A DNA stretch of 64,000 bases from Gammaproteobacteria bacterium (lineage in GTDB: Bacteria; Pseudomonadota; Gammaproteobacteria; Burkholderiales; Rhodocyclaceae), in the NCBI GenBank assembly GCA_018824085.1, contig JAHJHI010000051.1:1-64000 (forward strand). Reading direction: 5' to 3'. The notes beneath the pieces are model-generated. The model saw only the letters and a list, made by a program, of their open reading frames with translations, was not told where the DNA came from and did no database searches. Positions 1 to 64,000 of this stretch are shown here, piece by piece; the first letter of the stretch is position 1; every line of letters starts with the position of its first letter. The position numbers were made by a program, and so were the translations under genes.

Positions 1-26
1 CCCCAGCAGTCCTCGACGTCACTCAT
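1..26 (-). CDS. 5' end of an unidentified reverse-strand gene (truncated by window edge)
   Basis: An ATG read on the reverse strand at 26-24 has a strong ribosome-binding site, GGAGGAG at 33-39, six bases upstream. The visible peptide is only MSDVEDCW before the window ends. It would be transcribed divergently from tig. The N-terminus resembles, from memory, some CheW/WspD-like chemotaxis proteins that begin with a similar acidic stretch and Cys-Trp, but eight residues cannot prove that. The call rests on the start codon and ribosome-binding site only. Confidence 0.35.
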
Positions 27-240
27 GCCGAACTCCTCCGAAAATACGCAACACGCCCCCAGAGCCTTCTCCGGCGTCGATCGCCTCCTCGGAAACGGCG
101 CCTTCTCCGTAATCAAGCACTCTTCTGCTACCGTCATCGGCCGATTTGAAGCGCGGTGTGTTATCCTGCGAAGCTAACCGCGGTCGCGGTATTCGTACAT
201 TTCTGTCTAATTTCCCCATACGATTCAAGGACATTCGCTA

Positions 241-1542
241 ATGGCGCAGAACACTTCACCCGTCAACACTCTCGAGCGGAAGATCAACATGTCGGTGGTC
301 GCGGCGGATGTCGAAAAAGGCGTATCAGCGCGCCTGGCCCGCATGGCGAAGACCGTAAAAATGCCGGGTTTCCGCCCCGGCAAGGTACCGATGAAGCTTG
401 TTGAACAGCAGTTTGCGGCGCAGGCGCGCTCCGAAGCATTTACCGAAGCGGTGCAACAGGCGTTCGGTTCGGCGGTGCGGGAACAGAATCTCCGTGTTGC
501 GGGATATCCGAAAATTGAACCGGCTGAATCGCCCGAACCCGGCCGTGTTGCCTTCAGCGCAACGTTTGAGGTGTACCCAGAGATCGAACTCTCGGATCTC
601 TCGCAGAAGCCGCTCGAACGGGCTGTCCTTGTTGTTGGTGACGCCGAGGTCGACAAGACGATTGACGTTCTGCGCAGGCAACGGGTTTCGTACTCCGTAA
701 GTGACAAGGCCGCTGAGAAGGATGATCGAGTTGTCATCGATTTCCGCGGAACGCGTGATGGTGAGCCGTTTGACGGCGGCGCAGCCGAGGATTTTCCTGT
801 CGTGCTCGGCGCAGGCGGGTTGTTGCCAGAATTCGAGGCAAATCTTGAAGGCATGAAGGCGGGTGAAAAAAAGGTCTTTCCGCTTACCTTCCCGGCCGAG
901 TATCAAGCCAAGGATTTGGCGGGAACGACCGTTCAGTTTGAAGTTACGGTCAACGCCGTCGAAGCTCCGGAACTGCCAGCCGTTGATGAAGATTTTGCAA
1001 AATCGCTAGGTGTGCCTTCCGGTGACGTATCGCAGCTGAAAGCGGATGTCAGGACAAATCTTGAACGGGAGGTCAAGAAACGCCTGCAGGCACGAGTCAA
1101 GAACGAAGTGATGAACCTGCTGCTCGAAGCTCACGTGTTTGAAGTGCCGACCGCGCTCATCGAACAGGAAGCCGAGCGCATGGCAGAAGAAGCTAGAGCC
1201 AATCTTGCATCACGCGGCATGAACGTCAAGGACGTGCCGGTTGAGGCTGCTTGGTTTTCCGAACAGGCCTTGCGCCGGGTGCGGTTAGGCCTCCTTGTGG
1301 CAGAGGCGGTCAAGAAGCATGAGCTCTACGCGAAGCCCGAGCAGGTGCGCGCGGTGGTAGAGGAGCAGGCGCAGAGTTATGAGGATCCGGCTGATGTGAT
1401 TCGCTGGTATTACAGTGATACACAACGTCTTGCACAGGTTGAGGCGCTCGTTGTGGAAGACAATGTGGTTGAATGGGTCATCGGTGTTACGCAGGTCAGT
1501 GAGAAGACGGTCAATTTTGACGACTTGATGGCGTCGAACTAA
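241..1542 (+). CDS. tig: Trigger factor, ribosome-associated chaperone and peptidyl-prolyl isomerase
   Basis: The product is a 433-residue protein of normal trigger-factor length. The N-terminal ribosome-binding domain carries the signature region PGFRPGKVPMKLVEQQF around residues 40-57. The middle part, about residues 150-245, matches the FKBP-type isomerase domain (DRVVIDFRGTRDGEPFDGG), and the long helical C-terminal part forms the chaperone arms. Trigger factor docks at the ribosomal exit tunnel and shields nascent chains. It is followed by clpP, clpX and lon, the usual protein quality-control cluster. The ATG is preceded by AAGGACATTCGCTA, which supports this start. Confidence 0.97.
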   Translation: MAQNTSPVNTLERKINMSVVAADVEKGVSARLARMAKTVKMPGFRPGKVPMKLVEQQFAAQARSEAFTEAVQQAFGSAVREQNLRVAGYPKIEPAESPEPGRVAFSATFEVYPEIELSDLSQKPLERAVLVVGDAEVDKTIDVLRRQRVSYSVSDKAAEKDDRVVIDFRGTRDGEPFDGGAAEDFPVVLGAGGLLPEFEANLEGMKAGEKKVFPLTFPAEYQAKDLAGTTVQFEVTVNAVEAPELPAVDEDFAKSLGVPSGDVSQLKADVRTNLEREVKKRLQARVKNEVMNLLLEAHVFEVPTALIEQEAERMAEEARANLASRGMNVKDVPVEAAWFSEQALRRVRLGLLVAEAVKKHELYAKPEQVRAVVEEQAQSYEDPADVIRWYYSDTQRLAQVEALVVEDNVVEWVIGVTQVSEKTVNFDDLMASN

Positions 1543-1620
1543 AGATTTTTCCGGCCGGCTCGGATCTTGCGTGTGCAATACGGGGGCTGCAGTCGTAGCC
1601 TCGCAACAGGAGTATGACGA

Positions 1621-2238
1621 ATGATGTCGGAAACAGTGGGCTTGGGCATGGTCCCGATGGTGATCGAGCAAAGCGGTCGGGGCGAACGCGCGTACGATAT
1701 TTATTCACGCCTGTTGCGTGAACGGATCGTCTTCCTCGTCGGCCCGGTGAATGACGTTACGGCAAACCTGATCGTTGCCCAGCTACTTTTCCTGGAGTCC
1801 GAGAATCCCGACAAGGATATTTCGTTCTACATCAACTCGCCGGGCGGTTCGGTGACGGCAGGGATGTCCATTTACGACACGATGCAGTTCATCAAACCCC
1901 AAGTGTCTACGCTCTGTGTCGGACAAGCTGCGAGCATGGGGGCGTTCCTGCTTGCCGCAGGCGAAAAGGGGAAACGGTTCTGCCTGCCGAATTCCCGGAT
2001 CATGATCCACCAGCCGATGGGCGGCTTTCAAGGACAGGCGTCGGACATAGAGATCCATGCGCGGGAGATCCTGACATTGCGCGCGAAGCTCAACGCCATC
2101 ATGGCAAGTCATACAGGGCAACCAATCGAGACGATCGAGCGGGACACGGATCGGGATAACTTTCTTTCCGCCGAACAGGCCCGCGACTACGGCATTATCG
2201 ACAAGGTGCTGACTACACGGGGTGAAGGCTCGGCCTGA
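1621..2238 (+). CDS. clpP: ATP-dependent Clp protease proteolytic subunit ClpP
   Basis: The 205-residue serine protease subunit forms the double-heptamer barrel that degrades substrates fed by ClpX or ClpA. The catalytic serine is Ser105 in GQAASMGAF and the catalytic histidine is His130 in MIHQPMGG; the aspartate falls near residue 179. The N-terminus includes a short propeptide-like stretch before the conserved region. The start is set by GGAG at 1609-1612, eight bases before ATGATG; an out-of-frame ATG at 1614 is ignored. It lies 78 bases after tig and 41 bases before clpX, so co-transcription is likely. Confidence 0.97.
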
Positions 2239-2279
2239 TCCGGGGTGTCCCAGATGATCGAGATGTTTGGAGTGAAGCA

Positions 2280-3545
2280 ATGACCGACAAGAAATCGGGA
2301 ACCGAGAAGCTGCTGTACTGCTCGTTCTGCGGCAAGAGCCAGCACGAAGTGAAGAAGCTCATTGCCGGGCCGTCCGTGTTCATCTGTGACGAGTGCATCG
2401 ACCTATGCAACGACATCATCCGCGACGAGATCACGAGTGAACAGGCGGGCAAGGGCGGACGCAGTGATCTGCCTTCGCCCCAGGAGATCTGCGAGATACT
2501 TGACCAATATGTCATAGGCCAGGCGCCGGCAAAGCGGATTCTTGCTGTCGCTGTATACAATCACTACAAGCGCCTGCGCCATATTTCGCGCAAAGATGAA
2601 GTTGAGCTCTCAAAAAGCAACATTCTTCTGGTCGGGCCGACAGGTTCGGGAAAGACGCTGCTTGCCCAGACGTTGGCTCGCCTTCTCAATGTGCCTTTTG
2701 TCATGGCCGATGCGACGACACTCACCGAAGCGGGCTACGTTGGCGAGGACGTCGAGAACATCATCCAGAAGTTGCTCCAGAAGTGCGACTACGAAGTCGA
2801 GCGGGCGCAGCAGGGCATCGTCTATATCGACGAAATCGACAAGATTTCGCGAAAATCCGACAATCCGTCGATTACGCGTGACGTTTCAGGCGAAGGGGTG
2901 CAACAGGCCCTGTTGAAGCTGATCGAGGGTACCGTCGCGAGCGTGCCTCCGCAGGGTGGGCGCAAGCATCCGAATCAGGATTTTGTACAGGTCGATACGA
3001 CCAACATCCTTTTCGTTTGTGGTGGTGCGTTCGACGGGCTCGAGAAGGTCATCCGCAACCGTACTGAGCAGTTCGGCATCGGTTTTGGCGCCGAGGTGAA
3101 GAGCCGTGATAGCCGCAATGTGGCAGAAGCGCTGCAGAACGTCGAGCCTGAGGATTTGATCAAATTCGGTCTGATTCCTGAGTTCGTCGGTCGTCTGCCT
3201 GTGGTCGCGACGCTTCAGGAGCTCGATGAAGAAGCGCTGATCCAGATTCTGGTCGAACCGAAGAACGCGTTGATCAAGCAGTACCAGAAGCTCTTCCAGA
3301 TGGAGGGTGTCGAGCTCGAGATGAGACCGGGGGCGCTTCAGGCGATCGCCCGCAAGGCGTTGAAGCGCAAGACCGGAGCCCGAGGCTTGCGCAGCATCAT
3401 CGAGTCGACGCTGCTTGACACGATGTACGAATTGCCCGGTATCGAGAATGTCACAAAGGTCGTGATTGACGAGGGTGTGATCGAGGGTGACGGTAAGCCC
3501 ATCATGCTTTTCGCGGATCAACCCAAGGTGTCCGGTTCGAACTGA
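2280..3545 (+). CDS. clpX: ATP-dependent Clp protease ATP-binding subunit ClpX
   Basis: This 421-residue AAA+ unfoldase recognises tagged substrates and threads them into ClpP. The N-terminal zinc-binding domain has the four cysteines Cys14, Cys17, Cys36 and Cys39. The Walker A motif GPTGSGKT spans residues 119-126, and the Walker B region reads [10 protein letters not shown]. The length matches ClpX from related bacteria. The start is supported by GGAG about eight bases upstream. It sits in the tig-clpP-clpX-lon cluster, with the ClpP partner directly upstream. Confidence 0.97.
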
Positions 3546-3592
3546 CACCCGCGCAATTTGCTTCGTGCTACGCGGGTGCCAGTGGAGGGCGG

Positions 3593-3617
3593 CTTGATTC
3601 GGGAGACGCCGCCCCAA
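3593..3617 (+). promoter_or_regulatory. Heat-shock (sigma-32 type) promoter for lon
   Basis: The clpX-lon gap contains CTTGAT at 3593-3598, a 13-base spacer and CCCCAA at 3612-3617. This is very close to the sigma-32 consensus CTTGAA-N13-CCCCAT. It would give a leader of roughly 25 bases before the lon ATG at 3650. In known systems lon is a heat-shock gene, so the assignment fits. It rests on pattern matching only. Confidence 0.6.
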
Positions 3618-3649
3618 TGTGTCTGACACTGTCGCGTTAAGGAAAATCA

Positions 3650-6061
3650 ATGTCCAGCCTTCAAACCGTCCCCGAGCAACTGGAACTTCCGTTGTTGCCG
3701 TTGCGTGACGTCGTCGTTTTCCCGCACATGGTGATCCCGCTTTTTGTCGGGCGTCCGAAGTCGATCAAGGCACTCGAATCGGCAATGGAGTCGGGCAAGA
3801 GCATTCTCCTCGTTGCGCAGAAATCCGCAGCAAAGGATGAGCCGAGTCCGGAAGATCTCTATCGCATCGGCTGCGTCGCGAACATCCTCCAGATGCTCAA
3901 GCTTCCCGATGGCACGGTGAAGGTACTGGTCGAAGGCACACAGCGCGCCACTGTCGAGGAAGTCGTCGATATCAAGACGCTGTTCATGGCGCAGGTCACG
4001 ACGGTGCCCGCTGTCGAGCAGACGTCACACGAGATCGAGGCGATGCGGCGCGCGCTGATCAGTCAATTCGATCAGTACGTCAAGCTCAACAAGAAGATCC
4101 CGCCCGAGATACTGACTTCGCTGTCGAGTATCGAGGAGGCGGGGCGTCTGGCCGATACCGTCGCGGCGCACTTGCCGCTCAAGCTTGAGCAGAAGCAGGA
4201 TGTCCTTGAGTTGTTCGGTACAGCCGAGCGCATCGAACGTCTGTTGTCGCAGCTCGAAACGGAGCTGGACATCCTTCAGGTAGAGAAGCGTATCCGTGGC
4301 CGTGTGAAGCGGCAGATGGAGAAGAGCCAGCGTGAGTACTACCTGAACGAACAGGTCAAGGCGATCCAGAAGGAGCTGGGCGAAGGAGAGGATGGCGCCG
4401 ACCTTGAGGAGATCGAGAAGAAGATCAAGGCCGCAGGGATGACCAAGGAGGCAATTGCCAAGGCACAGTCCGAGCTGAAGAAGCTCAAGCTGATGTCGCC
4501 GATGTCGGCCGAAGCCACAGTCGTCCGCAATTTCATCGAAACACTGATCGGTTTGCCGTGGCGCAAGCGTTCGCGCATCTCGAAGGATCTGGCTGAAGCG
4601 GAAACCATCCTTGACCGGGACCATTACGGCCTGGAGAAGGTGAAAGAACGCATTCTTGAGTACTTGGCGGTGCAGCAGCGTGTCGACAAGTTGAAAGCGC
4701 CCATTCTTTGCCTGGTCGGCCCTCCTGGCGTCGGCAAGACGTCGCTCGGGCAGTCGATCGCGAAGGCAACGAATCGCAAATTCGTGCGCATGGCCTTGGG
4801 CGGCGTGCGGGACGAGGCAGAGATTCGCGGGCATCGCAGGACCTATATCGGTTCGATGCCCGGCAAGATCCTGCAGAACATGACCAAGGTTGCCGTCAAG
4901 AACCCGCTCTTCCTGCTCGATGAAGTCGACAAGATGGGACAGGATTTTCGGGGTGATCCGTCATCGGCTCTGCTCGAAGTGCTTGATCCCGAACAGAATT
5001 CTACGTTTGTCGACCACTATGTCGAAGTCGAATACGATCTGTCGGACGTGATGTTCGTCGCGACCGCCAATACCTTGAACATTCCGGCGCCGCTGCTCGA
5101 CCGCATGGAGGTGATTCGTCTTTCCGGCTACACGGAGGACGAGAAGGTCAATATCTGCCAGCGTTATCTCGTTCCCAAGCAGATGAAGAACAACGGTTTG
5201 CAGAAGGAAGAGTTGTCGGTGACCGAGGATGCGCTGCGCGACATCGTTCGTTACTACACGCGTGAAGCCGGCGTTCGCGCGCTTGAGCGCGAGGTTTCAA
5301 AGATTTGTCGCAAGGTGGTCAAGGGACTCGTGCTCCGGAAGCGCTCGTCGAAGATCGTCGTCAACGCGAAGAATCTCGACAAGTACCTGGGAGTGCGCCG
5401 CTATACCTTCGGTATCGCCGAACTGGAGAATCAGGTGGGTCAGGTGACCGGCCTTGCCTGGACGGAAGTCGGTGGAGAATTGCTGACCATCGAAGTCGCG
5501 ACGATGCCGGGCAAGGGGGTTGTGCAGCGCACAGGTTCGCTCGGCGACGTCATGAAGGAATCGGTTGAAGCGGCCCGGTCGGTCGTGCGTTCGCGTGCGC
5601 GTCGCATTGGCATCAAGGACGAAGTGTTCGAGAAGAGTGACCTGCACGTTCACTTCCCCGAAGGCGCGACACCGAAGGATGGTCCGTCGGCGGGCATCGC
5701 GATCACGACGGCGCTTGTGTCGGCGCTGACCGGTATCCCGGTCCGCGCGGACGTTGCGATGACCGGAGAGATCACGCTTCGCGGCGAGGTCCTGGGTATC
5801 GGTGGCCTGAAGGAGAAACTGCTCGCGGCGGTGCGCGGTGGCATCAGGACCGCGTTGATTCCGCAGGAGAACGTGAAGGACCTGACGGAGATGCCCGATA
5901 CGCTGAAGAACTCAATCGAAATCGTCGCCGTCAAGTGGATCGACGATGTGCTTGAACGCGCGCTGGAGCGAAAGCCCGAGCCCTTGCCGGAACCCGAACC
6001 CGGTGCGGCGATTGCAAAGGTCGAAGAACCGGCAGCGGCAGGATCGGTCGTCACACACTGA
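3650..6061 (+). CDS. lon: ATP-dependent protease Lon
   Basis: The 803-residue protein has the three parts of bacterial Lon: an N-terminal substrate-binding domain ([19 protein letters not shown]), an AAA+ module with Walker A GPPGVGKT near residues 356-363, and a C-terminal protease with the Ser-Lys dyad. The dyad is Ser680 in [10 protein letters not shown] and Lys723 in [10 protein letters not shown]. Lon degrades misfolded and regulatory proteins in the cytoplasm. The start ATG follows AAGGAAAATCA. It has its own heat-shock-type promoter and ends 88 bases before a tRNA pair. hupB, often next to lon, is not present. Confidence 0.97.
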
Positions 6062-6149
6062 TATCGCGCAGCACGCAGCCCGTGAACCGCCTCTTGTGAG
6101 GTATGATCGCGGGCTGTTTTTTGCAGCGTATCAGTCCGCAGTTTTTTGC

Positions 6150-6225
6150 GGGTGCTTAGCTCAGTTGGTAGAGCGTCGCCCTTACAAGGCGAATGTCGGC
6201 GGTTCGAGCCCGTCAGCACCCACCA
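6150..6225 (+). tRNA. tRNA-Val (anticodon TAC)
   Basis: This 76-base cloverleaf includes the encoded CCA. The acceptor stem pairs GGGTGCT with AGCACCC. The D-arm contains TAGCTCAGTTGGTAGAG, the anticodon stem TCGCC/GGCGA encloses loop CTTACAA with anticodon TAC, and the T-loop reads GTTCGAGCC. It lies six bases before tRNA-Asp and probably shares a transcript with it. Confidence 0.96.
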
Positions 6226-6231
6226 TGAAAT

Positions 6232-6308
6232 GGAGTGGTAGTTCAGTTGGTTAGAATACCGGCCTGTCACGCCGGGGGTCGCGGGTTCGAGTCCCGTCCA
6301 CTCCGCCA
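6232..6308 (+). tRNA. tRNA-Asp (anticodon GTC)
   Basis: This 77-base cloverleaf includes the encoded CCA. The acceptor stem pairs GGAGTGG with CCACTCC, and the discriminator is G. The anticodon loop CTGTCAC carries GTC, and the T-arm reads GGGTTCGAGTCCC. It is directly downstream of tRNA-Val and is followed by an intrinsic terminator. Confidence 0.96.
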
Positions 6309-6321
6309 ATAACTGATTGCG

Positions 6322-6344
6322 GGCGAACTTGCGTTCGCCTTTTT
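6322..6344 (+). terminator. Rho-independent terminator after the tRNA pair
   Basis: The stem GGCGAAC (6322-6328) pairs with GTTCGCC (6333-6339) around a TTGC loop and is followed by five T. It ends the tRNA-Val/tRNA-Asp transcript just before ppiD. Confidence 0.8.
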
Positions 6345-6387
6345 CATTTTCCGCGCCCGAAATTCTCGGGCCCCGCGAAAGGTCCTT

Positions 6388-8295
6388 ATGCTTGATGCAG
6401 TCCGCAACAACAAGCGCGTGGTCCAGGTTGTTCTTCTGCTGATGGTGTTGCCGTTTGCCTTTTTCGGCGTTGAATCGTACGTCAGCCAGGATTCCGAACG
6501 CGCTGATGCCGCCGTCGTCGGCGACATGAAGATATCTCCGGCGGAGTTCGAGAATGCGCTGCGCGACCAGCAGGAACGTCTGCGCGAAATGATGGGCGAC
6601 GAGTTCGATCCGAAGGTGATGGAACGTCCGGAGATCCGCCAGCAGACGCTGGATGGCCTCGTGAGCCAGCGGATGCTGTTGCAGGAGGCGCAACGCAGGC
6701 ACCTGACCATTTCCGACGCACGCATGAGTACGATCATTGCGACAGTGCCCGGTTTCCAGGTCGATGGGAAATTTTCGGAAGCGCGTTTTGACCAGGTTGC
6801 CCAGGCACAAGGTTTCAGCCGGGATGGCCTGCTTGCGCGCATCCGGCAGGATCTGGTGATCCGCCAGCTGTACACCGGCATTGCCGGCAGTTCCTTCGTG
6901 CCCCCGTCGCTCGCCAGGCGCTGGGCCGAAATGCAGCAGGAAGAGCGTGAAGTGAGCGAGGCGGTTGTCACGCCGTTCGAGTTCATTGAGCAGATCAAGA
7001 TCACGCCCGAACAGATGCGCAAATACTACGACGACAACCAGAAGGAATTCGAAGTCCCGGAGCAGGTCAAGGTCGAGTACCTCATGCTCAGCGAGGGCGC
7101 TCTGGCGAAAAGCATCGAGGTGAGCGAAGAGGACATCCGCAAGAACTTCGAACAGAATCAGGCGCGTTATATGCAGGGCGAGGAGCGCAAGGCACGCCAC
7201 ATCCTGCTGACGATCGAACCTGATGCGAGCCCGGAAGTGCGCAAGGACGTCCGCGCGAAGGCTGAAAGCCTGCTGAAGGCGGTGCGTGCCAATCCGTCGA
7301 AGTTCGCGGAGGTCGCGAAGGAAAATTCGCAGGATCCGGGTTCCAGGGAGTCGGGTGGCGACCTCGGGTTCTTCGGCCGCGGCACGATGGTGAAACCGTT
7401 CGAGGACGCCGCGTTTGCGCTGAAGGCCGGCGAAATCAGCGGCATTGTCGAAAGTGATTTCGGATTGCACATCATTCAGCTTGAAGAGGTCCGGGGCGGT
7501 CAGGGCAAGACGCTGGAACAGGCGCGCGCCGAGATCACCGACGAGCTGAAGAAGCAGGCGGCTCGTCGTCGTTTTGCCGAGTTGGCCGAAACGTTCAGCA
7601 ACACCGTCTATGAACAGGCTGACAGCCTCGCACCGGCTGCCGAGAAAATCGGTCTTGAAGTCAGGACAAGCCCGCTGATTCCGAAGGGTTTTCTGATGCC
7701 GGCTCCGTTCGACAACGAGAAGTTGCGCGATGCCATCTTCTCGGATGACGCGATCAAGAACCGCCGCAATACCCAGGCGATCGAGACCGCACCGAACACG
7801 CTGGTGTCTGCGCATGTCATCGAACAGCTTCCTCCGTCGGTGAAGTCGTTCGATGAGGTGAAGGCCGACATAGAGAAGAAGCTGGGTTTTGAAGCTGGGC
7901 AGAAAATGGCGCGCGAACGCGGCGAGGCCTCATTGGCAAAGCTGCGCGCCGGTGAATCCGCGCCGCTCAACTGGTCGCCTCCTCAGGATGTCACGCGTGC
8001 GCAGGCTCAGGGGCCTGCCGCAGAGATGGTGCGTGCCATCTTCAATGCGCCGGCAGACAATTTGCCTGCCTATCTCGGCTTTCCGATGGGCAATGGCGGC
8101 TACGCAGTGTTCCGCATCAGTGCCGTCAAGCAGCCCAAGGAAGCGATGGATCCGGCGCGCATCGAGTCGATCAAGGTTCAGCTTGACCAGACGATGTCCC
8201 AGGACGATTTTGCCGCCTATCTGTCGTCCTTGCGCTCGCGCTATCCGGTCAAGACGAACGCGTCGCTGCTTGAAGGTGCGAGTGCTCAGCAGTAA
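6388..8295 (+). CDS. ppiD: Membrane-anchored periplasmic folding factor PpiD (SurA-like N-domain, PpiC domain)
   Basis: The 635-residue protein starts with a short cytoplasmic tail and one membrane helix (VVLLLMVLPFAFFGV, about residues 15-31), leaving the rest in the periplasm. A SurA-N-like region follows. A parvulin domain lies at about residues 265-365, recognised by ARHILLTIEP, SGGDLGFFGRGTMVKPFEDAAF and FGLHIIQLEEV. PpiD sits at the Sec translocon and assists folding of emerging outer-membrane and periplasmic proteins. The position after lon matches many proteobacteria. GAAAGG lies upstream of the ATG, and a strong bidirectional terminator follows. Confidence 0.93.
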   Translation: MLDAVRNNKRVVQVVLLLMVLPFAFFGVESYVSQDSERADAAVVGDMKISPAEFENALRDQQERLREMMGDEFDPKVMERPEIRQQTLDGLVSQRMLLQEAQRRHLTISDARMSTIIATVPGFQVDGKFSEARFDQVAQAQGFSRDGLLARIRQDLVIRQLYTGIAGSSFVPPSLARRWAEMQQEEREVSEAVVTPFEFIEQIKITPEQMRKYYDDNQKEFEVPEQVKVEYLMLSEGALAKSIEVSEEDIRKNFEQNQARYMQGEERKARHILLTIEPDASPEVRKDVRAKAESLLKAVRANPSKFAEVAKENSQDPGSRESGGDLGFFGRGTMVKPFEDAAFALKAGEISGIVESDFGLHIIQLEEVRGGQGKTLEQARAEITDELKKQAARRRFAELAETFSNTVYEQADSLAPAAEKIGLEVRTSPLIPKGFLMPAPFDNEKLRDAIFSDDAIKNRRNTQAIETAPNTLVSAHVIEQLPPSVKSFDEVKADIEKKLGFEAGQKMARERGEASLAKLRAGESAPLNWSPPQDVTRAQAQGPAAEMVRAIFNAPADNLPAYLGFPMGNGGYAVFRISAVKQPKEAMDPARIESIKVQLDQTMSQDDFAAYLSSLRSRYPVKTNASLLEGASAQQ

Positions 8296-8313
8296 GGCCT
8301 GAATTCGGGCCAC

Positions 8314-8341
8314 AAAAAAGCCGCCTTAGGGCGGCTTTTTT
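8314..8341. terminator. Bidirectional rho-independent terminator between ppiD and the TetR gene
   Basis: The stem AAAAAAGCCGCC / GGCGGCTTTTTT with loop TTAG has a T-tract on both strands. It can end ppiD on the plus strand and the converging TetR gene on the minus strand. Confidence 0.88.
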
Positions 8342-8344
8342 GTT

Positions 8345-8983
8345 TCAGTTGCAACAATCTTCCGGCGCCGGCGAATTCTTCAGTCCGGTCAGGAAGGTAT
8401 CCACCAGCCATGGTGCTGTCTTTCGCAGGTCGAAGTCACGTCGCTCCACCCAGCTGCGCATCAATCCATTGATGAAGGCATGCATCGCTTCCGCTGTTTC
8501 CCGGGCGGGCAGGGTGGCCGGCAGCTGCCCGACCCGGACGGCCGCTTCGAATACCACCTGCAGCATCGACAGACAGCGCGTGTTTGTTTCGAGCTCGCGC
8601 CGGCGCAGTCGATCGAAATCGGGCCCGCCGTCCAGCTTGCAGAACTTGATCTCGAATACCGACTGCACGCGGTCGCAGTCGGTCAGCATCCGCAGTACGC
8701 GGATGGCGTCATTGCGCAGATAGCCCAGCGGATCGTCGCCCGGATCAGCGGCGAGATCGTTGAGCATCGCCTGCATCGGCGTGTGAACGCGCTCGCATAC
8801 CGCTTCGAAGATGTCGGCCTTGTTTTCGAAGTGCCAATACACTGCGCCACGTGTGTGGCCGGCACTCCTTGCGATGTCGTCGAGCGTGGTGCTCGCGACG
8901 CCCTTGTCCCTGAAGCAGTGTTCTGCAGCGTCAAGAAGCTGCAGCCGTGTCGCTTCAGCTTCTTCTTTGGTGCGTCGAACCAT
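8345..8983 (-). CDS. TetR/AcrR-family transcriptional repressor (orphan)
   Basis: The 212-residue protein has the TetR helix-turn-helix at about residues 10-57 (LLDAAEHCFRDKGVASTTLDDIARSAGHTRGAVYWHF in two adjoining parts). It closely resembles AcrR and TtgR, repressors of RND multidrug pumps. The C-terminal ligand-binding half is variable, as usual in the family. No efflux pump is adjacent: the neighbours are ppiD (convergent) and a BON-LysM gene (divergent). A TtgR-like operator candidate lies about 19 bases upstream of the start codon, suggesting autoregulation. The ligand and target genes cannot be named. Confidence 0.88.
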   Translation of the reverse strand: MVRRTKEEAEATRLQLLDAAEHCFRDKGVASTTLDDIARSAGHTRGAVYWHFENKADIFEAVCERVHTPMQAMLNDLAADPGDDPLGYLRNDAIRVLRMLTDCDRVQSVFEIKFCKLDGGPDFDRLRRRELETNTRCLSMLQVVFEAAVRVGQLPATLPARETAEAMHAFINGLMRSWVERRDFDLRKTAPWLVDTFLTGLKNSPAPEDCCN

Positions 8984-9001
8984 GTCTGGCAGTCAATTAA
9001 A

Positions 9002-9024
9002 CAAACAGTCGAGAATGTATATAA
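9002..9024. promoter_or_regulatory. Candidate TetR/TtgR-type operator
   Basis: The plus strand reads CAAACAGTCGAGAATGTATA and then TAA. This resembles the TtgR operator core, with CAAACA on the left and GAATGTA followed by TATA on the right. It lies in the TetR leader, where an autoregulatory site is expected. Assignment is by similarity recalled from the family. Confidence 0.4.
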
Positions 9025-9133
9025 ATGACGCCCCCGAGTCAAAGACAGGCGGTGCGTCCCGGGCCGTGCGAGCCGCCGCGTCCGGGGCGTCGGTTATGAT
9101 GTGCCTACTTACCCACAGTACAGGAGAGTTGCA

Positions 9134-9637
9134 ATGGGATTGATGAGTTTCCTCAAGGACGCCGGTGAAAAACTGTTTGGAAGCGGTGAGGCCAAAGCGG
9201 CCGAAGAACAGGTCAAGGCCGCCCCTACGCCCGAAAACCGGGCCCGTCTCGATCAGGCGGCCGCCGCGGCGATCCGCACGTACATCGAGAAGCTCAACCT
9301 GTCGGCAACCGCACTTTCGGTGTCATTCGACGGAGCAACTGCAACGTGCACCGTGTCGGGCAGCTGCTCCGACCAAGCGACCAAAGAGCGCATCCTGCTT
9401 GCCGCGGGCAACGTATCGGGCGTGTCGTCCGTTGAAGACCAGCTCAGCGTGGCGGCCGCCGAACCTGAAGCCCAGTACCACGACGTGAAATCGGGCGACA
9501 ACCTGTCCAAGATCTCCAAGGCTTTTTACGGTGATCCGAACAAGTACATGCTCATCTTCGAGGCAAACCGTCCGATGCTGTCGCATCCCGACAAGATCTA
9601 TCCGGGTCAGAAGCTGCGCATTCCGCCCAAGCCCTGA
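9134..9637 (+). CDS. BON and LysM domain protein (Kbp/YgaU-like)
   Basis: The 167-residue protein joins a BON domain (about residues 45-100, with VSGVSSVEDQL) to a C-terminal LysM domain (about 115-165: YHDVKSGDNLSKISKAFYGDPNKYMLIFEANRPML). The same order is found in E. coli Kbp (YgaU), a potassium-binding cytoplasmic protein of about 149 residues. There is no signal peptide, which also fits Kbp. The start at 9134 follows CAGGAGAG; a longer reading from 9101 has no ribosome-binding site. The gene stands alone between the TetR gene and a reverse-strand tRNA. Confidence 0.85.
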   Translation: MGLMSFLKDAGEKLFGSGEAKAAEEQVKAAPTPENRARLDQAAAAAIRTYIEKLNLSATALSVSFDGATATCTVSGSCSDQATKERILLAAGNVSGVSSVEDQLSVAAAEPEAQYHDVKSGDNLSKISKAFYGDPNKYMLIFEANRPMLSHPDKIYPGQKLRIPPKP

Positions 9638-9697
9638 CACCTCTGCGCGGCAACCGATGCCATCGCCACGCAATCTGCATGTCGTGGCGATGGCAGC

Positions 9698-9726
9698 AAA
9701 AAAAAGCCCAGACCGGAGTCTGGGCT
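9698..9726 (-). terminator. Terminator for reverse-strand tRNA-Val
   Basis: The stem AGCCCAGAC / GTCTGGGCT (9705-9726) has a CGGA loop. Read on the minus strand it is followed by a run of eight T (complement of 9698-9705). It lies directly downstream of the reverse-strand tRNA and may also end the converging BON-LysM transcript weakly. Confidence 0.8.
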
Positions 9727-9734
9727 TTGAGTAC

Positions 9735-9809
9735 TGGTGGGCAGTAGTGGGATCGAACCACTGACCCCCGCCGTGTGAAGGCGGTGCTCTACCGCTGAGC
9801 TAACTGCCC
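9735..9809 (-). tRNA. tRNA-Val (anticodon CAC)
   Basis: On the minus strand this 75-base cloverleaf pairs GGGCAGT with ACTGCCC and ends in an encoded CCA. The anticodon stem CCGCC/GGCGG encloses loop TTCACAC, giving anticodon CAC. The T-arm reads GTGGTTCGATCCCAC. A TAGTAT element on the minus strand at 9831-9836 could be its -10 box. It complements the TAC isoacceptor at 6150. Confidence 0.95.
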
Positions 9810-9878
9810 TGTATTCGTGACAGGGCGCGAATACTAGCCGGTTACCGGCCGGTCGTCAAATGCCCCGGTCCGGCGCGG

Positions 9879-9884
9879 TACAAT
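9879..9884 (+). promoter_or_regulatory. Candidate -10 box for gltX
   Basis: TACAAT lies 29 bases before the gltX ATG, with only a weak -35 region (TCAAAT, 17 bases upstream). It is the best sigma-70-like -10 element in the gap. Confidence 0.4.
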
Positions 9885-9912
9885 CGCGCGCTCGTCCATT
9901 GCAGGCATCGTC

Positions 9913-11310
9913 ATGAACCAAGTTGTCCGTACGCGCTTTGCGCCCAGTCCCACCGGCTATCTGCATATCGGCGGCGCCCGCACCGCGCTGTTCTCGTGGG
10001 CCTACGCGCGTCGTCATGGCGGGCAGTTCGTCCTGCGTATCGAAGACACGGATGTCGCACGGTCCACGCCAGAGGCGGTTGAAGCGATTCTGGACGGCAT
10101 GAAGTGGCTGGATCTGGAGCACGACGAAGGGCCGTTCTACCAGATGCAGCGCATGGAGCGTTACAAGGCCGCCATCGCCCGCATGATCGCCGAGGGCCAC
10201 GCCTACCACTGCTATACGACGCAGGATGAGCTCGATGTGTTGCGCGAATCGCAGCGCGCGGCGAACCAGAAGCCGCGCTATGACGGCCGCTGGCGCCCGG
10301 CGCCCGGCAAGGTATTGCCTGCGCCGCCGGCAGGGGTGCCGCCGGTCGTGCGGTTCTGCAACCCGCTGGATGGCGTCGTCGCCTGGGACGATCAGGTCAA
10401 GGGGCGCATCGCGATCGCGAACGAGGAACTGGACGATCTGATCATCGCTCGCGCGGACGGCACGCCAACCTACAACTTCTGCGTCTGTGTCGATGACTGG
10501 GACATGGGCATCACGCATGTCATCCGCGGCGACGACCATGTGAACAACACGCCGCGCCAGATCAACATCCTGCGCGCGCTCGGCGCAACCGTTCCGCAGT
10601 ACGCCCACTTGTCGATGATTCTCGGTGACGACGGACAGAAGCTGTCGAAGCGCCATGGCGCCGTCAGCGTCATGCAGTATGACGAGGACGGCTATCTCGC
10701 CGAGGCGGTGATCAACTATCTCGCGCGTCTGGGCTGGAGCCACGGCGACGAGGAAGTCTTCTCGCGCGAACAGTTCGTGCAGTGGTTTGACCTCGACCAC
10801 ATCACGCCGTCTGCGGCGCAGTTCAACACCGAAAAATTGCGCTGGCTGAACGCGCATTACATGAAGCTGGCGGACAACGCGCGGCTCGGTTCCGACATTG
10901 CAAGCCGCCTCGCCCGTCGCGGCGTTGACCCGGAAAGCGGTCCGGCGCTGGAGCCGCTGATCGCGCTGTACAAGGAACGCGCTGCGACGCTGGTCGAACT
11001 GACTGACGCACTGGAAGCCTTCTATATCGATCTGCACATTGCACCGCAGATGCTGGCCCAGCACCTGAACGATTCGGCGCGCGGCGCGTTGCGCGCGCTG
11101 GCTGGACGCCTGGAAACGTGTGATTGGAACAAGACGGCGCTCGCGCAGGCGATCAAGGAAACGTGTGCCGAATGCGGGTTGAAGATGCCGCAGGTTGCGA
11201 TTCCGTTGCGTGTCGCGCTGATCGGCCAGCCGCAGACGCCGTCGATCGACGCGGTACTCGAAGCATTCGGCAGGGAGCGCGTGCTGGCGCGTCTCGCACG
11301 GGTGGTCTGA
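9913..11310 (+). CDS. gltX: Glutamyl-tRNA synthetase
   Basis: The 465-residue class I aminoacyl-tRNA synthetase charges tRNA-Glu with glutamate in the cytoplasm. The HIGH motif is HIGG at residues 18-21, within [19 protein letters not shown]. The KMSKS motif is KLSKR at 243-247. Between them lie RIEDTD and [14 protein letters not shown]. The C-terminal anticodon-binding region contains [20 protein letters not shown]-like sequence. The length is normal. It is transcribed away from the reverse-strand tRNA-Val. Confidence 0.97.
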
Positions 11311-11446
11311 CGCCGCGCCGCCGGTACCGGTTGCCGAAGTTCGCGCAACCGCGTGCCCATGGCGGCGCAAGTGCGGCCTGGTCGTGTCCGGTCGCACCTT
11401 GCAGGGTTTTCGCGCGCTTGCATCAGGCATAGACTTCGGGCGACGT

Positions 11447-11462
11447 CGTCCCGTACGGGACG
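11447..11462. promoter_or_regulatory. Perfect 16-bp palindrome before the TIR gene (candidate operator)
   Basis: CGTCCCGTACGGGACG is a perfect inverted repeat 36 bases before the ATG of the TIR gene, in the 188-base gap after gltX. It has no loop and no T-tract, so it looks like a protein-binding site rather than a terminator. The cognate regulator is unknown, and the cassette encodes no obvious DNA-binding protein. Confidence 0.4.
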
Positions 11463-11498
11463 CATGCTCCCGACGTTTCCACTGCCCCGGCGCGCGAC

Positions 11499-12491
11499 AT
11501 GAACCGCATCTTCATCAGCTACCGCAGTGCTGACGGCGCCAAGGACGCCAGCCGCCTGGCCGATGATCTGGGCCGCGTCTTCGGTGCCGACCGCGTGTTC
11601 CTCGACCGCGAAGACCTGCGCGGCGGCAGCAGCTGGCGCGAGCAGATCGCGCTGACGATGGATCATCGCCCGGTCGTCCTGTTGCTCATGACGCCCGGGT
11701 TTTTTGCCGCGCGGCATGAGAACGGCGACCTGCGCATCAATGACGCCGACGACCCGGTGCGCGGCGAGATACTGTCCGCGATGGAGGCGGGTGCGGCGGT
11801 GCTGCCATTGCGCGTGGATGGCACGCCGATGCCGGCGGCAGGCAGTCTGCCCGCCGCCTTGCGCGATCTCTCCGAAATCCATGCACTGCCGCTGCGTACC
11901 GACGAGTGGAGTGCGGTGGATCTGCCCCGCATCATTGCCGACATCGAGCGCCTCGGCGTGTCGCGCGCGCCGGGCACGGTGCCGCTCGCACGCGAAGTGG
12001 GCGCACGGGTGACGCGCCGGAACGGCCGCATGCTGTCCCTTGCCATCGTGCTCGCACTGGTGTTCGCCGCCGTCATGCTGATGCGTCCGCATGCACCGGA
12101 CCCGTCGCGGCCGGTTTCCCTCGACGGAAAATGGGTGCTCACGCTGAAGGGCGACCGACACGCCTCCGTCCATGTCCGCCAGCGCGATGATCGCCTCGAA
12201 TTGCGTTCCGATCCGGTTCGCGTCGATGACGATCCGGACTGGCAGCCGTACATCGAAACGCTGGCCGGCATGAACGTGCCGCCGCTTACTCATGTCCGCT
12301 ATACCGCCGAAGGCGAGCTTTTTGGCGAGGAGGCCGATCTGGCACTCACCATCTTCAGCGCCGACGCGGGGTTCAAGGTCAATACAGGCAATCTGCATCT
12401 GCGCGTCGGGCCCGACGGCGCAGGGTGGACGGGCGAAATTTCGCTGAACAGCGGCGAGCAGCAAGCGGTGTCGCTGATACGCAGCCGGTAG
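11499..12491 (+). CDS. Membrane-anchored TIR-domain protein with C-terminal extracytoplasmic domain
   Basis: Residues 1-155 form a bacterial TIR domain: FISYRSADGAKDASRLADDL, VFLDREDLRGGSSWREQI and VVLLLMTPGFF. The DDPVRGEI segment places Glu90 where NADase-type TIR domains carry the catalytic glutamate. One membrane helix follows at about 178-195 (MLSLAIVLALVFAAVMLM), preceded by basic residues, so the TIR domain should be cytoplasmic. Residues 205-330 (LDGKWVLTLKGDRHASVHVRQ) look beta-rich, perhaps lipocalin-like, and would lie outside the membrane. The ATG has no strong ribosome-binding site. Whether it cleaves NAD or only signals is not visible. It starts a three-gene unit. Confidence 0.85.
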   Translation: MNRIFISYRSADGAKDASRLADDLGRVFGADRVFLDREDLRGGSSWREQIALTMDHRPVVLLLMTPGFFAARHENGDLRINDADDPVRGEILSAMEAGAAVLPLRVDGTPMPAAGSLPAALRDLSEIHALPLRTDEWSAVDLPRIIADIERLGVSRAPGTVPLAREVGARVTRRNGRMLSLAIVLALVFAAVMLMRPHAPDPSRPVSLDGKWVLTLKGDRHASVHVRQRDDRLELRSDPVRVDDDPDWQPYIETLAGMNVPPLTHVRYTAEGELFGEEADLALTIFSADAGFKVNTGNLHLRVGPDGAGWTGEISLNSGEQQAVSLIRSR

Positions 12492-12512
12492 ACGGCGCAA
12501 AGGAGGAGGCTC

Positions 12513-15500
12513 ATGACAACAAGAAACCTGCGCATCCGCGGGCGTGTTCAGGAGAGCACGCTGACGGCGGATACCGGCGGCGCGGTTGCGGTACTGAACA
12601 GCCGGCGCCTGGTGCCCGGGCGGGCGCGTGACGGTGTGACGGGCGACATCGACGTGGCAGCCGATGAAGTGGTGCGCATCGAACTCGACAACGGTTTCGT
12701 GCTGTGGAGCCGTGCAGACGACCTGGTGCGCGAACACGGTCAGCAGGCGGTGTCGCGCGACGGCGCCGCCAGCTGGGAACTGGACGCGTTGCATGCGCGC
12801 GGTGCGCAGGCCGCGTCGCGCGACGAGCGCGGCCTGCTTGGCCTGGGCATCAAGGTGCTGGATTTTTTCGGCGTCGACCTCAAGAAAAAGTCCGCGGTTG
12901 CGCTCGGCAAATGGTTCGAGAACAAATGTCTCGGCGGACGGGCGCCGGCGCTTTACCGCTGTTCGCTCGGTGATTTCGGGCTGGGCGCGCTCGCAGCCCG
13001 CGAAGTCCTGCCGGCGACCGGGCCGCTGCTGGTGTTCCTGCATGGCACGGGTTCAAGCTGCCGGGGCAGCTTCGGCGCCCTGTGGGATGCGGCCAACCGT
13101 GAAGGGGGGGCGCTGCGGCGGCGGCTGCGCGAACTCTATGGCGACCGGGCGTTTGCGCTGGAGCATCGCAGCCTGACCGAAAGCCCGATCAGCAACGCGC
13201 TCGCGCTGGCCAGGCGCTTGCCCGCTGGCGCTGAACTTCATCTGGTCAGCCATTCGCGCGGCGGCATGGTGGGTGAACTCATGTGCCTGGGCGAATGCGA
13301 AGGACTGGACGCCGTGAGCGGCCAGCTCGACGAGTTGTTCGCGGCCGACCGCACGCTGGCCGAACAGCTCGGTCTCGGCGCGCTCGGCGCGGAAGCCTCG
13401 GCGCTGCGCGACGCCGCCTATCAGGCGGATCGCGACAATCTCGCCGCGCTCATTGCCGAGCTCGCCGCAAAGAAATTCCGCATCACCCGCTTCGTGCGCG
13501 TCGCCTGCCCGGTGCGCGGCACGACGCTGGCGTCCGGCCGGCTCGACCGCTGGTTGTCGGTGCTCGACTTCCTTGCTGGCCAGACCGGTTTCCCGCTGTT
13601 CGGCGACGGCGTCGATTTCCTGCTTGCCGTGGTCAAGGAGCGCACCGACCCGCGCACGCTGCCCGGCGCCGAGGCGATGATGCCCGGTTCGGCGTTGACC
13701 CGCCTGCTCAATCACCCCTCGCTGGAAACGCGTGCCGACCTGACGGTGATCGCCGGCGATGTGGAGGGCGAGTCCCTGTGGCAGAAGATCAAGCTGCTGG
13801 CGACCGACTGGTTCTATGGAGCCGACCATGACCTGGTCGTCAACACCGGCTCGATGACAGGCGGCCTGCGGCGGAGCGGGCAGGGCGGGCGCTTTCGGCT
13901 TGACGCAGGCGCCGACGTCAACCACTTCCGTTACTTCACCAACGCGCGCAGCGTGCGCTGGCTTGCGGCGGGGCTCACGCGCAGCGCGGGCGACGAGAGC
14001 GGTTTCCTGCCGATCGCTGCGGCGCCGCAGGACGCACCGCAGCGCAGTCGCGCCACGGCACGCAGCCAGGCGCTGGCGGAGCCGCGGCCGCTGGCCCTTG
14101 TGCTGCCGGGCACGATGGGCAGCGAGCTGAGCGTTGGCGGCGCTCCGGTCTGGCTCGACTACCGCGCCCTGTTCAAGGGCGGGCTGAAGCGGCTGCACAT
14201 GTCGGCCGACGCCGTCTTGCCGGGTGGTCTGGTCGACGACTTCTACGGCCCGCTGCTCGACTTTCTCGCGCGCACCCATCGCGTGGAGTACTTCGCCTAC
14301 GACTGGCGGCTTTCCGTGTGCGACGCCGCAGCACGTCTTGCCGAACGGCTGGAGGCGTTGCTGCCGCTGGCCGAGGCGCAGCAGCAGGCGGTGCACATCG
14401 TGGCGCACTCGATGGGCGGGCTCGTCGTGCGGGCGATGATGGCGGACGGCGGGCGCGGCGCCGACGCATGGGCGCGCATCACGCGCCTGCCGGGCAGTCG
14501 GCTCCTGATGCTTGGCACGCCCAACGCCGGTTCCCATGAAGCGGTGCGCTGGCTGACCGGCCACAACCCGACGCAGGCGCGGCTGGCGCTGCTCGACTTC
14601 ACGCAGGACACGGCCGACATCGTCGATCTGGTGCGCACCTATCCCGGCCTGCTCGAATTGCTGCCGTTCTCGGCCGACGCCCCCGACTTTGCCGACGCCG
14701 CTCGCTGGCAACAGTTGCGCGACGCACTGGGCGCGCGCTGGCGCACGGCCGATGCCGGCACACTGAAGGCGGTACGCACCACCTGGAACCTGCTTGAAGC
14801 CGCGCCCGTCGACGCGCGTTTCGTGCGCTACGTGGCCGGCTGCCAGCCGGCGACCGTCATCGACTACCAGATCGCGGACGAGGACGATCCGTGGCCGCTC
14901 GGCCGCAGGCGCATCGATTTCGTCGCCACCGCACGCGGTGACGGCACCGTCTCCTGGGCGTCCGGTGCGCTGCCCGGCGTGCCGATGTGGTACGTGGAAG
15001 ACACCGCGCACGACGCGCTGTGCGCGCAGAGACGTGCGTTCGACGCCTATCTCGAACTGCTGCAGACCGGCAGCACGACGCGTCTGCCCGATACCCCGCC
15101 GCGACGTGCCCGCGCCGGGGCCGAAGAGCGCGAGCGCTTCCTGCTCGCGCCGGCGCCGCCGGCCGACGGCATTCCAGCGCCGGCTGATCTGGCGACCTTC
15201 AGCTTTGGCGGCGCATCACCGCCGGCCGACAGCACACAGCTCCGGCGTCCGCCGATCACCGTGCGCATCCGCCATAGCGAGCTCGCCTACGCGCGCCACC
15301 CGGTCATGCTCGGCCATTACCGCGGCGACACCATCGTCAGCGCCGAAGCCAGCATGGACCGGCGCATGGACGGTGCCCTGCAGCACAGCCTGCAGCTCGG
15401 CCGCTATCCAGGCCCGCTCGGCACGCACGGGCTGTTCATCCCGCGCGTCATGGACCAGCACCCGCAAGGGGCCATCGTCATCGGGCTAGGTGAAGTGGGC

Positions 15501-17966
15501 GAGCTCAGCCCCGGCGGGCTGCAGGAAGGCGTGCGCAGTGCCTTGCTCGATCTCGCGCTGCGGGTGGCCGAATGGCCGGACGAGCGTTTCGGGCCGCACG
15601 AAACCGTGCGCACCATCCGCGTCTCCAGCCTGCTCATCGGAACCGGCGCGGGCGGCATCCGTACCAGAGATTCCGTCGAATCCATCTTGCGCGGCGCGGC
15701 TGACGCACAACGCGCGCTGGCCGAAGGCGCGCTGGCCAGGCGTGTCGTCATCGCCGAAGTCGAGTTCATAGAGCTGTTCGAGGACATCGCCATCCAGGCG
15801 GCAGGCGCGTTGCGCGACGTCGTCGACGGCGCGCTGACCGGCGAGTTCTCGTGGCCTGAACAGGTGCTGGGCGACGGCAATGGCGGGCGTCGCCGGGTGT
15901 GCTTTTCCGAGGACGCGAGCTGGTGGCAGCGGCTGGAGATCAGCCACGACGCACGCCGCGACGAGTTGCGCTTCATCGCGCTCACCGACCGCGCCCGCGC
16001 GGAAATCAGCCTGGTCGGTGGCCAGTTGCAGCAGGTCGATGCCTTCGTGAGCCAGGCCTGCCGCTCCAGTGCGGCGGACGCGGCCACGTCGCGCACCCTG
16101 TTCGAAATGCTGCTGCCACAGCGGCTCAAGCAGCTCGCGCCGGACCAGCGCAGCGTCGTATTGCTGGTCGATGAAGTGTCGGCGCGCTTTCCGTGGGAGC
16201 TGCTGGAGGACCGCTGGCACGCCGGTCAGCGTCCGCCGGCGGTGGCGGCCGGCATGCTGCGCCAGCTTCGCACCGCGCAATACCGTGAGCGCCCGCTCGG
16301 CGCGACGCGCGCCAGCGCGCTGGTCATCGGAGATCCGTCGCCACTCGGTGCGGGCTTCGCGCCGCTGCCCGACGCGGCGGCCGAAGCACGGGCCGTGGCC
16401 CGCGTGCTCGGTGCCGGCAACTACGCCGTGAGCGAACTCATCAACGCGGAAGGCCGCGCCATCATGGCGGCGCTGCACCAGGACGCCTGGCGCATCCTGC
16501 ATCTGGCGGGCCACGGCGTGCACGAATACGAGGTCGCAACGTCCTCGCTGTCGCCCGAAGGTGCCACCACACGCAAGGTGTCGGGCATGGTCATCGGCGA
16601 CGGCTGGTTCCTGACGCCGGGCGACGTCGAGCAGATGCGCTTCGTGCCTGAACTGGTATTCATCAACTGCTGCCATCTCGGGCGCACCGGTGCGCAGTCC
16701 GGCGACGATGCCCCGCTGAGCCGGCTCGCCGCCAACCTCGCGATGCAATTCATCCGCATGGGGGTACGCGCCGTCGTCGCGGCCGGCTGGGCGGTGGATG
16801 ACGCCGCCGCGCGCTGTTTCGCGGAAAGCCTCTACGGTTCGCTGCTCGATGGCCGGGGCTTTGGCGACGCGGTGCGCATCGCGCGCGAGGCGACCTGGTC
16901 GCGCTTCCCGAACGTGAATACCTGGGGTGCCTACCAGTGTTACGGCGACCCGGACTACCGGCTCGACCCGTCCGCGCCGACGCATCGCGAATCGGTACCG
17001 GTGCCGTTCAGCGCGCCATCGGAACTGGTGGCGGCGATCAACAACCGCAGCAGCGCGCTGAAGATCAGCGCCGACGAGGCCTCCGATGCGTCGCCGTCGG
17101 CCTGGCTGGAATCCCTCGTCAGCCGGATCCCGCCGCGCGTGCGCGACACGTGGATGCAGCGTGCCGACGTGGCCGCCGCCATCGGTCTGTGCTTCGGCGA
17201 GGCGCGTGCGTTTGCGCTGGCCGTCGAGTGGCTGGATCGGGCGCGCGCCGCGCGGGACGGTGACTGCCCGATGCGGGTGATCGAACAGTCCGCCAATTTC
17301 CGCGTGCGCGCATCGGACGAAGCCTGGCGCCGGGCGCGCCTGGCGCGCGACAGCGACGCGGCGCGTGCGCTGATCGACGCCATTCGCGAATCCGTGCTCG
17401 AGGTCGGGCGGCTCAAACCCACGGCAGAACGCTGCGCGCTGCTGGGCAGCGCATACAAGCGCCTGGCCTGGATGCTGGACGGCGACGAGCGTTCGGCCGC
17501 GCTGGAAGATGCTTCGCGCCAGTACGCCTGCGCGCTGAAACTTGCAGCCGACGCCGATGAGGCGGACGGCAGCGCGCGCTATGCCTTCATCAACCTGTGG
17601 TTGCTGCGTCTTGCCGTGGTCCGCATGGATCGCGCCCGCCGCGGCGGGCTGCCGGCCGACTGGGCGGACACGGTACGCAGCGGCTGCGAGCGCGCGAGGC
17701 TGGAAGCCGCCGCGCACGCGCGGCCCGACTTCTGGAGCACGGCCGCGCTGGGCGACTGTGAGCTACTGCTGGCACTGCTGGGCGGACGAATGAATGCCGC
17801 CGACCAGGCACGGGTGACCGAGGCCTACCAGGCCGCGTTCGCGCGCGGCGGCAGCGCGCGCGAGCACGCGTCGGTGATCGACAACCTGGATTTCCTGATT
17901 GATCTGGGGGTTCTGCGCGGCGCGCTCGGCAAGGTGCGCAGCGCGCTCATGACAGGGGAGGCGTGA
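12513..17966 (+). CDS. Giant multidomain protein: two alpha/beta hydrolases, CHAT caspase-like protease, helical tail
   Basis: The protein has 1817 residues. After about 150 N-terminal residues, a first hydrolase has FLHGTGSS (175-182) and HSRGG with a nucleophile-like Ser248. A second, LCAT-like hydrolase spans about 525-850 with PGTMGSEL (532-539), AHSMGG (Ser633), GDGTVSW (Asp810) and TAHDAL (His833), a complete Ser-Asp-His set. Residues 915-1110 recall M17 peptidase N-terminal or macro-like folds (VIGLGEVGELSPGGL). The CHAT protease (about 1200-1480) has FPWELLED, LHLAGHG (His1334) and FINCCHLG (Cys1387), the caspase-like dyad. Residues 1540-1810 look like helical repeats. AAGGAGGAGG precedes the ATG. 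There is no signal peptide. The molecular role is unknown; conflict or cell-death function is inferred. Confidence 0.82.
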   Translation: MTTRNLRIRGRVQESTLTADTGGAVAVLNSRRLVPGRARDGVTGDIDVAADEVVRIELDNGFVLWSRADDLVREHGQQAVSRDGAASWELDALHARGAQAASRDERGLLGLGIKVLDFFGVDLKKKSAVALGKWFENKCLGGRAPALYRCSLGDFGLGALAAREVLPATGPLLVFLHGTGSSCRGSFGALWDAANREGGALRRRLRELYGDRAFALEHRSLTESPISNALALARRLPAGAELHLVSHSRGGMVGELMCLGECEGLDAVSGQLDELFAADRTLAEQLGLGALGAEASALRDAAYQADRDNLAALIAELAAKKFRITRFVRVACPVRGTTLASGRLDRWLSVLDFLAGQTGFPLFGDGVDFLLAVVKERTDPRTLPGAEAMMPGSALTRLLNHPSLETRADLTVIAGDVEGESLWQKIKLLATDWFYGADHDLVVNTGSMTGGLRRSGQGGRFRLDAGADVNHFRYFTNARSVRWLAAGLTRSAGDESGFLPIAAAPQDAPQRSRATARSQALAEPRPLALVLPGTMGSELSVGGAPVWLDYRALFKGGLKRLHMSADAVLPGGLVDDFYGPLLDFLARTHRVEYFAYDWRLSVCDAAARLAERLEALLPLAEAQQQAVHIVAHSMGGLVVRAMMADGGRGADAWARITRLPGSRLLMLGTPNAGSHEAVRWLTGHNPTQARLALLDFTQDTADIVDLVRTYPGLLELLPFSADAPDFADAARWQQLRDALGARWRTADAGTLKAVRTTWNLLEAAPVDARFVRYVAGCQPATVIDYQIADEDDPWPLGRRRIDFVATARGDGTVSWASGALPGVPMWYVEDTAHDALCAQRRAFDAYLELLQTGSTTRLPDTPPRRARAGAEERERFLLAPAPPADGIPAPADLATFSFGGASPPADSTQLRRPPITVRIRHSELAYARHPVMLGHYRGDTIVSAEASMDRRMDGALQHSLQLGRYPGPLGTHGLFIPRVMDQHPQGAIVIGLGEVGELSPGGLQEGVRSALLDLALRVAEWPDERFGPHETVRTIRVSSLLIGTGAGGIRTRDSVESILRGAADAQRALAEGALARRVVIAEVEFIELFEDIAIQAAGALRDVVDGALTGEFSWPEQVLGDGNGGRRRVCFSEDASWWQRLEISHDARRDELRFIALTDRARAEISLVGGQLQQVDAFVSQACRSSAADAATSRTLFEMLLPQRLKQLAPDQRSVVLLVDEVSARFPWELLEDRWHAGQRPPAVAAGMLRQLRTAQYRERPLGATRASALVIGDPSPLGAGFAPLPDAAAEARAVARVLGAGNYAVSELINAEGRAIMAALHQDAWRILHLAGHGVHEYEVATSSLSPEGATTRKVSGMVIGDGWFLTPGDVEQMRFVPELVFINCCHLGRTGAQSGDDAPLSRLAANLAMQFIRMGVRAVVAAGWAVDDAAARCFAESLYGSLLDGRGFGDAVRIAREATWSRFPNVNTWGAYQCYGDPDYRLDPSAPTHRESVPVPFSAPSELVAAINNRSSALKISADEASDASPSAWLESLVSRIPPRVRDTWMQRADVAAAIGLCFGEARAFALAVEWLDRARAARDGDCPMRVIEQSANFRVRASDEAWRRARLARDSDAARALIDAIRESVLEVGRLKPTAERCALLGSAYKRLAWMLDGDERSAALEDASRQYACALKLAADADEADGSARYAFINLWLLRLAVVRMDRARRGGLPADWADTVRSGCERARLEAAAHARPDFWSTAALGDCELLLALLGGRMNAADQARVTEAYQAAFARGGSAREHASVIDNLDFLIDLGVLRGALGKVRSALMTGEA

Positions 17967-19114
17967 CCGTGGGCCGGGGACTGGTGTTCGAGCACGACTA
18001 CATCGTTGGCGGACCGGCGCGCGCGCCGGTCACGCCGAACTTCCGGCTTGCAGAGTACGCATCGGCGTCCGGGCGAGTGCGCGTGCACCGCGAACTTGTC
18101 GCCGCCGTGCAGATGCTGCGCAGCGACCTGGGCCGGCGGGTGTCGATTGACGGCATCACGCCGCGCGGCGGCGTCGGACGCGGCCTGGACGGGCGCTTCG
18201 TATGGGTGAAGGCGGATTCGCCTGCCGACCTCGCGGCCAGTGCGGCGCGCGTGGCGCGCGACGGCTGGCTGGCGCGTGTCGAGTCGCGTGGTGACGCGCT
18301 CTACATCGAAATGCCGGATCCGCAGAACCTGCCGCCACTGCTGGCCGAACGCGCGCTTGATCTGGCAATCGAGGTCACGGCCGCCTTCGAAACCAGCGGC
18401 GACCCGTATCAGCAGGTGACCGGCAACTTCGACGGAGCGGGCCTGTCCTTCGGTCCGTTGCAGGTGAACCTGGGTACCGGCACGCTGCAGGAACTGTGCC
18501 GCCGATACGCGGCGCGCGACGAGGCACGGCTGAGCGAATGTTTCGGTGACCTGTGGCCGCAGTGGCAGGGCATGCTGCGCCTGCGCTCGCGCGCGCAGCA
18601 GGTCCGCTGGGCGGATGCGCTGAGCCGGGGCTCGCGCAAGGCCGGCTTCGATGCCGGCTGGACGGCGGCGCTGCAGCGCGTCGGGCGCGACACGGTTTTC
18701 CGCGCGGAAACCTTGCGCTATGCCTACGACACCTACGGCCGCAAGCTCATCGTCGCGCTGGCCTGGCTCAAGGGCGTGCGACCCGTCATCCTGCGCAACT
18801 TCCGCTGTCTGGCGGCGCTGTACGACCTGTGCGTGCAGCAGGGCAGCCTGGACCGTGCGCACACGGCGATCCGCCGGCGCATCGAACGGGAGGATCCGCG
18901 CGATGAATTCGCATTGACCCGGATCGCCGTCGAGGAACGCGGGCGCGCGGCGAATGCGCAGTGGCGCGCCGACTGCATCAGCCGCCGCCTCTGCATACTG
19001 GAACGCGAGCCCGTCAGGGTGGTCGAGTCCGGCGTGTCGGCGCAGCGCGACAATCCGCAGCTTCACCTGTTGCGCAATGCACCGGTGAAGCAGATGGAGC
19101 GCTATCTGGCCTGA
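17963..19114 (+). CDS. M15-like (degenerate) plus lysozyme-like domain protein
   Basis: The 383-residue product starts at a GTG that overlaps the previous stop (GTGA) behind GGGGAGG, so translation is probably coupled. Residues 20-120 resemble M15-type D-Ala-D-Ala peptidases (FRLAEYASASGRVRVHRELV and VQMLRSDLGRRVSI, ending ALYIEM). The zinc-binding His/Asp pattern is not visible, so this part may be inactive. From about residue 145, the segment NFDGAGLSFGPLQVNLGTGT resembles lysozyme/chitosanase-fold proteins with an SFGxLQ core. No signal peptide or membrane helix is seen. It is the third member of the TIR/CHAT unit. A wall-degrading role is inferred, not shown. Confidence 0.65.
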   Translation: MTVGRGLVFEHDYIVGGPARAPVTPNFRLAEYASASGRVRVHRELVAAVQMLRSDLGRRVSIDGITPRGGVGRGLDGRFVWVKADSPADLAASAARVARDGWLARVESRGDALYIEMPDPQNLPPLLAERALDLAIEVTAAFETSGDPYQQVTGNFDGAGLSFGPLQVNLGTGTLQELCRRYAARDEARLSECFGDLWPQWQGMLRLRSRAQQVRWADALSRGSRKAGFDAGWTAALQRVGRDTVFRAETLRYAYDTYGRKLIVALAWLKGVRPVILRNFRCLAALYDLCVQQGSLDRAHTAIRRRIEREDPRDEFALTRIAVEERGRAANAQWRADCISRRLCILEREPVRVVESGVSAQRDNPQLHLLRNAPVKQMERYLA

Positions 19115-19137
19115 AACCGATGCCTGGGCGCGGCAGC

Positions 19138-19169
19138 AAAAAAAAAGCGGGCACCTGTGGAGGTGCCCG
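19138..19169 (-). terminator. Reverse-strand terminator after the glycine-zipper gene
   Basis: CGGGCACC (19148-19155) pairs with GGTGCCCG (19162-19169). On the minus strand it is followed by a run of nine T (complement of 19138-19146). It ends the glycine-zipper gene and faces the 3' end of the TIR/CHAT unit; on the plus strand there is no T-tract. Confidence 0.8.
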
Positions 19170-19207
19170 AAAGGGGTCTTGCCGAGGAAGAGAGGGATGT
19201 GCGTCGT

Positions 19208-20014
19208 TCAGCCGGCCCAGGTCAGGTTGCCATCTTCCAGCCTGACCTTGTCACCGGCGCGCCAGGTGGGTTCGGCGTCCAGCGTGATGGTGCGTCGTTC
19301 GCCCGAATCCATCAGGACGCTGACTTCGTACTGCGTCACGCTGCGCTGGGTCTTCTCGATCTGGTGGCCGGCGAAAGCGCCGCCCGCGATGCCGATCAGC
19401 GTGGCCACTGTGCGGCCGCCGCCCTTGCCGACGTTGTTGCCGAGCAGGCCGCCGACCACGCCGCCGGCCGCCGCGCCAAGACCGCTGGGTCTGCCGGCGG
19501 CCTGTACCGCGCGGACCGACTCGATGACACCGCAGTTGGCGCAGGCCGGGGCCGTGTAACGGTCGACCTCGCCGGGCGACGCATAAGGCTGCGGCGGCGT
19601 GTGCGCGTCGTACTGCGGATAGGCGGGCGTCACGTCTATGCCGGAGTCGTGGGACTGGTCCGCGACACGAAGCGCCCGCGGTGCGGCCGGCGGCGCGGCA
19701 TGTACCGCCTTCGTCACCGGCGCGCTGACGGGCTTCGCCAACGCGGCCTTCTTCTTGACCGGTGCTTCGGGGGCCACGGCGGGCGTGACGACGGGTTCGA
19801 TTGCCGCGACCTGTGCCGGTGGTGCTTCGGAAACCGGCGCCGGTGCCACCGCTGAGGCGACCGCGACCGGAGGTGTTTCGACGGTCGGCTTGCGTTCGAA
19901 CGCGCCGGTCAGTGATGCAATGCCCACCACGCTGAATACCGTGACGGAAATGGCCGCCACCCACAGTGCGGGGTGCAGGGCCGGTGCTGCAGCGGTATGC
20001 GGTGACGTGTCCAT
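19208..20014 (-). CDS. Glycine-zipper envelope protein with N-terminal membrane anchor
   Basis: The 268-residue protein has an N-terminal hydrophobic segment (LWVAAISVTVFSVVGIASL, about residues 17-35), a long Pro/Ala/Val-rich linker, and a glycine zipper (GAAAGGVVGGLLGNNVGKGGG followed by GIAGGAFAGHQIE, about 175-215). A small C-terminal domain (YEVSVLMDSGERRTITLD) resembles the tail of SlyB/Rick-17kDa-like proteins. It probably spans the envelope with the zipper in or near a membrane. GAGG precedes the ATG by ten bases. It is divergent from flhA and convergent with the TIR/CHAT unit. The biological role is unknown. Confidence 0.8.
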   Translation of the reverse strand: MDTSPHTAAAPALHPALWVAAISVTVFSVVGIASLTGAFERKPTVETPPVAVASAVAPAPVSEAPPAQVAAIEPVVTPAVAPEAPVKKKAALAKPVSAPVTKAVHAAPPAAPRALRVADQSHDSGIDVTPAYPQYDAHTPPQPYASPGEVDRYTAPACANCGVIESVRAVQAAGRPSGLGAAAGGVVGGLLGNNVGKGGGRTVATLIGIAGGAFAGHQIEKTQRSVTQYEVSVLMDSGERRTITLDAEPTWRAGDKVRLEDGNLTWAG

Positions 20015-20209
20015 CGGATGTTTTCCTCAATGTTCATGCAGGGACGCCGCCAGTAACGCACGGCCGTGTGAATGGATCCGACGGGTGTTTGTAAGGGCGT
20101 GTTGCGTGTCACCGTGAACCCGCGATGCCGATCCGGTCGACCCAATAGCCGGGGAAAACCCCTTTTCTTCCCCCGGTTCGAATGGCCCTGCCTGCGATGA
20201 AATGTCGTC

Positions 20210-22312
20210 ATGGCTTCTTCCATCTCGATCCGTCAGGCAATCGGCACCCCGAACATGCGGCAGATGGCTGCGCCGCTGCTCATCATCCTCATCCTGTCGA
20301 TGATGGTGCTGCCGCTGCCGACCTTCGTGCTCGACGTGTTCTTCACCTTCAACATCGCGTTGTCGGTGATGGTCATGCTGGTGTCGCTCTACACGGTGCG
20401 GGCGCTCGAGTTCTCGGTCTTTCCGACCGTGCTGCTGGTGACCACGCTGCTGCGCCTGTCGCTCAACGTGGCCTCCACCCGGGTCGTGCTGCTCGAAGGC
20501 CATACCGGTCCGGACGCAGCCGGCAAGGTGATCGAGGCCTTTGGCCACTTTCTGGTCGGCGGCAACTACGCGGTCGGCATCGTCGTGTTCATCATCCTCA
20601 CCGTGATCAACTTCGTCGTCGTGACGAAGGGTGCGGGCCGCATCGCTGAAGTCGGCGCCCGCTTCACGCTGGACGCGATGCCGGGCAAGCAGATGGCGAT
20701 CGACGCCGACCTGAACGCGGGCCTGATCGGCGAGGACGACGCGCGCCGCCGCCGCAAGGAGATCGCGGACGAAGCCGACTTCTACGGCTCGATGGACGGT
20801 GCGTCGAAATTCGTGCGCGGTGACGCCGTCGCCGGCATCCTCATCCTGCTCATCAACATGATCGGCGGCCTGCTGATCGGCGTGATGGAGCACGACATGA
20901 GCGCCGGCCAGGCCGCCAAGGCCTATGTGCTGCTGACCATCGGCGACGGTCTGGTCGCGCAGATTCCGTCACTCATCATTTCGATTGCGGCCGGTCTCGT
21001 CGTGTCGCGCGTGGGCAGCGGCGAGGACGTCGGTGGTCAGGTCATCGGCCAGCTCTTCGGCGACGCCCGCGTGCTCGGGATTTCCGCCGGCATCATGGGC
21101 CTGATGGGCATGATTCCGGGCATGCCGAATTTCGTGTTCCTGCTGCTCGCAGCCGGGCTCGGCTACCTCGCCTGGCGCAATCTGGTGGCGCGTGCCGAAC
21201 CGCAGGCCAGGGAGGCCGAGCAGGCCGCCGCAGCACAAGCCGCCCAGGCTGCGGCACCGGCGCAGGAGTCTCAGGAAGCGGGCTGGAGCGACGTGGTGCC
21301 GGTCGACACACTCGGTCTGGAAGTCGGCTACCGCCTCATTCCGCTGGTCGATCGCGGACAGGACGGCGAGCTGCTCAAGCGCATCCGCGGGCTGCGCAAG
21401 AAATTCGCAGCCGAAATCGGTTTCCTGACGGCGCCGGTGCATATCCGCGACAACCTCGAACTCAAGCCCAACGGCTATCGCATCACGCTCAAGGGCGTTG
21501 ATGTCGGCAGCGGTGAAGCCTATCCGGGCAGCCTGATGGCGATCAATCCGGGCCGTGTCGCCGGCACGCTGCCGGGGCGCGAAGCCCGCGACCCGGCGTT
21601 CGGCCTGCCGGCGGTGTGGGTGGAGCAGGGGCTGCGCGAACAGGCGCACGCGCTGGGCTACACCGTGGTGGACGCCGCGACCGTGGTGGCCACGCACATG
21701 AACCATCTCATCCTGACCCACGCAGCCGAGCTGTTCGGACGGCAGGAAGCCCAGGCCCTGCTCGAACACGTCGGCCGCGACCAGCCCAAGCTGATCGAGG
21801 ATCTGGTGCCCAAGGCGCTGCCGCTGTCCGTGGTGCAGCGTGTGCTGCAGAGCCTGCTGGAAGAGGGCGTGGCGATACGCGACATGCGTTCCATCGTGGA
21901 AACGCTGGCCGAACATGCGCCGCGCACCCAGGACCCGATGGAACTCACGTCGCGGGTGCGCGTATCGCTCGGCCGGGCCATCGTGCAGCAGCTGTTTCCG
22001 GGCAATGCCGACGTGCAGGTCATGGTGCTCGATCCGGGCCTGGAGCGCCTGCTCGGTCAGGCCATGGGGGCTGGCGGAGACGGCTCGGTGATCGAACCGG
22101 GTCTGGCCGACACGCTGATGCGCGAAGTCGCGAGCAGTGCCCAGCAGCAGGAAGAAACGGGGCTGCCGGCGGTGCTGCTGGTGCCGGCGCAGCTGCGCTG
22201 GCTGTTGTCGCGCTTCCTGCGCCGCGTCGTGCCGAGCCTCAAGGTTCTCGCAAATTCGGAAGTTCCTGAAACACGCACCATCAAGGTGACCTCAGTGATC
22301 GGAGTCAAATGA
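20210..22312 (+). CDS. flhA: Flagellar type III export gate protein FlhA
   Basis: The 700-residue protein has an N-terminal membrane half with several helices (APLLIILILSMMVLPLP, FTFNIALSVMVMLVSLY) and the family signature RLSLNVASTRVVL and NFVVVTKGAGRIAEVGARFTLD. The cytoplasmic half (from about residue 360) binds chaperone-substrate complexes. FlhA forms the nonameric ring of the flagellar export gate. flhB, often upstream, is not in this window; the upstream neighbour is a divergent glycine-zipper gene. The ATG has no strong ribosome-binding site, and no sigma-54 or sigma-28 site was found in the 195-base gap. flhF overlaps its stop. Confidence 0.96.
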   Translation: MASSISIRQAIGTPNMRQMAAPLLIILILSMMVLPLPTFVLDVFFTFNIALSVMVMLVSLYTVRALEFSVFPTVLLVTTLLRLSLNVASTRVVLLEGHTGPDAAGKVIEAFGHFLVGGNYAVGIVVFIILTVINFVVVTKGAGRIAEVGARFTLDAMPGKQMAIDADLNAGLIGEDDARRRRKEIADEADFYGSMDGASKFVRGDAVAGILILLINMIGGLLIGVMEHDMSAGQAAKAYVLLTIGDGLVAQIPSLIISIAAGLVVSRVGSGEDVGGQVIGQLFGDARVLGISAGIMGLMGMIPGMPNFVFLLLAAGLGYLAWRNLVARAEPQAREAEQAAAAQAAQAAAPAQESQEAGWSDVVPVDTLGLEVGYRLIPLVDRGQDGELLKRIRGLRKKFAAEIGFLTAPVHIRDNLELKPNGYRITLKGVDVGSGEAYPGSLMAINPGRVAGTLPGREARDPAFGLPAVWVEQGLREQAHALGYTVVDAATVVATHMNHLILTHAAELFGRQEAQALLEHVGRDQPKLIEDLVPKALPLSVVQRVLQSLLEEGVAIRDMRSIVETLAEHAPRTQDPMELTSRVRVSLGRAIVQQLFPGNADVQVMVLDPGLERLLGQAMGAGGDGSVIEPGLADTLMREVASSAQQQEETGLPAVLLVPAQLRWLLSRFLRRVVPSLKVLANSEVPETRTIKVTSVIGVK

Positions 22313-23778
22313 TGACACCTCGCAAGTATCTCGCAGCCAGTGCGCGTGACGCCCTTCGTCGCATCAAGGAAGACCTCGGCCCGGACGCCATCGTGCTGTC
22401 CAATCGCCCGGTCGACGGTGGCGTGGAAATTCTCGCACTGCCGGCGAACGCGCTGGAAACCATGGCGGCGCCGGTGAAGAAGCCGGTGCCGAAGCCGCAG
22501 GCAGCGCCGGCTGCGGTTTCGCGGCCGTCCGCCGAGGACGACGATTTTCAGGTGACGCTGTCCAGTCGTGTGGCCGCCCGCGCACCTGCCCCGAGCGAAG
22601 AGGTGCGCGCGCCGCGCCCGTGGCAGCCTTACAAGCCGCGTCCTGCGACACCCAGCGAACTGCGTTCGATGGCGCAGCACCGTGACGTGGCCGCAGCCAA
22701 TACGCAACTCGACGCTCACGCGGAGGTGCCGATGCATCGCACGGCAGCCGAAGCCGAACCTGTGGCGCGGCGTGCCGCCGCACCGCTGCCGGTGAGCGAG
22801 CGCGCGCCGGAGCTCGACAGCGCCTTGCGCGAGGAACTGGGCAGCATCCGTCGCATGCTGGAGCAGCAACTGGCTGGTTTTGCGTGGGGCGAGGTATCAC
22901 GTTCGTCGCCGCTCAAGACGACGCTGGCCGCCGAAATGCTCGAATCCGGCTTCAGTGCCGTGACGACGTATCGCATGCTGGACCGCCTGGGCAATTCCGA
23001 CTCGCTGGCGGCGGCGCGCAACGAGTTGCGCACGCTGATCGGCCGCGACCTGATCACGCTCAATTCCGACGCAGACATAATCGACCGCGGCGGCGTCTAT
23101 GCGCTGGTCGGCCCGACCGGTGTCGGCAAGACCACTTCCACGGCGAAGCTGGCCGCGCGTTGCGTGGTGCGCCACGGCGCCGACAAGGTGGCGCTGCTGA
23201 CCACCGACGGCTACCGGATCGGCGCGCATGAACAGTTGCGCATCTATGGCCGCATCCTCGGCGTGCCGGTGCATGCGGTGCGCGACGCGTCCGACCTGCG
23301 CCGCATGCTGGTGGAACTGCGCGACAAGCACATGGTGCTGATCGACACAGTCGGCATGAGCCAGCGCGACCGCGCCGTGACGGAACAGATTGCCATGCTG
23401 TCGTCCAGCGGCGACGTGCGCCGCCTGCTGCTGCTCAATGCCGTCGCACGCGCCGATGCGCTGGACGACGTGGTGCGCGCCTATTCATCTCCCAATGGCG
23501 GCGCCGACCTGGCGGGCGCCATCATCAGCAAGGTGGATGAATCGGTCACCCTCGGGCCGGTGCTCGACGTGCTGATGCGCCACGAGCTGCCGCTCTACTA
23601 CGTGGCCAACGGGCAGCGCGTTCCGGAAGACCTGCACCTGCCCAACCGGGCCTATCTGCTGCACCGCGCGCTGCGCGCCGCCGGCGAGGAGTCCTCGCAG
23701 CACCTTTCCGCACAGGATGCCGGCTTGCTGATGTCGACGTCGCGTCGTGGCACGTACAGCGAGGTGAGCCGTGGCTGA
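22309..23778 (+). CDS. flhF: Flagellar SRP-type GTPase FlhF
   Basis: The 489-residue protein has an N-terminal basic region (TPRKYLAASARDALRRIKEDLGPDAIVLSN), a long low-complexity linker, and an SRP-family NG domain. The P-loop is VGPTGVGKTTSTAKLA with Lys274, followed by LLTTDGYRIGAHEQLRIY and LIDTVGMSQRD. FlhF marks the cell pole for flagellar assembly in polar flagellates. Its ATG overlaps the flhA stop by four bases, and it overlaps the next gene by eight bases, indicating a tight operon. Confidence 0.95.
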   Translation: MMTPRKYLAASARDALRRIKEDLGPDAIVLSNRPVDGGVEILALPANALETMAAPVKKPVPKPQAAPAAVSRPSAEDDDFQVTLSSRVAARAPAPSEEVRAPRPWQPYKPRPATPSELRSMAQHRDVAAANTQLDAHAEVPMHRTAAEAEPVARRAAAPLPVSERAPELDSALREELGSIRRMLEQQLAGFAWGEVSRSSPLKTTLAAEMLESGFSAVTTYRMLDRLGNSDSLAAARNELRTLIGRDLITLNSDADIIDRGGVYALVGPTGVGKTTSTAKLAARCVVRHGADKVALLTTDGYRIGAHEQLRIYGRILGVPVHAVRDASDLRRMLVELRDKHMVLIDTVGMSQRDRAVTEQIAMLSSSGDVRRLLLLNAVARADALDDVVRAYSSPNGGADLAGAIISKVDESVTLGPVLDVLMRHELPLYYVANGQRVPEDLHLPNRAYLLHRALRAAGEESSQHLSAQDAGLLMSTSRRGTYSEVSRG

Positions 23779-24649
23779 TTTCATGAACGATCAGGCGTCC
23801 GGCCTGCGTGCGCTGTTCCGCCGCTTCCCGACCCAGCGCGTGAGCTTTGCCGGCGCCACCGCCGGCGTCGGCAGTACATCCATCGCCTTGGGCGCCGCGC
23901 TGGAAGCGGCGCGCAGCGGTTTGCGCGTGACGGTGATCGACGAACACCAGGGCGCCGGCTCGGCCGTCGCGCGCCTTGGCCTGACGTCGCGGCTCGACCT
24001 GCTGCAGGCGGTCAACCGCGACGCGACACTGTCTTCGGTGCGGCTGGCGTCGCAGCACGGCGTGTCCGTGGTGCCCGCTGCGCGCCTTGCGGCAGCGTCC
24101 CCGCAGCTCAACCGCCTGCAATCGGAGGCGCTGGACGAAGCGCTGATCGAATTGACGCGCGACACCGAACTGCTGGTCGTCGACTGCGCGCTGGACGGCG
24201 GGCAGCTGTCCGCGCTGGCCCGCCGCTGCGACCGTCTGGCGGTCATCACCGCTGCGTCGGGTGTCAGCATCACTGCGGCGTATGCACTCATCAAGCGGCA
24301 TGTCGCGGGCAACGCGCCGCTACCGGCCAGCTCGGCGCGACCGGTGCATGTCGGCGTCAGCCGCGCGCGTTCGGTGGCTGACGCCCGCCAGGCCTTCGCC
24401 AGCCTCAATGGCGTTGTGAGCGAGCATCTGGGCAGTGCGCTGCACTGGCTGGGCTGCCTGACATCGGGCTTCGAACGCCCGCCTTTTGCCGTGACGGGGG
24501 ACGATGCCCTCAAGATGGGGCGCGATCTTGCCGAAAAGCTCTTCGTAGCCCGCGAGTCGGAGAAGCCCGGTATTTCAACGTCGATACACGACTCCCCTTC
24601 AGGTGGCCCGATCGGGCAGCCCGAAGGGGTTTCGGCCCGCGTAGCCTGA
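23771..24649 (+). CDS. FlhG/FleN-like MinD-family protein with degenerate P-loop
   Basis: The position between flhF and fliA and the MinD-like fold identify a FlhG/FleN-type flagellar number regulator of 292 residues. The motif that should read GKGGVGKT is ATAGVGST at residues 29-36: the signature lysine is Thr30 and the Walker A lysine is Ser35. The Walker B-like strand LLVVDCALDG is present. FlhG normally hydrolyses ATP, works against FlhF and limits flagellar number. Here ATP binding or hydrolysis may be impaired. The start overlaps flhF. Confidence 0.8.
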   Translation: MADFMNDQASGLRALFRRFPTQRVSFAGATAGVGSTSIALGAALEAARSGLRVTVIDEHQGAGSAVARLGLTSRLDLLQAVNRDATLSSVRLASQHGVSVVPAARLAAASPQLNRLQSEALDEALIELTRDTELLVVDCALDGGQLSALARRCDRLAVITAASGVSITAAYALIKRHVAGNAPLPASSARPVHVGVSRARSVADARQAFASLNGVVSEHLGSALHWLGCLTSGFERPPFAVTGDDALKMGRDLAEKLFVARESEKPGISTSIHDSPSGGPIGQPEGVSARVA

Positions 24650-24682
24650 TCGCGCGGCCGGCCGAAGCAGAGGACGAGAAAC

Positions 24683-25399
24683 ATGTACAACGCATCCGGG
24701 ACACTGGACCGCGACCAGCTGGCCAAGCACTACGCGCCACTGGTCAAGCGCATTGCCTATCACCTGATGGCGAAGTTGCCAGCCAGCGTGCAGGTGGAGG
24801 ACATCATCCAGAACGGCATGCTGGGTTTGCTCGACGCAATGGGGCGTTACGAGGAAGGACTTGGCGCGCAGTTCGAAACCTATGCCGTTCAACGCATCCG
24901 CGGCGCCATGCTCGACGGCCTGCGCGAGAACGACTGGTTGCCGCGCAGCCTGCGGCGCGACATGCGGCGCATCGAAACGGCGATCCATACGCTCGAACAG
25001 CAGAACGGCCGCCAGCCGACCGAAGGCGAGCTGGCGGATTCGCTTGGCCTGCCGCTGGGCGACTATCAGAAGATGCTGCAGGAGGCGCGCGGTTACCAGC
25101 TCGTGTATTTCGAGGATTTCACAGACGGCGATGACGACGACTATCTGGATCGTCACAGTGTCGGCACTGCGGATCTCGATCCGCTCGAACGCCTGCTCGA
25201 CAAGAACATGCGCGACGTGCTCGTGCGCTCGATCGGCGACCTGCCGGAGCGCGAGAAGACGGTGATGGGCCTGTACTACGAAGAGGACCTGAACCTGCGC
25301 GAGATCGGCGAGATTCTCGGTGTGTCCGAGTCGCGCGTGTGCCAGCTGCACAGCCAGGCCATCGCCCGCCTGCGCAGCCGCATTGCGGCGCGTGGCTGA
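24683..25399 (+). CDS. fliA: Flagellar sigma factor FliA (sigma-28)
   Basis: The 238-residue sigma factor has region 2 (HYAPLVKRIAYHLMAKLPASVQVEDIIQNGMLGLLDA), region 3 and a region 4 helix-turn-helix (YYEEDLNLREIGEILGVSESRVCQLHSQA). It directs late flagellar transcription and is held by FlgM, encoded at 28185-28499. It follows the FlhG-like gene by 33 bases and precedes motC, consistent with one operon. Confidence 0.97.
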   Translation: MYNASGTLDRDQLAKHYAPLVKRIAYHLMAKLPASVQVEDIIQNGMLGLLDAMGRYEEGLGAQFETYAVQRIRGAMLDGLRENDWLPRSLRRDMRRIETAIHTLEQQNGRQPTEGELADSLGLPLGDYQKMLQEARGYQLVYFEDFTDGDDDDYLDRHSVGTADLDPLERLLDKNMRDVLVRSIGDLPEREKTVMGLYYEEDLNLREIGEILGVSESRVCQLHSQAIARLRSRIAARG

Positions 25400-25417
25400 C
25401 CGCGGTCACGACGCCAC

Positions 25418-26182
25418 ATGCGTACGCGCATCGATCGCATCAGCTTCGTCGGTCTGGGACTCGGCCTGGCGGCCATCATGGCCGGGCAGTTGCTGGAAGG
25501 CGGGCGCCTTTCGTCGCTGTTCCAGCCGGCGGCCCTCGTCATCGTGCTCGGCGGCACCATGGGCGCGACGATGTTGCAGACCCGCTTTCCCATTTTCATG
25601 CGCGGCATGCGCATGGGCCGCTGGGCCTTTGTCACGCCGATGCAACCGCCCGACGACATGATCCGGAAGCTCGTCGGCTGGGCGCAGTTGTCGCGCCGGG
25701 AAGGCATTCTGGTGCTGGAAAAGCACGTCGAGACGGAGCCCGATCCGTTCATTCGAAAGGGTGTGCAGCTGCTCGTCGACGGCGCTGATTCGGAACGCCT
25801 GCGCGAGGTGATGGAAGTCGAGATCACCACGTACGAGAACACCTTGAGGCAGGCAGCGCGCGTATGGGACGCGGCGGCGGGCTACTCGCCCACTGTGGGC
25901 ATTCTGGGCGCGGTGCTCGGACTCATTCACGTGATGGAGAACCTCGGTGACCCGACCCGACTGGGTGCCGGCATTGCCACGGCCTTCGTCGCGACGATCT
26001 ACGGCGTGGGCGCCGCCAACCTGCTGTTCCTGCCGATCGGGCGCAAGCTCCAGGCGCAGGTGTCGCTGCTGATCAGCGTGCGCGAGTTGTTTGTGGATGG
26101 CCTCGTCGGCATCGCCAACGGCGACAATCCGCGCATCATCGAAAGCCGGTTGCTCGGGTACGTGGCCCCGATTCCGGACTGA
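25418..26182 (+). CDS. motC: Flagellar motor stator protein MotC (MotA/PomA family)
   Basis: The 254-residue membrane protein has the MotA-type N-terminal helices (ISFVGLGLGLAAIMAGQLLEGG, ALVIVLGGTMGATMLQ), a cytoplasmic loop, and the C-terminal pair of helices with AAGYSPTVGILGAVLGLIHV containing the conserved proline region. With MotD it forms an ion-driven stator. The position after fliA and before motD is typical of MotC/MotD in Pseudomonas and betaproteobacteria. It is 18 bases from fliA and 12 bases from motD. Confidence 0.92.
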   Translation: MRTRIDRISFVGLGLGLAAIMAGQLLEGGRLSSLFQPAALVIVLGGTMGATMLQTRFPIFMRGMRMGRWAFVTPMQPPDDMIRKLVGWAQLSRREGILVLEKHVETEPDPFIRKGVQLLVDGADSERLREVMEVEITTYENTLRQAARVWDAAAGYSPTVGILGAVLGLIHVMENLGDPTRLGAGIATAFVATIYGVGAANLLFLPIGRKLQAQVSLLISVRELFVDGLVGIANGDNPRIIESRLLGYVAPIPD

Positions 26183-26194
26183 CGGGCACCGGCC

Positions 26195-27019
26195 ATGAGA
26201 AATCGCCGCTACGTTCCCGAGTCCGAGGAGAACCATGACCGGTGGCTCGTTTCCTACGCCGATCTGGTGACCTTGCTGTTCGCCTTCTTTGTCGTGATGT
26301 ATGCGATTTCCCAGGTCAATGAAGGCAAGTATCGCGTGCTCAGCCAGTCGCTGAACAGCGCGTTTGCGGCGCGCGACGGCGCGCGTCTCATCGAGTTGCC
26401 GGCCACCGATCCGGGCGAGGCCATGCAGATCGAACTCGAACAGTTGCGCATGCAGCGCGCGGCGCAGAAAGAACAGGAACGCAAGGAGCGCGCGGACACC
26501 GCCGCGCGCGATCTGAAACAGGCGCTTTCGGCGCTGACCCGTGATGGGCAGGCCAGCGTCACCGAGGGCGCGCTCGGCATCACCGTCGACCTCGACGCGC
26601 AGTTCCTCTTCGGCGCCGGCGAGGCGGCACTCGCGCCGGCAGCGCAACCGGTCATTGCCGCGATGGCGCGCGTGCTGCTTTATTCGGAATTCCCGCTGGT
26701 GATCGAAGGCCATACCGACAACGTGCCTGCCAGCGGGCGTCTCGGCTCGAACTGGGAACTGTCCGCGCTGCGCGCCGCCACCGTGACGCGCGTGTTCGCC
26801 GAGCAGGGCATCATCCCGGCCCGGCTGACGGCGGCAGGACTTGCCGATCAGCGACCGGTGGCCGACAACGCGACGGAAGAGGGGCGGGCGAAAAACAGGC
26901 GAGTGTCGATCCGCATTGAAACCTATGCCACGGACCGTGCGTCGACCGGCGATCCGGCGCGCCATGAGCCGGCCAGCGTGCCGGAAGGCAGCCTGGGCTC
27001 AAGTTTTCCGCGCTTGTGA
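26195..27019 (+). CDS. motD: Flagellar motor stator protein MotD (MotB family, OmpA-like peptidoglycan binding)
   Basis: The 274-residue protein has one membrane helix with the essential ion-binding aspartate, Asp23 in SYADLVTLLFAFFVVMY. A linker and a C-terminal OmpA-like domain follow (VIEGHTDNVPASGRLGSNWELSALRA in two adjoining parts, then RRVSIRIE) that anchors the stator to peptidoglycan. It pairs with motC directly upstream. It faces the convergent lipoprotein gene five bases away. Confidence 0.93.
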   Translation: MRNRRYVPESEENHDRWLVSYADLVTLLFAFFVVMYAISQVNEGKYRVLSQSLNSAFAARDGARLIELPATDPGEAMQIELEQLRMQRAAQKEQERKERADTAARDLKQALSALTRDGQASVTEGALGITVDLDAQFLFGAGEAALAPAAQPVIAAMARVLLYSEFPLVIEGHTDNVPASGRLGSNWELSALRAATVTRVFAEQGIIPARLTAAGLADQRPVADNATEEGRAKNRRVSIRIETYATDRASTGDPARHEPASVPEGSLGSSFPRL

Positions 27020-27024
27020 CCCGC

Positions 27025-27603
27025 TCATTCCCGGCGCCGTTCCCGGCGCGGCTCGCCGGCGCGCTCCGGTGTCGGCGCGTCGGCGTGCGAAAGGCCTGAA
27101 TACAGCGGCGGCACGGTGCCGGGGAGCAGGCGGTCGGCGACCCTGCGCTGGGTTGCATCGAGCAGTGCATAGAGCGCGTTTGCCGCGTCGGCCACATCCT
27201 CCATCGCACCGAGCCGGTTGCGCACGACATCAACCTTGCGCCCGATCTGGCGCAGTGCGTCGAGCCGGGCAACCGGGCGCGGATCCAGACGGAACTGGTC
27301 GGCCATCAGCGTACCGACACTGTCGCGATAGCGATCCCAGGCAGGTTGCTGAGTCGGCGTGAGCGCAAGCGCGCGCTCGACGCCGGACAACTGCGTCTGC
27401 AGGTCGTCACGAACGCGCGCGGCGCCATCGACATTCGAACCCCGAGCGTCGCCGCGTCCCGGCGGAGGGCCGCCGCGGTGTGGGTGATCGTCGCCCGAAT
27501 CGGGACTGCCGGCGCAGGCCGTGAGCAACAGGGTCAGCGCCAGCAGGCGGACGGCAGGGGAGCTGCATGCAGAGAACATGGCGGTGCGGGCGTCATTGAA
27601 CAT
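27025..27603 (-). CDS. Putative lipoprotein with LTxxQ/Spy-like region
   Basis: The protein starts with a signal peptide ending in LTLLLTAC, a lipobox, so it is probably a lipoprotein. A His/Pro/Gly-rich linker follows. The region ALTPTQQPAWDRYRDSVGTL recalls the LTxxQ repeats of Spy/CpxP-type periplasmic proteins. The start is uncertain: ATGs at 27603 and 27579 both fit a signal peptide, and neither has a clear ribosome-binding site. It is downstream of flgN on the same strand (87-base gap) and convergent with motD. Function is unknown. Confidence 0.6.
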   Translation of the reverse strand: MFNDARTAMFSACSSPAVRLLALTLLLTACAGSPDSGDDHPHRGGPPPGRGDARGSNVDGAARVRDDLQTQLSGVERALALTPTQQPAWDRYRDSVGTLMADQFRLDPRPVARLDALRQIGRKVDVVRNRLGAMEDVADAANALYALLDATQRRVADRLLPGTVPPLYSGLSHADAPTPERAGEPRRERRRE

Positions 27604-27690
27604 GCGCGCACTGTGACCGGCCGGTGCAAACACCGTGTTGCCGGCTGCGAATCCTTGTCTGGCGGATGTAAGGGGGTGTTGCCGGGGGGC

Positions 27691-28185
27691 TCAGGCGCTG
27701 CCGAGCGAGCGCCGAGACGTGCGCGCAGCGGCCAGACCGTCGGGGCCGTAGGTCGATGCCTGTTCAGCGGCCGACATGAGTACCGCCAGCGCCTGCTGGC
27801 TGGATTTCATCTGGGAGCGGATCAGCAAGCCGTTGGCCTGATTCAGGTCGTGGGCTTCGCGGGCGAGCGCCAGAAGATCCGTGAACGGGCCGCGGCAGAC
27901 ATCCCAGTCCGGGCTGCTGCCGAACAGCGCGTCGATGTCTGAACGCGCCGGTGTGGCACCGGCGTGCGCGAGCAGCATCGTGCGCGCGTCGCCCAGCTGG
28001 CTCAGCCGTGCATAGGCTTCGGACTTGTGCTGTGCCAGCACGGCGAGGCTGTCCGCCTCGCCGGCGATCAGCGCGCTGCGCTCGGCATGCAGATGGCCGA
28101 GGGCGGCGCGCAACGTCGCCGTTTCCTCGGCCAGCAGCGCGGCAAGCCGCGTCGGCGTCTGAGCAGCGAAGTCGTTCTGTGCCAT
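27691..28185 (-). CDS. flgN: Flagellar export chaperone FlgN
   Basis: The 164-residue, mostly helical protein has the FlgN pattern (LAALLAEETATLRAALGHLH ... ALIAGEADSLAVLAQHKSEA, then a helix LNQANGLLIRSQ). FlgN keeps hook-junction proteins FlgK and FlgL, encoded at 37.4-40.6 kb, export-competent. Its ATG overlaps the flgM stop by one base, the usual flgMN coupling. Confidence 0.88.
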   Translation of the reverse strand: MAQNDFAAQTPTRLAALLAEETATLRAALGHLHAERSALIAGEADSLAVLAQHKSEAYARLSQLGDARTMLLAHAGATPARSDIDALFGSSPDWDVCRGPFTDLLALAREAHDLNQANGLLIRSQMKSSQQALAVLMSAAEQASTYGPDGLAAARTSRRSLGSA

Positions 28186-28499
28186 CAGGTGGCCGGGCGG
28201 GCGTTCAGCATCTGGCGCACGTTTTCGATCAGGCTGTCGGCAACGCGATCCGCGTTGACCTTGAACCGACCGTCGGCAATGGCCTGCTTGATCTCGTTGA
28301 CGCGAGCACTGTCGACCACCGGTACGTTGGCGATCGTTGCATCCAGTTCGCGCAGCCGCGCGGACATGCCGGAAATGTCGACCTGCGCGCCGGAGGCGGC
28401 AGCCGAAGAAGTTGAACCTGTCGCGCTGGTGCCAGACGCGTTCCGGTTGGCCGATGTTGCCGTCGGGGCTAGCGGCTTACCAGTTCCGTCGATTTTCAC
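28185..28499 (-). CDS. flgM: Anti-sigma-28 factor FlgM
   Basis: The 104-residue protein has a variable, Ser/Ala/Thr-rich N-terminal half and the conserved C-terminal sigma-28-binding half (DSARVNEIKQAIADGRFKVN, then ADSLIENV). FlgM inhibits FliA until it is exported through the finished hook. The preferred start is GTG at 28499, giving MKIDGTGKPL as in other FlgM proteins, with AAAGGG seven bases upstream; a longer TTG start at 28514 is less likely. A FliA-type promoter lies just upstream, allowing feedback. Confidence 0.92.
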   Translation of the reverse strand: MKIDGTGKPLAPTATSANRNASGTSATGSTSSAAASGAQVDISGMSARLRELDATIANVPVVDSARVNEIKQAIADGRFKVNADRVADSLIENVRQMLNARPAT

Positions 28500-28531
28500 G
28501 ATGAACCCTTTCAAGTGACGTTCGACCGGTA

Positions 28532-28558
28532 TTACGACGGCGCTGCTACAAAACTTTA
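28532..28558 (-). promoter_or_regulatory. Candidate FliA (sigma-28) promoter for flgMN
   Basis: On the minus strand TAAAGTTT (28551-28558) is a perfect -35 match, followed by an 11-base spacer and CGTCGTAA (28532-28539), a weak match to GCCGATAA; GCCG also occurs two bases earlier. The leader would be about 27 bases. flgM is a classical FliA target. Confidence 0.5.
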
Positions 28559-28642
28559 GGACTTTTTGTAGGGAGTCGTCTTACACGGAGGTCCGCTCGT
28601 GACTATACCAAGCGCCGGCACGGGGGGGCGACCCGTCGCGCG

Positions 28643-29323
28643 TCAGTAGACGACTTCGACCAGCCCTCCCGGACGGGCGACGCCGCTCACCACCTGGCCG
28701 CCGCCAGTGCGCACTTGAACCGTTTGCCCGGGTTGCGCGCTGGCCAGCGCGCGACCGTCGTGACTCACCGAAAAGCCGGTGCCGCGCGCGAAGATCTTCA
28801 CGATCTGGCCCTGCTGCACGGCAACCGGTGCGCGCAACCAGTCAGCGCGCAACGGCTGGCCCGCACCGATGGATACGTTGACCGACAGGCCGATGACCTG
28901 CTGCGGGTCGGTGATCATGTTGGGCGGCAGTTCCGTGAGGTCGCCGCGCACGAATCCGTAGTCACCCTCGGCAATGACCTGACCGCGGCCGAGTGCGCGC
29001 GCCGCGACGAGGTATTCGCCGTCGAGACGGACACGCGACGGAATATAGATGGTCCAGCTCGCGCCGGAATAGCAGCGCACGCCGACATTGATACGGCCCC
29101 AGGCGCGCGAGCCGGGTGGCAGGAAGGCTTCATGCGCGGCGCACGGCGCCAGCGCGAGGCGCGGGTCGACCTGGCCGACTTCGATGCTGGCCTGACCGGG
29201 CATGCCGGCGACCTGGCTTTGCAGGAACTCGGCGGCGCTGGCGCGCAGCGCGTCGGCGTCGGTCTGTGCCAGCGCAACGCTGCTCAAAGCCATCCATGCA
29301 AGGAACGAAAGACAACGGGTCAT
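28643..29323 (-). CDS. flgA: Flagellar P-ring assembly chaperone FlgA
   Basis: The 226-residue periplasmic protein begins with a signal peptide (MTRCLSFLAWMALSSVALAQ). The C-terminal SAF-like domain contains ARALGRGQVIAEGD and VGQ-like turns, with VKIFARGTGFSVSHDGRALA and GQTVQVRTGGGQVVSGVA as typical FlgA features. FlgA assists assembly of FlgI, encoded at 34759. The start at 29323 follows AAAAGGAG; the longer reading from 29350 would place residues before the signal peptide. It is upstream of flgM on the same strand, with a candidate sigma-54 promoter at 29390-29405. Confidence 0.93.
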   Translation of the reverse strand: MTRCLSFLAWMALSSVALAQTDADALRASAAEFLQSQVAGMPGQASIEVGQVDPRLALAPCAAHEAFLPPGSRAWGRINVGVRCYSGASWTIYIPSRVRLDGEYLVAARALGRGQVIAEGDYGFVRGDLTELPPNMITDPQQVIGLSVNVSIGAGQPLRADWLRAPVAVQQGQIVKIFARGTGFSVSHDGRALASAQPGQTVQVRTGGGQVVSGVARPGGLVEVVY

Positions 29324-29389
29324 GGCGGGCTCCTTTTCGATGGCTGCCATTGCAACACGCGGCAGGTCGATCCAATGCCGGAAATAGGA

Positions 29390-29405
29390 TGCAAAGCACG
29401 GCCCT
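29390..29405 (-). promoter_or_regulatory. Candidate sigma-54 promoter for flgA
   Basis: Read on the minus strand the site is AGGGCCGTGCTTTGCA, with GG and GC ten bases apart as required for sigma-54 (-24/-12). Three of the -24 positions deviate from TGGCACG. It would give a leader of about 56 bases before the flgA start. Confidence 0.4.
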
Positions 29406-29603
29406 GTTCCACATCGGGCGGCCGGATTGCCTCTTTATCCACCTTGCCGCGCCGCAAACCCTTTACGGATAAGGGTTTGAGCGATTCCGGGCGGGGTTTT
29501 GGCGGCAAAGCTTGCCGCTTGCAGGCGGCAGATCGCCGGGAAAGGCGGGGCACGAACGGCCCTTTTTTGCCGATCGGGCCGCAGATCGGCCCCGTAGAGT
29601 GCA

Positions 29604-29619
29604 TGGCACGATAGCTGCA
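29604..29619 (+). promoter_or_regulatory. Sigma-54 promoter before flgB
   Basis: TGGCACG-ATAG-CTGCA matches the sigma-54 consensus TGGCACG-N4-TTGCA almost perfectly, with GG and GC ten bases apart. It is oriented toward flgB. The predicted transcription start is near 29630, only about four bases before the flgB ATG at 29634. Confidence 0.75.
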
Positions 29620-29633
29620 ATGGGATACCCATC

Positions 29634-30041
29634 ATGCCGACACCTCTCGACAGACTGCTCGATCTTCCCCAAGCCGCACTCGGTGTGCGGGCCACGCGTC
29701 AACAGGCGCTGGCGTCGAACATCGCCAATGTCGATACGCCGCACTTCAAGGCGCGTGATCTGGATTTCCGCAGTGCGCTACAAAGCGCGATGGGCGGCTC
29801 CGTCGGAGGGCCGGTGGAACTGGCCCGCACCTCGACGCGCCATCTCGCCGCGCAAGGCGGCGGCGCGCTTGACCAGTCAATGATGTATCGCACGGAAACG
29901 CAATCGAGCGTCGATGGCAACACGGTCGACATGGATGTGGAACGCGCAGCCTTTGCCGAGAACTCGGTGCAGTACGAAGCGCTGCTCACGTTTATCAGTG
30001 GCCGTCTGCGCACCATGCAGAACGCCATTCAAGGCCAGTAA
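29634..30041 (+). CDS. flgB: Flagellar basal-body rod protein FlgB
   Basis: The 135-residue protein has the rod/hook family N-terminal motif ALASNIANVDTPHFKARDLDF (about residues 26-46) and the C-terminal helix ENSVQYEALLTFI. It forms the proximal rod. No ribosome-binding site is visible before the ATG, but the length and N-terminus match other FlgB proteins and no better start exists. It opens the flgBCDEFGHIJ series and is 14 bases from flgC. Confidence 0.94.
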   Translation: MPTPLDRLLDLPQAALGVRATRQQALASNIANVDTPHFKARDLDFRSALQSAMGGSVGGPVELARTSTRHLAAQGGGALDQSMMYRTETQSSVDGNTVDMDVERAAFAENSVQYEALLTFISGRLRTMQNAIQGQ

Positions 30042-30055
30042 GGGGAGTCTGAACC

Positions 30056-30466
30056 ATGGGCAACATGTTCAATGTATTCGGTATCGCAGGCTCGGCACTG
30101 ACCGCGCAATCGGTCCGCCTGAACACGGTATCGAGCAATCTGGCGAATGCCGATTCGATCACGTCGTCCAATGGTCAGCCGTACCGCGCCAAGCAGGTGG
30201 TGTTCGAGGCGAAGCCGATCAACGATGGCGGCGACGCCAGCGGCGTTCGCGTGACGCAGATCGTCGAGAGCGCGGCGCCGATGCGCACGACCTTCGATCC
30301 GACGAATCCGGCCGCCGATGGCGACGGCTACGTGCAGATGCCCAACGTCAATGTCGTGGAAGAGATGGTGAACATGATCTCGGCCTCGCGCTCGTATCAG
30401 ACCAACGCGGAAATGATGAACACCGCCAAGCAGCTGATGCTCAAGACACTCACCATCGGACAATAA
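30056..30466 (+). CDS. flgC: Flagellar basal-body rod protein FlgC
   Basis: The 136-residue rod protein has the N-terminal motif [20 protein letters not shown] and the C-terminal [20 protein letters not shown] typical of FlgC. It assembles into the rod with FlgB, FlgF and FlgG. GGGGAG lies upstream of the start. It is ten bases from flgD. Confidence 0.95.
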
Positions 30467-30476
30467 GGAAATCACC

Positions 30477-31157
30477 ATGGCCGTCAGTTCCGTCACGGGC
30501 AGTTCGATCAACGACATCTACGACTCGTTGAACACGACCAAGGCCGAAGCGAGTTCGGAGATCGATCAGGCGCAGAACCGTTTCCTGATGCTGCTCACCA
30601 CGCAGCTGCGCATGCAGGACCCGCTCAATCCGATGGACAACGCGCAGGTCACTTCGCAACTGGCGCAGATCAGCACGGTGGACGGCATCACCAAGCTCAA
30701 CAGCACGCTCGAAAAGCTGACGGCAAGTTCAACCGAGGCGCAGCACCTGCAGGCGGCCGCAATGGTGGGCCACGCCGTGCTCGTGGAGGGCTCGTCGCTC
30801 ACCCTCGTCGAAGGTGCCGCGCTGGGCGGCGTCGAACTGACGACGCCGGCGGATCGCGTCACGGTGACCGTCAAGAGCGCGAGCGGCGCGGTGGTTCGCG
30901 AGATCGAGCTGGGCGAGCAGGACGCCGCCGGTGTCGTCCAGTTTGTCTGGGACGGCAAGGACAGTTCTGGCACGGCAGTTGCTCAGGATGGCAAGTACTC
31001 CTTCACCGTGAAGGCGGTGCTGGGTAACAACACATTGGTCACCACGCCTCTGGAACTTGCGGTGGTGAGCAGCGTGGAGCGCAGCGGCGGAAACACCCGC
31101 CTGAACCTTGGCCAGCAGGGGCTGGTCACGCTGAACGACATCAAGCAGATTTACTGA
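30477..31157 (+). CDS. flgD: Flagellar hook-assembly scaffold protein FlgD
   Basis: The 226-residue protein has the conserved N-terminal hook-cap region (NRFLMLLTTQLRMQDPLNPM, then NAQVTSQLAQISTVDGI) and a C-terminal FlgD Ig-like domain (FVWDGKDSSGTAVAQDGKYS). It caps the growing hook and is later removed. AAGGAAATCACC precedes the ATG. It is 14 bases from flgE. Confidence 0.95.
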   Translation: MAVSSVTGSSINDIYDSLNTTKAEASSEIDQAQNRFLMLLTTQLRMQDPLNPMDNAQVTSQLAQISTVDGITKLNSTLEKLTASSTEAQHLQAAAMVGHAVLVEGSSLTLVEGAALGGVELTTPADRVTVTVKSASGAVVREIELGEQDAAGVVQFVWDGKDSSGTAVAQDGKYSFTVKAVLGNNTLVTTPLELAVVSSVERSGGNTRLNLGQQGLVTLNDIKQIY

Positions 31158-31171
31158 TCGGGAGTTGAATC

Positions 31172-32389
31172 ATGGCTTTCCAGCAAGGACTTTCCGGACT
31201 GAACGTAGCGTCCAAGGCACTCGATGCCATCAGCAACAACGTGGCCAACTCGACTACCGTCGGCTACAAGCAGTCCGTGGCACAGTTTGCCGACATCTAC
31301 GCCTCCACGCTGGGTGGCGGCTCGACGACACAGATCGGTATCGGCGCTGTCGTCAACGGTGTTGTCCAGCAGTTCTCGCAGGGCAATGTCACGGTCACGA
31401 ACAACCCGCTCGACATCGCGATCAACGGCAACGGCTTCTTCCGCATGAGCGACAAGGGCACCGTTGTCTATTCGCGCAACGGCCAGTTCGGCGTCGACAA
31501 GAGTGGCTACCTGGTCAATGCTGCGGGCCACCGGCTGACCGGTTACGGCGTCGACGTAAACGGCAACGTGATCGTCACGGCGCCGGTGGACATGCGCATC
31601 AATGCAGCGGCCACGTCGGGAGACCCGAGCGCGACGACGCTGACGGAACTTGAGGTGAATCTCGACTCCCGCCTGACGCCGCCGCCGACCGCACCGTTCA
31701 GCGCGACGGACACGTCGAGCTTCTCGTATTCCACGTCGATGGACGTGCATGATTCGCTCGGCAATACGCACGTCATGTCGATGTACTTCGTGAAATCGGC
31801 GACGCCGAACGAGTGGCAGATGTACACGTCGCTGGACGGCGGTGCGGTGGGCGCCGCCCAGACAGTCACCTTCGATTCGTCCGGCAAGCTGACTTCCGGC
31901 AGCGTCATCGCGCAGTCGTTCGCGATCACCACCGGCGCGACGTCGCCACTGGCATTCGATCTCGATCTGGCCAACTCGACGCAGTACGGCGACGCCTTCA
32001 GCGTCGATGCCGTGTTCGACGACGGCTACGAACCGGGCCGCCTGTCGGGCCTGAGCGTGTCGCCGGAGGGCATCATCCAGGGCCGCTATTCGAACGGCGA
32101 AACCCGCACGCTTGGCCAGATCGTGATGGCCACCTTCCAGAATCCGGACGGTCTCGTCCAGCTTGGCGGCAACTCGTGGGCCGAGTCCTCATTCTCCGGC
32201 CCGCCGGCTGTCGGCGCGCCAGGCACGGGCAACCGAGGTGGTCTGCAGCCCGGTTCGGTCGAAGACTCGAACGTCGATCTCACCGCAGAACTGGTCAACA
32301 TGATCACGCAGCAGCGTGCCTATCAGGCCAATGCCCAGTCGATCAAGACGCAGGACCAGATCATGCAGACGTTGGTGAACCTGCGTTGA
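31172..32389 (+). CDS. flgE: Flagellar hook protein FlgE
   Basis: The 405-residue hook subunit has the N-terminal helix motif LNVASKALDAISNNVANSTT and the C-terminal LVNMITQQRAYQANAQSIKT. A FlgE D2-type domain lies in the middle (SFSYSTSMDVHDSLGNTHVM). GGGAG is seven bases before the ATG. It polymerises into the universal joint between rod and filament. Confidence 0.96.
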   Translation: MAFQQGLSGLNVASKALDAISNNVANSTTVGYKQSVAQFADIYASTLGGGSTTQIGIGAVVNGVVQQFSQGNVTVTNNPLDIAINGNGFFRMSDKGTVVYSRNGQFGVDKSGYLVNAAGHRLTGYGVDVNGNVIVTAPVDMRINAAATSGDPSATTLTELEVNLDSRLTPPPTAPFSATDTSSFSYSTSMDVHDSLGNTHVMSMYFVKSATPNEWQMYTSLDGGAVGAAQTVTFDSSGKLTSGSVIAQSFAITTGATSPLAFDLDLANSTQYGDAFSVDAVFDDGYEPGRLSGLSVSPEGIIQGRYSNGETRTLGQIVMATFQNPDGLVQLGGNSWAESSFSGPPAVGAPGTGNRGGLQPGSVEDSNVDLTAELVNMITQQRAYQANAQSIKTQDQIMQTLVNLR

Positions 32390-32402
32390 TTGAGGAGCTG
32401 TC

Positions 32403-33143
32403 ATGGACCGCGTGATCTACACCGCAATGACCGGGGCGAAGTGGACGCTGGAGCGCCAGGCTTCGGTGTCCCACAACCTCGCCAACGCGTCGTCCACCGG
32501 CTACCGCGCCGAAGAACACCGTTTGCGCGCGGTACCGGTGCAGACCGAGGCGTTCGCGTCGCGTGCATTCGTGGTCGATGCCAGTGTGAGAAACAGTTTT
32601 GCGTCCGGCCCGCTGCAGCAGACGGGCCGGACGCTGGATGCCGCGGTGCAGGGCAGCGGCTGGTTCGCGCTGGCGATGCCCGACGGCAGCGAAGCGTATA
32701 CGCGCAACGGCAGCATGCAGATCAGCCCGACCGGCGTTCTGCAGAACCATAACGGAATTCCGATCCTGGGTGACTCCGGCCCGATCACGGTGCCGCCGGA
32801 TACCGAAGTGACGATAGGCGCGGACGGCACGCTGACCGCCGTTCAGCGTACGGGTGGCGCGAACCAGGCCAACACGATCGGTCGCCTCAAGCTGGTCGAC
32901 CCACCGGAGAACACGCTGGTACGCGGCGACGACGGACTGTTCCGCGTCAATACCCCGGGGCCGTCGCCGCAGGCCGAGAACGTTCGCGTCGCGGGCGGTT
33001 ACCTCGAAGGCAGCAATGTGAATGTGGTGGACCAGGTCGTGGCGATGATTTCGCTGTCGCGCCAGTTCGAGATGCAGACGCGCATGTTGCAGACGGCAGA
33101 GCGCAATGACCAGGCGGCGTCGCAGCTGCTGTCCAACCGATAA
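32403..33143 (+). CDS. flgF: Flagellar basal-body rod protein FlgF
   Basis: The 246-residue protein belongs to the rod/hook family, with N-terminal MDRVIYTAMTGAKWTLERQA, SHNLANASSTGYRAEE and C-terminal NVNVVDQVVAMISLSRQFEM. The size and place between flgE and flgG identify FlgF. GAGGAG precedes the ATG. It is 15 bases from flgG. Confidence 0.94.
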   Translation: MDRVIYTAMTGAKWTLERQASVSHNLANASSTGYRAEEHRLRAVPVQTEAFASRAFVVDASVRNSFASGPLQQTGRTLDAAVQGSGWFALAMPDGSEAYTRNGSMQISPTGVLQNHNGIPILGDSGPITVPPDTEVTIGADGTLTAVQRTGGANQANTIGRLKLVDPPENTLVRGDDGLFRVNTPGPSPQAENVRVAGGYLEGSNVNVVDQVVAMISLSRQFEMQTRMLQTAERNDQAASQLLSNR

Positions 33144-33158
33144 CCGGAGAGACCGACC

Positions 33159-33941
33159 ATGATTCGCTCGCTGTGGATTGCCCGCACCGGCATGGATGCA
33201 CATCAGACCCAGCTCGATGTCATCACCAACAATCTTGCCAACGTCAGCACGAACGGCTTCAAGCGCGCGCGCGCCGTGTTCGAGGACATGCTGTACCAGA
33301 CGATCCGCCAGCCCGGCGCGCTGAACACGCAACAGACCACCATTCCGTCGGGCCTGCAGATCGGCACCGGCGTGCGCCCGGTCGCCACCGAACGCATCCA
33401 CACCCAGGGCAATCCGCAGCAGACCGGTAACTCGCTGGACGTCGCGGTCCAGGGTGAAGGTTTCTTCCAGATCGAGATGCCGGACGGCACGCTTGCCTAC
33501 ACCCGCGACGGCGCGTTCCAGAAGGACGGACAGGGTGTGCTCGTCACCTCCAGCGGCTTTCCGGTACAGCCGCAGATCACCATTCCGCCGGATGCGCTGA
33601 CGGTGACGATAGGCCGCGATGGTGTCGTCAGCGCACTGCAGGCCGGCCAGACCGCGCCGACGCAGATCGGACAGCTTCAGCTGGCCACCTTCGTCAACAA
33701 CGGCGGCCTGCAGAGCGTCGGCGAGAACCTGTATGTCGAAACCGTATCCAGCGGCACGCCGACGCCGAACACACCGGGGACCAATGGCGCGGGCCTGCTC
33801 AACCAGGGCTTTGTCGAAACGTCGAACGTGAACGTGGTCGAAGAACTGGTGAACATGATCCAGACGCAGCGCGCCTATGAAATCAATTCCCGCGCGATCC
33901 AGACCTCGGACCAGATGCTGGCCCGCCTGACGCAGCTGTGA
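33159..33941 (+). CDS. flgG: Flagellar distal rod protein FlgG
   Basis: The 260-residue protein begins [20 protein letters not shown] and has [27 protein letters not shown], close to all FlgG sequences. The C-terminus [20 protein letters not shown] is equally typical. It forms the distal rod through the P- and L-rings. It is followed directly by flgH. Confidence 0.96.
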
Positions 33942-33961
33942 TGCTGCGTGGAGATGCAGTC

Positions 33962-34660
33962 ATGAACACCGAACGCGTGCAGCTCGTTGCCCGGATTTCC
34001 GGCTTTGTTTTCGTGCTCGTGGTGGCGGTACTGCTCACCGGCTGCGTGACGACGACGCCGCCGACGGCCGTGCACCAGCCGATGTCGGTGCGTCCGGCCA
34101 CGAACACGAATTACGTGCAGAACGCCGGCGCCATCTATCAGCCGGGCGGTGTGCGACCGCTGTTCGAAGACCGGCGCGCACGCAATGTCGGCGACACGCT
34201 GGTGATCAACATCAGCGAGCGCACCCAGGCCGCCAAGAAGTCCGCGAGCTCGGCCGATCGTTCGCAGGAGGTGTCACTCGGCGTGCCGACGCTTACCGGC
34301 CTGCCGTTCAAGGGCGTGGCGGGTGCCAGCCTGAGCGCTATCGGCGACAACGCCTTCACGGGCAAGGGCGCGTCGTCGGCCGACAACAACTTCACCGGGA
34401 CCATCACCGTCACCGTCATCGAGGTGCTGCCCAACGGCAACATGCTGGTGTCGGGCGAGAAGCAGGTGGCGATCAACCAGGGCAACGAATTCATCCGCTT
34501 CTCCGGCGTGGTCAATCCGATCCAGGTGACGGGTTCGAACACTGTTCAATCGACACAGGTGGCCGATGCGCGCATCGAGTATCGCGCCAGCGGCTATATC
34601 GACGAAGCACAGGTGATGGGCTGGCTGGGCCGTTTCTTCCTGAGCTTCCTTCCGTTCTGA
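33962..34660 (+). CDS. flgH: Flagellar L-ring lipoprotein FlgH
   Basis: The 232-residue protein has a lipoprotein signal ending in VLLTGC with Cys28, and the FlgH core (GAIYQPGGVRPLFEDRRARN, VGDTLVINISERTQAAKKS, then NGNMLVSGEKQVAINQGNEF). It forms the outer-membrane ring around the rod. The start at 33962 follows GTGGAG; a longer reading from 33938 would overlap flgG and displace the signal peptide. Confidence 0.95.
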   Translation: MNTERVQLVARISGFVFVLVVAVLLTGCVTTTPPTAVHQPMSVRPATNTNYVQNAGAIYQPGGVRPLFEDRRARNVGDTLVINISERTQAAKKSASSADRSQEVSLGVPTLTGLPFKGVAGASLSAIGDNAFTGKGASSADNNFTGTITVTVIEVLPNGNMLVSGEKQVAINQGNEFIRFSGVVNPIQVTGSNTVQSTQVADARIEYRASGYIDEAQVMGWLGRFFLSFLPF

Positions 34661-34758
34661 GGCGATGGCGCCAGCGGCAGGAATGCCTGCCTATTCCGGC
34701 CATTGAAGCGCTGGTGTGCGGCGTATAAAAGACGCTGTATTCCGGAGGGCGAAACGTC

Positions 34759-35856
34759 ATGAAACGCATCACCATCTTTTTCCTGCTCGCACTGCTGGCC
34801 GCGGTACCGGCCAGCGCGGAACGCATCAAGGATCTCGCGTCGCTGTCCGGCGTGCGCAACAACCAGCTCGTGGGCTACGGCATCGTGGTCGGGCTGGACG
34901 GATCGGGCGACCAGACCACGCAGACGCCGTTTACCGTGCAGAGCATCATCAACATGCTCGGCAACATGGGCGTGACGCTGCCGCCCGGCCAGAACCTGCA
35001 GCTGAAGAACGTCGCGGCCGTGATGGTCACGGCCAGCCTGCAGCCGTTCGCCCGCCCCGGCCAGACGATGGACGTGACGGTATCGTCGATGGGCAACGCG
35101 AAGAGCCTGCGCGGCGGCACGCTGGTCATGACGCCGCTCAAGGGCGCTGATGGTCAGGTCTATGGCATCGCCCAGGGCAATGTCGTGGTCGGCGGCATCG
35201 GCGCGTCGTCCGGCGGTTCGTCGGTCACCATCAATCATCTGTCGGTCGGGCGCATCGCCGGTGGCGCGACGGTCGAGCGAGCGGTGCCGACGACGGTGGG
35301 CGAAGGCGAATTCATCAATCTTGAAACACATACTTCCGACTTCGGCACGACGCAGCGCATGGTGGATGCGATCAACGCCAGCACGGCACCCGGTACCGCG
35401 CTCGCTGTTGATGCGAGACGCATCCAGGTGCGCGCGCCGATGGATCCGAACCAGCGCGTGGCCTTCATGAGCCGTCTCGAAAACCTCGACGTGACGCCTG
35501 CGCTGCAGGCAGCGAAGGTGATCGTCAATTCGCGCACCGGTTCGGTCGTGATGAATCAGGCGGTGACGCTGGACACCTGCGCGGTCGCGCACGGCAACCT
35601 GTCGGTGACGGTCAGTGCGGAGCCGGTCATCAGCCAGCCGCCCCCGTTGTCGGCCGGGCAGACGGTGGCCACGGAGCGCAGCCAGATCGACATCCAGCAG
35701 GAGGGCAGCGCGCTCATCAACGTGAAGAAGGGCGCCAACCTGTCCGAGGTCGTGCGCGCGCTCAATGCGCTGGGCGCCAATCCGCAGGATCTCATCGTCA
35801 TCCTTCAGGCTATGAAGGCCGCCGGCGCACTGCGCGCCGAACTGGAAGTGATCTGA
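34759..35856 (+). CDS. flgI: Flagellar P-ring protein FlgI
   Basis: The 365-residue protein has a cleavable signal peptide ([20 protein letters not shown]) and FlgI hallmarks ([52 protein letters not shown]). It forms the periplasmic P-ring with help from FlgA. GGAGGGCGAAACGTC precedes the ATG. flgJ follows after one base. Confidence 0.96.
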
Positions 35857-35857
35857 C

Positions 35858-36820
35858 ATGGACAATCCGGCGCTCAATACCCTGGCTGCAGATGTGCGCG
35901 GGCTGGACGTGCTGCGCCGCGCATCGCGTGACAACTCGCCGGGTGCGCTCAAGGCCGCGGCCAAGCAGTTCGAAGCGATGTTCCTGCAGGTGGTGATCAA
36001 GTCGATGCGGGAGGCTTCGCCGGGCGATGATCTGTTCGGCGGGCAGGAGAGCAAGGTCTATCAGGACATGCTCGATCAGCAGTGGGCCCAGGTGATGACC
36101 GAAGGCGGCGGCGCGGGCCTGGCGTCCGTGCTGGAGCGCCAGCTGGTCGCCAGCGCCGAGCGCGCCGACATCACGAAGCCGATCGATCTCAAGCCGCTGG
36201 AAGACGCGGCGCGCTATACCGGGCATGCACCGATGCAGCCGCCGGCAAGGTCTGCCGTCGACCGGCAGACCTTGCAGGGCAGATCCGTCGAACCTGCGCT
36301 GGCGGCCGTCGCGGCGCTACAGCCGCCGCCGGTCGGCCGGGATGCGCCGGCGCATGCACGGGCCTTCGTCGAGCGGGTCTGGCCGGCGGCACTGTCGGCC
36401 AGCCGGGAAACCGGCATTCCTGCGCAGTTCCTCGTGGCCCAGGCGGCGCTGGAAACCGGTTGGGGCCGGGCGGAGCTGAGCGGCGCCGACGGCGCGCCCA
36501 GTCATAACCTGTTCAACATCAAGGCCGGAAGCAGCTGGCAGGGCAAGACGGTCACTGCGTCCGCCAGCGAGTTCATCGACGGCAGCTGGACGAAACAGAA
36601 CGATGCCTTCCGCCGCTACGACTCCTACGAAGAAAGCTTCGCCGACTATTCCCGCTTGCTGCTGAATCAGCCGCGCTATGCGGGCGTGGTCGGTGCGCAG
36701 GACGCGAGCAGCTTTGCGCAGGGCCTGCAGCGTGCCGGTTACGCAACCGATCCGATGTACGGCGCCAAGCTGGAACGCATCATCAACGGTCCTTTGCTGC
36801 GTGCGGCAATGACGCGCTGA
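35858..36820 (+). CDS. flgJ: Flagellar rod-cap and peptidoglycan hydrolase FlgJ
   Basis: The 320-residue protein has the rod-binding N-terminal domain (AAKQFEAMFLQVVIKSMREA) and a C-terminal glucosaminidase domain (residues about 165-310: FLVAQAALETGWGRAELSGA, SHNLFNIKAGSSWQGKTVTA, and EESFADYSRLLLNQPRYAG). It opens the peptidoglycan for the rod. Its 3' end overlaps a convergent gene by 38 bases. Confidence 0.95.
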   Translation: MDNPALNTLAADVRGLDVLRRASRDNSPGALKAAAKQFEAMFLQVVIKSMREASPGDDLFGGQESKVYQDMLDQQWAQVMTEGGGAGLASVLERQLVASAERADITKPIDLKPLEDAARYTGHAPMQPPARSAVDRQTLQGRSVEPALAAVAALQPPPVGRDAPAHARAFVERVWPAALSASRETGIPAQFLVAQAALETGWGRAELSGADGAPSHNLFNIKAGSSWQGKTVTASASEFIDGSWTKQNDAFRRYDSYEESFADYSRLLLNQPRYAGVVGAQDASSFAQGLQRAGYATDPMYGAKLERIINGPLLRAAMTR

Positions 36821-37292
36821 CCGGCAGCAGATCGAGGCAGCGGGTGCGGATGACGTCGGCCTGCGCCGTCGCGCCAGCCTGCGTCAGCGCCCGGTGGCAG
36901 GCGTCGAGCGCATGCAGCAGCGACGCTTCATCGGTCACGGCGCGCAGCAGTGGCGCCAGGCTGTCAGTGCGACCGCGCAGCGCGCGTCCGGCGCTTTCGA
37001 TGAGGTAGAGGCGAGCCAGCGCGAGCGAGCGCCGGCCTTCGGCCCGCGACGGCCCGGCGCCTTGCCGTTCCACCAGTCCCGATTCAAGCAGTCTCGTTGC
37101 CGCGCCATAGTCGGCATCCTGCCGGCCGAGGGCGGCAAACAGGGCGGCAACATCCTGCCGCCCGTCGACGACGATGAGAAGTGCGCGTTCCTGCGGACTG
37201 AGCCGCTGGCGCCGGTGAACCACTTCCGCCCGACCGGCCGTGGTCTTGAAAAGCACGTCCGAGGCCGCGATGCGCGAAATGGGTTGGGTCAT
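36783..37292 (-). CDS. Hypothetical protein, possible winged-helix segment
   Basis: The 169-residue protein is not recognised. The N-terminal region VVHRRQRLSPQERALLIVVD followed by GRQDVAALFAAL resembles a short winged-helix-like segment seen in uncharacterised betaproteobacterial proteins. The C-terminal half is helical. The start at 37292 (MTQPISR) is preferred over 37370, which would run across the flgK promoter. It lies between flgJ and flgK on the opposite strand and overlaps the flgJ stop. Function is unknown. Confidence 0.6.
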   Translation of the reverse strand: MTQPISRIAASDVLFKTTAGRAEVVHRRQRLSPQERALLIVVDGRQDVAALFAALGRQDADYGAATRLLESGLVERQGAGPSRAEGRRSLALARLYLIESAGRALRGRTDSLAPLLRAVTDEASLLHALDACHRALTQAGATAQADVIRTRCLDLLPVSASLPHAAKDR

Positions 37293-37336
37293 GCCGCAGA
37301 TTTTCGCAGCGCTGTATGACGACAATAAAAACGACC

Positions 37337-37352
37337 TGGCAAAGGTTTTGCT
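37337..37352 (+). promoter_or_regulatory. Sigma-54 promoter before flgKL
   Basis: TGGCAAA-GGTT-TTGCT has GG and GC ten bases apart, with strong match to the -24/-12 consensus. The predicted start near 37363 gives a leader of about 28 bases before the flgK ATG. A weaker FliA-like GCCGTAAG lies just downstream. Confidence 0.7.
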
Positions 37353-37390
37353 TAGATAGGCCGTAAGCACTCTTGAAGAGACGGCACATC

Positions 37391-39346
37391 ATGGGAACCC
37401 AGCTTTACAACATCGGCATCACCGGGCTGAACGCCGCGCAGGCGGGGCTGGTCACGACCGGCCACAACATCTCGAATGCCTCCACGCCTGGCTACAGCCG
37501 GCAAGAGGTAATCTTCGCCACCAACGACCCGCAGATGACCGGCAGCGGCTTCTTCGGGCAGGGCGCGCGAATCGAGACGGTGCGCCGCATATACAGCCAG
37601 TTCCTGTCGGCCCAGGTCATGGAGGCGCAGACGCAGAGCGCGGAGTACAGCGCCTACGCCGATCAGATCGGCGCGCTCGACAACCTGCTCGCCGATCCGC
37701 TGGCCGGCATGTCGCCGGTCATGTCGGGATTCTTCGATGCGCTGCAGAGCGTGTCCGCCGCGCCGACGTCACTGGCCTCCCGCCAGTCCGCCATTTCTGC
37801 CGCGCAGTCCATGGTGTCGCGTTTCAACGCGCTCGACCTTCGGCTTGAACAGGTCCGGGAAGGGATCAACGGCGAGATCAAGGGCACGGTCACCGAGATC
37901 AACCAGCTTGCGTCGCAGATCGCCCGCTACAACGACCAGATTGCCGCCGCCGAAGCGACGACCGGCCCGACCCGGCTGGCGAACGACATGCTCGACGCAC
38001 GCGACCAGTTGATCTCCCAGCTCAATTCCCTGGCGCGTGTGACCCAGTTGCAGCAAAGCGATGGTTCGGTGAACCTGTTCATCGGTTCCGGCCAGCCGCT
38101 GGTCGTCGGCAGCAGTTCGTTCAGCCTCAGTGCGACGCCGTCGCTCGAGGATCCGGCCCGCACCGAAGTGACCTACACCGCGCCGGGTGGCGCCGTGCTG
38201 CGGCTGCGCGAGGAGTCCATCACCGGTGGCAAGCTCGGAGGCCTGCTCGCCTTCCGCCGCGACACGCTGGATCAGGCGCAGAACGCGCTGGGCCGCGTCG
38301 CCATCGGCCTCGCCGAACAGTTCAATGCGCAGCACGTGCTGGGCCAGGACCTGAACGGTGCGCTCGGTGTGAACTTCTTCAATGTGCTGTCGGGCACCGC
38401 ACTGGCGGCGACCACCAACAGCACGGTCGCGGCGGCGCAGGTGAACGTGACGATCAACGATTCGTCCGAGCTGACGACGAGTGACTACCGGCTCACCTTC
38501 GACGGCGCCGCCTATACGCTGACCCGCCTGTCCGACAACCAGTCCTGGTCGGCCGCCACGCTGGGCGGATTGCCGCCGGCCGGCAGCCCGCAGGGCTTCA
38601 CGCTGGATTCGGGCGCCACGACGCTCGCCGCCGGTGACAGCTTCCTGATCCAGCCGACGCGCAACGGCGCGTCCGACATCAAGGTCACGCTGTCCGATCC
38701 GCGCATGCTGGCGGTCGCCATGCCGTTGAGCACCGAGGCCAGCCTTGGCAATACCGGCAGTGGCTCGATCAGCGCCGGCACGGTGAATTCGACCACCGGC
38801 CTGCCGCTGGCACCCTCGCCGGGCGGCGACATCACGCTGACGTTCGACGCGACCACCAATACCTTCACCGTCACCGGCGGTCCAGGCGGCACGCTGGCCT
38901 ACAACCCGGCCACGGATTCGGCGGGCACGACCTTCACGTTCGCCGGGCAGGGCGGTTTCACCTTTGAGATGTCCGGCACGCCGCGCACCGGTGACACCTT
39001 CGTCATCAAGGCGAACGCGAGCGGCCAGGGCGACAACCGCAATTTGCTCGCGCTGGCCGCACTGCAGGACGCGAAGACACTGGCTGGCGGTACCACCGGA
39101 TTCCAGGGCGCGTACGCGCAGATGGTGGCGGAGGTGGGCGCGCAGTCGCGTGAAGTGCAGGTAAACCAGAAGGCGCAGGAAGTGCTGCTGGCTCGCGTGA
39201 CCGAAGCCCAGCAGTCGCTGTCGGGCGTGAATCTGGATGAAGAGGCCGCCAATCTGCTGCGTTACCAGCAGGCATACCAGGCGGCGGGAAAAATGATCGA
39301 ACTGGCAAGTCGCCTGTTCGATACCTTGCTGGCGCTTGGCCGCTGA
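37391..39346 (+). CDS. flgK: Flagellar hook-filament junction protein FlgK (HAP1)
   Basis: The 651-residue protein has the N-terminal motif TGLNAAQAGLVTTGHNISNA, STPGYSRQEV and the C-terminal GVNLDEEAANLLRYQQAYQA, then AGKMIELASRLFDTLLALGR. The central part is large and Gly/Thr-rich, with beta-rich sequence typical of surface-exposed HAP domains. The ATG at 37391 is chosen over an upstream TTG at 37373. It is followed by flgL after 11 bases. Confidence 0.95.
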   Translation: MGTQLYNIGITGLNAAQAGLVTTGHNISNASTPGYSRQEVIFATNDPQMTGSGFFGQGARIETVRRIYSQFLSAQVMEAQTQSAEYSAYADQIGALDNLLADPLAGMSPVMSGFFDALQSVSAAPTSLASRQSAISAAQSMVSRFNALDLRLEQVREGINGEIKGTVTEINQLASQIARYNDQIAAAEATTGPTRLANDMLDARDQLISQLNSLARVTQLQQSDGSVNLFIGSGQPLVVGSSSFSLSATPSLEDPARTEVTYTAPGGAVLRLREESITGGKLGGLLAFRRDTLDQAQNALGRVAIGLAEQFNAQHVLGQDLNGALGVNFFNVLSGTALAATTNSTVAAAQVNVTINDSSELTTSDYRLTFDGAAYTLTRLSDNQSWSAATLGGLPPAGSPQGFTLDSGATTLAAGDSFLIQPTRNGASDIKVTLSDPRMLAVAMPLSTEASLGNTGSGSISAGTVNSTTGLPLAPSPGGDITLTFDATTNTFTVTGGPGGTLAYNPATDSAGTTFTFAGQGGFTFEMSGTPRTGDTFVIKANASGQGDNRNLLALAALQDAKTLAGGTTGFQGAYAQMVAEVGAQSREVQVNQKAQEVLLARVTEAQQSLSGVNLDEEAANLLRYQQAYQAAGKMIELASRLFDTLLALGR

Positions 39347-39357
39347 GGAGGTTTGCA

Positions 39358-40647
39358 ATGCGTATCTCGACCAACACGATCTACGACATGGGCACGGCCG
39401 GGCTGATCCGGCAGAGCAGCGATCTCTACCGCACGCAGCAGCAGCTGTCGACCGGGCGGCGGGTGCTCGCGCCGTCGGACGATCCGGTGGCGGCCTCGCG
39501 CGCATTGGAGATCGACCAGTCGAAGGCGATCAATGACCAGTTCGCGGTGAACCGGCGCGACGCCGCCAGTTCACTCGGTTTCGCCGAGTCGCAGATATAT
39601 ATTGCCGAGGACATCCTTTCAACGGTGCGCGCGCGCGTCGTGCAGGCCGGCAGCGCGGCGCTGGGCGACGAGGACCGCAAGGCGATCGCGACCGACCTGC
39701 GCGCGATGTTCTCCGAGCTGATGGGGATCGCGAATTCGCGCGATGCGTCGGGCGACTATCTGTTCGCCGGCTACAAAAGCACGACGCAGCCGTTCTCCGG
39801 CAGCGTGGAGGCGGGCGTGTCGTATGCCGGTGACGACGGCCAGCGCGAGGCGCAGGTCGGCAGCAATCGCCGGCTCGCGGTCAGTGACTCCGGCAATGAT
39901 GTATTCATGCGTGTGCCAAGCGGCAACGGCCGCTTCGCGCTGACGCCCGACAGCAACAATCGGGGCACCGCGGTGCTCGACGCGGGCAGCGTCACCGACA
40001 TGGCAACCTGGAACGATCCGGCCAATCCCGGTGACTTCAACATCGTGTTCGACGTGTCGGGCGGCGTCACGACCTACGACATCATCGACAACGTCAGCGG
40101 CAATTCCCTGCTGACCGGGGCTGCACCGGGCGGCGCGCCGCTGCCCCGCACCTTCCAGCCGGGCGACGTCATTTCCCTGCGCTCCTCCGGCGCCGAGCCG
40201 CCGTTCAACTACGGTGCGCGCTTTTCGATGACGGGGGCGCCGGCTGACGGCGACAGCGTGAATCTCAAGATCAGTTCGTCGCAGAGCGTGTTCGAAACGC
40301 TGGGCGACGTGATCAAGGCGCTGGAGACACCGGCCAGCGGCGACGCCGTCGCGCTCGCCAAGATCAGCAATGCGGTCGGGTCGGCGCTGTCCAACATCGA
40401 CCAGGCGACCGATGTGCTGCTCAGCGCGCATGCGCGCATCGGCTCGCGCACCAACGAACTGGATGCCCTCGATTCGCTGGGCGAAGAGGTCAACCTGCAG
40501 TTCGAGACCGCGCTGTCCGGCTTGCGTGATCTGAACTACACCGAGGCCATCAGCCGGTTCACGCAGCAGCAGGCATATCTGCAGGCGGCGCAGCAGTCTT
40601 TCCTGAAGATGTCGGGCCTGTCACTGTTCAACTACATCGGAGCCTGA
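39358..40647 (+). CDS. flgL: Flagellar hook-filament junction protein FlgL (HAP3)
   Basis: The 429-residue protein begins with the flagellin-like MRISTNTIYDMGTAGLIRQS and QQLSTGRRVLAPSDDPVAAS, and ends with ALSGLRDLNYTEAISRFTQQ, then QAYLQAAQQSFLKMSGLSLF. This matches FlgL. GAGGAGG precedes the ATG. A small lipoprotein gene follows after three bases. Confidence 0.95.
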   Translation: MRISTNTIYDMGTAGLIRQSSDLYRTQQQLSTGRRVLAPSDDPVAASRALEIDQSKAINDQFAVNRRDAASSLGFAESQIYIAEDILSTVRARVVQAGSAALGDEDRKAIATDLRAMFSELMGIANSRDASGDYLFAGYKSTTQPFSGSVEAGVSYAGDDGQREAQVGSNRRLAVSDSGNDVFMRVPSGNGRFALTPDSNNRGTAVLDAGSVTDMATWNDPANPGDFNIVFDVSGGVTTYDIIDNVSGNSLLTGAAPGGAPLPRTFQPGDVISLRSSGAEPPFNYGARFSMTGAPADGDSVNLKISSSQSVFETLGDVIKALETPASGDAVALAKISNAVGSALSNIDQATDVLLSAHARIGSRTNELDALDSLGEEVNLQFETALSGLRDLNYTEAISRFTQQQAYLQAAQQSFLKMSGLSLFNYIGA

Positions 40648-40650
40648 GCG

Positions 40651-41100
40651 ATGACCCGTGTGCTGTGCGCCCTGATCGCGGCCGGACTGCTGGCGGCCTG
40701 CAGTTCGCTTGACCGGACCGTTCCGGCCAGCGGATCGGTCATACCGAATACCAAGCTGCAGCTCACGCCCGGGTATGCGACGACGGTTGAAAAGCTGGTG
40801 TACTTCGGCGGCGCCGCCTACCTGCTCTACGTCGTGCTCGATCCGATGTCGCCGAACTGGAGCATCGACGAAGCGAAACTGTCCGAGGACACCTACTTCC
40901 TCGGCATGAAGATGAAGCGCGTGCATACCGGCGGCGACGGCGAGGCCCGCATGGTGTTCAACCGCCGGGCCGAACAGCTGGCGCGCGCCGGCGGTTATGC
41001 CGGCTATGAAATCCTCAGCTACAGCGAAGGCATACAGTCGGACCTCGTTGCGCAACGTGTCGGCGAAGGCGTGATCCAGCTGCGCCACGGCACACGCTAG
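40651..41100 (+). CDS. Small lipoprotein linked to flgKL
   Basis: The 149-residue protein has a lipobox signal ending in GLLAAC (Cys17). The mature part contains TVEKLVYFGGAAYLLYVVLD and a helical tail. It starts three bases after flgL and is probably in the same operon. No known family is recognised. It could be an envelope protein linked to the flagellum, but that is only inferred from position. Confidence 0.7.
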   Translation: MTRVLCALIAAGLLAACSSLDRTVPASGSVIPNTKLQLTPGYATTVEKLVYFGGAAYLLYVVLDPMSPNWSIDEAKLSEDTYFLGMKMKRVHTGGDGEARMVFNRRAEQLARAGGYAGYEILSYSEGIQSDLVAQRVGEGVIQLRHGTR

Positions 41101-41149
41101 CCGCGTCATTGCACCGGCCGGACACGCCGCCTCGGGTACACTTCGCCCG

Positions 41150-42307
41150 ATGCCGCTCCCCTACTGGCGACTGTCCGCCTACTACTTCTTCTATTTCGCC
41201 TTCGTCGGCGCGTTTTCGCCCTACTTCGGCCTCTATCTTTCTTCCATCGGGTTCTCCGCCGCCGACATCGGCATCGTGATGTCGCTGATGCAGGTGATGC
41301 GCATCATCGCGCCCGGCATGTGGGGCTGGCTGGCTGACCGGATCGGTGCGCGCACGCCCATCATCCGCGCCGCTGGCGCCGCCAGCCTTGCCGGCTTCAT
41401 GGTGTTCTTCACGACGGAGCAGTTCGCCGGTGTGTTCATCGCGATGGCGCTGATGTCCTTCTTCTGGAGCGCGTCGCTGCCGCTGGTCGAAGCGCTGACG
41501 CTGGAGCATCTGAAGGCGCGCGTCGCGCGCTACGGTGCCATCCGCGTCTGGGGTTCGATCGGTTTCGTGGTGACCGTGCTGGCGCTGGGCGAAATGCTGG
41601 ACCGCACCGGCATGGGGGCGGTGCTGTGGGCGTGCAGCCTGATTCTGGGTGGCATCTGCCTGTGCGGGCTGGGCCTGACGGAAGCGCCGGTTCACGCGGA
41701 ACGCGCGGCGGCCACGCAGACGCTGCGCGACATCCTGCGCAGCCGGCCGGTGGCGGGACTGTTCGGCGCGGCCTTCTTCATGAGCTGCGCGCACGGCGCG
41801 CTCTACGTTTTTTATTCGATCCACCTTGATGCGCACGGCTACAGCAAGAGCGTCATCGGCGGGTTGTGGACGCTGGGCGTGCTGGCCGAGATCGGCGTAT
41901 TCCTCTGCATGCCCTGGCTGCTCCGCAGGTTTTCGCTGCGCACCATGCTGCTGACCGCCCTGACGGCGGCGGTGCTGCGTTTCCAGGTGATCGGATGGGC
42001 GGTCGATTCGATACTGCTGCTGGTCGCCGCCCAGGTGCTGCACGGACTCACCTTCGGCGCCTTTCATGCCGGTTCGGTGGCGGCGCTGAACAAGTGGTTC
42101 GATGCCCGCCAGCAGGCACGCGCGCAGGCGCTCTACGGCAGCGTGTCGTTCGGCGCTGGCGGCATGGTGGGCGGGCTGGCCGCAGGCTGGATGTGGGCGC
42201 CGCTCGGCGGGGCCTGGGCATTTGCCCTCAGCTCCCTGTTCGCGCTGGCCGGCTTCCTGCTGCTCCAGTCGAGCTGGCGCGCTGAACCCGCCGTCGCGCA
42301 CGGCTGA
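41150..42307 (+). CDS. MFS transporter (HcaT/nucleoside-symporter-like)
   Basis: The 385-residue protein has about 12 membrane helices with the MFS pattern: YWRLSAYYFFYFAFVGAFSP, DIGIVMSLMQVMRIIAPGMW, then GWLADRIGARTPIIRAAGAA. The RLSAYYFFYFA start resembles the HcaT-type 3-phenylpropionate/nucleoside transporter-like subfamily. The substrate cannot be named. It lies between the flgKL lipoprotein and leuC. Confidence 0.8.
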   Translation: MPLPYWRLSAYYFFYFAFVGAFSPYFGLYLSSIGFSAADIGIVMSLMQVMRIIAPGMWGWLADRIGARTPIIRAAGAASLAGFMVFFTTEQFAGVFIAMALMSFFWSASLPLVEALTLEHLKARVARYGAIRVWGSIGFVVTVLALGEMLDRTGMGAVLWACSLILGGICLCGLGLTEAPVHAERAAATQTLRDILRSRPVAGLFGAAFFMSCAHGALYVFYSIHLDAHGYSKSVIGGLWTLGVLAEIGVFLCMPWLLRRFSLRTMLLTALTAAVLRFQVIGWAVDSILLLVAAQVLHGLTFGAFHAGSVAALNKWFDARQQARAQALYGSVSFGAGGMVGGLAAGWMWAPLGGAWAFALSSLFALAGFLLLQSSWRAEPAVAHG

Positions 42308-42323
42308 CAGCGCGTCGGGCGGT

Positions 42324-42329
42324 TATAAT
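42324..42329 (+). promoter_or_regulatory. Candidate -10 box for leuC
   Basis: A perfect TATAAT lies 33 bases before the leuC ATG. The -35 region is weak. Confidence 0.45.
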
Positions 42330-42362
42330 CTGCGGTTTCGCTGATCAGCCGGAATCGTTGCA

Positions 42363-43769
42363 ATGGCGCAGACGCTCTACGACAAACTGTGGTCCAGTCA
42401 TGTGGTGCATACCGAAGAAGACGGTACGGCACTGCTGTATATCGACCGCCATCTGGTGCATGAAGTCACCAGCCCGCAAGCCTTCGAAGGACTGCGTCTG
42501 GCCGGGCGCAAGCCCTGGCGCGTCAGTTCCATCGTTGCGACTGCCGACCACAACGTGCCGACCGAGCATTCGGAGCAGGGCATCACCGACCCGACTTCGC
42601 GTGCCCAGGTGGAAACGCTGGACGACAACATACGTGCCTTTGGCGCGCTCGCGTATTTTCCGTTCCGCGACAAGCGTCAGGGCATCGTGCACGTCATCGG
42701 CCCGGAGAACGGTGCCACCTTGCCCGGCATGACCGTCGTGTGCGGCGATTCGCATACGTCGACGCATGGCGCTTTCGGCTGCCTTGCCCACGGTATCGGC
42801 ACTTCGGAGGTCGAGCACGTGCTGGCGACGCAGTGCCTGCTGCAGAAGAAGTCGAAAGCCATGCTGATCCGCGTCGACGGCGAACTTGGACGCGGTGTCA
42901 GCGCCAAGGACCTCGTGCTCTACCTGATCGGGCAGATCGGCACCGCCGGTGGTACCGGCTACGCGATCGAGTTCGGTGGCTCGGCAATCCGCAGCCTGTC
43001 GATGGAAGGTCGCATGACGGTCTGCAACATGGCCATCGAGGGCGGCGCTCGCGCCGGCATGGTGGCGGTGGACCAGACGACGATCGACTATCTGCGCGGC
43101 CGCCCGTTCTCGCCGCGCGGAGATACCTGGGATCGCGCGGTAGAACATTGGCGCACGTTGAAGTCGGATGACGGCGCGCAGTTCGATCGTGTGGTTGAAA
43201 TCGACGCCCGCCGGATATTGCCGCAGGTGACCTGGGGTACGTCTCCGGAGATGGTGACCGACGTGCGCGGACAGGTGCCGGCGCCGGAGGATTTCGCCGA
43301 TCCGGTCAAACGCGAGGGCGTGGCGCGGGCGCTGCAGTACATGGGCCTCTCGCCGCGCACGCCGATCGAGCAGATCCGCATCGACAAGGTATTCATCGGT
43401 TCCTGTACCAATTCGCGCATCGAAGACCTGCGCGCCGCGGCGAAGGTTGTCGAAGGCCGTCGCGTGGCCGACAACGTGAAGCTGGCGCTGGTCGTGCCGG
43501 GCTCCGGGCTGGTGAAGGCGCAGGCCGAAGCCGAAGGTCTTGACCGCGTGTTCAAGGCGGCAGGCTTCGAGTGGCGCGAGCCGGGCTGTTCGATGTGTCT
43601 TGCGATGAACGCGGACCGGCTGGAGCCGGGCGAGCGCTGCGCATCGACGTCGAACCGCAATTTCGAAGGGCGGCAGGGCGCGGGGGGGCGCACGCATCTG
43701 GTCAGCCCGCAGATGGCAGCGGCTGCGGCCATCGCCGGCCGTTTTGCCGACGTGCGCGAAGTCATTTGA
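42363..43769 (+). CDS. leuC: 3-isopropylmalate dehydratase large subunit
   Basis: The 468-residue aconitase-family enzyme isomerises 2-isopropylmalate to 3-isopropylmalate in leucine synthesis. The [4Fe-4S] ligands are Cys348 (SCTNSR), Cys409 and Cys412 (GCSMC). Other markers include [15 protein letters not shown] and [17 protein letters not shown]. It works with LeuD, encoded at 43918. Confidence 0.97.
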
Positions 43770-43786
43770 GATCCGGAAACCGCAAC

Positions 43787-43909
43787 ATGAAAGCGATAGT
43801 TGTTTTTTTGAGCGTGATGACCTTCGTGCTGGCCGGCTGCAATACCGTGCAGGGCATCGGCAAGGACATCAAGAAGGGTGGCGAAGCCATCGAGAAGTCG
43901 GCGAAATAA
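43787..43909 (+). CDS. Entericidin A/B-family small lipoprotein
   Basis: The 40-residue lipoprotein ([20 protein letters not shown]) has a lipobox with Cys18. The mature part ([19 protein letters not shown]) matches the entericidin family. It lies between leuC and leuD, a common position in betaproteobacteria. Its start codon is 17 bases after leuC, and its stop is eight bases before leuD. Entericidins in E. coli are linked to a toxin-antidote-like lipoprotein pair, but here only one gene is present. Confidence 0.85.
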
Positions 43910-43917
43910 GGACAGCC

Positions 43918-44556
43918 ATGACTCCATTCACCACACTCGACGGGCTGGTGGCGCCGCTGGATCGCGCCAATGTGGATACCGACGCCATCATCCCCAAGCA
44001 ATACCTGAAGTCGATCAAGCGCTCCGGTTTCGGCCCGACGCTGTTCGACGAGTGGCGTTATCTCGACGTCGGCGAACCCGGCCAGGATCACTCGAAGCGC
44101 CCGAAGAATCCGGACTTCGTGCTGAACCAGCCGCGCTACGAAGGCGCGAGCGTCATGCTCGTACGCGAGAACTTCGGTTGCGGCTCGTCACGCGAACATG
44201 CGCCCTGGGCGATCGAGGATTTCGGCTTTCGCGCCATCATCGGCACGACCTTCGCCGACATCTTCTTCAACAACTGTTTCAAGAACGGCCTGCTGCCCAT
44301 TCGACTGCCGCAGTCCGAAGTCGAACAGTTGTTCCTGCAGTGCCTCGGCACGCCGGGTTACCGCCTGCGCATCGATCTCGAAAGCCAGACCGTGCTGCGT
44401 CCGGACGGCCACGCCATCCGTTTCGACGTAGACGCCTTCCGCAAGTACTGCCTGATCAACGGCTTCGACGACATCGGCCTGACCTTGCAGCAGTCGGACA
44501 AGATCCGCGAGTTCGAGACGCGTCGCCGCATCGAACAGCCCTGGCTGTACGCCTGA
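43918..44556 (+). CDS. leuD: 3-isopropylmalate dehydratase small subunit
   Basis: The 212-residue protein has the swivel-domain markers [26 protein letters not shown]-like sequence and [15 protein letters not shown]. It completes the LeuCD enzyme. The start at 43918 follows AAGGACAGCC; longer readings would cover the entericidin gene. Confidence 0.97.
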
Positions 44557-44595
44557 TCGGGGCCCGCGCCGACGGGCGCGTGCTTTTCCTGTCAA

Positions 44596-44631
44596 GCCGG
44601 TGCCGGCACGACCACTCGTGCCGGCACCGGC
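44596..44631. repeat. Perfect 16-bp inverted repeat between leuD and leuB
   Basis: GCCGGTGCCGGCACGA (44596-44611) pairs with its exact complement (44616-44631) around a CCAC loop. On the plus strand it is followed by A-rich, not T-rich, sequence, so it is not a simple intrinsic terminator for leuD. On the minus strand a T-run lies before rather than after it. It may stabilise or process the leu transcript. Confidence 0.85.
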
Positions 44632-44692
44632 AAAAAATATCTGCTGGTGGATTGCCTGAGCGGCGAACGCCGGCAACGGAACTGAGGAATAT

Positions 44693-45766
44693 ATGAAAGT
44701 CTGCGTACTCGCCGGTGACGGCATCGGCCCCGAAATCATGGCCGAGGCGCTGCGCGTGCTCGACGTGCTGCGTGGTGATGGCCTGAAGATCGAATTCGAA
44801 CATGCGCTGCTCGGTGGCTGCGCCGTGGACGCCACCGGCAAGCCGTATCCGGACGCGACATCCGCCCTTGCGCGTGAGGCTGACGCCATCCTGCTTGGTG
44901 CCGTGGGCGGCCCACAGTGGGACACGCTGCCGCGCGACCAGCGCCCCGAGCGCGGCTTGCTCGGCATCCGCGCCGAACTGGGCGTATTTGCCAACCTGCG
45001 CCCGGCCATCCTGTACCCGGAGCTTGCGAACGCGTCGTCGCTGAAGGCGGAAGTGGTGTCGGGGCTGGACATCCTCATCGTGCGCGAGTTGACCGGCGAC
45101 ATCTACTTCGGCCAGCCGCGCGGCATCGAGGAGCGCGATACGCAATGGGGCCGTCAGCGGGTCGGCTGGAACACCATGATCTACGCTGAGGAGGAAATCC
45201 GCCGTATCGGACGCGTCGCCTTCGAGGCCGCGCGCAAGCGCAGCGGCAAGCTGTGCTCCGTCGACAAGATGAATGTGCTCGAATGCACGCAGCTGTGGCG
45301 CGAGGTGATTTCGGACATGGCGCGCGACTATCCCGACGTCGAGTTGTCACACATGCTGGTCGACAATGCGGCGATGCAGCTGGTGCGCGCGCCGAAGCAG
45401 TTCGACGTGATGGTGACCGGCAACATGTTCGGCGACATCCTGTCGGACGAGGCGTCGATGCTGACCGGCTCGATCGGCATGCTGCCGTCAGCGTCGCTGG
45501 ATGCGGACAACAAGGGCGTGTATGAACCGAGTCACGGCTCAGCGCCCGACATCGCCGGCAAGGGGGTGGCCAATCCGCTGGCCACCATCCTGTCGGCTGC
45601 GATGATGCTGCGCTACAGCGGCGGTGACGAAGCGTCGGCATTGCGCATCGAGAACGCTGTGAAGAAGGTGCTGGCGCAAGGTTTGCGTACCGGCGACATC
45701 CACGAGCCGGGCATGCAGCGCGTGGGCACGAAGGAAATGGGCGACGCGGTCATCGCGGCGCTGTAA
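44693..45766 (+). CDS. leuB: 3-isopropylmalate dehydrogenase
   Basis: The 357-residue enzyme oxidatively decarboxylates 3-isopropylmalate with NAD in leucine synthesis. Markers include [46 protein letters not shown] and the metal-binding [29 protein letters not shown] precedes the ATG. It is preceded by a perfect inverted repeat and followed by asd. Confidence 0.97.
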
Positions 45767-45785
45767 CGGATCAGAGGGCGGGAAA

Positions 45786-46901
45786 ATGTTGAAGCTCGGG
45801 ATGGTGGGTTGGCGCGGCATGGTGGGTTCGGTGCTGATGCAGCGCATGCGCGAGGAGGGCGACTTCTCGCTGGTGGAGCCGGTGTTCTTCACGACATCAA
45901 GCGTCGGCGCGGCCGGGCCGGACGTGGGCGGGGGGCCGGCGCCGCTGCTGGATGCGGGCGACGTGACGCAGCTCGCGAAGATGGACGTCATCATCACCTG
46001 TCAGGGCGGCGACTATACGAACGGCGTCTTTCCGAAGCTGCGTGCCGCAGGCTGGAAGGGCTACTGGATCGACGCGGCGTCGAGCCTGCGCATGAATGAC
46101 GACGCGATCATCGTGCTTGATCCAGTGAACATGGACGTCATCCGCTCCGGCATCACCCGTGGCGTGAAGAACTTCATCGGCGGCAACTGCACGGTCAGCC
46201 TGATGCTCATGGGCGTTGGCGCACTGTTTTCCGCCGGCCTCGTCGAGTGGATGAGCGCCATGACCTATCAGGCGGCATCGGGTGCAGGCGCACAGAACAT
46301 GCGTGAGCTGCTGGCGCAGATGGGTACGCTGCATGCGGCGGCTGGGCCGATGCTCGAGGACGGCGCGTCGGCCATCCTCGACATTGATCGCGCGGTGACC
46401 GACAGCCTGCGCAGCGCTGACTTCCCGAAAGCCAGTTTCGGCGTGCCGCTTGCCGGTTCGCTCATCCCCTACATCGACAAGGAGCTGGAGAACGGGCAGA
46501 GCCGCGAAGAATGGAAGGGACAGGCGGAGACAAACAAGATACTCGGCCGCAGCGGTGCCGACGTCACGCCGATCGACGGACTTTGCGTGCGAATCGGCGC
46601 AATGCGCTGTCATTCGCAGGCGCTGACCATCAAGCTGCGCCGGAACGTGCCGATAGACGAGATCCAAGGCATGCTCCGAGAAGCCAATGCGTGGGCGAAG
46701 TTCGTGCCCAACCATCGTGAGGACAGCATGCGCGACCTGACGCCGGCGGCAGTCAGCGGTTCCCTGACCATTCCGGTAGGACGCGTACGCAAGCTCAACA
46801 TGGGACCTGAATATCTGGGCGCGTTTACCTGCGGCGACCAACTGCTGTGGGGCGCCGCGGAGCCGCTGCGCCGGATGCTGCGCATCCTGATCGAGGCCTG
46901 A
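45786..46901 (+). CDS. asd: Aspartate-semialdehyde dehydrogenase
   Basis: The 371-residue enzyme makes aspartate semialdehyde for lysine, threonine, methionine and diaminopimelate. The catalytic cysteine is Cys135 in [10 protein letters not shown], and the N-terminal NADP site reads [15 protein letters not shown]. The C-terminal part contains [20 protein letters not shown]. The place after leuB is common in related bacteria. Confidence 0.96.
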
Positions 46902-46976
46902 CGCGAGCGGCACGCCGTGCGTTTGAGTGCGGTGTGTCGTAACAGACAGTTTCGCAACATGAAGCGTCTGTTTAGC

Positions 46977-47005
46977 TTGCAGGGCTAAGACCATGATGTT
47001 ATTTT
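46977..47005 (+). promoter_or_regulatory. Candidate sigma-70 promoter for fimV
   Basis: TTGCAG at 46977-46982 and TATTTT at 47000-47005 are 17 bases apart. This is a reasonable housekeeping promoter, 34 bases before the fimV GTG. Confidence 0.45.
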
Positions 47006-47038
47006 GAGATTTGGGTTTTAGCGCGCGAGGAAAACGCG

Positions 47039-49873
47039 GTGCGTCATAGCGATAAAAAACATTCAATCCGCCTGCTGACCGCGCTGTTGTCGGCGTTGCC
47101 TCTGACTGCGGGAGCGGCAGGTTTGGGCAAATTGACGGTGCAATCCGCGATTGGCCAGACCTTGCGTGCCGAAGTCGAACTGTCGGCAAGCAAGGACGAG
47201 CTGGCATCGATGAGCGCGCGTCTTGCGTCCCCCAGTGCGTTCAAGCAGGCCGGCGTGGAATTCGGTGCCAGCCTGACCGGCGTCAACGTCAGCGTCGAGC
47301 AGCGTGGTTCGACGCCGGTGCTGCTCATCACGACCGACCGGGTGGTGAACGAACCGTATCTCGACATGCTGATCGAATTGAGTTGGGCGTCCGGGCGTCT
47401 CGTCCGCGAATACACGTTCCTGCTTGATCCCGTAGGCATGTCCCGACCGGCACCGGTCGAACCGGTTGCGGTCCCCGCGGCTCCGGCGCGTCCGCCTGCC
47501 AGGGCGCAACAGTCGTCACAGCCCGCTGCACCCGCCGATGGCAACTATCGCGTGCGCCGTGGCGACACACTCCATCGCATCGCCACCGAGAACGCGCAGG
47601 CGGGAGTCAGCCTGGACCAGATGCTGGTTGCCCTGGTCCGCTCGAACCCTGACGCCTTTGATGGCGGCAACATGAACCGCCTGCGCGCGGGCCGCATTCT
47701 TGCCATTCCGTCCCAGGCGGAGGCCGAAGCCGTTTCCCCGCAGGAGGCGCGCCGCATCGTGGCTGCGCAGACCCGCGATTTCGCGGCCTATCGTTCGCGT
47801 CTTGCCGGTAGCGTGACGCAGGATGGGGCGGCCGCTGATTCGGGCAGCCGTACGTCCGGTGGCAAGATCGAGGCGCGCGTCGAAGATTCCGCGCCCGCTG
47901 CCGCGCCTTCGTCGGATCAGGTGCGCGTGTCCAAATCCTCCGCGGATGCCGATCGCAAGGTCAGTGCGCTGGAGGAAGAGGTCATTGCCAAGGATCGCGC
48001 GCTGAAGGAGGCAAACAGCCGGCTCGCCGATCTTGAACGCAACGTCCGCGAGCTGCAGCGGCTGGTTGAATTGAAGAGCACCCCGATGGCAGAGGCGCAG
48101 CAGAAGGCGGTGCCTTCGGTTGCAACCGAACCGGCAGCAGCGCCTGTGGCGCCAGCTCCGGTCGCCGCCGAATCCCGACCCGCCGACAGACCAGTCCCCG
48201 ATCTTGTAGCCGGTGCCGACGAGAAACCCGAAGACAAGCCGGTTCCCGATCTGGTCGCTCTCGCTGACGAGAAGCCGGCGGAGGCGCCCGCGACGGAAGC
48301 GGCAGCGGCGGTGGAATCCGCAGCGCCTGCCGTTGTGCCGGAGCCCGCCGTACAGGCTCCCGAGGAGCCGGTCGCAGCGGAAGAGCCGGGGCTCCTGACC
48401 GACCCGAAGACGCTTGCCGGTCTGGCGGGCATTCTGGTCCTGTTGCTTGGTTTCCTCGGTTATCGCAAATACGGCAAATCGAAGGAATCCTCCGTCATTG
48501 ATTCGCCGCCCTCCACGACGTCCGGCATGGAGCCGGCCTCGGCATCGACGTCCGTGATCGGTGCAACCGGTGGCGGACAGAGCGTCGATACGAGTGCCAG
48601 CTCCATCCAGACTGACTTCAGCCAGTCATCTTTGTCGTCGATCGACGCTGATGAAGGCGTGGATCCGGTCGCCGAAGCCGATGTGTACATGGCTTACGGG
48701 CGCGATGCCCAGGCCGAGGAAATCCTGATCGAGGCGCTCAAGAACGAGCCGAACCGTCACGCCATCCACCTGAAACTGCTCGAGATCTACGGCCAGCGCA
48801 AGGACGTGAAGCGTTTCGAAAACCTGGCAAGCGAGTTGTATGCGCAAACGGGCGGCAAGGGCGCCGACTGGGAAAAGGCGGCGCTGCTAGGCAGATCGCT
48901 GGACCCGTCCAATCCGCTGTACGGCGGCGGTGACGTCGCCGACGAAGCGGACGAGGACGAGCAGTCTTCGCTGGCGGCTACGGTTGTCGTCAGTGGTGCC
49001 GACAAGATGCGCGACACCTGGACGTTGCCGGGTGACATCGAGCAGCTCACGTCCGAGAGCGAGCCGACGGTGGCGATCGATCTGAGCAAGGTCGAAAGGG
49101 CGGAGTCCGCCGCGCCGGCGGCTGACATCGTTGCTGCGCCGGTGGCGTCCGATGATGCGGGGCTCGATTTCGACCTTGACGTGCAGTCACCGGCAAGTGG
49201 CGCGCCGACTGTTGGCGTTGCCACGACGATGACACGGCCCGGCGAGGAGTCGGACGGTGATTCGGCGCTCGATTTCGACCTGGGCCTGGATTTCACGTCC
49301 GAGCAGGCGGAGCAGAAGGATGTGAGCACCGTCGTGCTCGAGAAGAATGTGGCGGAAGCTGCCGAGGCGATGGCGCAAGGTTCCGAAGGCTTTGACCTTG
49401 ACCTCTCGTCGCCGTCCGAAGAAGCGGACAGCGGCGCAGTGATCGATCTCGAGCGCACCGACGTGGGCAATCTGATCGACTTCAACTTCGACGCGACCGA
49501 TGCGCCGGAAGAACAGACGTCCGAACCGGTGATCGATCTTTCCGACATCAGCCTGGATCTGGGGACCGATCCGTCCGTACTTGAAACCGACGTTGTCGGC
49601 GAGGTGCCGGAGCCGGCCGAGGAAATCGTGCCGCCGTTGCCGGACATCAACGAATCGTCGGTGTCTACGGTGATCAATCCGGAAGACATGCTGGGCGGTG
49701 AAGAGCCGCCGCAGACCGCGGCCGAGGAAGCGGAAACCAAGCTTGAACTTGCCCGCGCCTATGAAGAGATGGGCGACAAGGAGGGCGCGCGCGAATTGCT
49801 GCAGGAGGTCGTGCGTGAAGGTACCGAGGCTCAGCAGGAGCAGGCGAACGACATGCTTGCGCGCCTCGCCTGA
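47039..49873 (+). CDS. fimV: FimV pole-organising and type IV pilus-associated protein
   Basis: The 944-residue protein has a signal peptide (HSIRLLTALLSALPLTAGAA), the FimV N-terminal domain (GKLTVQSAIGQTLRAEVEL), a LysM motif (YRVRRGDTLHRIATENAQAG, about 170-235), a coiled segment, one membrane helix (LAGILVLLLGFLGYR, about 463-477), and a long acidic cytoplasmic part ending in the FimV C-terminal domain (ETKLELARAYEEMGDKEGAR). FimV localises polar structures. A 48-base tandem duplication (48188-48283) repeats the unit PVPDLVAxADEKP. The GTG start follows GAGGAAAA. Confidence 0.9.
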   Translation: MRHSDKKHSIRLLTALLSALPLTAGAAGLGKLTVQSAIGQTLRAEVELSASKDELASMSARLASPSAFKQAGVEFGASLTGVNVSVEQRGSTPVLLITTDRVVNEPYLDMLIELSWASGRLVREYTFLLDPVGMSRPAPVEPVAVPAAPARPPARAQQSSQPAAPADGNYRVRRGDTLHRIATENAQAGVSLDQMLVALVRSNPDAFDGGNMNRLRAGRILAIPSQAEAEAVSPQEARRIVAAQTRDFAAYRSRLAGSVTQDGAAADSGSRTSGGKIEARVEDSAPAAAPSSDQVRVSKSSADADRKVSALEEEVIAKDRALKEANSRLADLERNVRELQRLVELKSTPMAEAQQKAVPSVATEPAAAPVAPAPVAAESRPADRPVPDLVAGADEKPEDKPVPDLVALADEKPAEAPATEAAAAVESAAPAVVPEPAVQAPEEPVAAEEPGLLTDPKTLAGLAGILVLLLGFLGYRKYGKSKESSVIDSPPSTTSGMEPASASTSVIGATGGGQSVDTSASSIQTDFSQSSLSSIDADEGVDPVAEADVYMAYGRDAQAEEILIEALKNEPNRHAIHLKLLEIYGQRKDVKRFENLASELYAQTGGKGADWEKAALLGRSLDPSNPLYGGGDVADEADEDEQSSLAATVVVSGADKMRDTWTLPGDIEQLTSESEPTVAIDLSKVERAESAAPAADIVAAPVASDDAGLDFDLDVQSPASGAPTVGVATTMTRPGEESDGDSALDFDLGLDFTSEQAEQKDVSTVVLEKNVAEAAEAMAQGSEGFDLDLSSPSEEADSGAVIDLERTDVGNLIDFNFDATDAPEEQTSEPVIDLSDISLDLGTDPSVLETDVVGEVPEPAEEIVPPLPDINESSVSTVINPEDMLGGEEPPQTAAEEAETKLELARAYEEMGDKEGARELLQEVVREGTEAQQEQANDMLARLA
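48188..48283 (+). repeat. Tandem 48-bp coding repeat in fimV
   Basis: Residues 384-399 (RPVPDLVAGADEKPED) and 400-415 (KPVPDLVALADEKPAE) are adjacent 16-residue copies. The encoding DNA has diverged at many third positions, so the duplication is not very recent. Confidence 0.75.
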
Positions 49874-50053
49874 ACCTTCCCCGCCTGGCAGGCCGGACCG
49901 TGACCGGTCCGGTGAGCGGCTTCAATCAGCCGGCCCCACAGGCCGGCTGATTTCATTCATGACCACCTTGCACGACTGCCCCCTCGCACGCGCAGCCGGC
50001 CAGACACCGGTCCGGTTCCAGCGAAGCGGTTGCCGGATTCGGAGTATCGATTG

Positions 50054-50680
50054 ATGTCCGTCAGCGACCCCACCCGCCGCTTGGCGTCCCTGCATGCGGC
50101 AACGCTGCTCGCACTCTGGTTGATGTGGTTACTGGCCGGACAGCGCGTCGGCACCATGACGCACGGTGCGTGGGCGCTGGCGAGCGTGCTGCTTGCCAGC
50201 GTGTTCGCCAGCGCCCGCTTCCTTCGCCTGATGCTGCGCTTGCGCTGGCTGTTTCTCGCCATCGTCCTCACGTTCGGGCTGGGCACGCCTGGCCGCTTGA
50301 TCATTCCTGACTTTCCGGCCGGACCGAGTGTCGAGGGGCTGTCGCTGGCATGGAATGCCATGGCCCATCTCGCCGCAATGGCCGGGTGCGTCGCCGTTCT
50401 GCTGGCCGGCCTGACGCCGGGCAGACTGACCGGGGCGATGCATCGTCTGATCCATCCATTTTCTGCCTGCCATCCCGGGGCGGATTCGTTCGCGCTGCGA
50501 CTGCAGCTCGTTCTGGTCGAGCTTGAACGCCCGGCACCGGAAGGCCGCTGGGTGCGCTGGCTCGACCTGCCCTCCGGCAACGCGCCGCTTCCGGTGGAAT
50601 CCTGCCCGCCGCTCGGCCGTGCGGATGTCTTCGTTCTTGGCGTCGGTGTGGCGCTGCTGTTGCTTTGGATCGGGTTCTGA
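50054..50680 (+). CDS. Small membrane protein, possibly CbiQ/ECF-T-like
   Basis: The 208-residue protein has several hydrophobic segments (LLALWLMWLLAG, ASVLLASVFASARFLRLMLR, LFLAIVLTFGLGTPG, VFVLGVGVALLLLWIGF). The LRWLFLAIVLTFGLGTPG segment weakly recalls ECF transporter T-components (CbiQ-like), but no A-components are adjacent. The start at 50054 has GGAG upstream. It lies between fimV and truA, as a hypothetical gene does in related genomes. Function is unknown. Confidence 0.6.
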   Translation: MSVSDPTRRLASLHAATLLALWLMWLLAGQRVGTMTHGAWALASVLLASVFASARFLRLMLRLRWLFLAIVLTFGLGTPGRLIIPDFPAGPSVEGLSLAWNAMAHLAAMAGCVAVLLAGLTPGRLTGAMHRLIHPFSACHPGADSFALRLQLVLVELERPAPEGRWVRWLDLPSGNAPLPVESCPPLGRADVFVLGVGVALLLLWIGF

Positions 50681-51478
50681 ATGCGGATCGCCCTCGGTGT
50701 TGAATACGACGGTTCAGGCTTCCGGGGCTGGCAGTCGCAGGCGGATGGCGTGACGGTGCAGGACACGCTGGAGGGGGCGCTGACGCAGATTGCCGCCAGC
50801 CCGGTACGCGTGCAGGCGTCCGGGCGCACGGATACCGGTGTCCACGCGACTGTCCAGGTCGTTCATTTCGACACGGACACCCTCCGCCCCGACAGCGCAT
50901 GGGTGCGCGGCACCAACGCCCTGTTGCCGGCCGGGGTGGCCGTGCGCTGGGCGGCACTGGTGCCGGATGATTTCAATGCACGCTTTTCCGCGCGTGCGCG
51001 CAGCTACCGCTACGTGCTGTACAACGACGCCGTCCGTCCGGCGCTGGCGGCGTCGCTGGTCGGCTGGTTTCATCGACCGCTCGACGAGGGGCTGATGCGC
51101 GATGCGGCGTCGCGTTTGATTGGCGAACACGATTTTTCCGCCTTCCGGTCGTCCGAGTGCCAGGCGCGCAGCCCGGTGCGCACCTTGCGAGAGCTCGTCG
51201 TCACGCGCCGTGCCGACTGGATTACGCTCGATCTCACCGCCAACGCCTTTCTTCACCACATGGTGCGCAACATTGCCGGCGCGCTGATCGAGGTTGGCTG
51301 CGGGAGACGCGATCCGGCATGGCTGGACGAACTGCTTGCACAGCGTGATCGCAGGCTTTCGGCGCCAACGTTCTCCGCCGCCGGCCTTTATCTCGTCGGG
51401 GTGGATTACGATGCGCACTGGGGTCTGCCGGCGGCGCTGCAGCACAGGCGTCTGCCGCCGGTCGGGCCGCCGGATTGA
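50681..51478 (+). CDS. truA: tRNA pseudouridine synthase A
   Basis: The 265-residue protein has the catalytic aspartate motif ASGRTDTGVHA and the folds EYDGSGFRGWQSQADGVTVQ and HHMVRNIAGALIEVGCGRRD. TruA modifies positions 38-40 in the anticodon arm of several tRNAs. Its start codon immediately follows the previous stop, so translation may be coupled. Confidence 0.96.
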   Translation: MRIALGVEYDGSGFRGWQSQADGVTVQDTLEGALTQIAASPVRVQASGRTDTGVHATVQVVHFDTDTLRPDSAWVRGTNALLPAGVAVRWAALVPDDFNARFSARARSYRYVLYNDAVRPALAASLVGWFHRPLDEGLMRDAASRLIGEHDFSAFRSSECQARSPVRTLRELVVTRRADWITLDLTANAFLHHMVRNIAGALIEVGCGRRDPAWLDELLAQRDRRLSAPTFSAAGLYLVGVDYDAHWGLPAALQHRRLPPVGPPD

Positions 51479-51496
51479 CCTGTCAGGGGATTCAAG

Positions 51497-52132
51497 GTGC
51501 GCAGTACCCGTATCAAGGTGTGTGGCTTCACGCGTGAAGCCGATCTGAAGGGCGCGCTGGCGCTGGGCGTTGATGCCGTGGGTTTCGTGCTGTTTGCGCC
51601 GAGCCCGCGTGCCGTCACGCTCATGCGGGCTGGCGAACTGGCCGCACTGGTGCCGCCCTTCGTGACGCGCGTCGGATTGTTCGTGAACGAGGACCCGGGG
51701 CGGATCGCCGAAGCGGTGTCGGCCGGTGCGTTTGATTGCCTGCAGTTCCATGGCGACGAGACGCCCGCCCAGTGCGAACGGTTCGGGCTGCCATACATCA
51801 AAGCTGTCCAGGTCGGGCCGGGACTGGATTTGCTAGAATACGCGGCGATGTATCGTGGCGCCCGAGCCCTTTTGCTCGACGCCTGCTCCGACAGCAGGGG
51901 AGGTTCGGGCACACGATTCGACTGGTCACTGATTCCCCCTGGCCTTCCGCTGCCGATTGTTCTTTCGGGCGGACTGAATCCGGAAAACGTTGCGTCGGCG
52001 GTGAGGTCCGTGAGGCCCGTGGCCGTGGACGTGAGCAGCGGAGTGGAATCCGCCAAAGGTATCAAGGACGTTGCCAGGGTGGCAGCGTTCATAGCAGGAG
52101 TCGAAGATGGGGAAACAAGACCTGCCGGCTGA
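51497..52132 (+). CDS. trpF: Phosphoribosylanthranilate isomerase
   Basis: The 211-residue TIM-barrel enzyme isomerises phosphoribosylanthranilate in tryptophan synthesis. Markers are [12 protein letters not shown] with the catalytic cysteine, [34 protein letters not shown] and [15 protein letters not shown]. It starts at GTG behind CAGGGG. Its 3' end overlaps trpB by 26 bases. Confidence 0.96.
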
Positions 52133-53339
52133 GGTGTCTGCCTCCGCCTACAACCTTCCGGACGCGCTGGGGCATTTCGGCCCGTATGGCGGCACGTTCG
52201 TTGCCGAAACCCTGATCGCCGCGCTGGACGAGCTGCGCGACACCTATGACGCCCTGAAGGATGACCCGGCCTTTCGCGCCGAGTTCGAATACGAGCTGAA
52301 GCACTACGTCGGCCGTCCCAGTCCGATCTTCCATGCCCGCCGCCTGTCGGAGCATGCCGGTGGCGCGCAGATCTATCTCAAGCGCGAGGACCTGAACCAC
52401 ACCGGCGCGCACAAGATCAACAACGTGATCGGCCAGGCCATGGTTGCCAAGCACATGGGCAAACCGCGCGTGATCGCGGAAACCGGTGCCGGCCAGCATG
52501 GCGTTGCGACGGCGACCATCGCGGCGCGCCTCGGCATGGACTGCGTGGTGTACATGGGCAGCGAGGACGTCAAGCGCCAGGCGGCGAACGTCTATCGGAT
52601 GAAGTTGCTCGGTGCGACCGTCGTACCGGTCGAGTGCGGCTCCAGGACGCTGAAGGATGCGCTCAACGAGGCGATGCGCGACTGGGTGACCAATGTCGCC
52701 GATACCTTCTACATCATCGGCACCGTTGCCGGGCCGCATCCCTATCCGATGATGGTGCGTGATTTCCAGTCCGTCATTGGCGAAGAGTGCAAATGGCAGA
52801 TGCCGGAAATGATCGATCGCCAGCCGGACGCGGTCATCGCGTGCGTGGGCGGTGGTTCCAACGCGATGGGCATTTTCTATCCCTACATTCCCTATCCGAA
52901 CGTGCGCCTGATAGGCGTCGAGGCGGCCGGGCGCGGCCTGGCCAGCGGCATGCATTCAGCTTCGCTGTGCGCCGGTCGTCCGGGCGTGCTGCACGGCAAC
53001 CGCACCTATCTGCTGCAGGACGAGAACGGCCAGATTATCGAAACGCACTCGGTGTCCGCCGGTCTGGACTATCCCGGCGTCGGGCCTGAACATGCCTGGC
53101 TGAAGGACACGGGGCGCGCCGAATACGTGGCGATCGATGACGAGGAGGCGCTTGCTGCCTTCCACCGGCTGTGCCGCACCGAGGGCATCATTCCGGCGCT
53201 CGAATCGTCGCATGCGATCGCCTACGCGCTGAAGATGGCCGCCGACATGCCGAAGGACGCCGCGCTGCTGGTCAATCTGTCCGGCCGCGGCGACAAGGAC
53301 ATGCATACCGTGGCCGAAAAGTCCGGCATCCAGTTCTGA
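52107..53339 (+). CDS. trpB: Tryptophan synthase beta subunit
   Basis: The 410-residue PLP enzyme joins indole and serine. The PLP lysine is Lys103 in [15 protein letters not shown], and the phosphate-binding loop is [15 protein letters not shown]. The start at 52107 follows AGGAG and overlaps trpF by 26 bases. It is separated from trpA by a 62-base gap holding a long palindrome. Confidence 0.97.
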
Positions 53340-53364
53340 CCTGTATTCAATCAACCTCTTGTCT

Positions 53365-53388
53365 GCCGGGCGGCCGCGGCCGCCCGGC
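53365..53388. repeat. Perfect 24-bp palindrome between trpB and trpA
   Basis: Each half is GCCGGGCGGCCG or its exact complement. The RNA can form a stem of about ten base pairs with a CGCG loop, 14 bases before the trpA start and followed by a short T4 tract. It could attenuate, process or modulate trpA translation. Confidence 0.8.
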
Positions 53389-53402
53389 GACGGTTTTCAA
53401 AC

Positions 53403-54215
53403 ATGTCCCGAATTTCTCCAACCCTGTCCGCACTGGAGTCGGAAGGCCGCAAGGCGCTGATTCCGTTCATTACCGCGGGTGATCCGGATCTGACGGACAC
53501 CGTACCGTTGATGCATGTGCTGGTCGAAGCCGGTGCCGACATCATCGAACTGGGCGTCCCGTTTTCCGATCCGATGGCGGATGGCCCGACCATTCAGCGG
53601 GCGTCCGAACGTGCGTTGCTGAAGAAGGTGTCGTTGCGCCAGGTGATCGCCAGCGTGGCCGATTTCCGCAAGACGAACACGACGACGCCGGTCGTGCTGA
53701 TGGGTTACGCCAACCCGATCGAGGCAATGGGTGTCGACGCGTTCGTCGCCGCCGCCGCAGCAGCCGGCGTCGACGGCGCGCTGGTGGTCGACTATCCGCC
53801 CGAAGAATCGGTCGATTTCGCGAAGGCCGTGCGAGCGGCCGGGCTGGACGTCATCTTCCTGCTCGCGCCGACGTCGACCGATCACCGTATCAAGGCGGTG
53901 GGCGAAATCGGCAGCGGCTACATCTATTACGTGTCACTCAAGGGCGTCACAGGCGCCGGCAACATCGACCTGCCCGAAGTGGCGCGTCGCATTCCGCTGA
54001 TCCGTGAAGCCGTCGGGCTGCCGGTCGGCGTGGGTTTCGGGGTGCGTGACGGTGCGTCAGCGCGAGCGCTGGCGGCAGTAGCCGACGCCGTTGTCATCGG
54101 CAGCCGCATCATCGAAGAAATTGAAAACAGTGGCCCGGACGACATGCTCGCGCGCGTGAAAGCGCTGCTGGGCGGCATCCGTCAGGCCATGGACAGCGCA
54201 GAGGTGGCCGCATGA
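53403..54215 (+). CDS. trpA: Tryptophan synthase alpha subunit
   Basis: The 270-residue TIM-barrel protein cleaves indole-3-glycerol phosphate. Markers are [32 protein letters not shown] and [16 protein letters not shown]. The start ([19 protein letters not shown]) is normal for TrpA but no ribosome-binding site is visible; the upstream palindrome may affect initiation. Its 3' end overlaps accD by four bases. Confidence 0.97.
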
Positions 54216-55081
54216 GCTGGTTGCAGAAACTGTTGCCGCCGAAGATCAACCGCAGCGAGACGGCGGGGCGCAAATCGGTACCCGAAGGACTGTGGTCCAA
54301 GTGTCCGTCCTGTGAAGCGGTGTTGTACACGGCCGATCTGGCGGCCAACCAGAACGTCTGTCCGAAGTGCAACCATCATTCGCGCATGCGTGCCCGCGCC
54401 CGGCTGGACGCGCTCATGGACAGGGAGGGTCGCTTCGAGATCGGCGGCGAAGTCATGCCGGTGGATCCGCTCAAGTTCCGCGACAGCAAGCGCTACGCGG
54501 ATCGCCTGAACGCGGCAGCCGACGACACTGGCGAAGGTGACGCGCTGGTCGTGCTGCAGGGCGCGATCAGGACGGTGCCGGTCGTCGTCGCCTGCTTCGA
54601 GTTCGAGTTCCTGGGCGGCTCCATGGGATCGGTCGTCGGCGAGCGTTTCGTGCGCGGCGTACGGCTGGCGGTCGAACAGCGGCTGCCCTTCGTGTGCATC
54701 GCGGCCAGTGGCGGCGCGCGCATGCAGGAAGGCCTGTTCTCGCTGATGCAGATGGCCAAGACGACGGCTTCACTGACGCAGCTTGCACAGCACAAGCTGC
54801 CCTTCATCTCCGTGCTGACAGATCCGACGATGGGTGGGGTGTCGGCGAGTTTCGCCTTCATGGGCGATGTCGTCATCGCGGAACCCGGCGCGCTGATCGG
54901 GTTTGCCGGGCCGCGCGTCATCGAACAGACGGTGCGGGAGAAATTGCCGGAGGGCTTCCAGCGCACCGAGTTCCTGCTTGAAAAAGGGGCGATCGACATG
55001 ATCGTCGACCGGCGCGAAATGGCGGACTGCATCGCGACCCTGCTGGCTTCGCTCCAGCGCATGCCGGCACTGGCGGGCTGA
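54212..55081 (+). CDS. accD: Acetyl-CoA carboxylase carboxyltransferase subunit beta
   Basis: The 289-residue protein has an N-terminal C4 zinc ribbon (Cys31, Cys34, Cys50, Cys53; [10 protein letters not shown]) and the carboxyltransferase motifs [19 protein letters not shown] and [20 protein letters not shown]. It catalyses the carboxyl transfer of fatty acid synthesis with AccA, which is not in the window. It overlaps trpA by four bases. Confidence 0.97.
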
Positions 55082-55139
55082 GCCCGCTTCGCCTACTATC
55101 CGCGTCCCTCACAGTTTCCCGGCCCCTTCTGCCTCGCTC

Positions 55140-56432
55140 ATGTACTCGACCCTGTCCGAGTGGTTGCAGCATCTAGAAAGCCTGCATCCCAAGGTGATCC
55201 AGCTCGGGCTGGATCGCGTCCTCAGCGTCAAGCAGGCTCTTGGCATCGTGCAGCGCGTGCCGGTGTTCATCGTTGGCGGCACCAACGGCAAGGGGTCGAC
55301 CTGCGCCATGCTGGAGCGCATCCTGCGTTGTGCCGGCTATCGGGTCGGAACGTATACTTCGCCCCATCTGCTGGCCTACAACGAACGGGTCCGCATCAAT
55401 GGCGAACCCGCGAGCGATGAAGCGCTGTGCGCCGGCTTTGCCGAAGTCGAGCAGGCGCGCGGCGATACGGCACTGACCTATTTCGAATTCGGCACGCTCG
55501 GCGCCTGGCAGGTGTTCGAGCGCGCCAATCTTGACGCCATCGTGCTTGAGGTCGGCCTTGGTGGCCGGCTCGACGCGGTCAATGCCTTCGATGCCGACTG
55601 CGCGATCGTCACCAGCATCGACCTCGATCACATGGACTATCTGGGTGATTCGCGCGAACTGATCGGCCGCGAGAAGGCCGGCATCCTGCGCCCGGACCGC
55701 CCGGCCATCATTGGCGACCCGATGCCGCCGGACAGTCTGGTCGAGTACGCACACTCCATCGGTGCCCGGCTCAAGGTGTCCGGTCGCGACTTCGGGTTCG
55801 GCGGCGACCGCCAGCAATGGGGATACTGGCGCCGTGATCCAGACCGCCTGGTCAAGCGTGGCGGTCTCGCCTATCCGGCGCTGCGCGGCGCCAACCAGCT
55901 GCTCAATGCATCGGCCGTCATCACTGCGCTGGACGCGATGTCCGACCGGCTGCCGGTGTCACTCGGCGACATCCGGCTCGGGCTGGCGACGGTCGAGCTG
56001 CCGGGACGCTTCCAGGTGATGCCGGGACGCCCGGCGGTCATCTTCGACGTCGCCCACAACCCGCACGCCGCATCGGTGCTGAACGAGAATCTGTCGAACA
56101 TGGGTTTCTTTCCGGAGACCTGGGCCGTTCTGGGCATGCTGCGCGACAAGGACATCGCCGGCGTGCTGGAGCGGCTGAAGGGGCGCGTCGACCACTGGAT
56201 GCTGTGTGATCTGGGCGGCCCGCGCGGCACGCCAGCGAGCGACATCGCCGCGCTGATCGCCGCCGGAGACATCCCCGGCAGCGTCGCGACCTTCTCCAGC
56301 CCGGTCGAAGCCTGGCACGCGACCCGGGACAGCGTCGGGGCGGATGATAGAATCGTCGTCTTCGGATCATTCCTCACGGTCGCTGAAGTCATGAGCGACT
56401 ACGCAAAATCGCCCCCGCCCGTGCAGGGCTGA
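55140..56432 (+). CDS. folC: Bifunctional dihydrofolate/folylpolyglutamate synthase
   Basis: The 430-residue Mur-ligase-like enzyme adds glutamates to folates and makes dihydrofolate. The P-loop is GTNGKGST at residues 47-54, with Lys51. Further motifs are VGTYTSPHLLAYNERVRING, LEVGLGGRLDAVNAF and FDVAHNPHAA. The place between accD and the SPOR gene matches the E. coli order. Confidence 0.96.
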   Translation: MYSTLSEWLQHLESLHPKVIQLGLDRVLSVKQALGIVQRVPVFIVGGTNGKGSTCAMLERILRCAGYRVGTYTSPHLLAYNERVRINGEPASDEALCAGFAEVEQARGDTALTYFEFGTLGAWQVFERANLDAIVLEVGLGGRLDAVNAFDADCAIVTSIDLDHMDYLGDSRELIGREKAGILRPDRPAIIGDPMPPDSLVEYAHSIGARLKVSGRDFGFGGDRQQWGYWRRDPDRLVKRGGLAYPALRGANQLLNASAVITALDAMSDRLPVSLGDIRLGLATVELPGRFQVMPGRPAVIFDVAHNPHAASVLNENLSNMGFFPETWAVLGMLRDKDIAGVLERLKGRVDHWMLCDLGGPRGTPASDIAALIAAGDIPGSVATFSSPVEAWHATRDSVGADDRIVVFGSFLTVAEVMSDYAKSPPPVQG

Positions 56433-56459
56433 ATTCCACCCGCAGGACGCCGTTCCAAC

Positions 56460-57176
56460 GTGGCTTCTCCCGATCCCGATCTGCAGACCGATCTTCGCAA
56501 GCGTGCACGCCGCCGTCTGCTGGGTGCCATCGCGCTCGCGCTGACCGCAGCCATCGTGCTGCCCATCGTCATGGACCATGAGCCGCGCCCGCCGGCGCAG
56601 GACATTGCGGTGCGCATTCCGGCGCGCGACAACGCGCCACCGCTGGCGTCACCCGCGCGCTCCGACGGCTCCGACGCCGATGTGACGATTCCGCCGGCGC
56701 CTCCCGATTCCGATCCGGGCGCGGCCGACCGGGCAGAGGTGCCCGCCGCGGCGGTCGCTCCGCAGGCGCCGCCGGTGAAGCCCGAGCCGGTGAAACCGGC
56801 GCCGGCCAAGCCTGAACCGACGCGGGAGCCTCCGGTCAAAGCGGAGCCTTCGAAGGTCGAGCCGCCCAGACCGGCGACGCCGAAACCGGATGCCCTGGCG
56901 GCCGAAGCCGCCAGGGTGGCCGCGTTGCTCGAAGGCAAATCGTCGTCATTCGCTCTCCAGTTGGGCGTTTTCAGCGATGTCGCCAACGCTGCCAAACTGC
57001 GCAAACGCGCGAAGGATCTGGGTTTTGCCAGCTTCACCGAAGATGTCAGGCTTGCCGGTGGCCAGACGCAGATCCGCGTCAAGGTGGGCCCCTTCACGAC
57101 GCGCGACGCTGCGGAAGCTGCGCAGCGAAAACTTGAATCCGCCGGCCTCAAGTCCATGGTCACGCCGCGTCCATGA
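56460..57176 (+). CDS. SPOR-domain cell-division-associated protein (DedD-like)
   Basis: The 238-residue protein has a short cytoplasmic start, one membrane helix (RLLGAIALALTAAIVLPIVM, about residues 19-38), a Pro/Lys/Glu-rich linker (KPEPVKPAPAKPEP), and a C-terminal SPOR domain (FALQLGVFSDVANAAKLRKR, and QIRVKVGPFTTRDAAEAAQR). SPOR domains bind denuded glycan at the septum. It starts at GTG and overlaps cvpA by four bases. The position between folC and cvpA matches dedD. Confidence 0.88.
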   Translation: MASPDPDLQTDLRKRARRRLLGAIALALTAAIVLPIVMDHEPRPPAQDIAVRIPARDNAPPLASPARSDGSDADVTIPPAPPDSDPGAADRAEVPAAAVAPQAPPVKPEPVKPAPAKPEPTREPPVKAEPSKVEPPRPATPKPDALAAEAARVAALLEGKSSSFALQLGVFSDVANAAKLRKRAKDLGFASFTEDVRLAGGQTQIRVKVGPFTTRDAAEAAQRKLESAGLKSMVTPRP

Positions 57177-57667
57177 CGATTCTGGACTACGTCCTGATCG
57201 CAATCGTCGTGTTGTCGACGGTGATCGGACTGATGCGCGGTCTGGTGAGCGAAGTGCTGGCGCTGGTCGCCTGGGTGCTCGCCTTCATCTGTGCGCGTCA
57301 GTTCGGCGCGGATGTGGCGGTCTTCCTGCCGGAGGGCATACGCGATGCCGGCCTGCGCATGGTCGGCGGGTTTGCGCTGACTTTTCTCGCGGTGCTGATG
57401 CTGTGTGGCGCGATACGCTGGGTTCTGCGTTCGCTGATCAAGGCCACCGGCCTCGACTTCCCGGATCGCGTGCTCGGAGGCCTGTTCGGCCTGGCGCGGG
57501 CCGGACTTATACTGATGCTGCTGGTCGTCGGCGCTGCGTTCACGCCGGCGCCAGAACAGTCATGGTGGCGAGAGGCGCTCCTGACGCCTCCGCTCGAGAC
57601 CGCGGCCATCGCGCTCAGACCATGGCTACCCGATCCGGTGGCGAAAAAGATTCGTTTTAAGGCCTGA
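57173..57667 (+). CDS. cvpA: CvpA family membrane protein
   Basis: The 164-residue membrane protein has four hydrophobic segments ([70 protein letters not shown]) and the CvpA N-terminal motif [20 protein letters not shown]. In E. coli CvpA is needed for colicin V production and envelope function. It overlaps the SPOR gene and lies seven bases before purF, as in E. coli. Confidence 0.93.
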
Positions 57668-57674
57668 AACTACC

Positions 57675-59204
57675 ATGTGCGGAATACTCGGCGTAGTTGC
57701 CACCTCTCCCGTCAATCAGCTGCTGTATGACGGTCTTCTCGTGCTGCAGCACCGCGGGCAGGACGCTGCGGGCATTGCGACGGCGCAAGGCCAGAAGTTC
57801 CACATGCACAAAGGCTCCGGCCTGGTGCGGGATGTTTTCCGCACGCGCAACATGCGGACCCTGCTGGGCAACTGGGGCATCGGACACGTCCGTTATCCGA
57901 CCGCCGGCTCGGCCTACAACGCGGCCGAAGCCCAGCCCTTCTACGTGAATTCGCCATTCGGCATCATGCTGGCGCACAACGGCAACCTGACCAATTCGGA
58001 AGAGCTGAAGGTCGACATGTTCCGCACCGATCTGCGGCACATCAACACGACGTCGGATTCCGAAGTGCTGCTCAATGTGCTTGCCCACGAAATGATGCAG
58101 GCGCTGCGCGAGCGCCCGACCTTCGACCACCAGACCATCTTCCGTGCGGTGGCCGGCGTGCATCGCCGCTGCCGCGGTGCTTACGCGGTGGTGGCCATGA
58201 TTGCCGGTTTCGGCCTGCTGGCATTCCGTGATCCGTACGGCATTCGCCCGCTGGTCATCGGCAGCAATGAAACGCCGCTCGGCACCGAGTGGCTCGTGGC
58301 TTCGGAAAGCGTCGCGCCGGACACGCTGGGTTTCCGCCTGCTGCGCGACATCGCGCCGGGCGAGGCGGTGCTCATTTCGCCGGAAGGCACGATGCACGCG
58401 CAGCAGTGTGCCGAAAGCCCGACCTACGCTCCCTGTCTGTTCGAGTACGTCTATCTGGCGCGTCCAGATTCGCTGATGGACGGCGTGTCGGTCTACGAGT
58501 CGCGCGTGAAGATGGGTGAGTTCCTCGCGCAGAAGATCCAGGCCGACCACGCTGACCTGCAGATCGACGCCGTCATCCCGATTCCGGATTCGAGCCGCGC
58601 CTCTGCGATGGAACTGGCACGCGTGCTGAACGTGCCCTACCGCGAAGGCTTCGTGAAGAACCGCTACATCGGCCGCACCTTCATCATGCCGGGGCAGGCG
58701 GTGCGCCGTAAGTCGGTGCGCCAGAAGCTGAACGCGATCTCGCAGGAATTCAAGGGCAAGAACGTGCTGCTGGTGGATGACTCCATCGTGCGCGGCACGA
58801 CCAGTCAGGAGATCGTCGCGATGGCACGCGAAGCGGGCGCTCTCAAGGTGTATTTCGCGTCCGCAGCGCCGCCGGTGCGTTACGCCAATGTCTACGGCAT
58901 CGACATGCCGACGCGCGACGAGCTGATCGCGGCCAACCGCTCCGACGCCGAGATACGCGTCGCCATCGGCGCCGACGAGCTGATCTATCAGACGCTGGAA
59001 ATGCTGAAGGCATCCATCATCGCGTGCAATCCGTCGATCGACCAGTTCGAAACGTCGTGCTTCGACGGCAACTATGTGACGGGCGATGTGACGGCCGCCT
59101 ATCTCGACGGCATCGAGAATCAGCGCAAGGGTGCGCCGGCGCAGCTGGACGAGGACGGCGGGCAGCTTGACCTGAATCTCGTCACCGCCGAGGAGAACGC
59201 TTGA
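57675..59204 (+). CDS. purF: Amidophosphoribosyltransferase
   Basis: The 509-residue enzyme starts purine synthesis by making phosphoribosylamine from PRPP and glutamine. The N-terminal nucleophile Cys2 is in MCGILGV. The glutaminase half shows [14 protein letters not shown], and the C-terminal half has the PRPP-binding motif [20 protein letters not shown]. Seven bases separate it from cvpA. A riboswitch-terminator leader for metZ follows. Confidence 0.97.
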
Positions 59205-59235
59205 CGCTCACGCCGGCCGGGCGTTAATGTCTCGC

Positions 59236-59330
59236 TTCGCGCCGATTTGAATCCAGCTTGCGGGCGCGCGGGGTTGCAGGGCCGCTTCGGCGGTCCGGCC
59301 CCGGATAAATACGGCTAAAGCGGCGAAACG
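59236..59330 (+). ncRNA. SAM-II-type riboswitch with inserted hairpin, upstream of metZ
   Basis: The sequence shows the SAM-II core: P1 strand CGCGCC (59238-59243), loop GATTTGAA (59244-59251), P1 partner GGCGCG (59263-59268) and the conserved 3' segment GGATAAATACGGCTAAAG (59303-59320). Between P1 and that segment sits an extra hairpin (59270-59302) with a TTCG loop that is not in the minimal SAM-II form. SAM-II binds S-adenosylmethionine and controls methionine genes. Here it precedes metZ and an intrinsic terminator. GGCGAAACG at 59322-59330 repeats in the terminator and can act as antiterminator. Confidence 0.72.
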
Positions 59331-59341
59331 AACGTATTCCG

Positions 59342-59377
59342 AAACCCGTTTTGCCTCCGAGGCGAAACGGGTTTTTT
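59342..59377 (+). terminator. Intrinsic terminator in the metZ leader
   Basis: AAACCCGTTTTGCC (59342-59355) pairs with GGCGAAACGGGTTT (59361-59374), loop TCCGA, then T continues to 59376. It lies 130 bases before metZ, directly after the SAM-II-like element. It also closes the purF transcript. Confidence 0.88.
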
Positions 59378-59507
59378 GTTGTCCGCGCCGTGCGTGGCGG
59401 ACAACTCCCGAAACGCCCCGGAGTGCCGCGCGGGCCTGACCGGCGCCTTCGTGCTTCGCCTTTCCCCTGCAACCGTTGCCGGCCCGGCAGGCCGGCTGGA
59501 GCACACG

Positions 59508-60707
59508 ATGAGCAATCCAGATCGAGAGCCGCTCGACATCACGGCCTACGAACCCGAAACGCTGGCAGTGCGTGCCGGCATTCAGCGCAGCCAGTTCGGC
59601 GAGCACGGCGAGGCGCTGTTCCTCACGTCCAGCTTCGTGTTCGACACGGCCGCCGAAGCCGCGGCACGTTTTTCCGGCGCCCAGCCCGGCAATGTCTACG
59701 CGCGCTTCACCAACCCCACCGTCACGATGATGCAGGAGCGGCTCGCAGCGCTCGAAGGCGCCGAGGCCTGCGTGGCCACCAGTTCGGGCATGTCGGCCAT
59801 CCTGTCGATGGTGATGGCGCTGCTGAAGAGTGGTGACCACATCATCGCCTCGCGTGGCATCTTCGGTTCGACGCAGCAGCTGTTCTCGACCTATTTCGAG
59901 AAATTCGGCGTTACCACCACGCTGGTCGATGCGACCGACATCGAGGCCTACCGTGCCGCCGTGCAGCCGGGCACGAAGCTGTTCTTCATCGAAACGCCGT
60001 CGAATCCGCTGACTGAAGTGATCGACATCCAGGCCGTGGCCGACGTCGCCCATGCGGCCGGCGCGCTGCTTGCCGTTGATAACTGCTTCTGTTCGCCGGC
60101 ACTGCAGAAGCCGCTGGAACTGGGCGCCGACATCATCATCCACTCGGCCACCAAGTATCTGGATGGACAGGGCCGTGTGCTCGGTGGTGCGGTGTGCGGG
60201 CGCAAGGCCGAAATGGACGAGGTGCTGCGCTTTCTGCGCACCGCCGGCCCGACGCTGTCGCCGTTCAACGCGTGGGTCATCCTCAAGGGCCTGGAAACGC
60301 TGTCCATCCGCATGCAGGCGCAGTCGGCCAACGCGCTCGAACTGGCGCACTGGCTGGAGCGCCAGCCCTGGGTGGCGCGCGTGTTCTATCCGGGCCTTGA
60401 GTCGCATCCGCAGCACGCGGTCGCGATGCGCCAGCAAAAGACCGGCGGCGCGGTCGTCGCGTTCGAGGTGAAGGGCGGCCGCGAAGAAGCCTGGAAGCTG
60501 ATTGACGCGACCCGCATGCTGTCCATCACCGCCAACCTGGGCGACACCAAGACCACGATCACCCATCCGGCAACCACGACGCACGGACGCATCGCGCAGG
60601 CGGCGCGCGACGCGTCGGGCATCCACGAAAGTCTGATCCGGCTGGCCATCGGGCTGGAGTCGGTCGCCGACATGAAGCGCGACCTGTCGCGCTGGCTCGA
60701 CGCCTGA
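59508..60707 (+). CDS. metZ: O-succinylhomoserine sulfhydrylase
   Basis: The 399-residue PLP enzyme makes homocysteine directly from O-succinylhomoserine and sulfide. The PLP lysine is Lys216 in HSATKYLDGQGRVLGG. Further motifs are YARFTNPTVTMMQERLAALE, ATSSGMSAILSMVMALLKSG and STQQLFSTYFEKFGV. The start at 59508 follows GGAG; an in-frame extension to 59376 would overlap the terminator. Expression is probably controlled by the SAM-II-like leader: high SAM should favour termination. Confidence 0.93.
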   Translation: MSNPDREPLDITAYEPETLAVRAGIQRSQFGEHGEALFLTSSFVFDTAAEAAARFSGAQPGNVYARFTNPTVTMMQERLAALEGAEACVATSSGMSAILSMVMALLKSGDHIIASRGIFGSTQQLFSTYFEKFGVTTTLVDATDIEAYRAAVQPGTKLFFIETPSNPLTEVIDIQAVADVAHAAGALLAVDNCFCSPALQKPLELGADIIIHSATKYLDGQGRVLGGAVCGRKAEMDEVLRFLRTAGPTLSPFNAWVILKGLETLSIRMQAQSANALELAHWLERQPWVARVFYPGLESHPQHAVAMRQQKTGGAVVAFEVKGGREEAWKLIDATRMLSITANLGDTKTTITHPATTTHGRIAQAARDASGIHESLIRLAIGLESVADMKRDLSRWLDA

Positions 60708-60708
60708 C

Positions 60709-61404
60709 ATGCCGCGTCATATCGCATTGGTGCCCGCTGCCGGCTGCGGCAGCCGCTTCGGCGCACAGATGCCGAAGCAGTATCTGCCGCTGGCGGGCGC
60801 CCCGCTGATCCGGCACGCGCTGGCCACCCTGTGCGCACACGCGCGCATCGATCGCGTCGTCGTCGTGCTGGCGCCGGACGACCTGTACTGGCGCGGGTTC
60901 GACTGGTCCGCGCTCGGGCCGAAGCTGATGCCGGTGCACTGTGGCGGCGCGAGCCGCGCGGTGTCGGTGCGCAACGGCCTGTCCGAACTGGCGGGCTGGG
61001 CACGCGCCGATGACTGGGTGCTGGTGCACGACGCGGCACGCCCCTGCCTGTCGGCCGGCATGCTGGACGCACTGATCGACACGCTCGCCGGCGACGAGGT
61101 CGGCGGCCTGCTGGCGATGCGCGTGGCCGATACGCTCAAGCGGGCCGACGCAGGTGACCGGGTCGAGGCGACGGTGCCGCGCGACGCGATGTGGCAGGCG
61201 CAGACGCCGCAGATGTTCCGCCTTGCCACGCTGCTCGACGCGCTGGAACGCGGTGCCGACGTCACCGACGAGGCGTCCGCAATCGAGGCGCTCGGTTTGC
61301 GGCCGAAACTGGTTGCCGCCTGCATGGGCAATCTCAAGGTGACCTGGCCGGAGGACATGAAGCTGGCCGAACTGATATTGAGTACCCGGGAGGCAGGAGC
61401 ATGA
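60709..61404 (+). CDS. ispD: 2-C-methyl-D-erythritol 4-phosphate cytidylyltransferase
   Basis: The 231-residue enzyme makes CDP-methylerythritol in the MEP isoprenoid pathway. The nucleotide-binding start reads [20 protein letters not shown], followed by [12 protein letters not shown] and [11 protein letters not shown]. It begins one base after metZ and overlaps ispF by four bases. Confidence 0.96.
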
Positions 61405-61928
61405 ATCCGGATCTGTTGCGCAGCGGGCAGCCGCCTTTTCGCATCGGCCAGGGCTTTGACGTGCACAGGCTGGTCGAGGGCCGCAAGTGCGTCATCGGCG
61501 GCGTCGACATCCCGCACGAAAAGGGCTTGCTTGGCCATTCGGACGCCGACGTGCTGCTGCACGCCATCACCGACGCGCTGCTCGGCGCCGCCGGACTGGG
61601 CGACATCGGCCGGCTGTTTCCGGACACGGATGCCGCCTATGCCGGTGCCGACAGCCGGGTGCTGTTGCGCGAGGCGGTGCGCCAGATCAGGCGCACCGGC
61701 TGGCTGATCGGCAACATCGACGCGACCGTGATCTGCGAACAGCCGAAGATCACGCCGCATGCGGCGCAGATGGTGGCCAACATCGCCGCCGATTGCGACA
61801 TCCCGCCGCACGCCGTCAATGTGAAGGGCAAGACCTCGGAAAAGCTCGGCTATACCGGGCGTGGTGAAGGCATTGCCGCGCAGGCCGTGGCCATGCTGAT
61901 CCACCCGCCGCAGGCGACCGAAGGCTGA
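61401..61928 (+). CDS. ispF: 2-C-methyl-D-erythritol 2,4-cyclodiphosphate synthase
   Basis: The 175-residue enzyme forms the cyclic diphosphate in the MEP pathway. Zinc and substrate motifs are [40 protein letters not shown] and [20 protein letters not shown]. The start at 61401 follows AGGAGC and overlaps the ispD stop (ATGA). Confidence 0.96.
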
Positions 61929-62024
61929 CCTCCTTGCGCTCCCGGCGTCGCCCGCCCGGCGCGGGTCGCGAAGGGCCTTGTGCCGCCTGCATGCTTCGTC
62001 GTCGCGTACCCGCCTCGCAGAGGC

Positions 62025-63068
62025 TCATGCCCGCGCCAGCTCCCGGCTCAGCTGATGCACTGCCATCGCGTAGAAGTAGGACTTGTTGTAGCGCGTGATG
62101 ACGTAGAAATTGCGGAAACCGAGCCAGTATTCCGTCGGTGCATCGGGGGTGATCAGATCGACCATCGTTGCCGGCTTGCCGATGAGTTCGCGGCCGGGCG
62201 AGCGTACGCCGGCAGCGATCAGCGTGTCGCTGTCCAGGCTGGGTTCGGTGCCGGCGGCGACCAGCGGCGCAGCGGCGGCATCGTCGACGAGCACGCGCTG
62301 CACGACCGGCTCGCCCGGCTCCCAGCCGTGCTGCTGCAGATAGGCGGCAACGCTGCCGATGGCATCGTCCGGGCTGTTGATGAGATCGACGCGTCCGTCG
62401 CCGTCGAAGTCGACGGCGTAGCGCCGCCAGCTGCTGGGCAGGAATTGCGGGTAACCGAGTGCGCCTGCGTAGGAGCCGCGGAAGCTGGAAGGTTCGAGAT
62501 CAAGTTCGCGTGCCAGCAGGAACAGTTCGCCCAGTTCGCGCCGGAACAGATCGGCGCGCGCCGGGTATTCGAAGGCGAGCGTGGCCAGCGCGCGCAGCAG
62601 TTCGAAGTCACCGGTGTGGCGTCCGTAGATGGTTTCGACGCCGACGATGGCCGCGATGACCTCGCGCGGCACGCCGTATTGCTGTTCGGCGCGCTCGAAG
62701 GTTGCGCGATAGTCGTCGAGGAAGGCGCGTCCTTCGCGGATGCGCACCGGTTCGACGAAGCGGCTGCGATAGCGCGCCCAGGAGCGCACGCCGGGCGACG
62801 ACGGCGGACTGATCAGGCGGATCACGCGTTCCTGTATCCGTACCGGGACGAACTGGCGCAGCAGCGCGGCTTCGTCGAAGCCATGTTCAGCCGACAGCTC
62901 GCGGCAGAAGGCGCGCACGTCGTCGCGCTCGGCGAATGAGGCGGTGCTGGCGGCCTGAGCCGGAAGCCGGGCCGAGGCGAGCAGGGCGGCGCCGGCAACC
63001 ATGAACTGTCGGCGCGAGAAGGGCCGGCGTGCGCCGGTGTCGGGACAAGGAATGAAGAGGGATGTCAT
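62025..63068 (-). CDS. mltB: Lytic murein transglycosylase (MltB family) with Tat-like signal
   Basis: The 347-residue protein has a MltB-type domain: VPREVIAAIVGVETIYGR with catalytic Glu145, then GALGYPQFLPSSWRRYAVDF. The N-terminus contains RRPFSRRQFMVAGAALLASA, a twin-arginine type signal, instead of the lipobox of E. coli MltB. It cleaves peptidoglycan in the periplasm. The start at 63068 overlaps the upstream stop (ATGA). Confidence 0.85.
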   Translation of the reverse strand: MTSLFIPCPDTGARRPFSRRQFMVAGAALLASARLPAQAASTASFAERDDVRAFCRELSAEHGFDEAALLRQFVPVRIQERVIRLISPPSSPGVRSWARYRSRFVEPVRIREGRAFLDDYRATFERAEQQYGVPREVIAAIVGVETIYGRHTGDFELLRALATLAFEYPARADLFRRELGELFLLARELDLEPSSFRGSYAGALGYPQFLPSSWRRYAVDFDGDGRVDLINSPDDAIGSVAAYLQQHGWEPGEPVVQRVLVDDAAAAPLVAAGTEPSLDSDTLIAAGVRSPGRELIGKPATMVDLITPDAPTEYWLGFRNFYVITRYNKSYFYAMAVHQLSRELARA

Positions 63069-64000
63069 GAGGCGGCTGGTGTTCGTTTGCGGCGCAGCGC
63101 ACGGGCGCACGCCCTGAGTTCGCGGGCGGCCTGCAACGGCGGCGAAGTGCCGTAGCGGGCATCGGCATAAAGTCTACACGCCTGAGCGACATCCTTCGCG
63201 AGATCGGGTCGCGTGCGCGCCACGCGCGCCGCGTAGTCCATCGGCCCCTCCCAGTCCTCGCGCCCGAGGCCGAGCGGCCTCAGGGCATGGTGGATGCCGG
63301 TCCAGGCGCGCGCCAGCGGGTCGCGTGCGATGCCGCGCCGCATTGCCCACGCGGTCAGGGCGACGGCGAACAGCGCGCACAGGCCGGCCATCCATGCGGT
63401 CAGCAGGCGCCAGTCCGGGGACCGCATGCCGAGCCTGTGCAGCAGTTCGCGCTGCTTGTCCTGGTCGTAGGACAGCACCCATTGATTCCATCCGTTGTTG
63501 GCGGCTTCCCAGCGCTGACGCAGGCTGCGCAGCCAGCCGGCGTCGCCTCGGGCGATGAAGGGCACCGGTTCGCCGGCGGCCATGCCGGCCAGACCGTGTT
63601 CGACGCGCGACGGCAGGATGGCGGCCGTCGGATCGACGCGGCGCCAGCCTTCGTCCGGCAACCACACTTCGGCCCATGCGTGGGCATCGGACTGGCGCAC
63701 CACGATGTAATCGTCGATTTCGTTGCGTTCACCGCCCTGATAGCCCGTCACGACGCGTGCCGGAATGCCGGCGGCGCGCATCAGGAACACGAAGGCGCCG
63801 GCGTAGTGTTCGCAGAATCCGCGTCGCGTGTCGAACAGGAAGGCGTCGATGCCGTCGTCGCCGAGCAGCGGCGGCGTCAGCGTGTAGACGAAGGCCTTCC
63901 GGCGGAACATCTGCAGCACGGCGGCCACGGTGCCGGCGTCGCTGCCGGCCTGCGCTCGCAGCGCGACGGCCAGTCCGCGCGCGCGCGCGTTGCCGTCCGC
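63065..64000 (-). CDS. TgpA-type transglutaminase-like membrane protein (partial)
   Basis: The coding frame runs on the minus strand from the window edge without a start, so the N-terminal part, which carries the membrane helices in this family, is missing. The visible part has the transglutaminase triad region: GFCEHYAGAFVFLMRAAGIP with the cysteine, DAHAWAEVWLPDEGWRRVDP with the histidine and aspartate. One membrane helix follows (LTAWMAGLCALFAVALTAWA), then a cytoplasmic tail. This resembles TgpA of Pseudomonas. It is translationally linked to mltB. Confidence 0.85.
   Translation of the reverse strand, partial: ADGNARARGLAVALRAQAGSDAGTVAAVLQMFRRKAFVYTLTPPLLGDDGIDAFLFDTRRGFCEHYAGAFVFLMRAAGIPARVVTGYQGGERNEIDDYIVVRQSDAHAWAEVWLPDEGWRRVDPTAAILPSRVEHGLAGMAAGEPVPFIARGDAGWLRSLRQRWEAANNGWNQWVLSYDQDKQRELLHRLGMRSPDWRLLTAWMAGLCALFAVALTAWAMRRGIARDPLARAWTGIHHALRPLGLGREDWEGPMDYAARVARTRPDLAKDVAQACRLYADARYGTSPPLQAARELRACARALRRKRTPAAS

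What the first reader, a model, noticed from the sequence alone, without database searches (positions are those of the whole stretch)
11499..19114. TIR / CHAT-hydrolase / lysozyme-like three-gene cassette: candidate undescribed conflict or cell-death system
Three genes in one orientation encode a membrane-tethered TIR domain, a giant protein with two lipase-like domains plus a caspase-like CHAT protease, and a protein with M15-like and lysozyme-like parts. Genes 1 and 2 are 21 bases apart; genes 2 and 3 overlap by four. Each domain class is known from prokaryotic defence or programmed-death modules. I do not recall this exact combination as a named system; that is a memory-based judgement. A defence role is inference: TIR could deplete NAD, CHAT could activate a partner by cleavage, hydrolases could attack membrane lipids, and the third protein could attack the wall.
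Basis: partly seen in the sequence, partly recalled or inferred. Interest (0 to 1): 0.85.

Follow-up and report, generated by a model that had tools for sequence, protein, structure and literature searches.

The report
TIR-linked lipase-protease cell-death operon
A bacterial three-gene operon joins an immune-type TIR enzyme to a giant protein carrying two lipase-like domains, a nucleotide-sensor-like domain and a caspase-like protease, plus a cell-wall hydrolase; its parts recur together in other bacteria, so it looks like a real but untested self-destruction or anti-virus system.

Summary
The three genes are real and as placed. Gene 1 is TIR–transmembrane–C-terminal domain. Gene 3 is an M15-like domain without zinc ligands plus a GH46 chitosanase/muramidase-fold domain.

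Proposed active-site residues of gene 2 are kept in 93–96 of 97 giants. The whole trio recurs at the same site in a related MAG (57/76/80% identity); a permuted trio lies in a Desulfuromonadaceae MAG; in three giants of one clade a TIR is fused to the C-terminus. More often the giant has a C14 caspase upstream (39 of 97 loci) and an M15-like gene downstream (29 of 97), so TIR and GH46 are alternative parts.

Best reading: a Thoeris-like abortive-infection/cell-death operon in which a TIR-made NAD derivative switches on a giant membrane-and-protein-attacking effector backed by a wall hydrolase. Function, signal and phage defence are inferred. Against obligate coupling: in one same-genus genome the TIR stands alone at this site, and a full-length gene-3 homologue (L149) has no giant nearby. 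New variant of a known kind.

The parts
11499..12491 (+). Gene 1: TIR protein, 330 aa. TIR domain res 4-128 (11508-11882), TM about res 178-196 (12030-12086), C-terminal domain about res 205-330 (12111-12488)
   Evidence: TIR_2 2e-11; hydropathy peak 2.45 at residue 178; Glu90 invariant in 12 aligned TIR proteins
12513..17966 (+). Gene 2: giant effector, 1817 aa
13029..13937 (+). Alpha/beta hydrolase 1 (DUF7379), res about 173-475; proposed triad S248/D440/H471
   Evidence: Pfam 6e-29; S248 94, D440 95, H471 95 of 97; triad assignment is mine
14088..15032 (+). Alpha/beta hydrolase 2 (LCAT/PGAP1-like), res about 526-840; proposed triad S633/D810/H833
   Evidence: LCAT 6e-6; S633 93, D810 96, H833 96 of 97; triad assignment is mine
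15255..15833 (+). Macrodomain-fold domain, res about 915-1107 (folded stretch was 15168-16061)
   Evidence: Peptidase_M17_N in 34 of 58 aligned members, best 5.8e-7, though not in the window's own stretch; PDB profile hit 3jru 2e-5; model pLDDT 85.5; Foldseek top hit 2dx6 4.5e-6, then named macrodomains among others
16086..16949 (+). CHAT caspase-like protease, res 1192-1479; His1334/Cys1387
   Evidence: Pfam 8e-31; H1334 94, C1387 93 of 97
17211..17606 (+). TPR-S sensor repeats, res 1567-1698
   Evidence: PF20308 1.5e-10, above its cut-off; the only TPR-S match in the genome
17963..19114 (+). Gene 3: M15-like + GH46-like protein; start GTG 17963 or 17969
17963..18334 (+). M15-like domain without the zinc-site motif (res 1-124)
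   Evidence: alignment with M15_3 slot-3 proteins; only His11 and His42 in the domain
18335..19012 (+). GH46 chitosanase/muramidase-fold domain (res 125-350); candidate acids E143, D157
   Evidence: A3 profile to chitosanase 2.4e-4; model pLDDT 89.1; Foldseek GH46 chitosanase 3.9e-5; E143 invariant, D157 at least 90% in 15 rows

Best explanation
A TIR-signalled, multi-hydrolase cell-death (probably anti-phage, abortive-infection) operon. The membrane-anchored TIR senses a trigger, possibly through its C-terminal domain, which the charge pattern around the TM places outside the cytoplasm, and cleaves NAD+ into an ADP-ribose-type signal (or simply depletes NAD+). The macrodomain and/or TPR-S module of the giant binds that signal and releases the CHAT protease and the two alpha/beta hydrolases, which attack proteins and membrane lipids. 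Once the membrane is breached the GH46-type protein, which has no apparent export signal, reaches the wall and lyses the cell, a holin/endolysin-like logic. Shown here: the domains, conserved active residues, gene order, recurrence of the trio, TIR-giant fusion. Inferred: trigger, signal molecule, activation, substrates, lysis, phage defence.
For: Whole trio in L065, 57/76/80% identical with the same junctions. TIR fused C-terminally to the giant in L114, L118 and L121, with TIR_2 and ThsB_TIR above cut-off; these three form one clade, so probably one event. Permuted trio (GH46-like gene, giant, assembly gap, frame with a TIR_2 domain and a second TIR-like stretch) in L110. TIR-like genes in 18 of 352 gene slots within two genes of the giant against 9 of 830 farther out, p 7e-5; the window and four near-identical Methyloversatilis loci are in that count and kinship is not corrected. 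Near-complete conservation of three hydrolytic sites. Macrodomain fold and TPR-S in the same polypeptide. GH46 fold in gene 3; elsewhere the downstream slot holds an M15-like gene, with the H..G.A.D..VH motif in 25 of 26 called pieces, so two unrelated wall-hydrolase types fill one slot. Known precedent: TIR-made cADPR isomers and His-ADPR activate SIR2, TM-macro and caspase-like effectors in Thoeris (passages of PMC12847820).
Against: No functional data. In G669 (same genus) the TIR, 57% identical, stands alone between gltX and flhA with no detectable genes 2 and 3 (best E 0.18); that genome's giant sits elsewhere with another TIR and an M15 gene. The TIR of G676 is not beside its giant either. 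The full-length gene-3 homologue in L149 has no giant in the 20 kb taken; for L150 the contig ends about 200 bases beyond the gene on the side where a giant would lie, so it decides nothing. Of 9 order genomes with a gene-3 match, the other 8 are not among the 20 with a giant. The TIR evidence is from few lineages; more loci have a C14 caspase than a TIR. The flanks are not defence genes. The macrodomain could be a structural LAP-type domain that binds no nucleotide, and the window's own stretch has no Pfam match there.
Confidence: 0.5

Rival explanations
1. The giant and the wall hydrolase form an effector pair that can be switched on by different upstream parts (C14 caspase in many genomes, TIR in some); it is a general stress or developmental self-lysis module, in some genomes tied to contractile injection systems, rather than an anti-phage system.
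For: C14 upstream in 39 of 97 loci, TIR in 7 upstream plus 4 downstream; TIR and C14 near the giant largely exclude each other (16, 35, both 2 of 94; Fisher p 0.026, not corrected for kinship); ten of 101 loci have a CIS sheath and/or Pvc16 gene divergent from the module; Streptomyces CIS are reported to mediate cell death (listing and start of abstract of PMC10066040 and PMC10020575; papers not read).
Against: TIR fusion and the TPR-S/macrodomain content fit an NAD-signal immune theme; the window genome shows no Pvc16 (but the control was silent); the eight sheath loci all fall in one 14-row clade.
Confidence: 0.25
2. Genes 2 and 3 are antibacterial effectors delivered into rival cells by a T6SS or CIS (lipase plus lysozyme, no signal peptide).
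For: Lipases, muramidases and M15 domains are common among injected effectors (recalled); gene 3 resembles the T6SS effector domain 4noo in fold, weakly (0.029); its homologue in L149 lies about 3 kb from a Tle1-like phospholipase gene on the other strand; CIS next to ten relatives.
Against: No VipB T6SS sheath in the window genome (control E. coli rings); Pfam shows no PAAR, VgrG or other delivery domain in the three proteins; immunity genes were not searched for; sensor-type domains and a membrane TIR are hard to explain in a cargo.
Confidence: 0.12
3. TIR is an unrelated neighbour; the giant has a housekeeping role in lipid or envelope turnover.
For: TIR stands apart from a giant in G669 and G676; the locus lies between housekeeping genes.
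Against: TIR-giant fusions; TIR enrichment beside the giant; patchy presence, 20 of 300 order genomes and 16 of 61 family genomes, window included, is unlike a housekeeping gene; CHAT site conserved.
Confidence: 0.08

Closest known systems
Type IV Thoeris (TIR + caspase-like protease)
   Same: TIR enzyme and a caspase-fold protease effector in one operon; proposed TIR-made signal
   Different: Protease is CHAT inside a 1817-aa protein with two hydrolases, a macrodomain and TPR-S; extra wall hydrolase; TIR has a TM and a C-terminal domain. Original paper not held; known from passages of PMC12847820, so the published effector's full architecture was not compared
Type II Thoeris (TIR + TM-macro effector)
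   Same: Macrodomain-fold module in the partner effector
   Different: No TM segment evident in the giant (hydropathy peak 1.7); output is hydrolases/protease
TPR-S systems predicted to read NAD-derived signals (Burroughs and Aravind 2020, recalled; paper not held)
   Same: TPR-S in the effector; neighbours in relatives include other TPR-S proteins, one also matching the ASK1-type MAP3K_TRAF_bd model (L092)
   Different: I cannot check whether this exact architecture was listed there
EACC1-type caspase conflict systems (NCBIfam NF047832)
   Same: The alternative slot-1 C14 caspase (one representative, L071) matches that model weakly (43.8 bits)
   Different: Far below its cut-off of 140
GH46 chitosanases and the VgrG3 muramidase domain (4noo; name recalled)
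   Same: Fold and candidate catalytic Glu/Asp of gene 3's C-terminal part
   Different: No apparent export signal; fused to a degenerate M15-like domain; substrate unknown

Membership tests
Type IV Thoeris | TIR gene and caspase-like protease gene in one operon | tested here: met
   same strand, 21-base gap; CHAT is a caspase-fold family (recalled), not Pfam C14. Operon by spacing only, no transcript data
Type IV Thoeris | Effector homologous to the described type IV caspase-like effector | not tested
   reference sequence not available; NCBIfam gives no hit for gene 2 but I do not know whether it holds a type IV model
Type IV Thoeris | N7-cADPR made by TIR activates the protease; phage protection | not testable with these tools
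   needs biochemistry
Type III Thoeris (ThcB4, NCBIfam NF058526) | TIR protein passes the model's cut-off | tested here: not met
   36.5 bits against cut-off 220, TIR part only
Type II Thoeris | Macrodomain effector | tested here: met
   fold match of a predicted model
Type II Thoeris | Effector with TM segments | tested here: not met
   hydropathy only
TPR-S NAD-signal systems | TPR-S domain linked to an NAD-processing enzyme | tested here: met
   TPR-S above cut-off; TIR adjacent, fused in three relatives; NAD processing by this TIR itself not shown
TPR-S NAD-signal systems | TPR-S binds an NAD-derived ligand | not testable with these tools
   prediction in the literature (recalled), no binding data here
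T6SS/CIS effector | Secretion apparatus in the genome | tested here: inconclusive
   VipB absent with a working control; Pvc16 absent but control silent
M15 peptidase (gene 3) | H..G.A.D and VH metal-site motif | tested here: not met
GH46 (gene 3) | GH46 fold with conserved acidic residues | tested here: met
   but the direct Pfam hit is below cut-off (0.056), GH46 rings in only 2 of 15 aligned members (best 7.1e-4), and the L112 homologue gives no Pfam hit

The most novel reading that the evidence does not exclude
A new Thoeris-like class: one polypeptide carries its own NAD-signal sensor(s) and three executioner enzymes (two lipases and a caspase-like protease), and an unexported wall hydrolase follows through the breached membrane, so that the cell kills itself by an endogenous holin/endolysin programme. 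The modular slots (TIR or C14 in front; M15 or GH46 behind) make a family present across Pseudomonadota, Thermodesulfobacteriota, Nitrospirota and others.
Probability: 0.3. Interest if true: 0.82.

Novelty: new variant of a known kind. Interest (0 to 1): 0.64.

Why it matters
If true it links TIR signalling to lytic self-destruction through a single giant effector, gives a bacterial parallel to caspase-plus-lytic-effector death, and names a widespread family (528 relatives in one capped scan) whose sensor, protease and lipase parts can each be tested. The TIR-giant fusions offer a one-protein test of the signal. The C14/TIR and M15/GH46 alternatives show how such operons may exchange inputs and outputs.

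Tried and rejected
PDB listings for gene 3 at E 0.05-0.41: ricin-type chains, plus one LasA entry; not significant, not pursued. Obligate three-gene unit: rejected, see G669, G676, L149. Prophage or plasmid cargo: gene 3 has no plasmid or phage match (25, 26), gene 2 none in phages (106) and 10 plasmid records, all below 60% identity (27). Foreign composition: GC3 of the three genes (0.80-0.85) lies within that of eight other window genes (0.74-0.86); total GC of genes 2 and 3 (0.70) is slightly above theirs (0.59-0.68), so no firm signal. The promoter scan found nothing. The gene caller missed some genes (for instance C14 in L127, M15 in L028 and L073; gene 3 of L065 is covered by a minus-strand call), so adjacency was recounted by tblastn. 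There three C14 hits were scored downstream; for L074 this is because the called start of the giant overruns the caspase gene, L035 is truly downstream, L082 was not checked. My TIR profile was iterated and may include weak members. CIS link as the main explanation: it concerns ten loci of this sample and not the window. Counts come from a biased sample: the best 80 of 528 relatives, 20 loci from the order and the window; four of 101 loci without a called giant were dropped (97 kept), and the tree has 94 rows because rows with 300 or fewer residues in the two tree segments were left out. In that tree the slot labels rest on the incomplete gene calls.

Full report
OBSERVATION. The three ORFs exist at the stated coordinates on one strand. 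The TIR-giant gap is 21 bases behind a strong Shine-Dalgarno-like stretch. Genes 2 and 3 overlap by GTGA or, if the second GTG at 17969 is the start, are 2 bases apart. Upstream lies gltX (9913-11310); downstream a minus-strand gene (19208-20014) with its own terminator-like hairpin, then flhA and flagellar genes. The names gltX, flhA and flagellar are recalled from the sequences, not from a family search. GC3 of the trio resembles other window genes; GC of genes 2 and 3 is slightly higher.

DOMAINS. Gene 1: TIR_2 (2e-11), one hydrophobic segment at about residue 178, and a C-terminal domain of about 125 aa without a Pfam match. Arginines before the segment suggest the TIR is cytoplasmic and the C-terminal domain is outside (inference). 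Gene 2: DUF7379 alpha/beta hydrolase, a second LCAT/PGAP1-like hydrolase, CHAT and TPR-S by Pfam. The unassigned middle stretch, aligned over 58 sequences, matches Peptidase_M17_N in 34 of 58 members, though not in the window's own copy, and a leucyl aminopeptidase N-part in the PDB at 2e-5. Its AlphaFold2 model (pLDDT 85.5) has as top Foldseek hit TTHA0132 (2dx6, 4.5e-6; a macrodomain protein as I recall it, 'hypothetical' in the listing), followed by named macrodomains, some solved with ADP-ribose, leucyl aminopeptidases and designed hydrolases, among others. Whether it binds a nucleotide is unknown; M17 N-domains are not known to me as ADP-ribose binders. Gene 3: profile and fold comparisons give a GH46 chitosanase fold (also 4noo, a T6SS effector domain, at 0.029), while Pfam alone is weak. 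Its N-terminal part aligns with M15_3-type proteins but lacks their H..G.A.D / VH motif.

ACTIVE SITES. Over 97 giants, window included, S248 94, D440 95, H471 95, S633 93, D810 96, H833 96, H1334 94 and C1387 93 are kept; most exceptions are gaps. The assignment of these residues to triads and dyad is mine, by motif. TIR Glu90 is invariant in 12 aligned TIR proteins; that it is the NADase glutamate is recalled from SARM1-type TIRs.

DISTRIBUTION. The giant occurs in 20 of 300 genomes drawn from the order and 16 of 61 of the family, window included. Those with a named rank are from Pseudomonadota, Thermodesulfobacteriota, Nitrospirota and single others; many are MAGs. Gene-3 matches, window included: 9 of 300 and 5 of 369.

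NEIGHBOURS. In 97 loci with a called giant (89 with at least 1.2 kb upstream, 87 with at least 1.2 kb downstream), within 1.5 kb and on the same strand: C14 caspase upstream in 39 (3 more scored downstream); M15-like downstream in 29 and upstream in none; TIR in 7 upstream and 4 downstream; GH46-like in 3 downstream and 1 upstream. The first, gene-call-based counts were lower for C14 and M15. C14 (4.3e-25) and M15_3 (7.7e-6) identities come from Pfam on one representative each. TIR-like genes: 18 of 352 gene slots within two genes of the giant, 9 of 830 beyond, p 7e-5, kinship not corrected. Other recurrent neighbours: TPR-S/'MPFG' proteins, a Rossmann/SLOG-looking protein (label recalled, no Pfam hit) and a 520-aa membrane protein (no Pfam hit).

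THE TRIO ELSEWHERE. L065 (betaproteobacterial MAG AG20) has TIR 57%, giant 76% and gene 3 80%, at the same gltX-flhA site with the same 21-base junction. L112 has C14, giant and gene 3 (68%). L110 (Desulfuromonadaceae MAG) has a PG-binding+GH46-like gene, the giant, an assembly gap, and a frame with a TIR_2 domain (5.4e-16); whether that frame is a separate gene cannot be told across the gap. In L114, L118 and L121 the giant itself ends in a TIR domain (1.9e-11 to 3.6e-12); the three form one clade, so this is probably one fusion event. In the tree of 94 giants the window and L065 form one clade (100*) and four Methyloversatilis TIR/M15 loci another (100*); L112, with a GH46-type gene, nests with L096 and L028, which have M15 genes, so the third gene has moved or been swapped (FastTree; long branches, modest trust).

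AGAINST TIGHT COUPLING. In G669, assigned to the same genus by the tool, the TIR (57%) stands alone between gltX and flhA; tblastn finds nothing of genes 2 or 3 there (best E 0.18), and the giant lies elsewhere with a second TIR and an M15 gene. G676 has its full-length TIR match (41%) on a different contig from its giant, and no giant was called in the 20 kb around the TIR. The full-length gene-3 homologue L149 (52%) has no giant in the stretch taken; L150 (37%) is too near a contig end to tell. The 8 other order genomes with a gene-3 match have no giant match in what appears to be the same draw. For the TIR's C-terminal domain the order search gave 2 of 300, the window and G049; in both the TIR lies directly beside the giant (for G049/L047).

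MECHANISM. Established in Thoeris: TIRs make cADPR isomers or His-ADPR that switch on SIR2, TM-macro or caspase-like effectors encoded in the same operon (passages of PMC12847820). TPR-S has been predicted to read NAD-derived signals (Burroughs and Aravind 2020, recalled; not held). A related paper, PMC8195603, was seen in passages only and does not contain the term TPR-S. Here a TIR stands next to, or is fused with, a protein that holds both a macrodomain fold and TPR-S, joined to protease and lipase-like domains. The simplest reading is signal, then sensor, then several executioners, followed by a wall hydrolase lacking an apparent export signal (hydropathy) that needs the membrane breached first. 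That two different wall-hydrolase types fill the downstream slot supports a wall target. Nothing here shows the signal, the order of events or phage protection.

KNOWN OR NOT. PADLOC gives only partial matches (ThsB 2.8e-6 best for the TIR, SAVED_CHAT 3.2e-5 for the CHAT part). NCBIfam gives no family for genes 2 and 3, and a sub-threshold ThcB4 match for gene 1. Ten paper searches in an open-access library listed no paper that I could recognise from title and abstract start as describing this combination; two key papers are not held, so prior description is not excluded.

VERDICT. A real, conserved modular gene group, a TIR/NAD-signal relative with an unusual multi-enzyme output: new variant of a known kind.

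Noticed in passing
L029, L071, L072, L081, L082, L101, L139, L142 (sheath); L105, L124 (Pvc16): A contractile injection system gene or cluster (sheath, gp19 tube, CIS_tube, GPD hub, PAAR, Pvc16_N by Pfam in representatives) lies divergently upstream of the giant's module in ten loci; in L072 only a 91-aa sheath piece was called.
   Followed up: partly
L204 (G669:C1:140000-159900): Same-genus genome carries a TIR-giant-M15-SLOG-like module at a second site, matching the arrangement in Methyloversatilis loci L086/L093/L099/L103; suggests the window's genus is Methyloversatilis or close (inference).
   Followed up: partly
L233 (NZ_CP066312.1 29822-50078): A plasmid-borne giant in Azotobacter chroococcum lies beside restriction-modification, Fic and recombinase genes (annotation).
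   Followed up: no
L234, L235: In two Paracoccus plasmids the giant directly follows a 1081-1094 aa protein (4-base overlap in L235); one has a weak SBP_bac_3 match, the other none. Possibly another slot-1 part.
   Followed up: partly
L063, L062, L149: GH46-like genes without a giant lie beside or near patatin, papain-like or Tle1-like lipase genes: a recurring lipase/protease plus wall-hydrolase theme.
   Followed up: partly
L138:6038-7288: Another giant-adjacent TIR also has a hydrophobic segment and a C-terminal part with an L-x-G-x-W-like start, resembling the window TIR's layout by eye.
   Followed up: no
G000:C56:2795-4840: A second, 47% identical FlhA in the window's genome: two flagellar or related export systems.
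   Followed up: no
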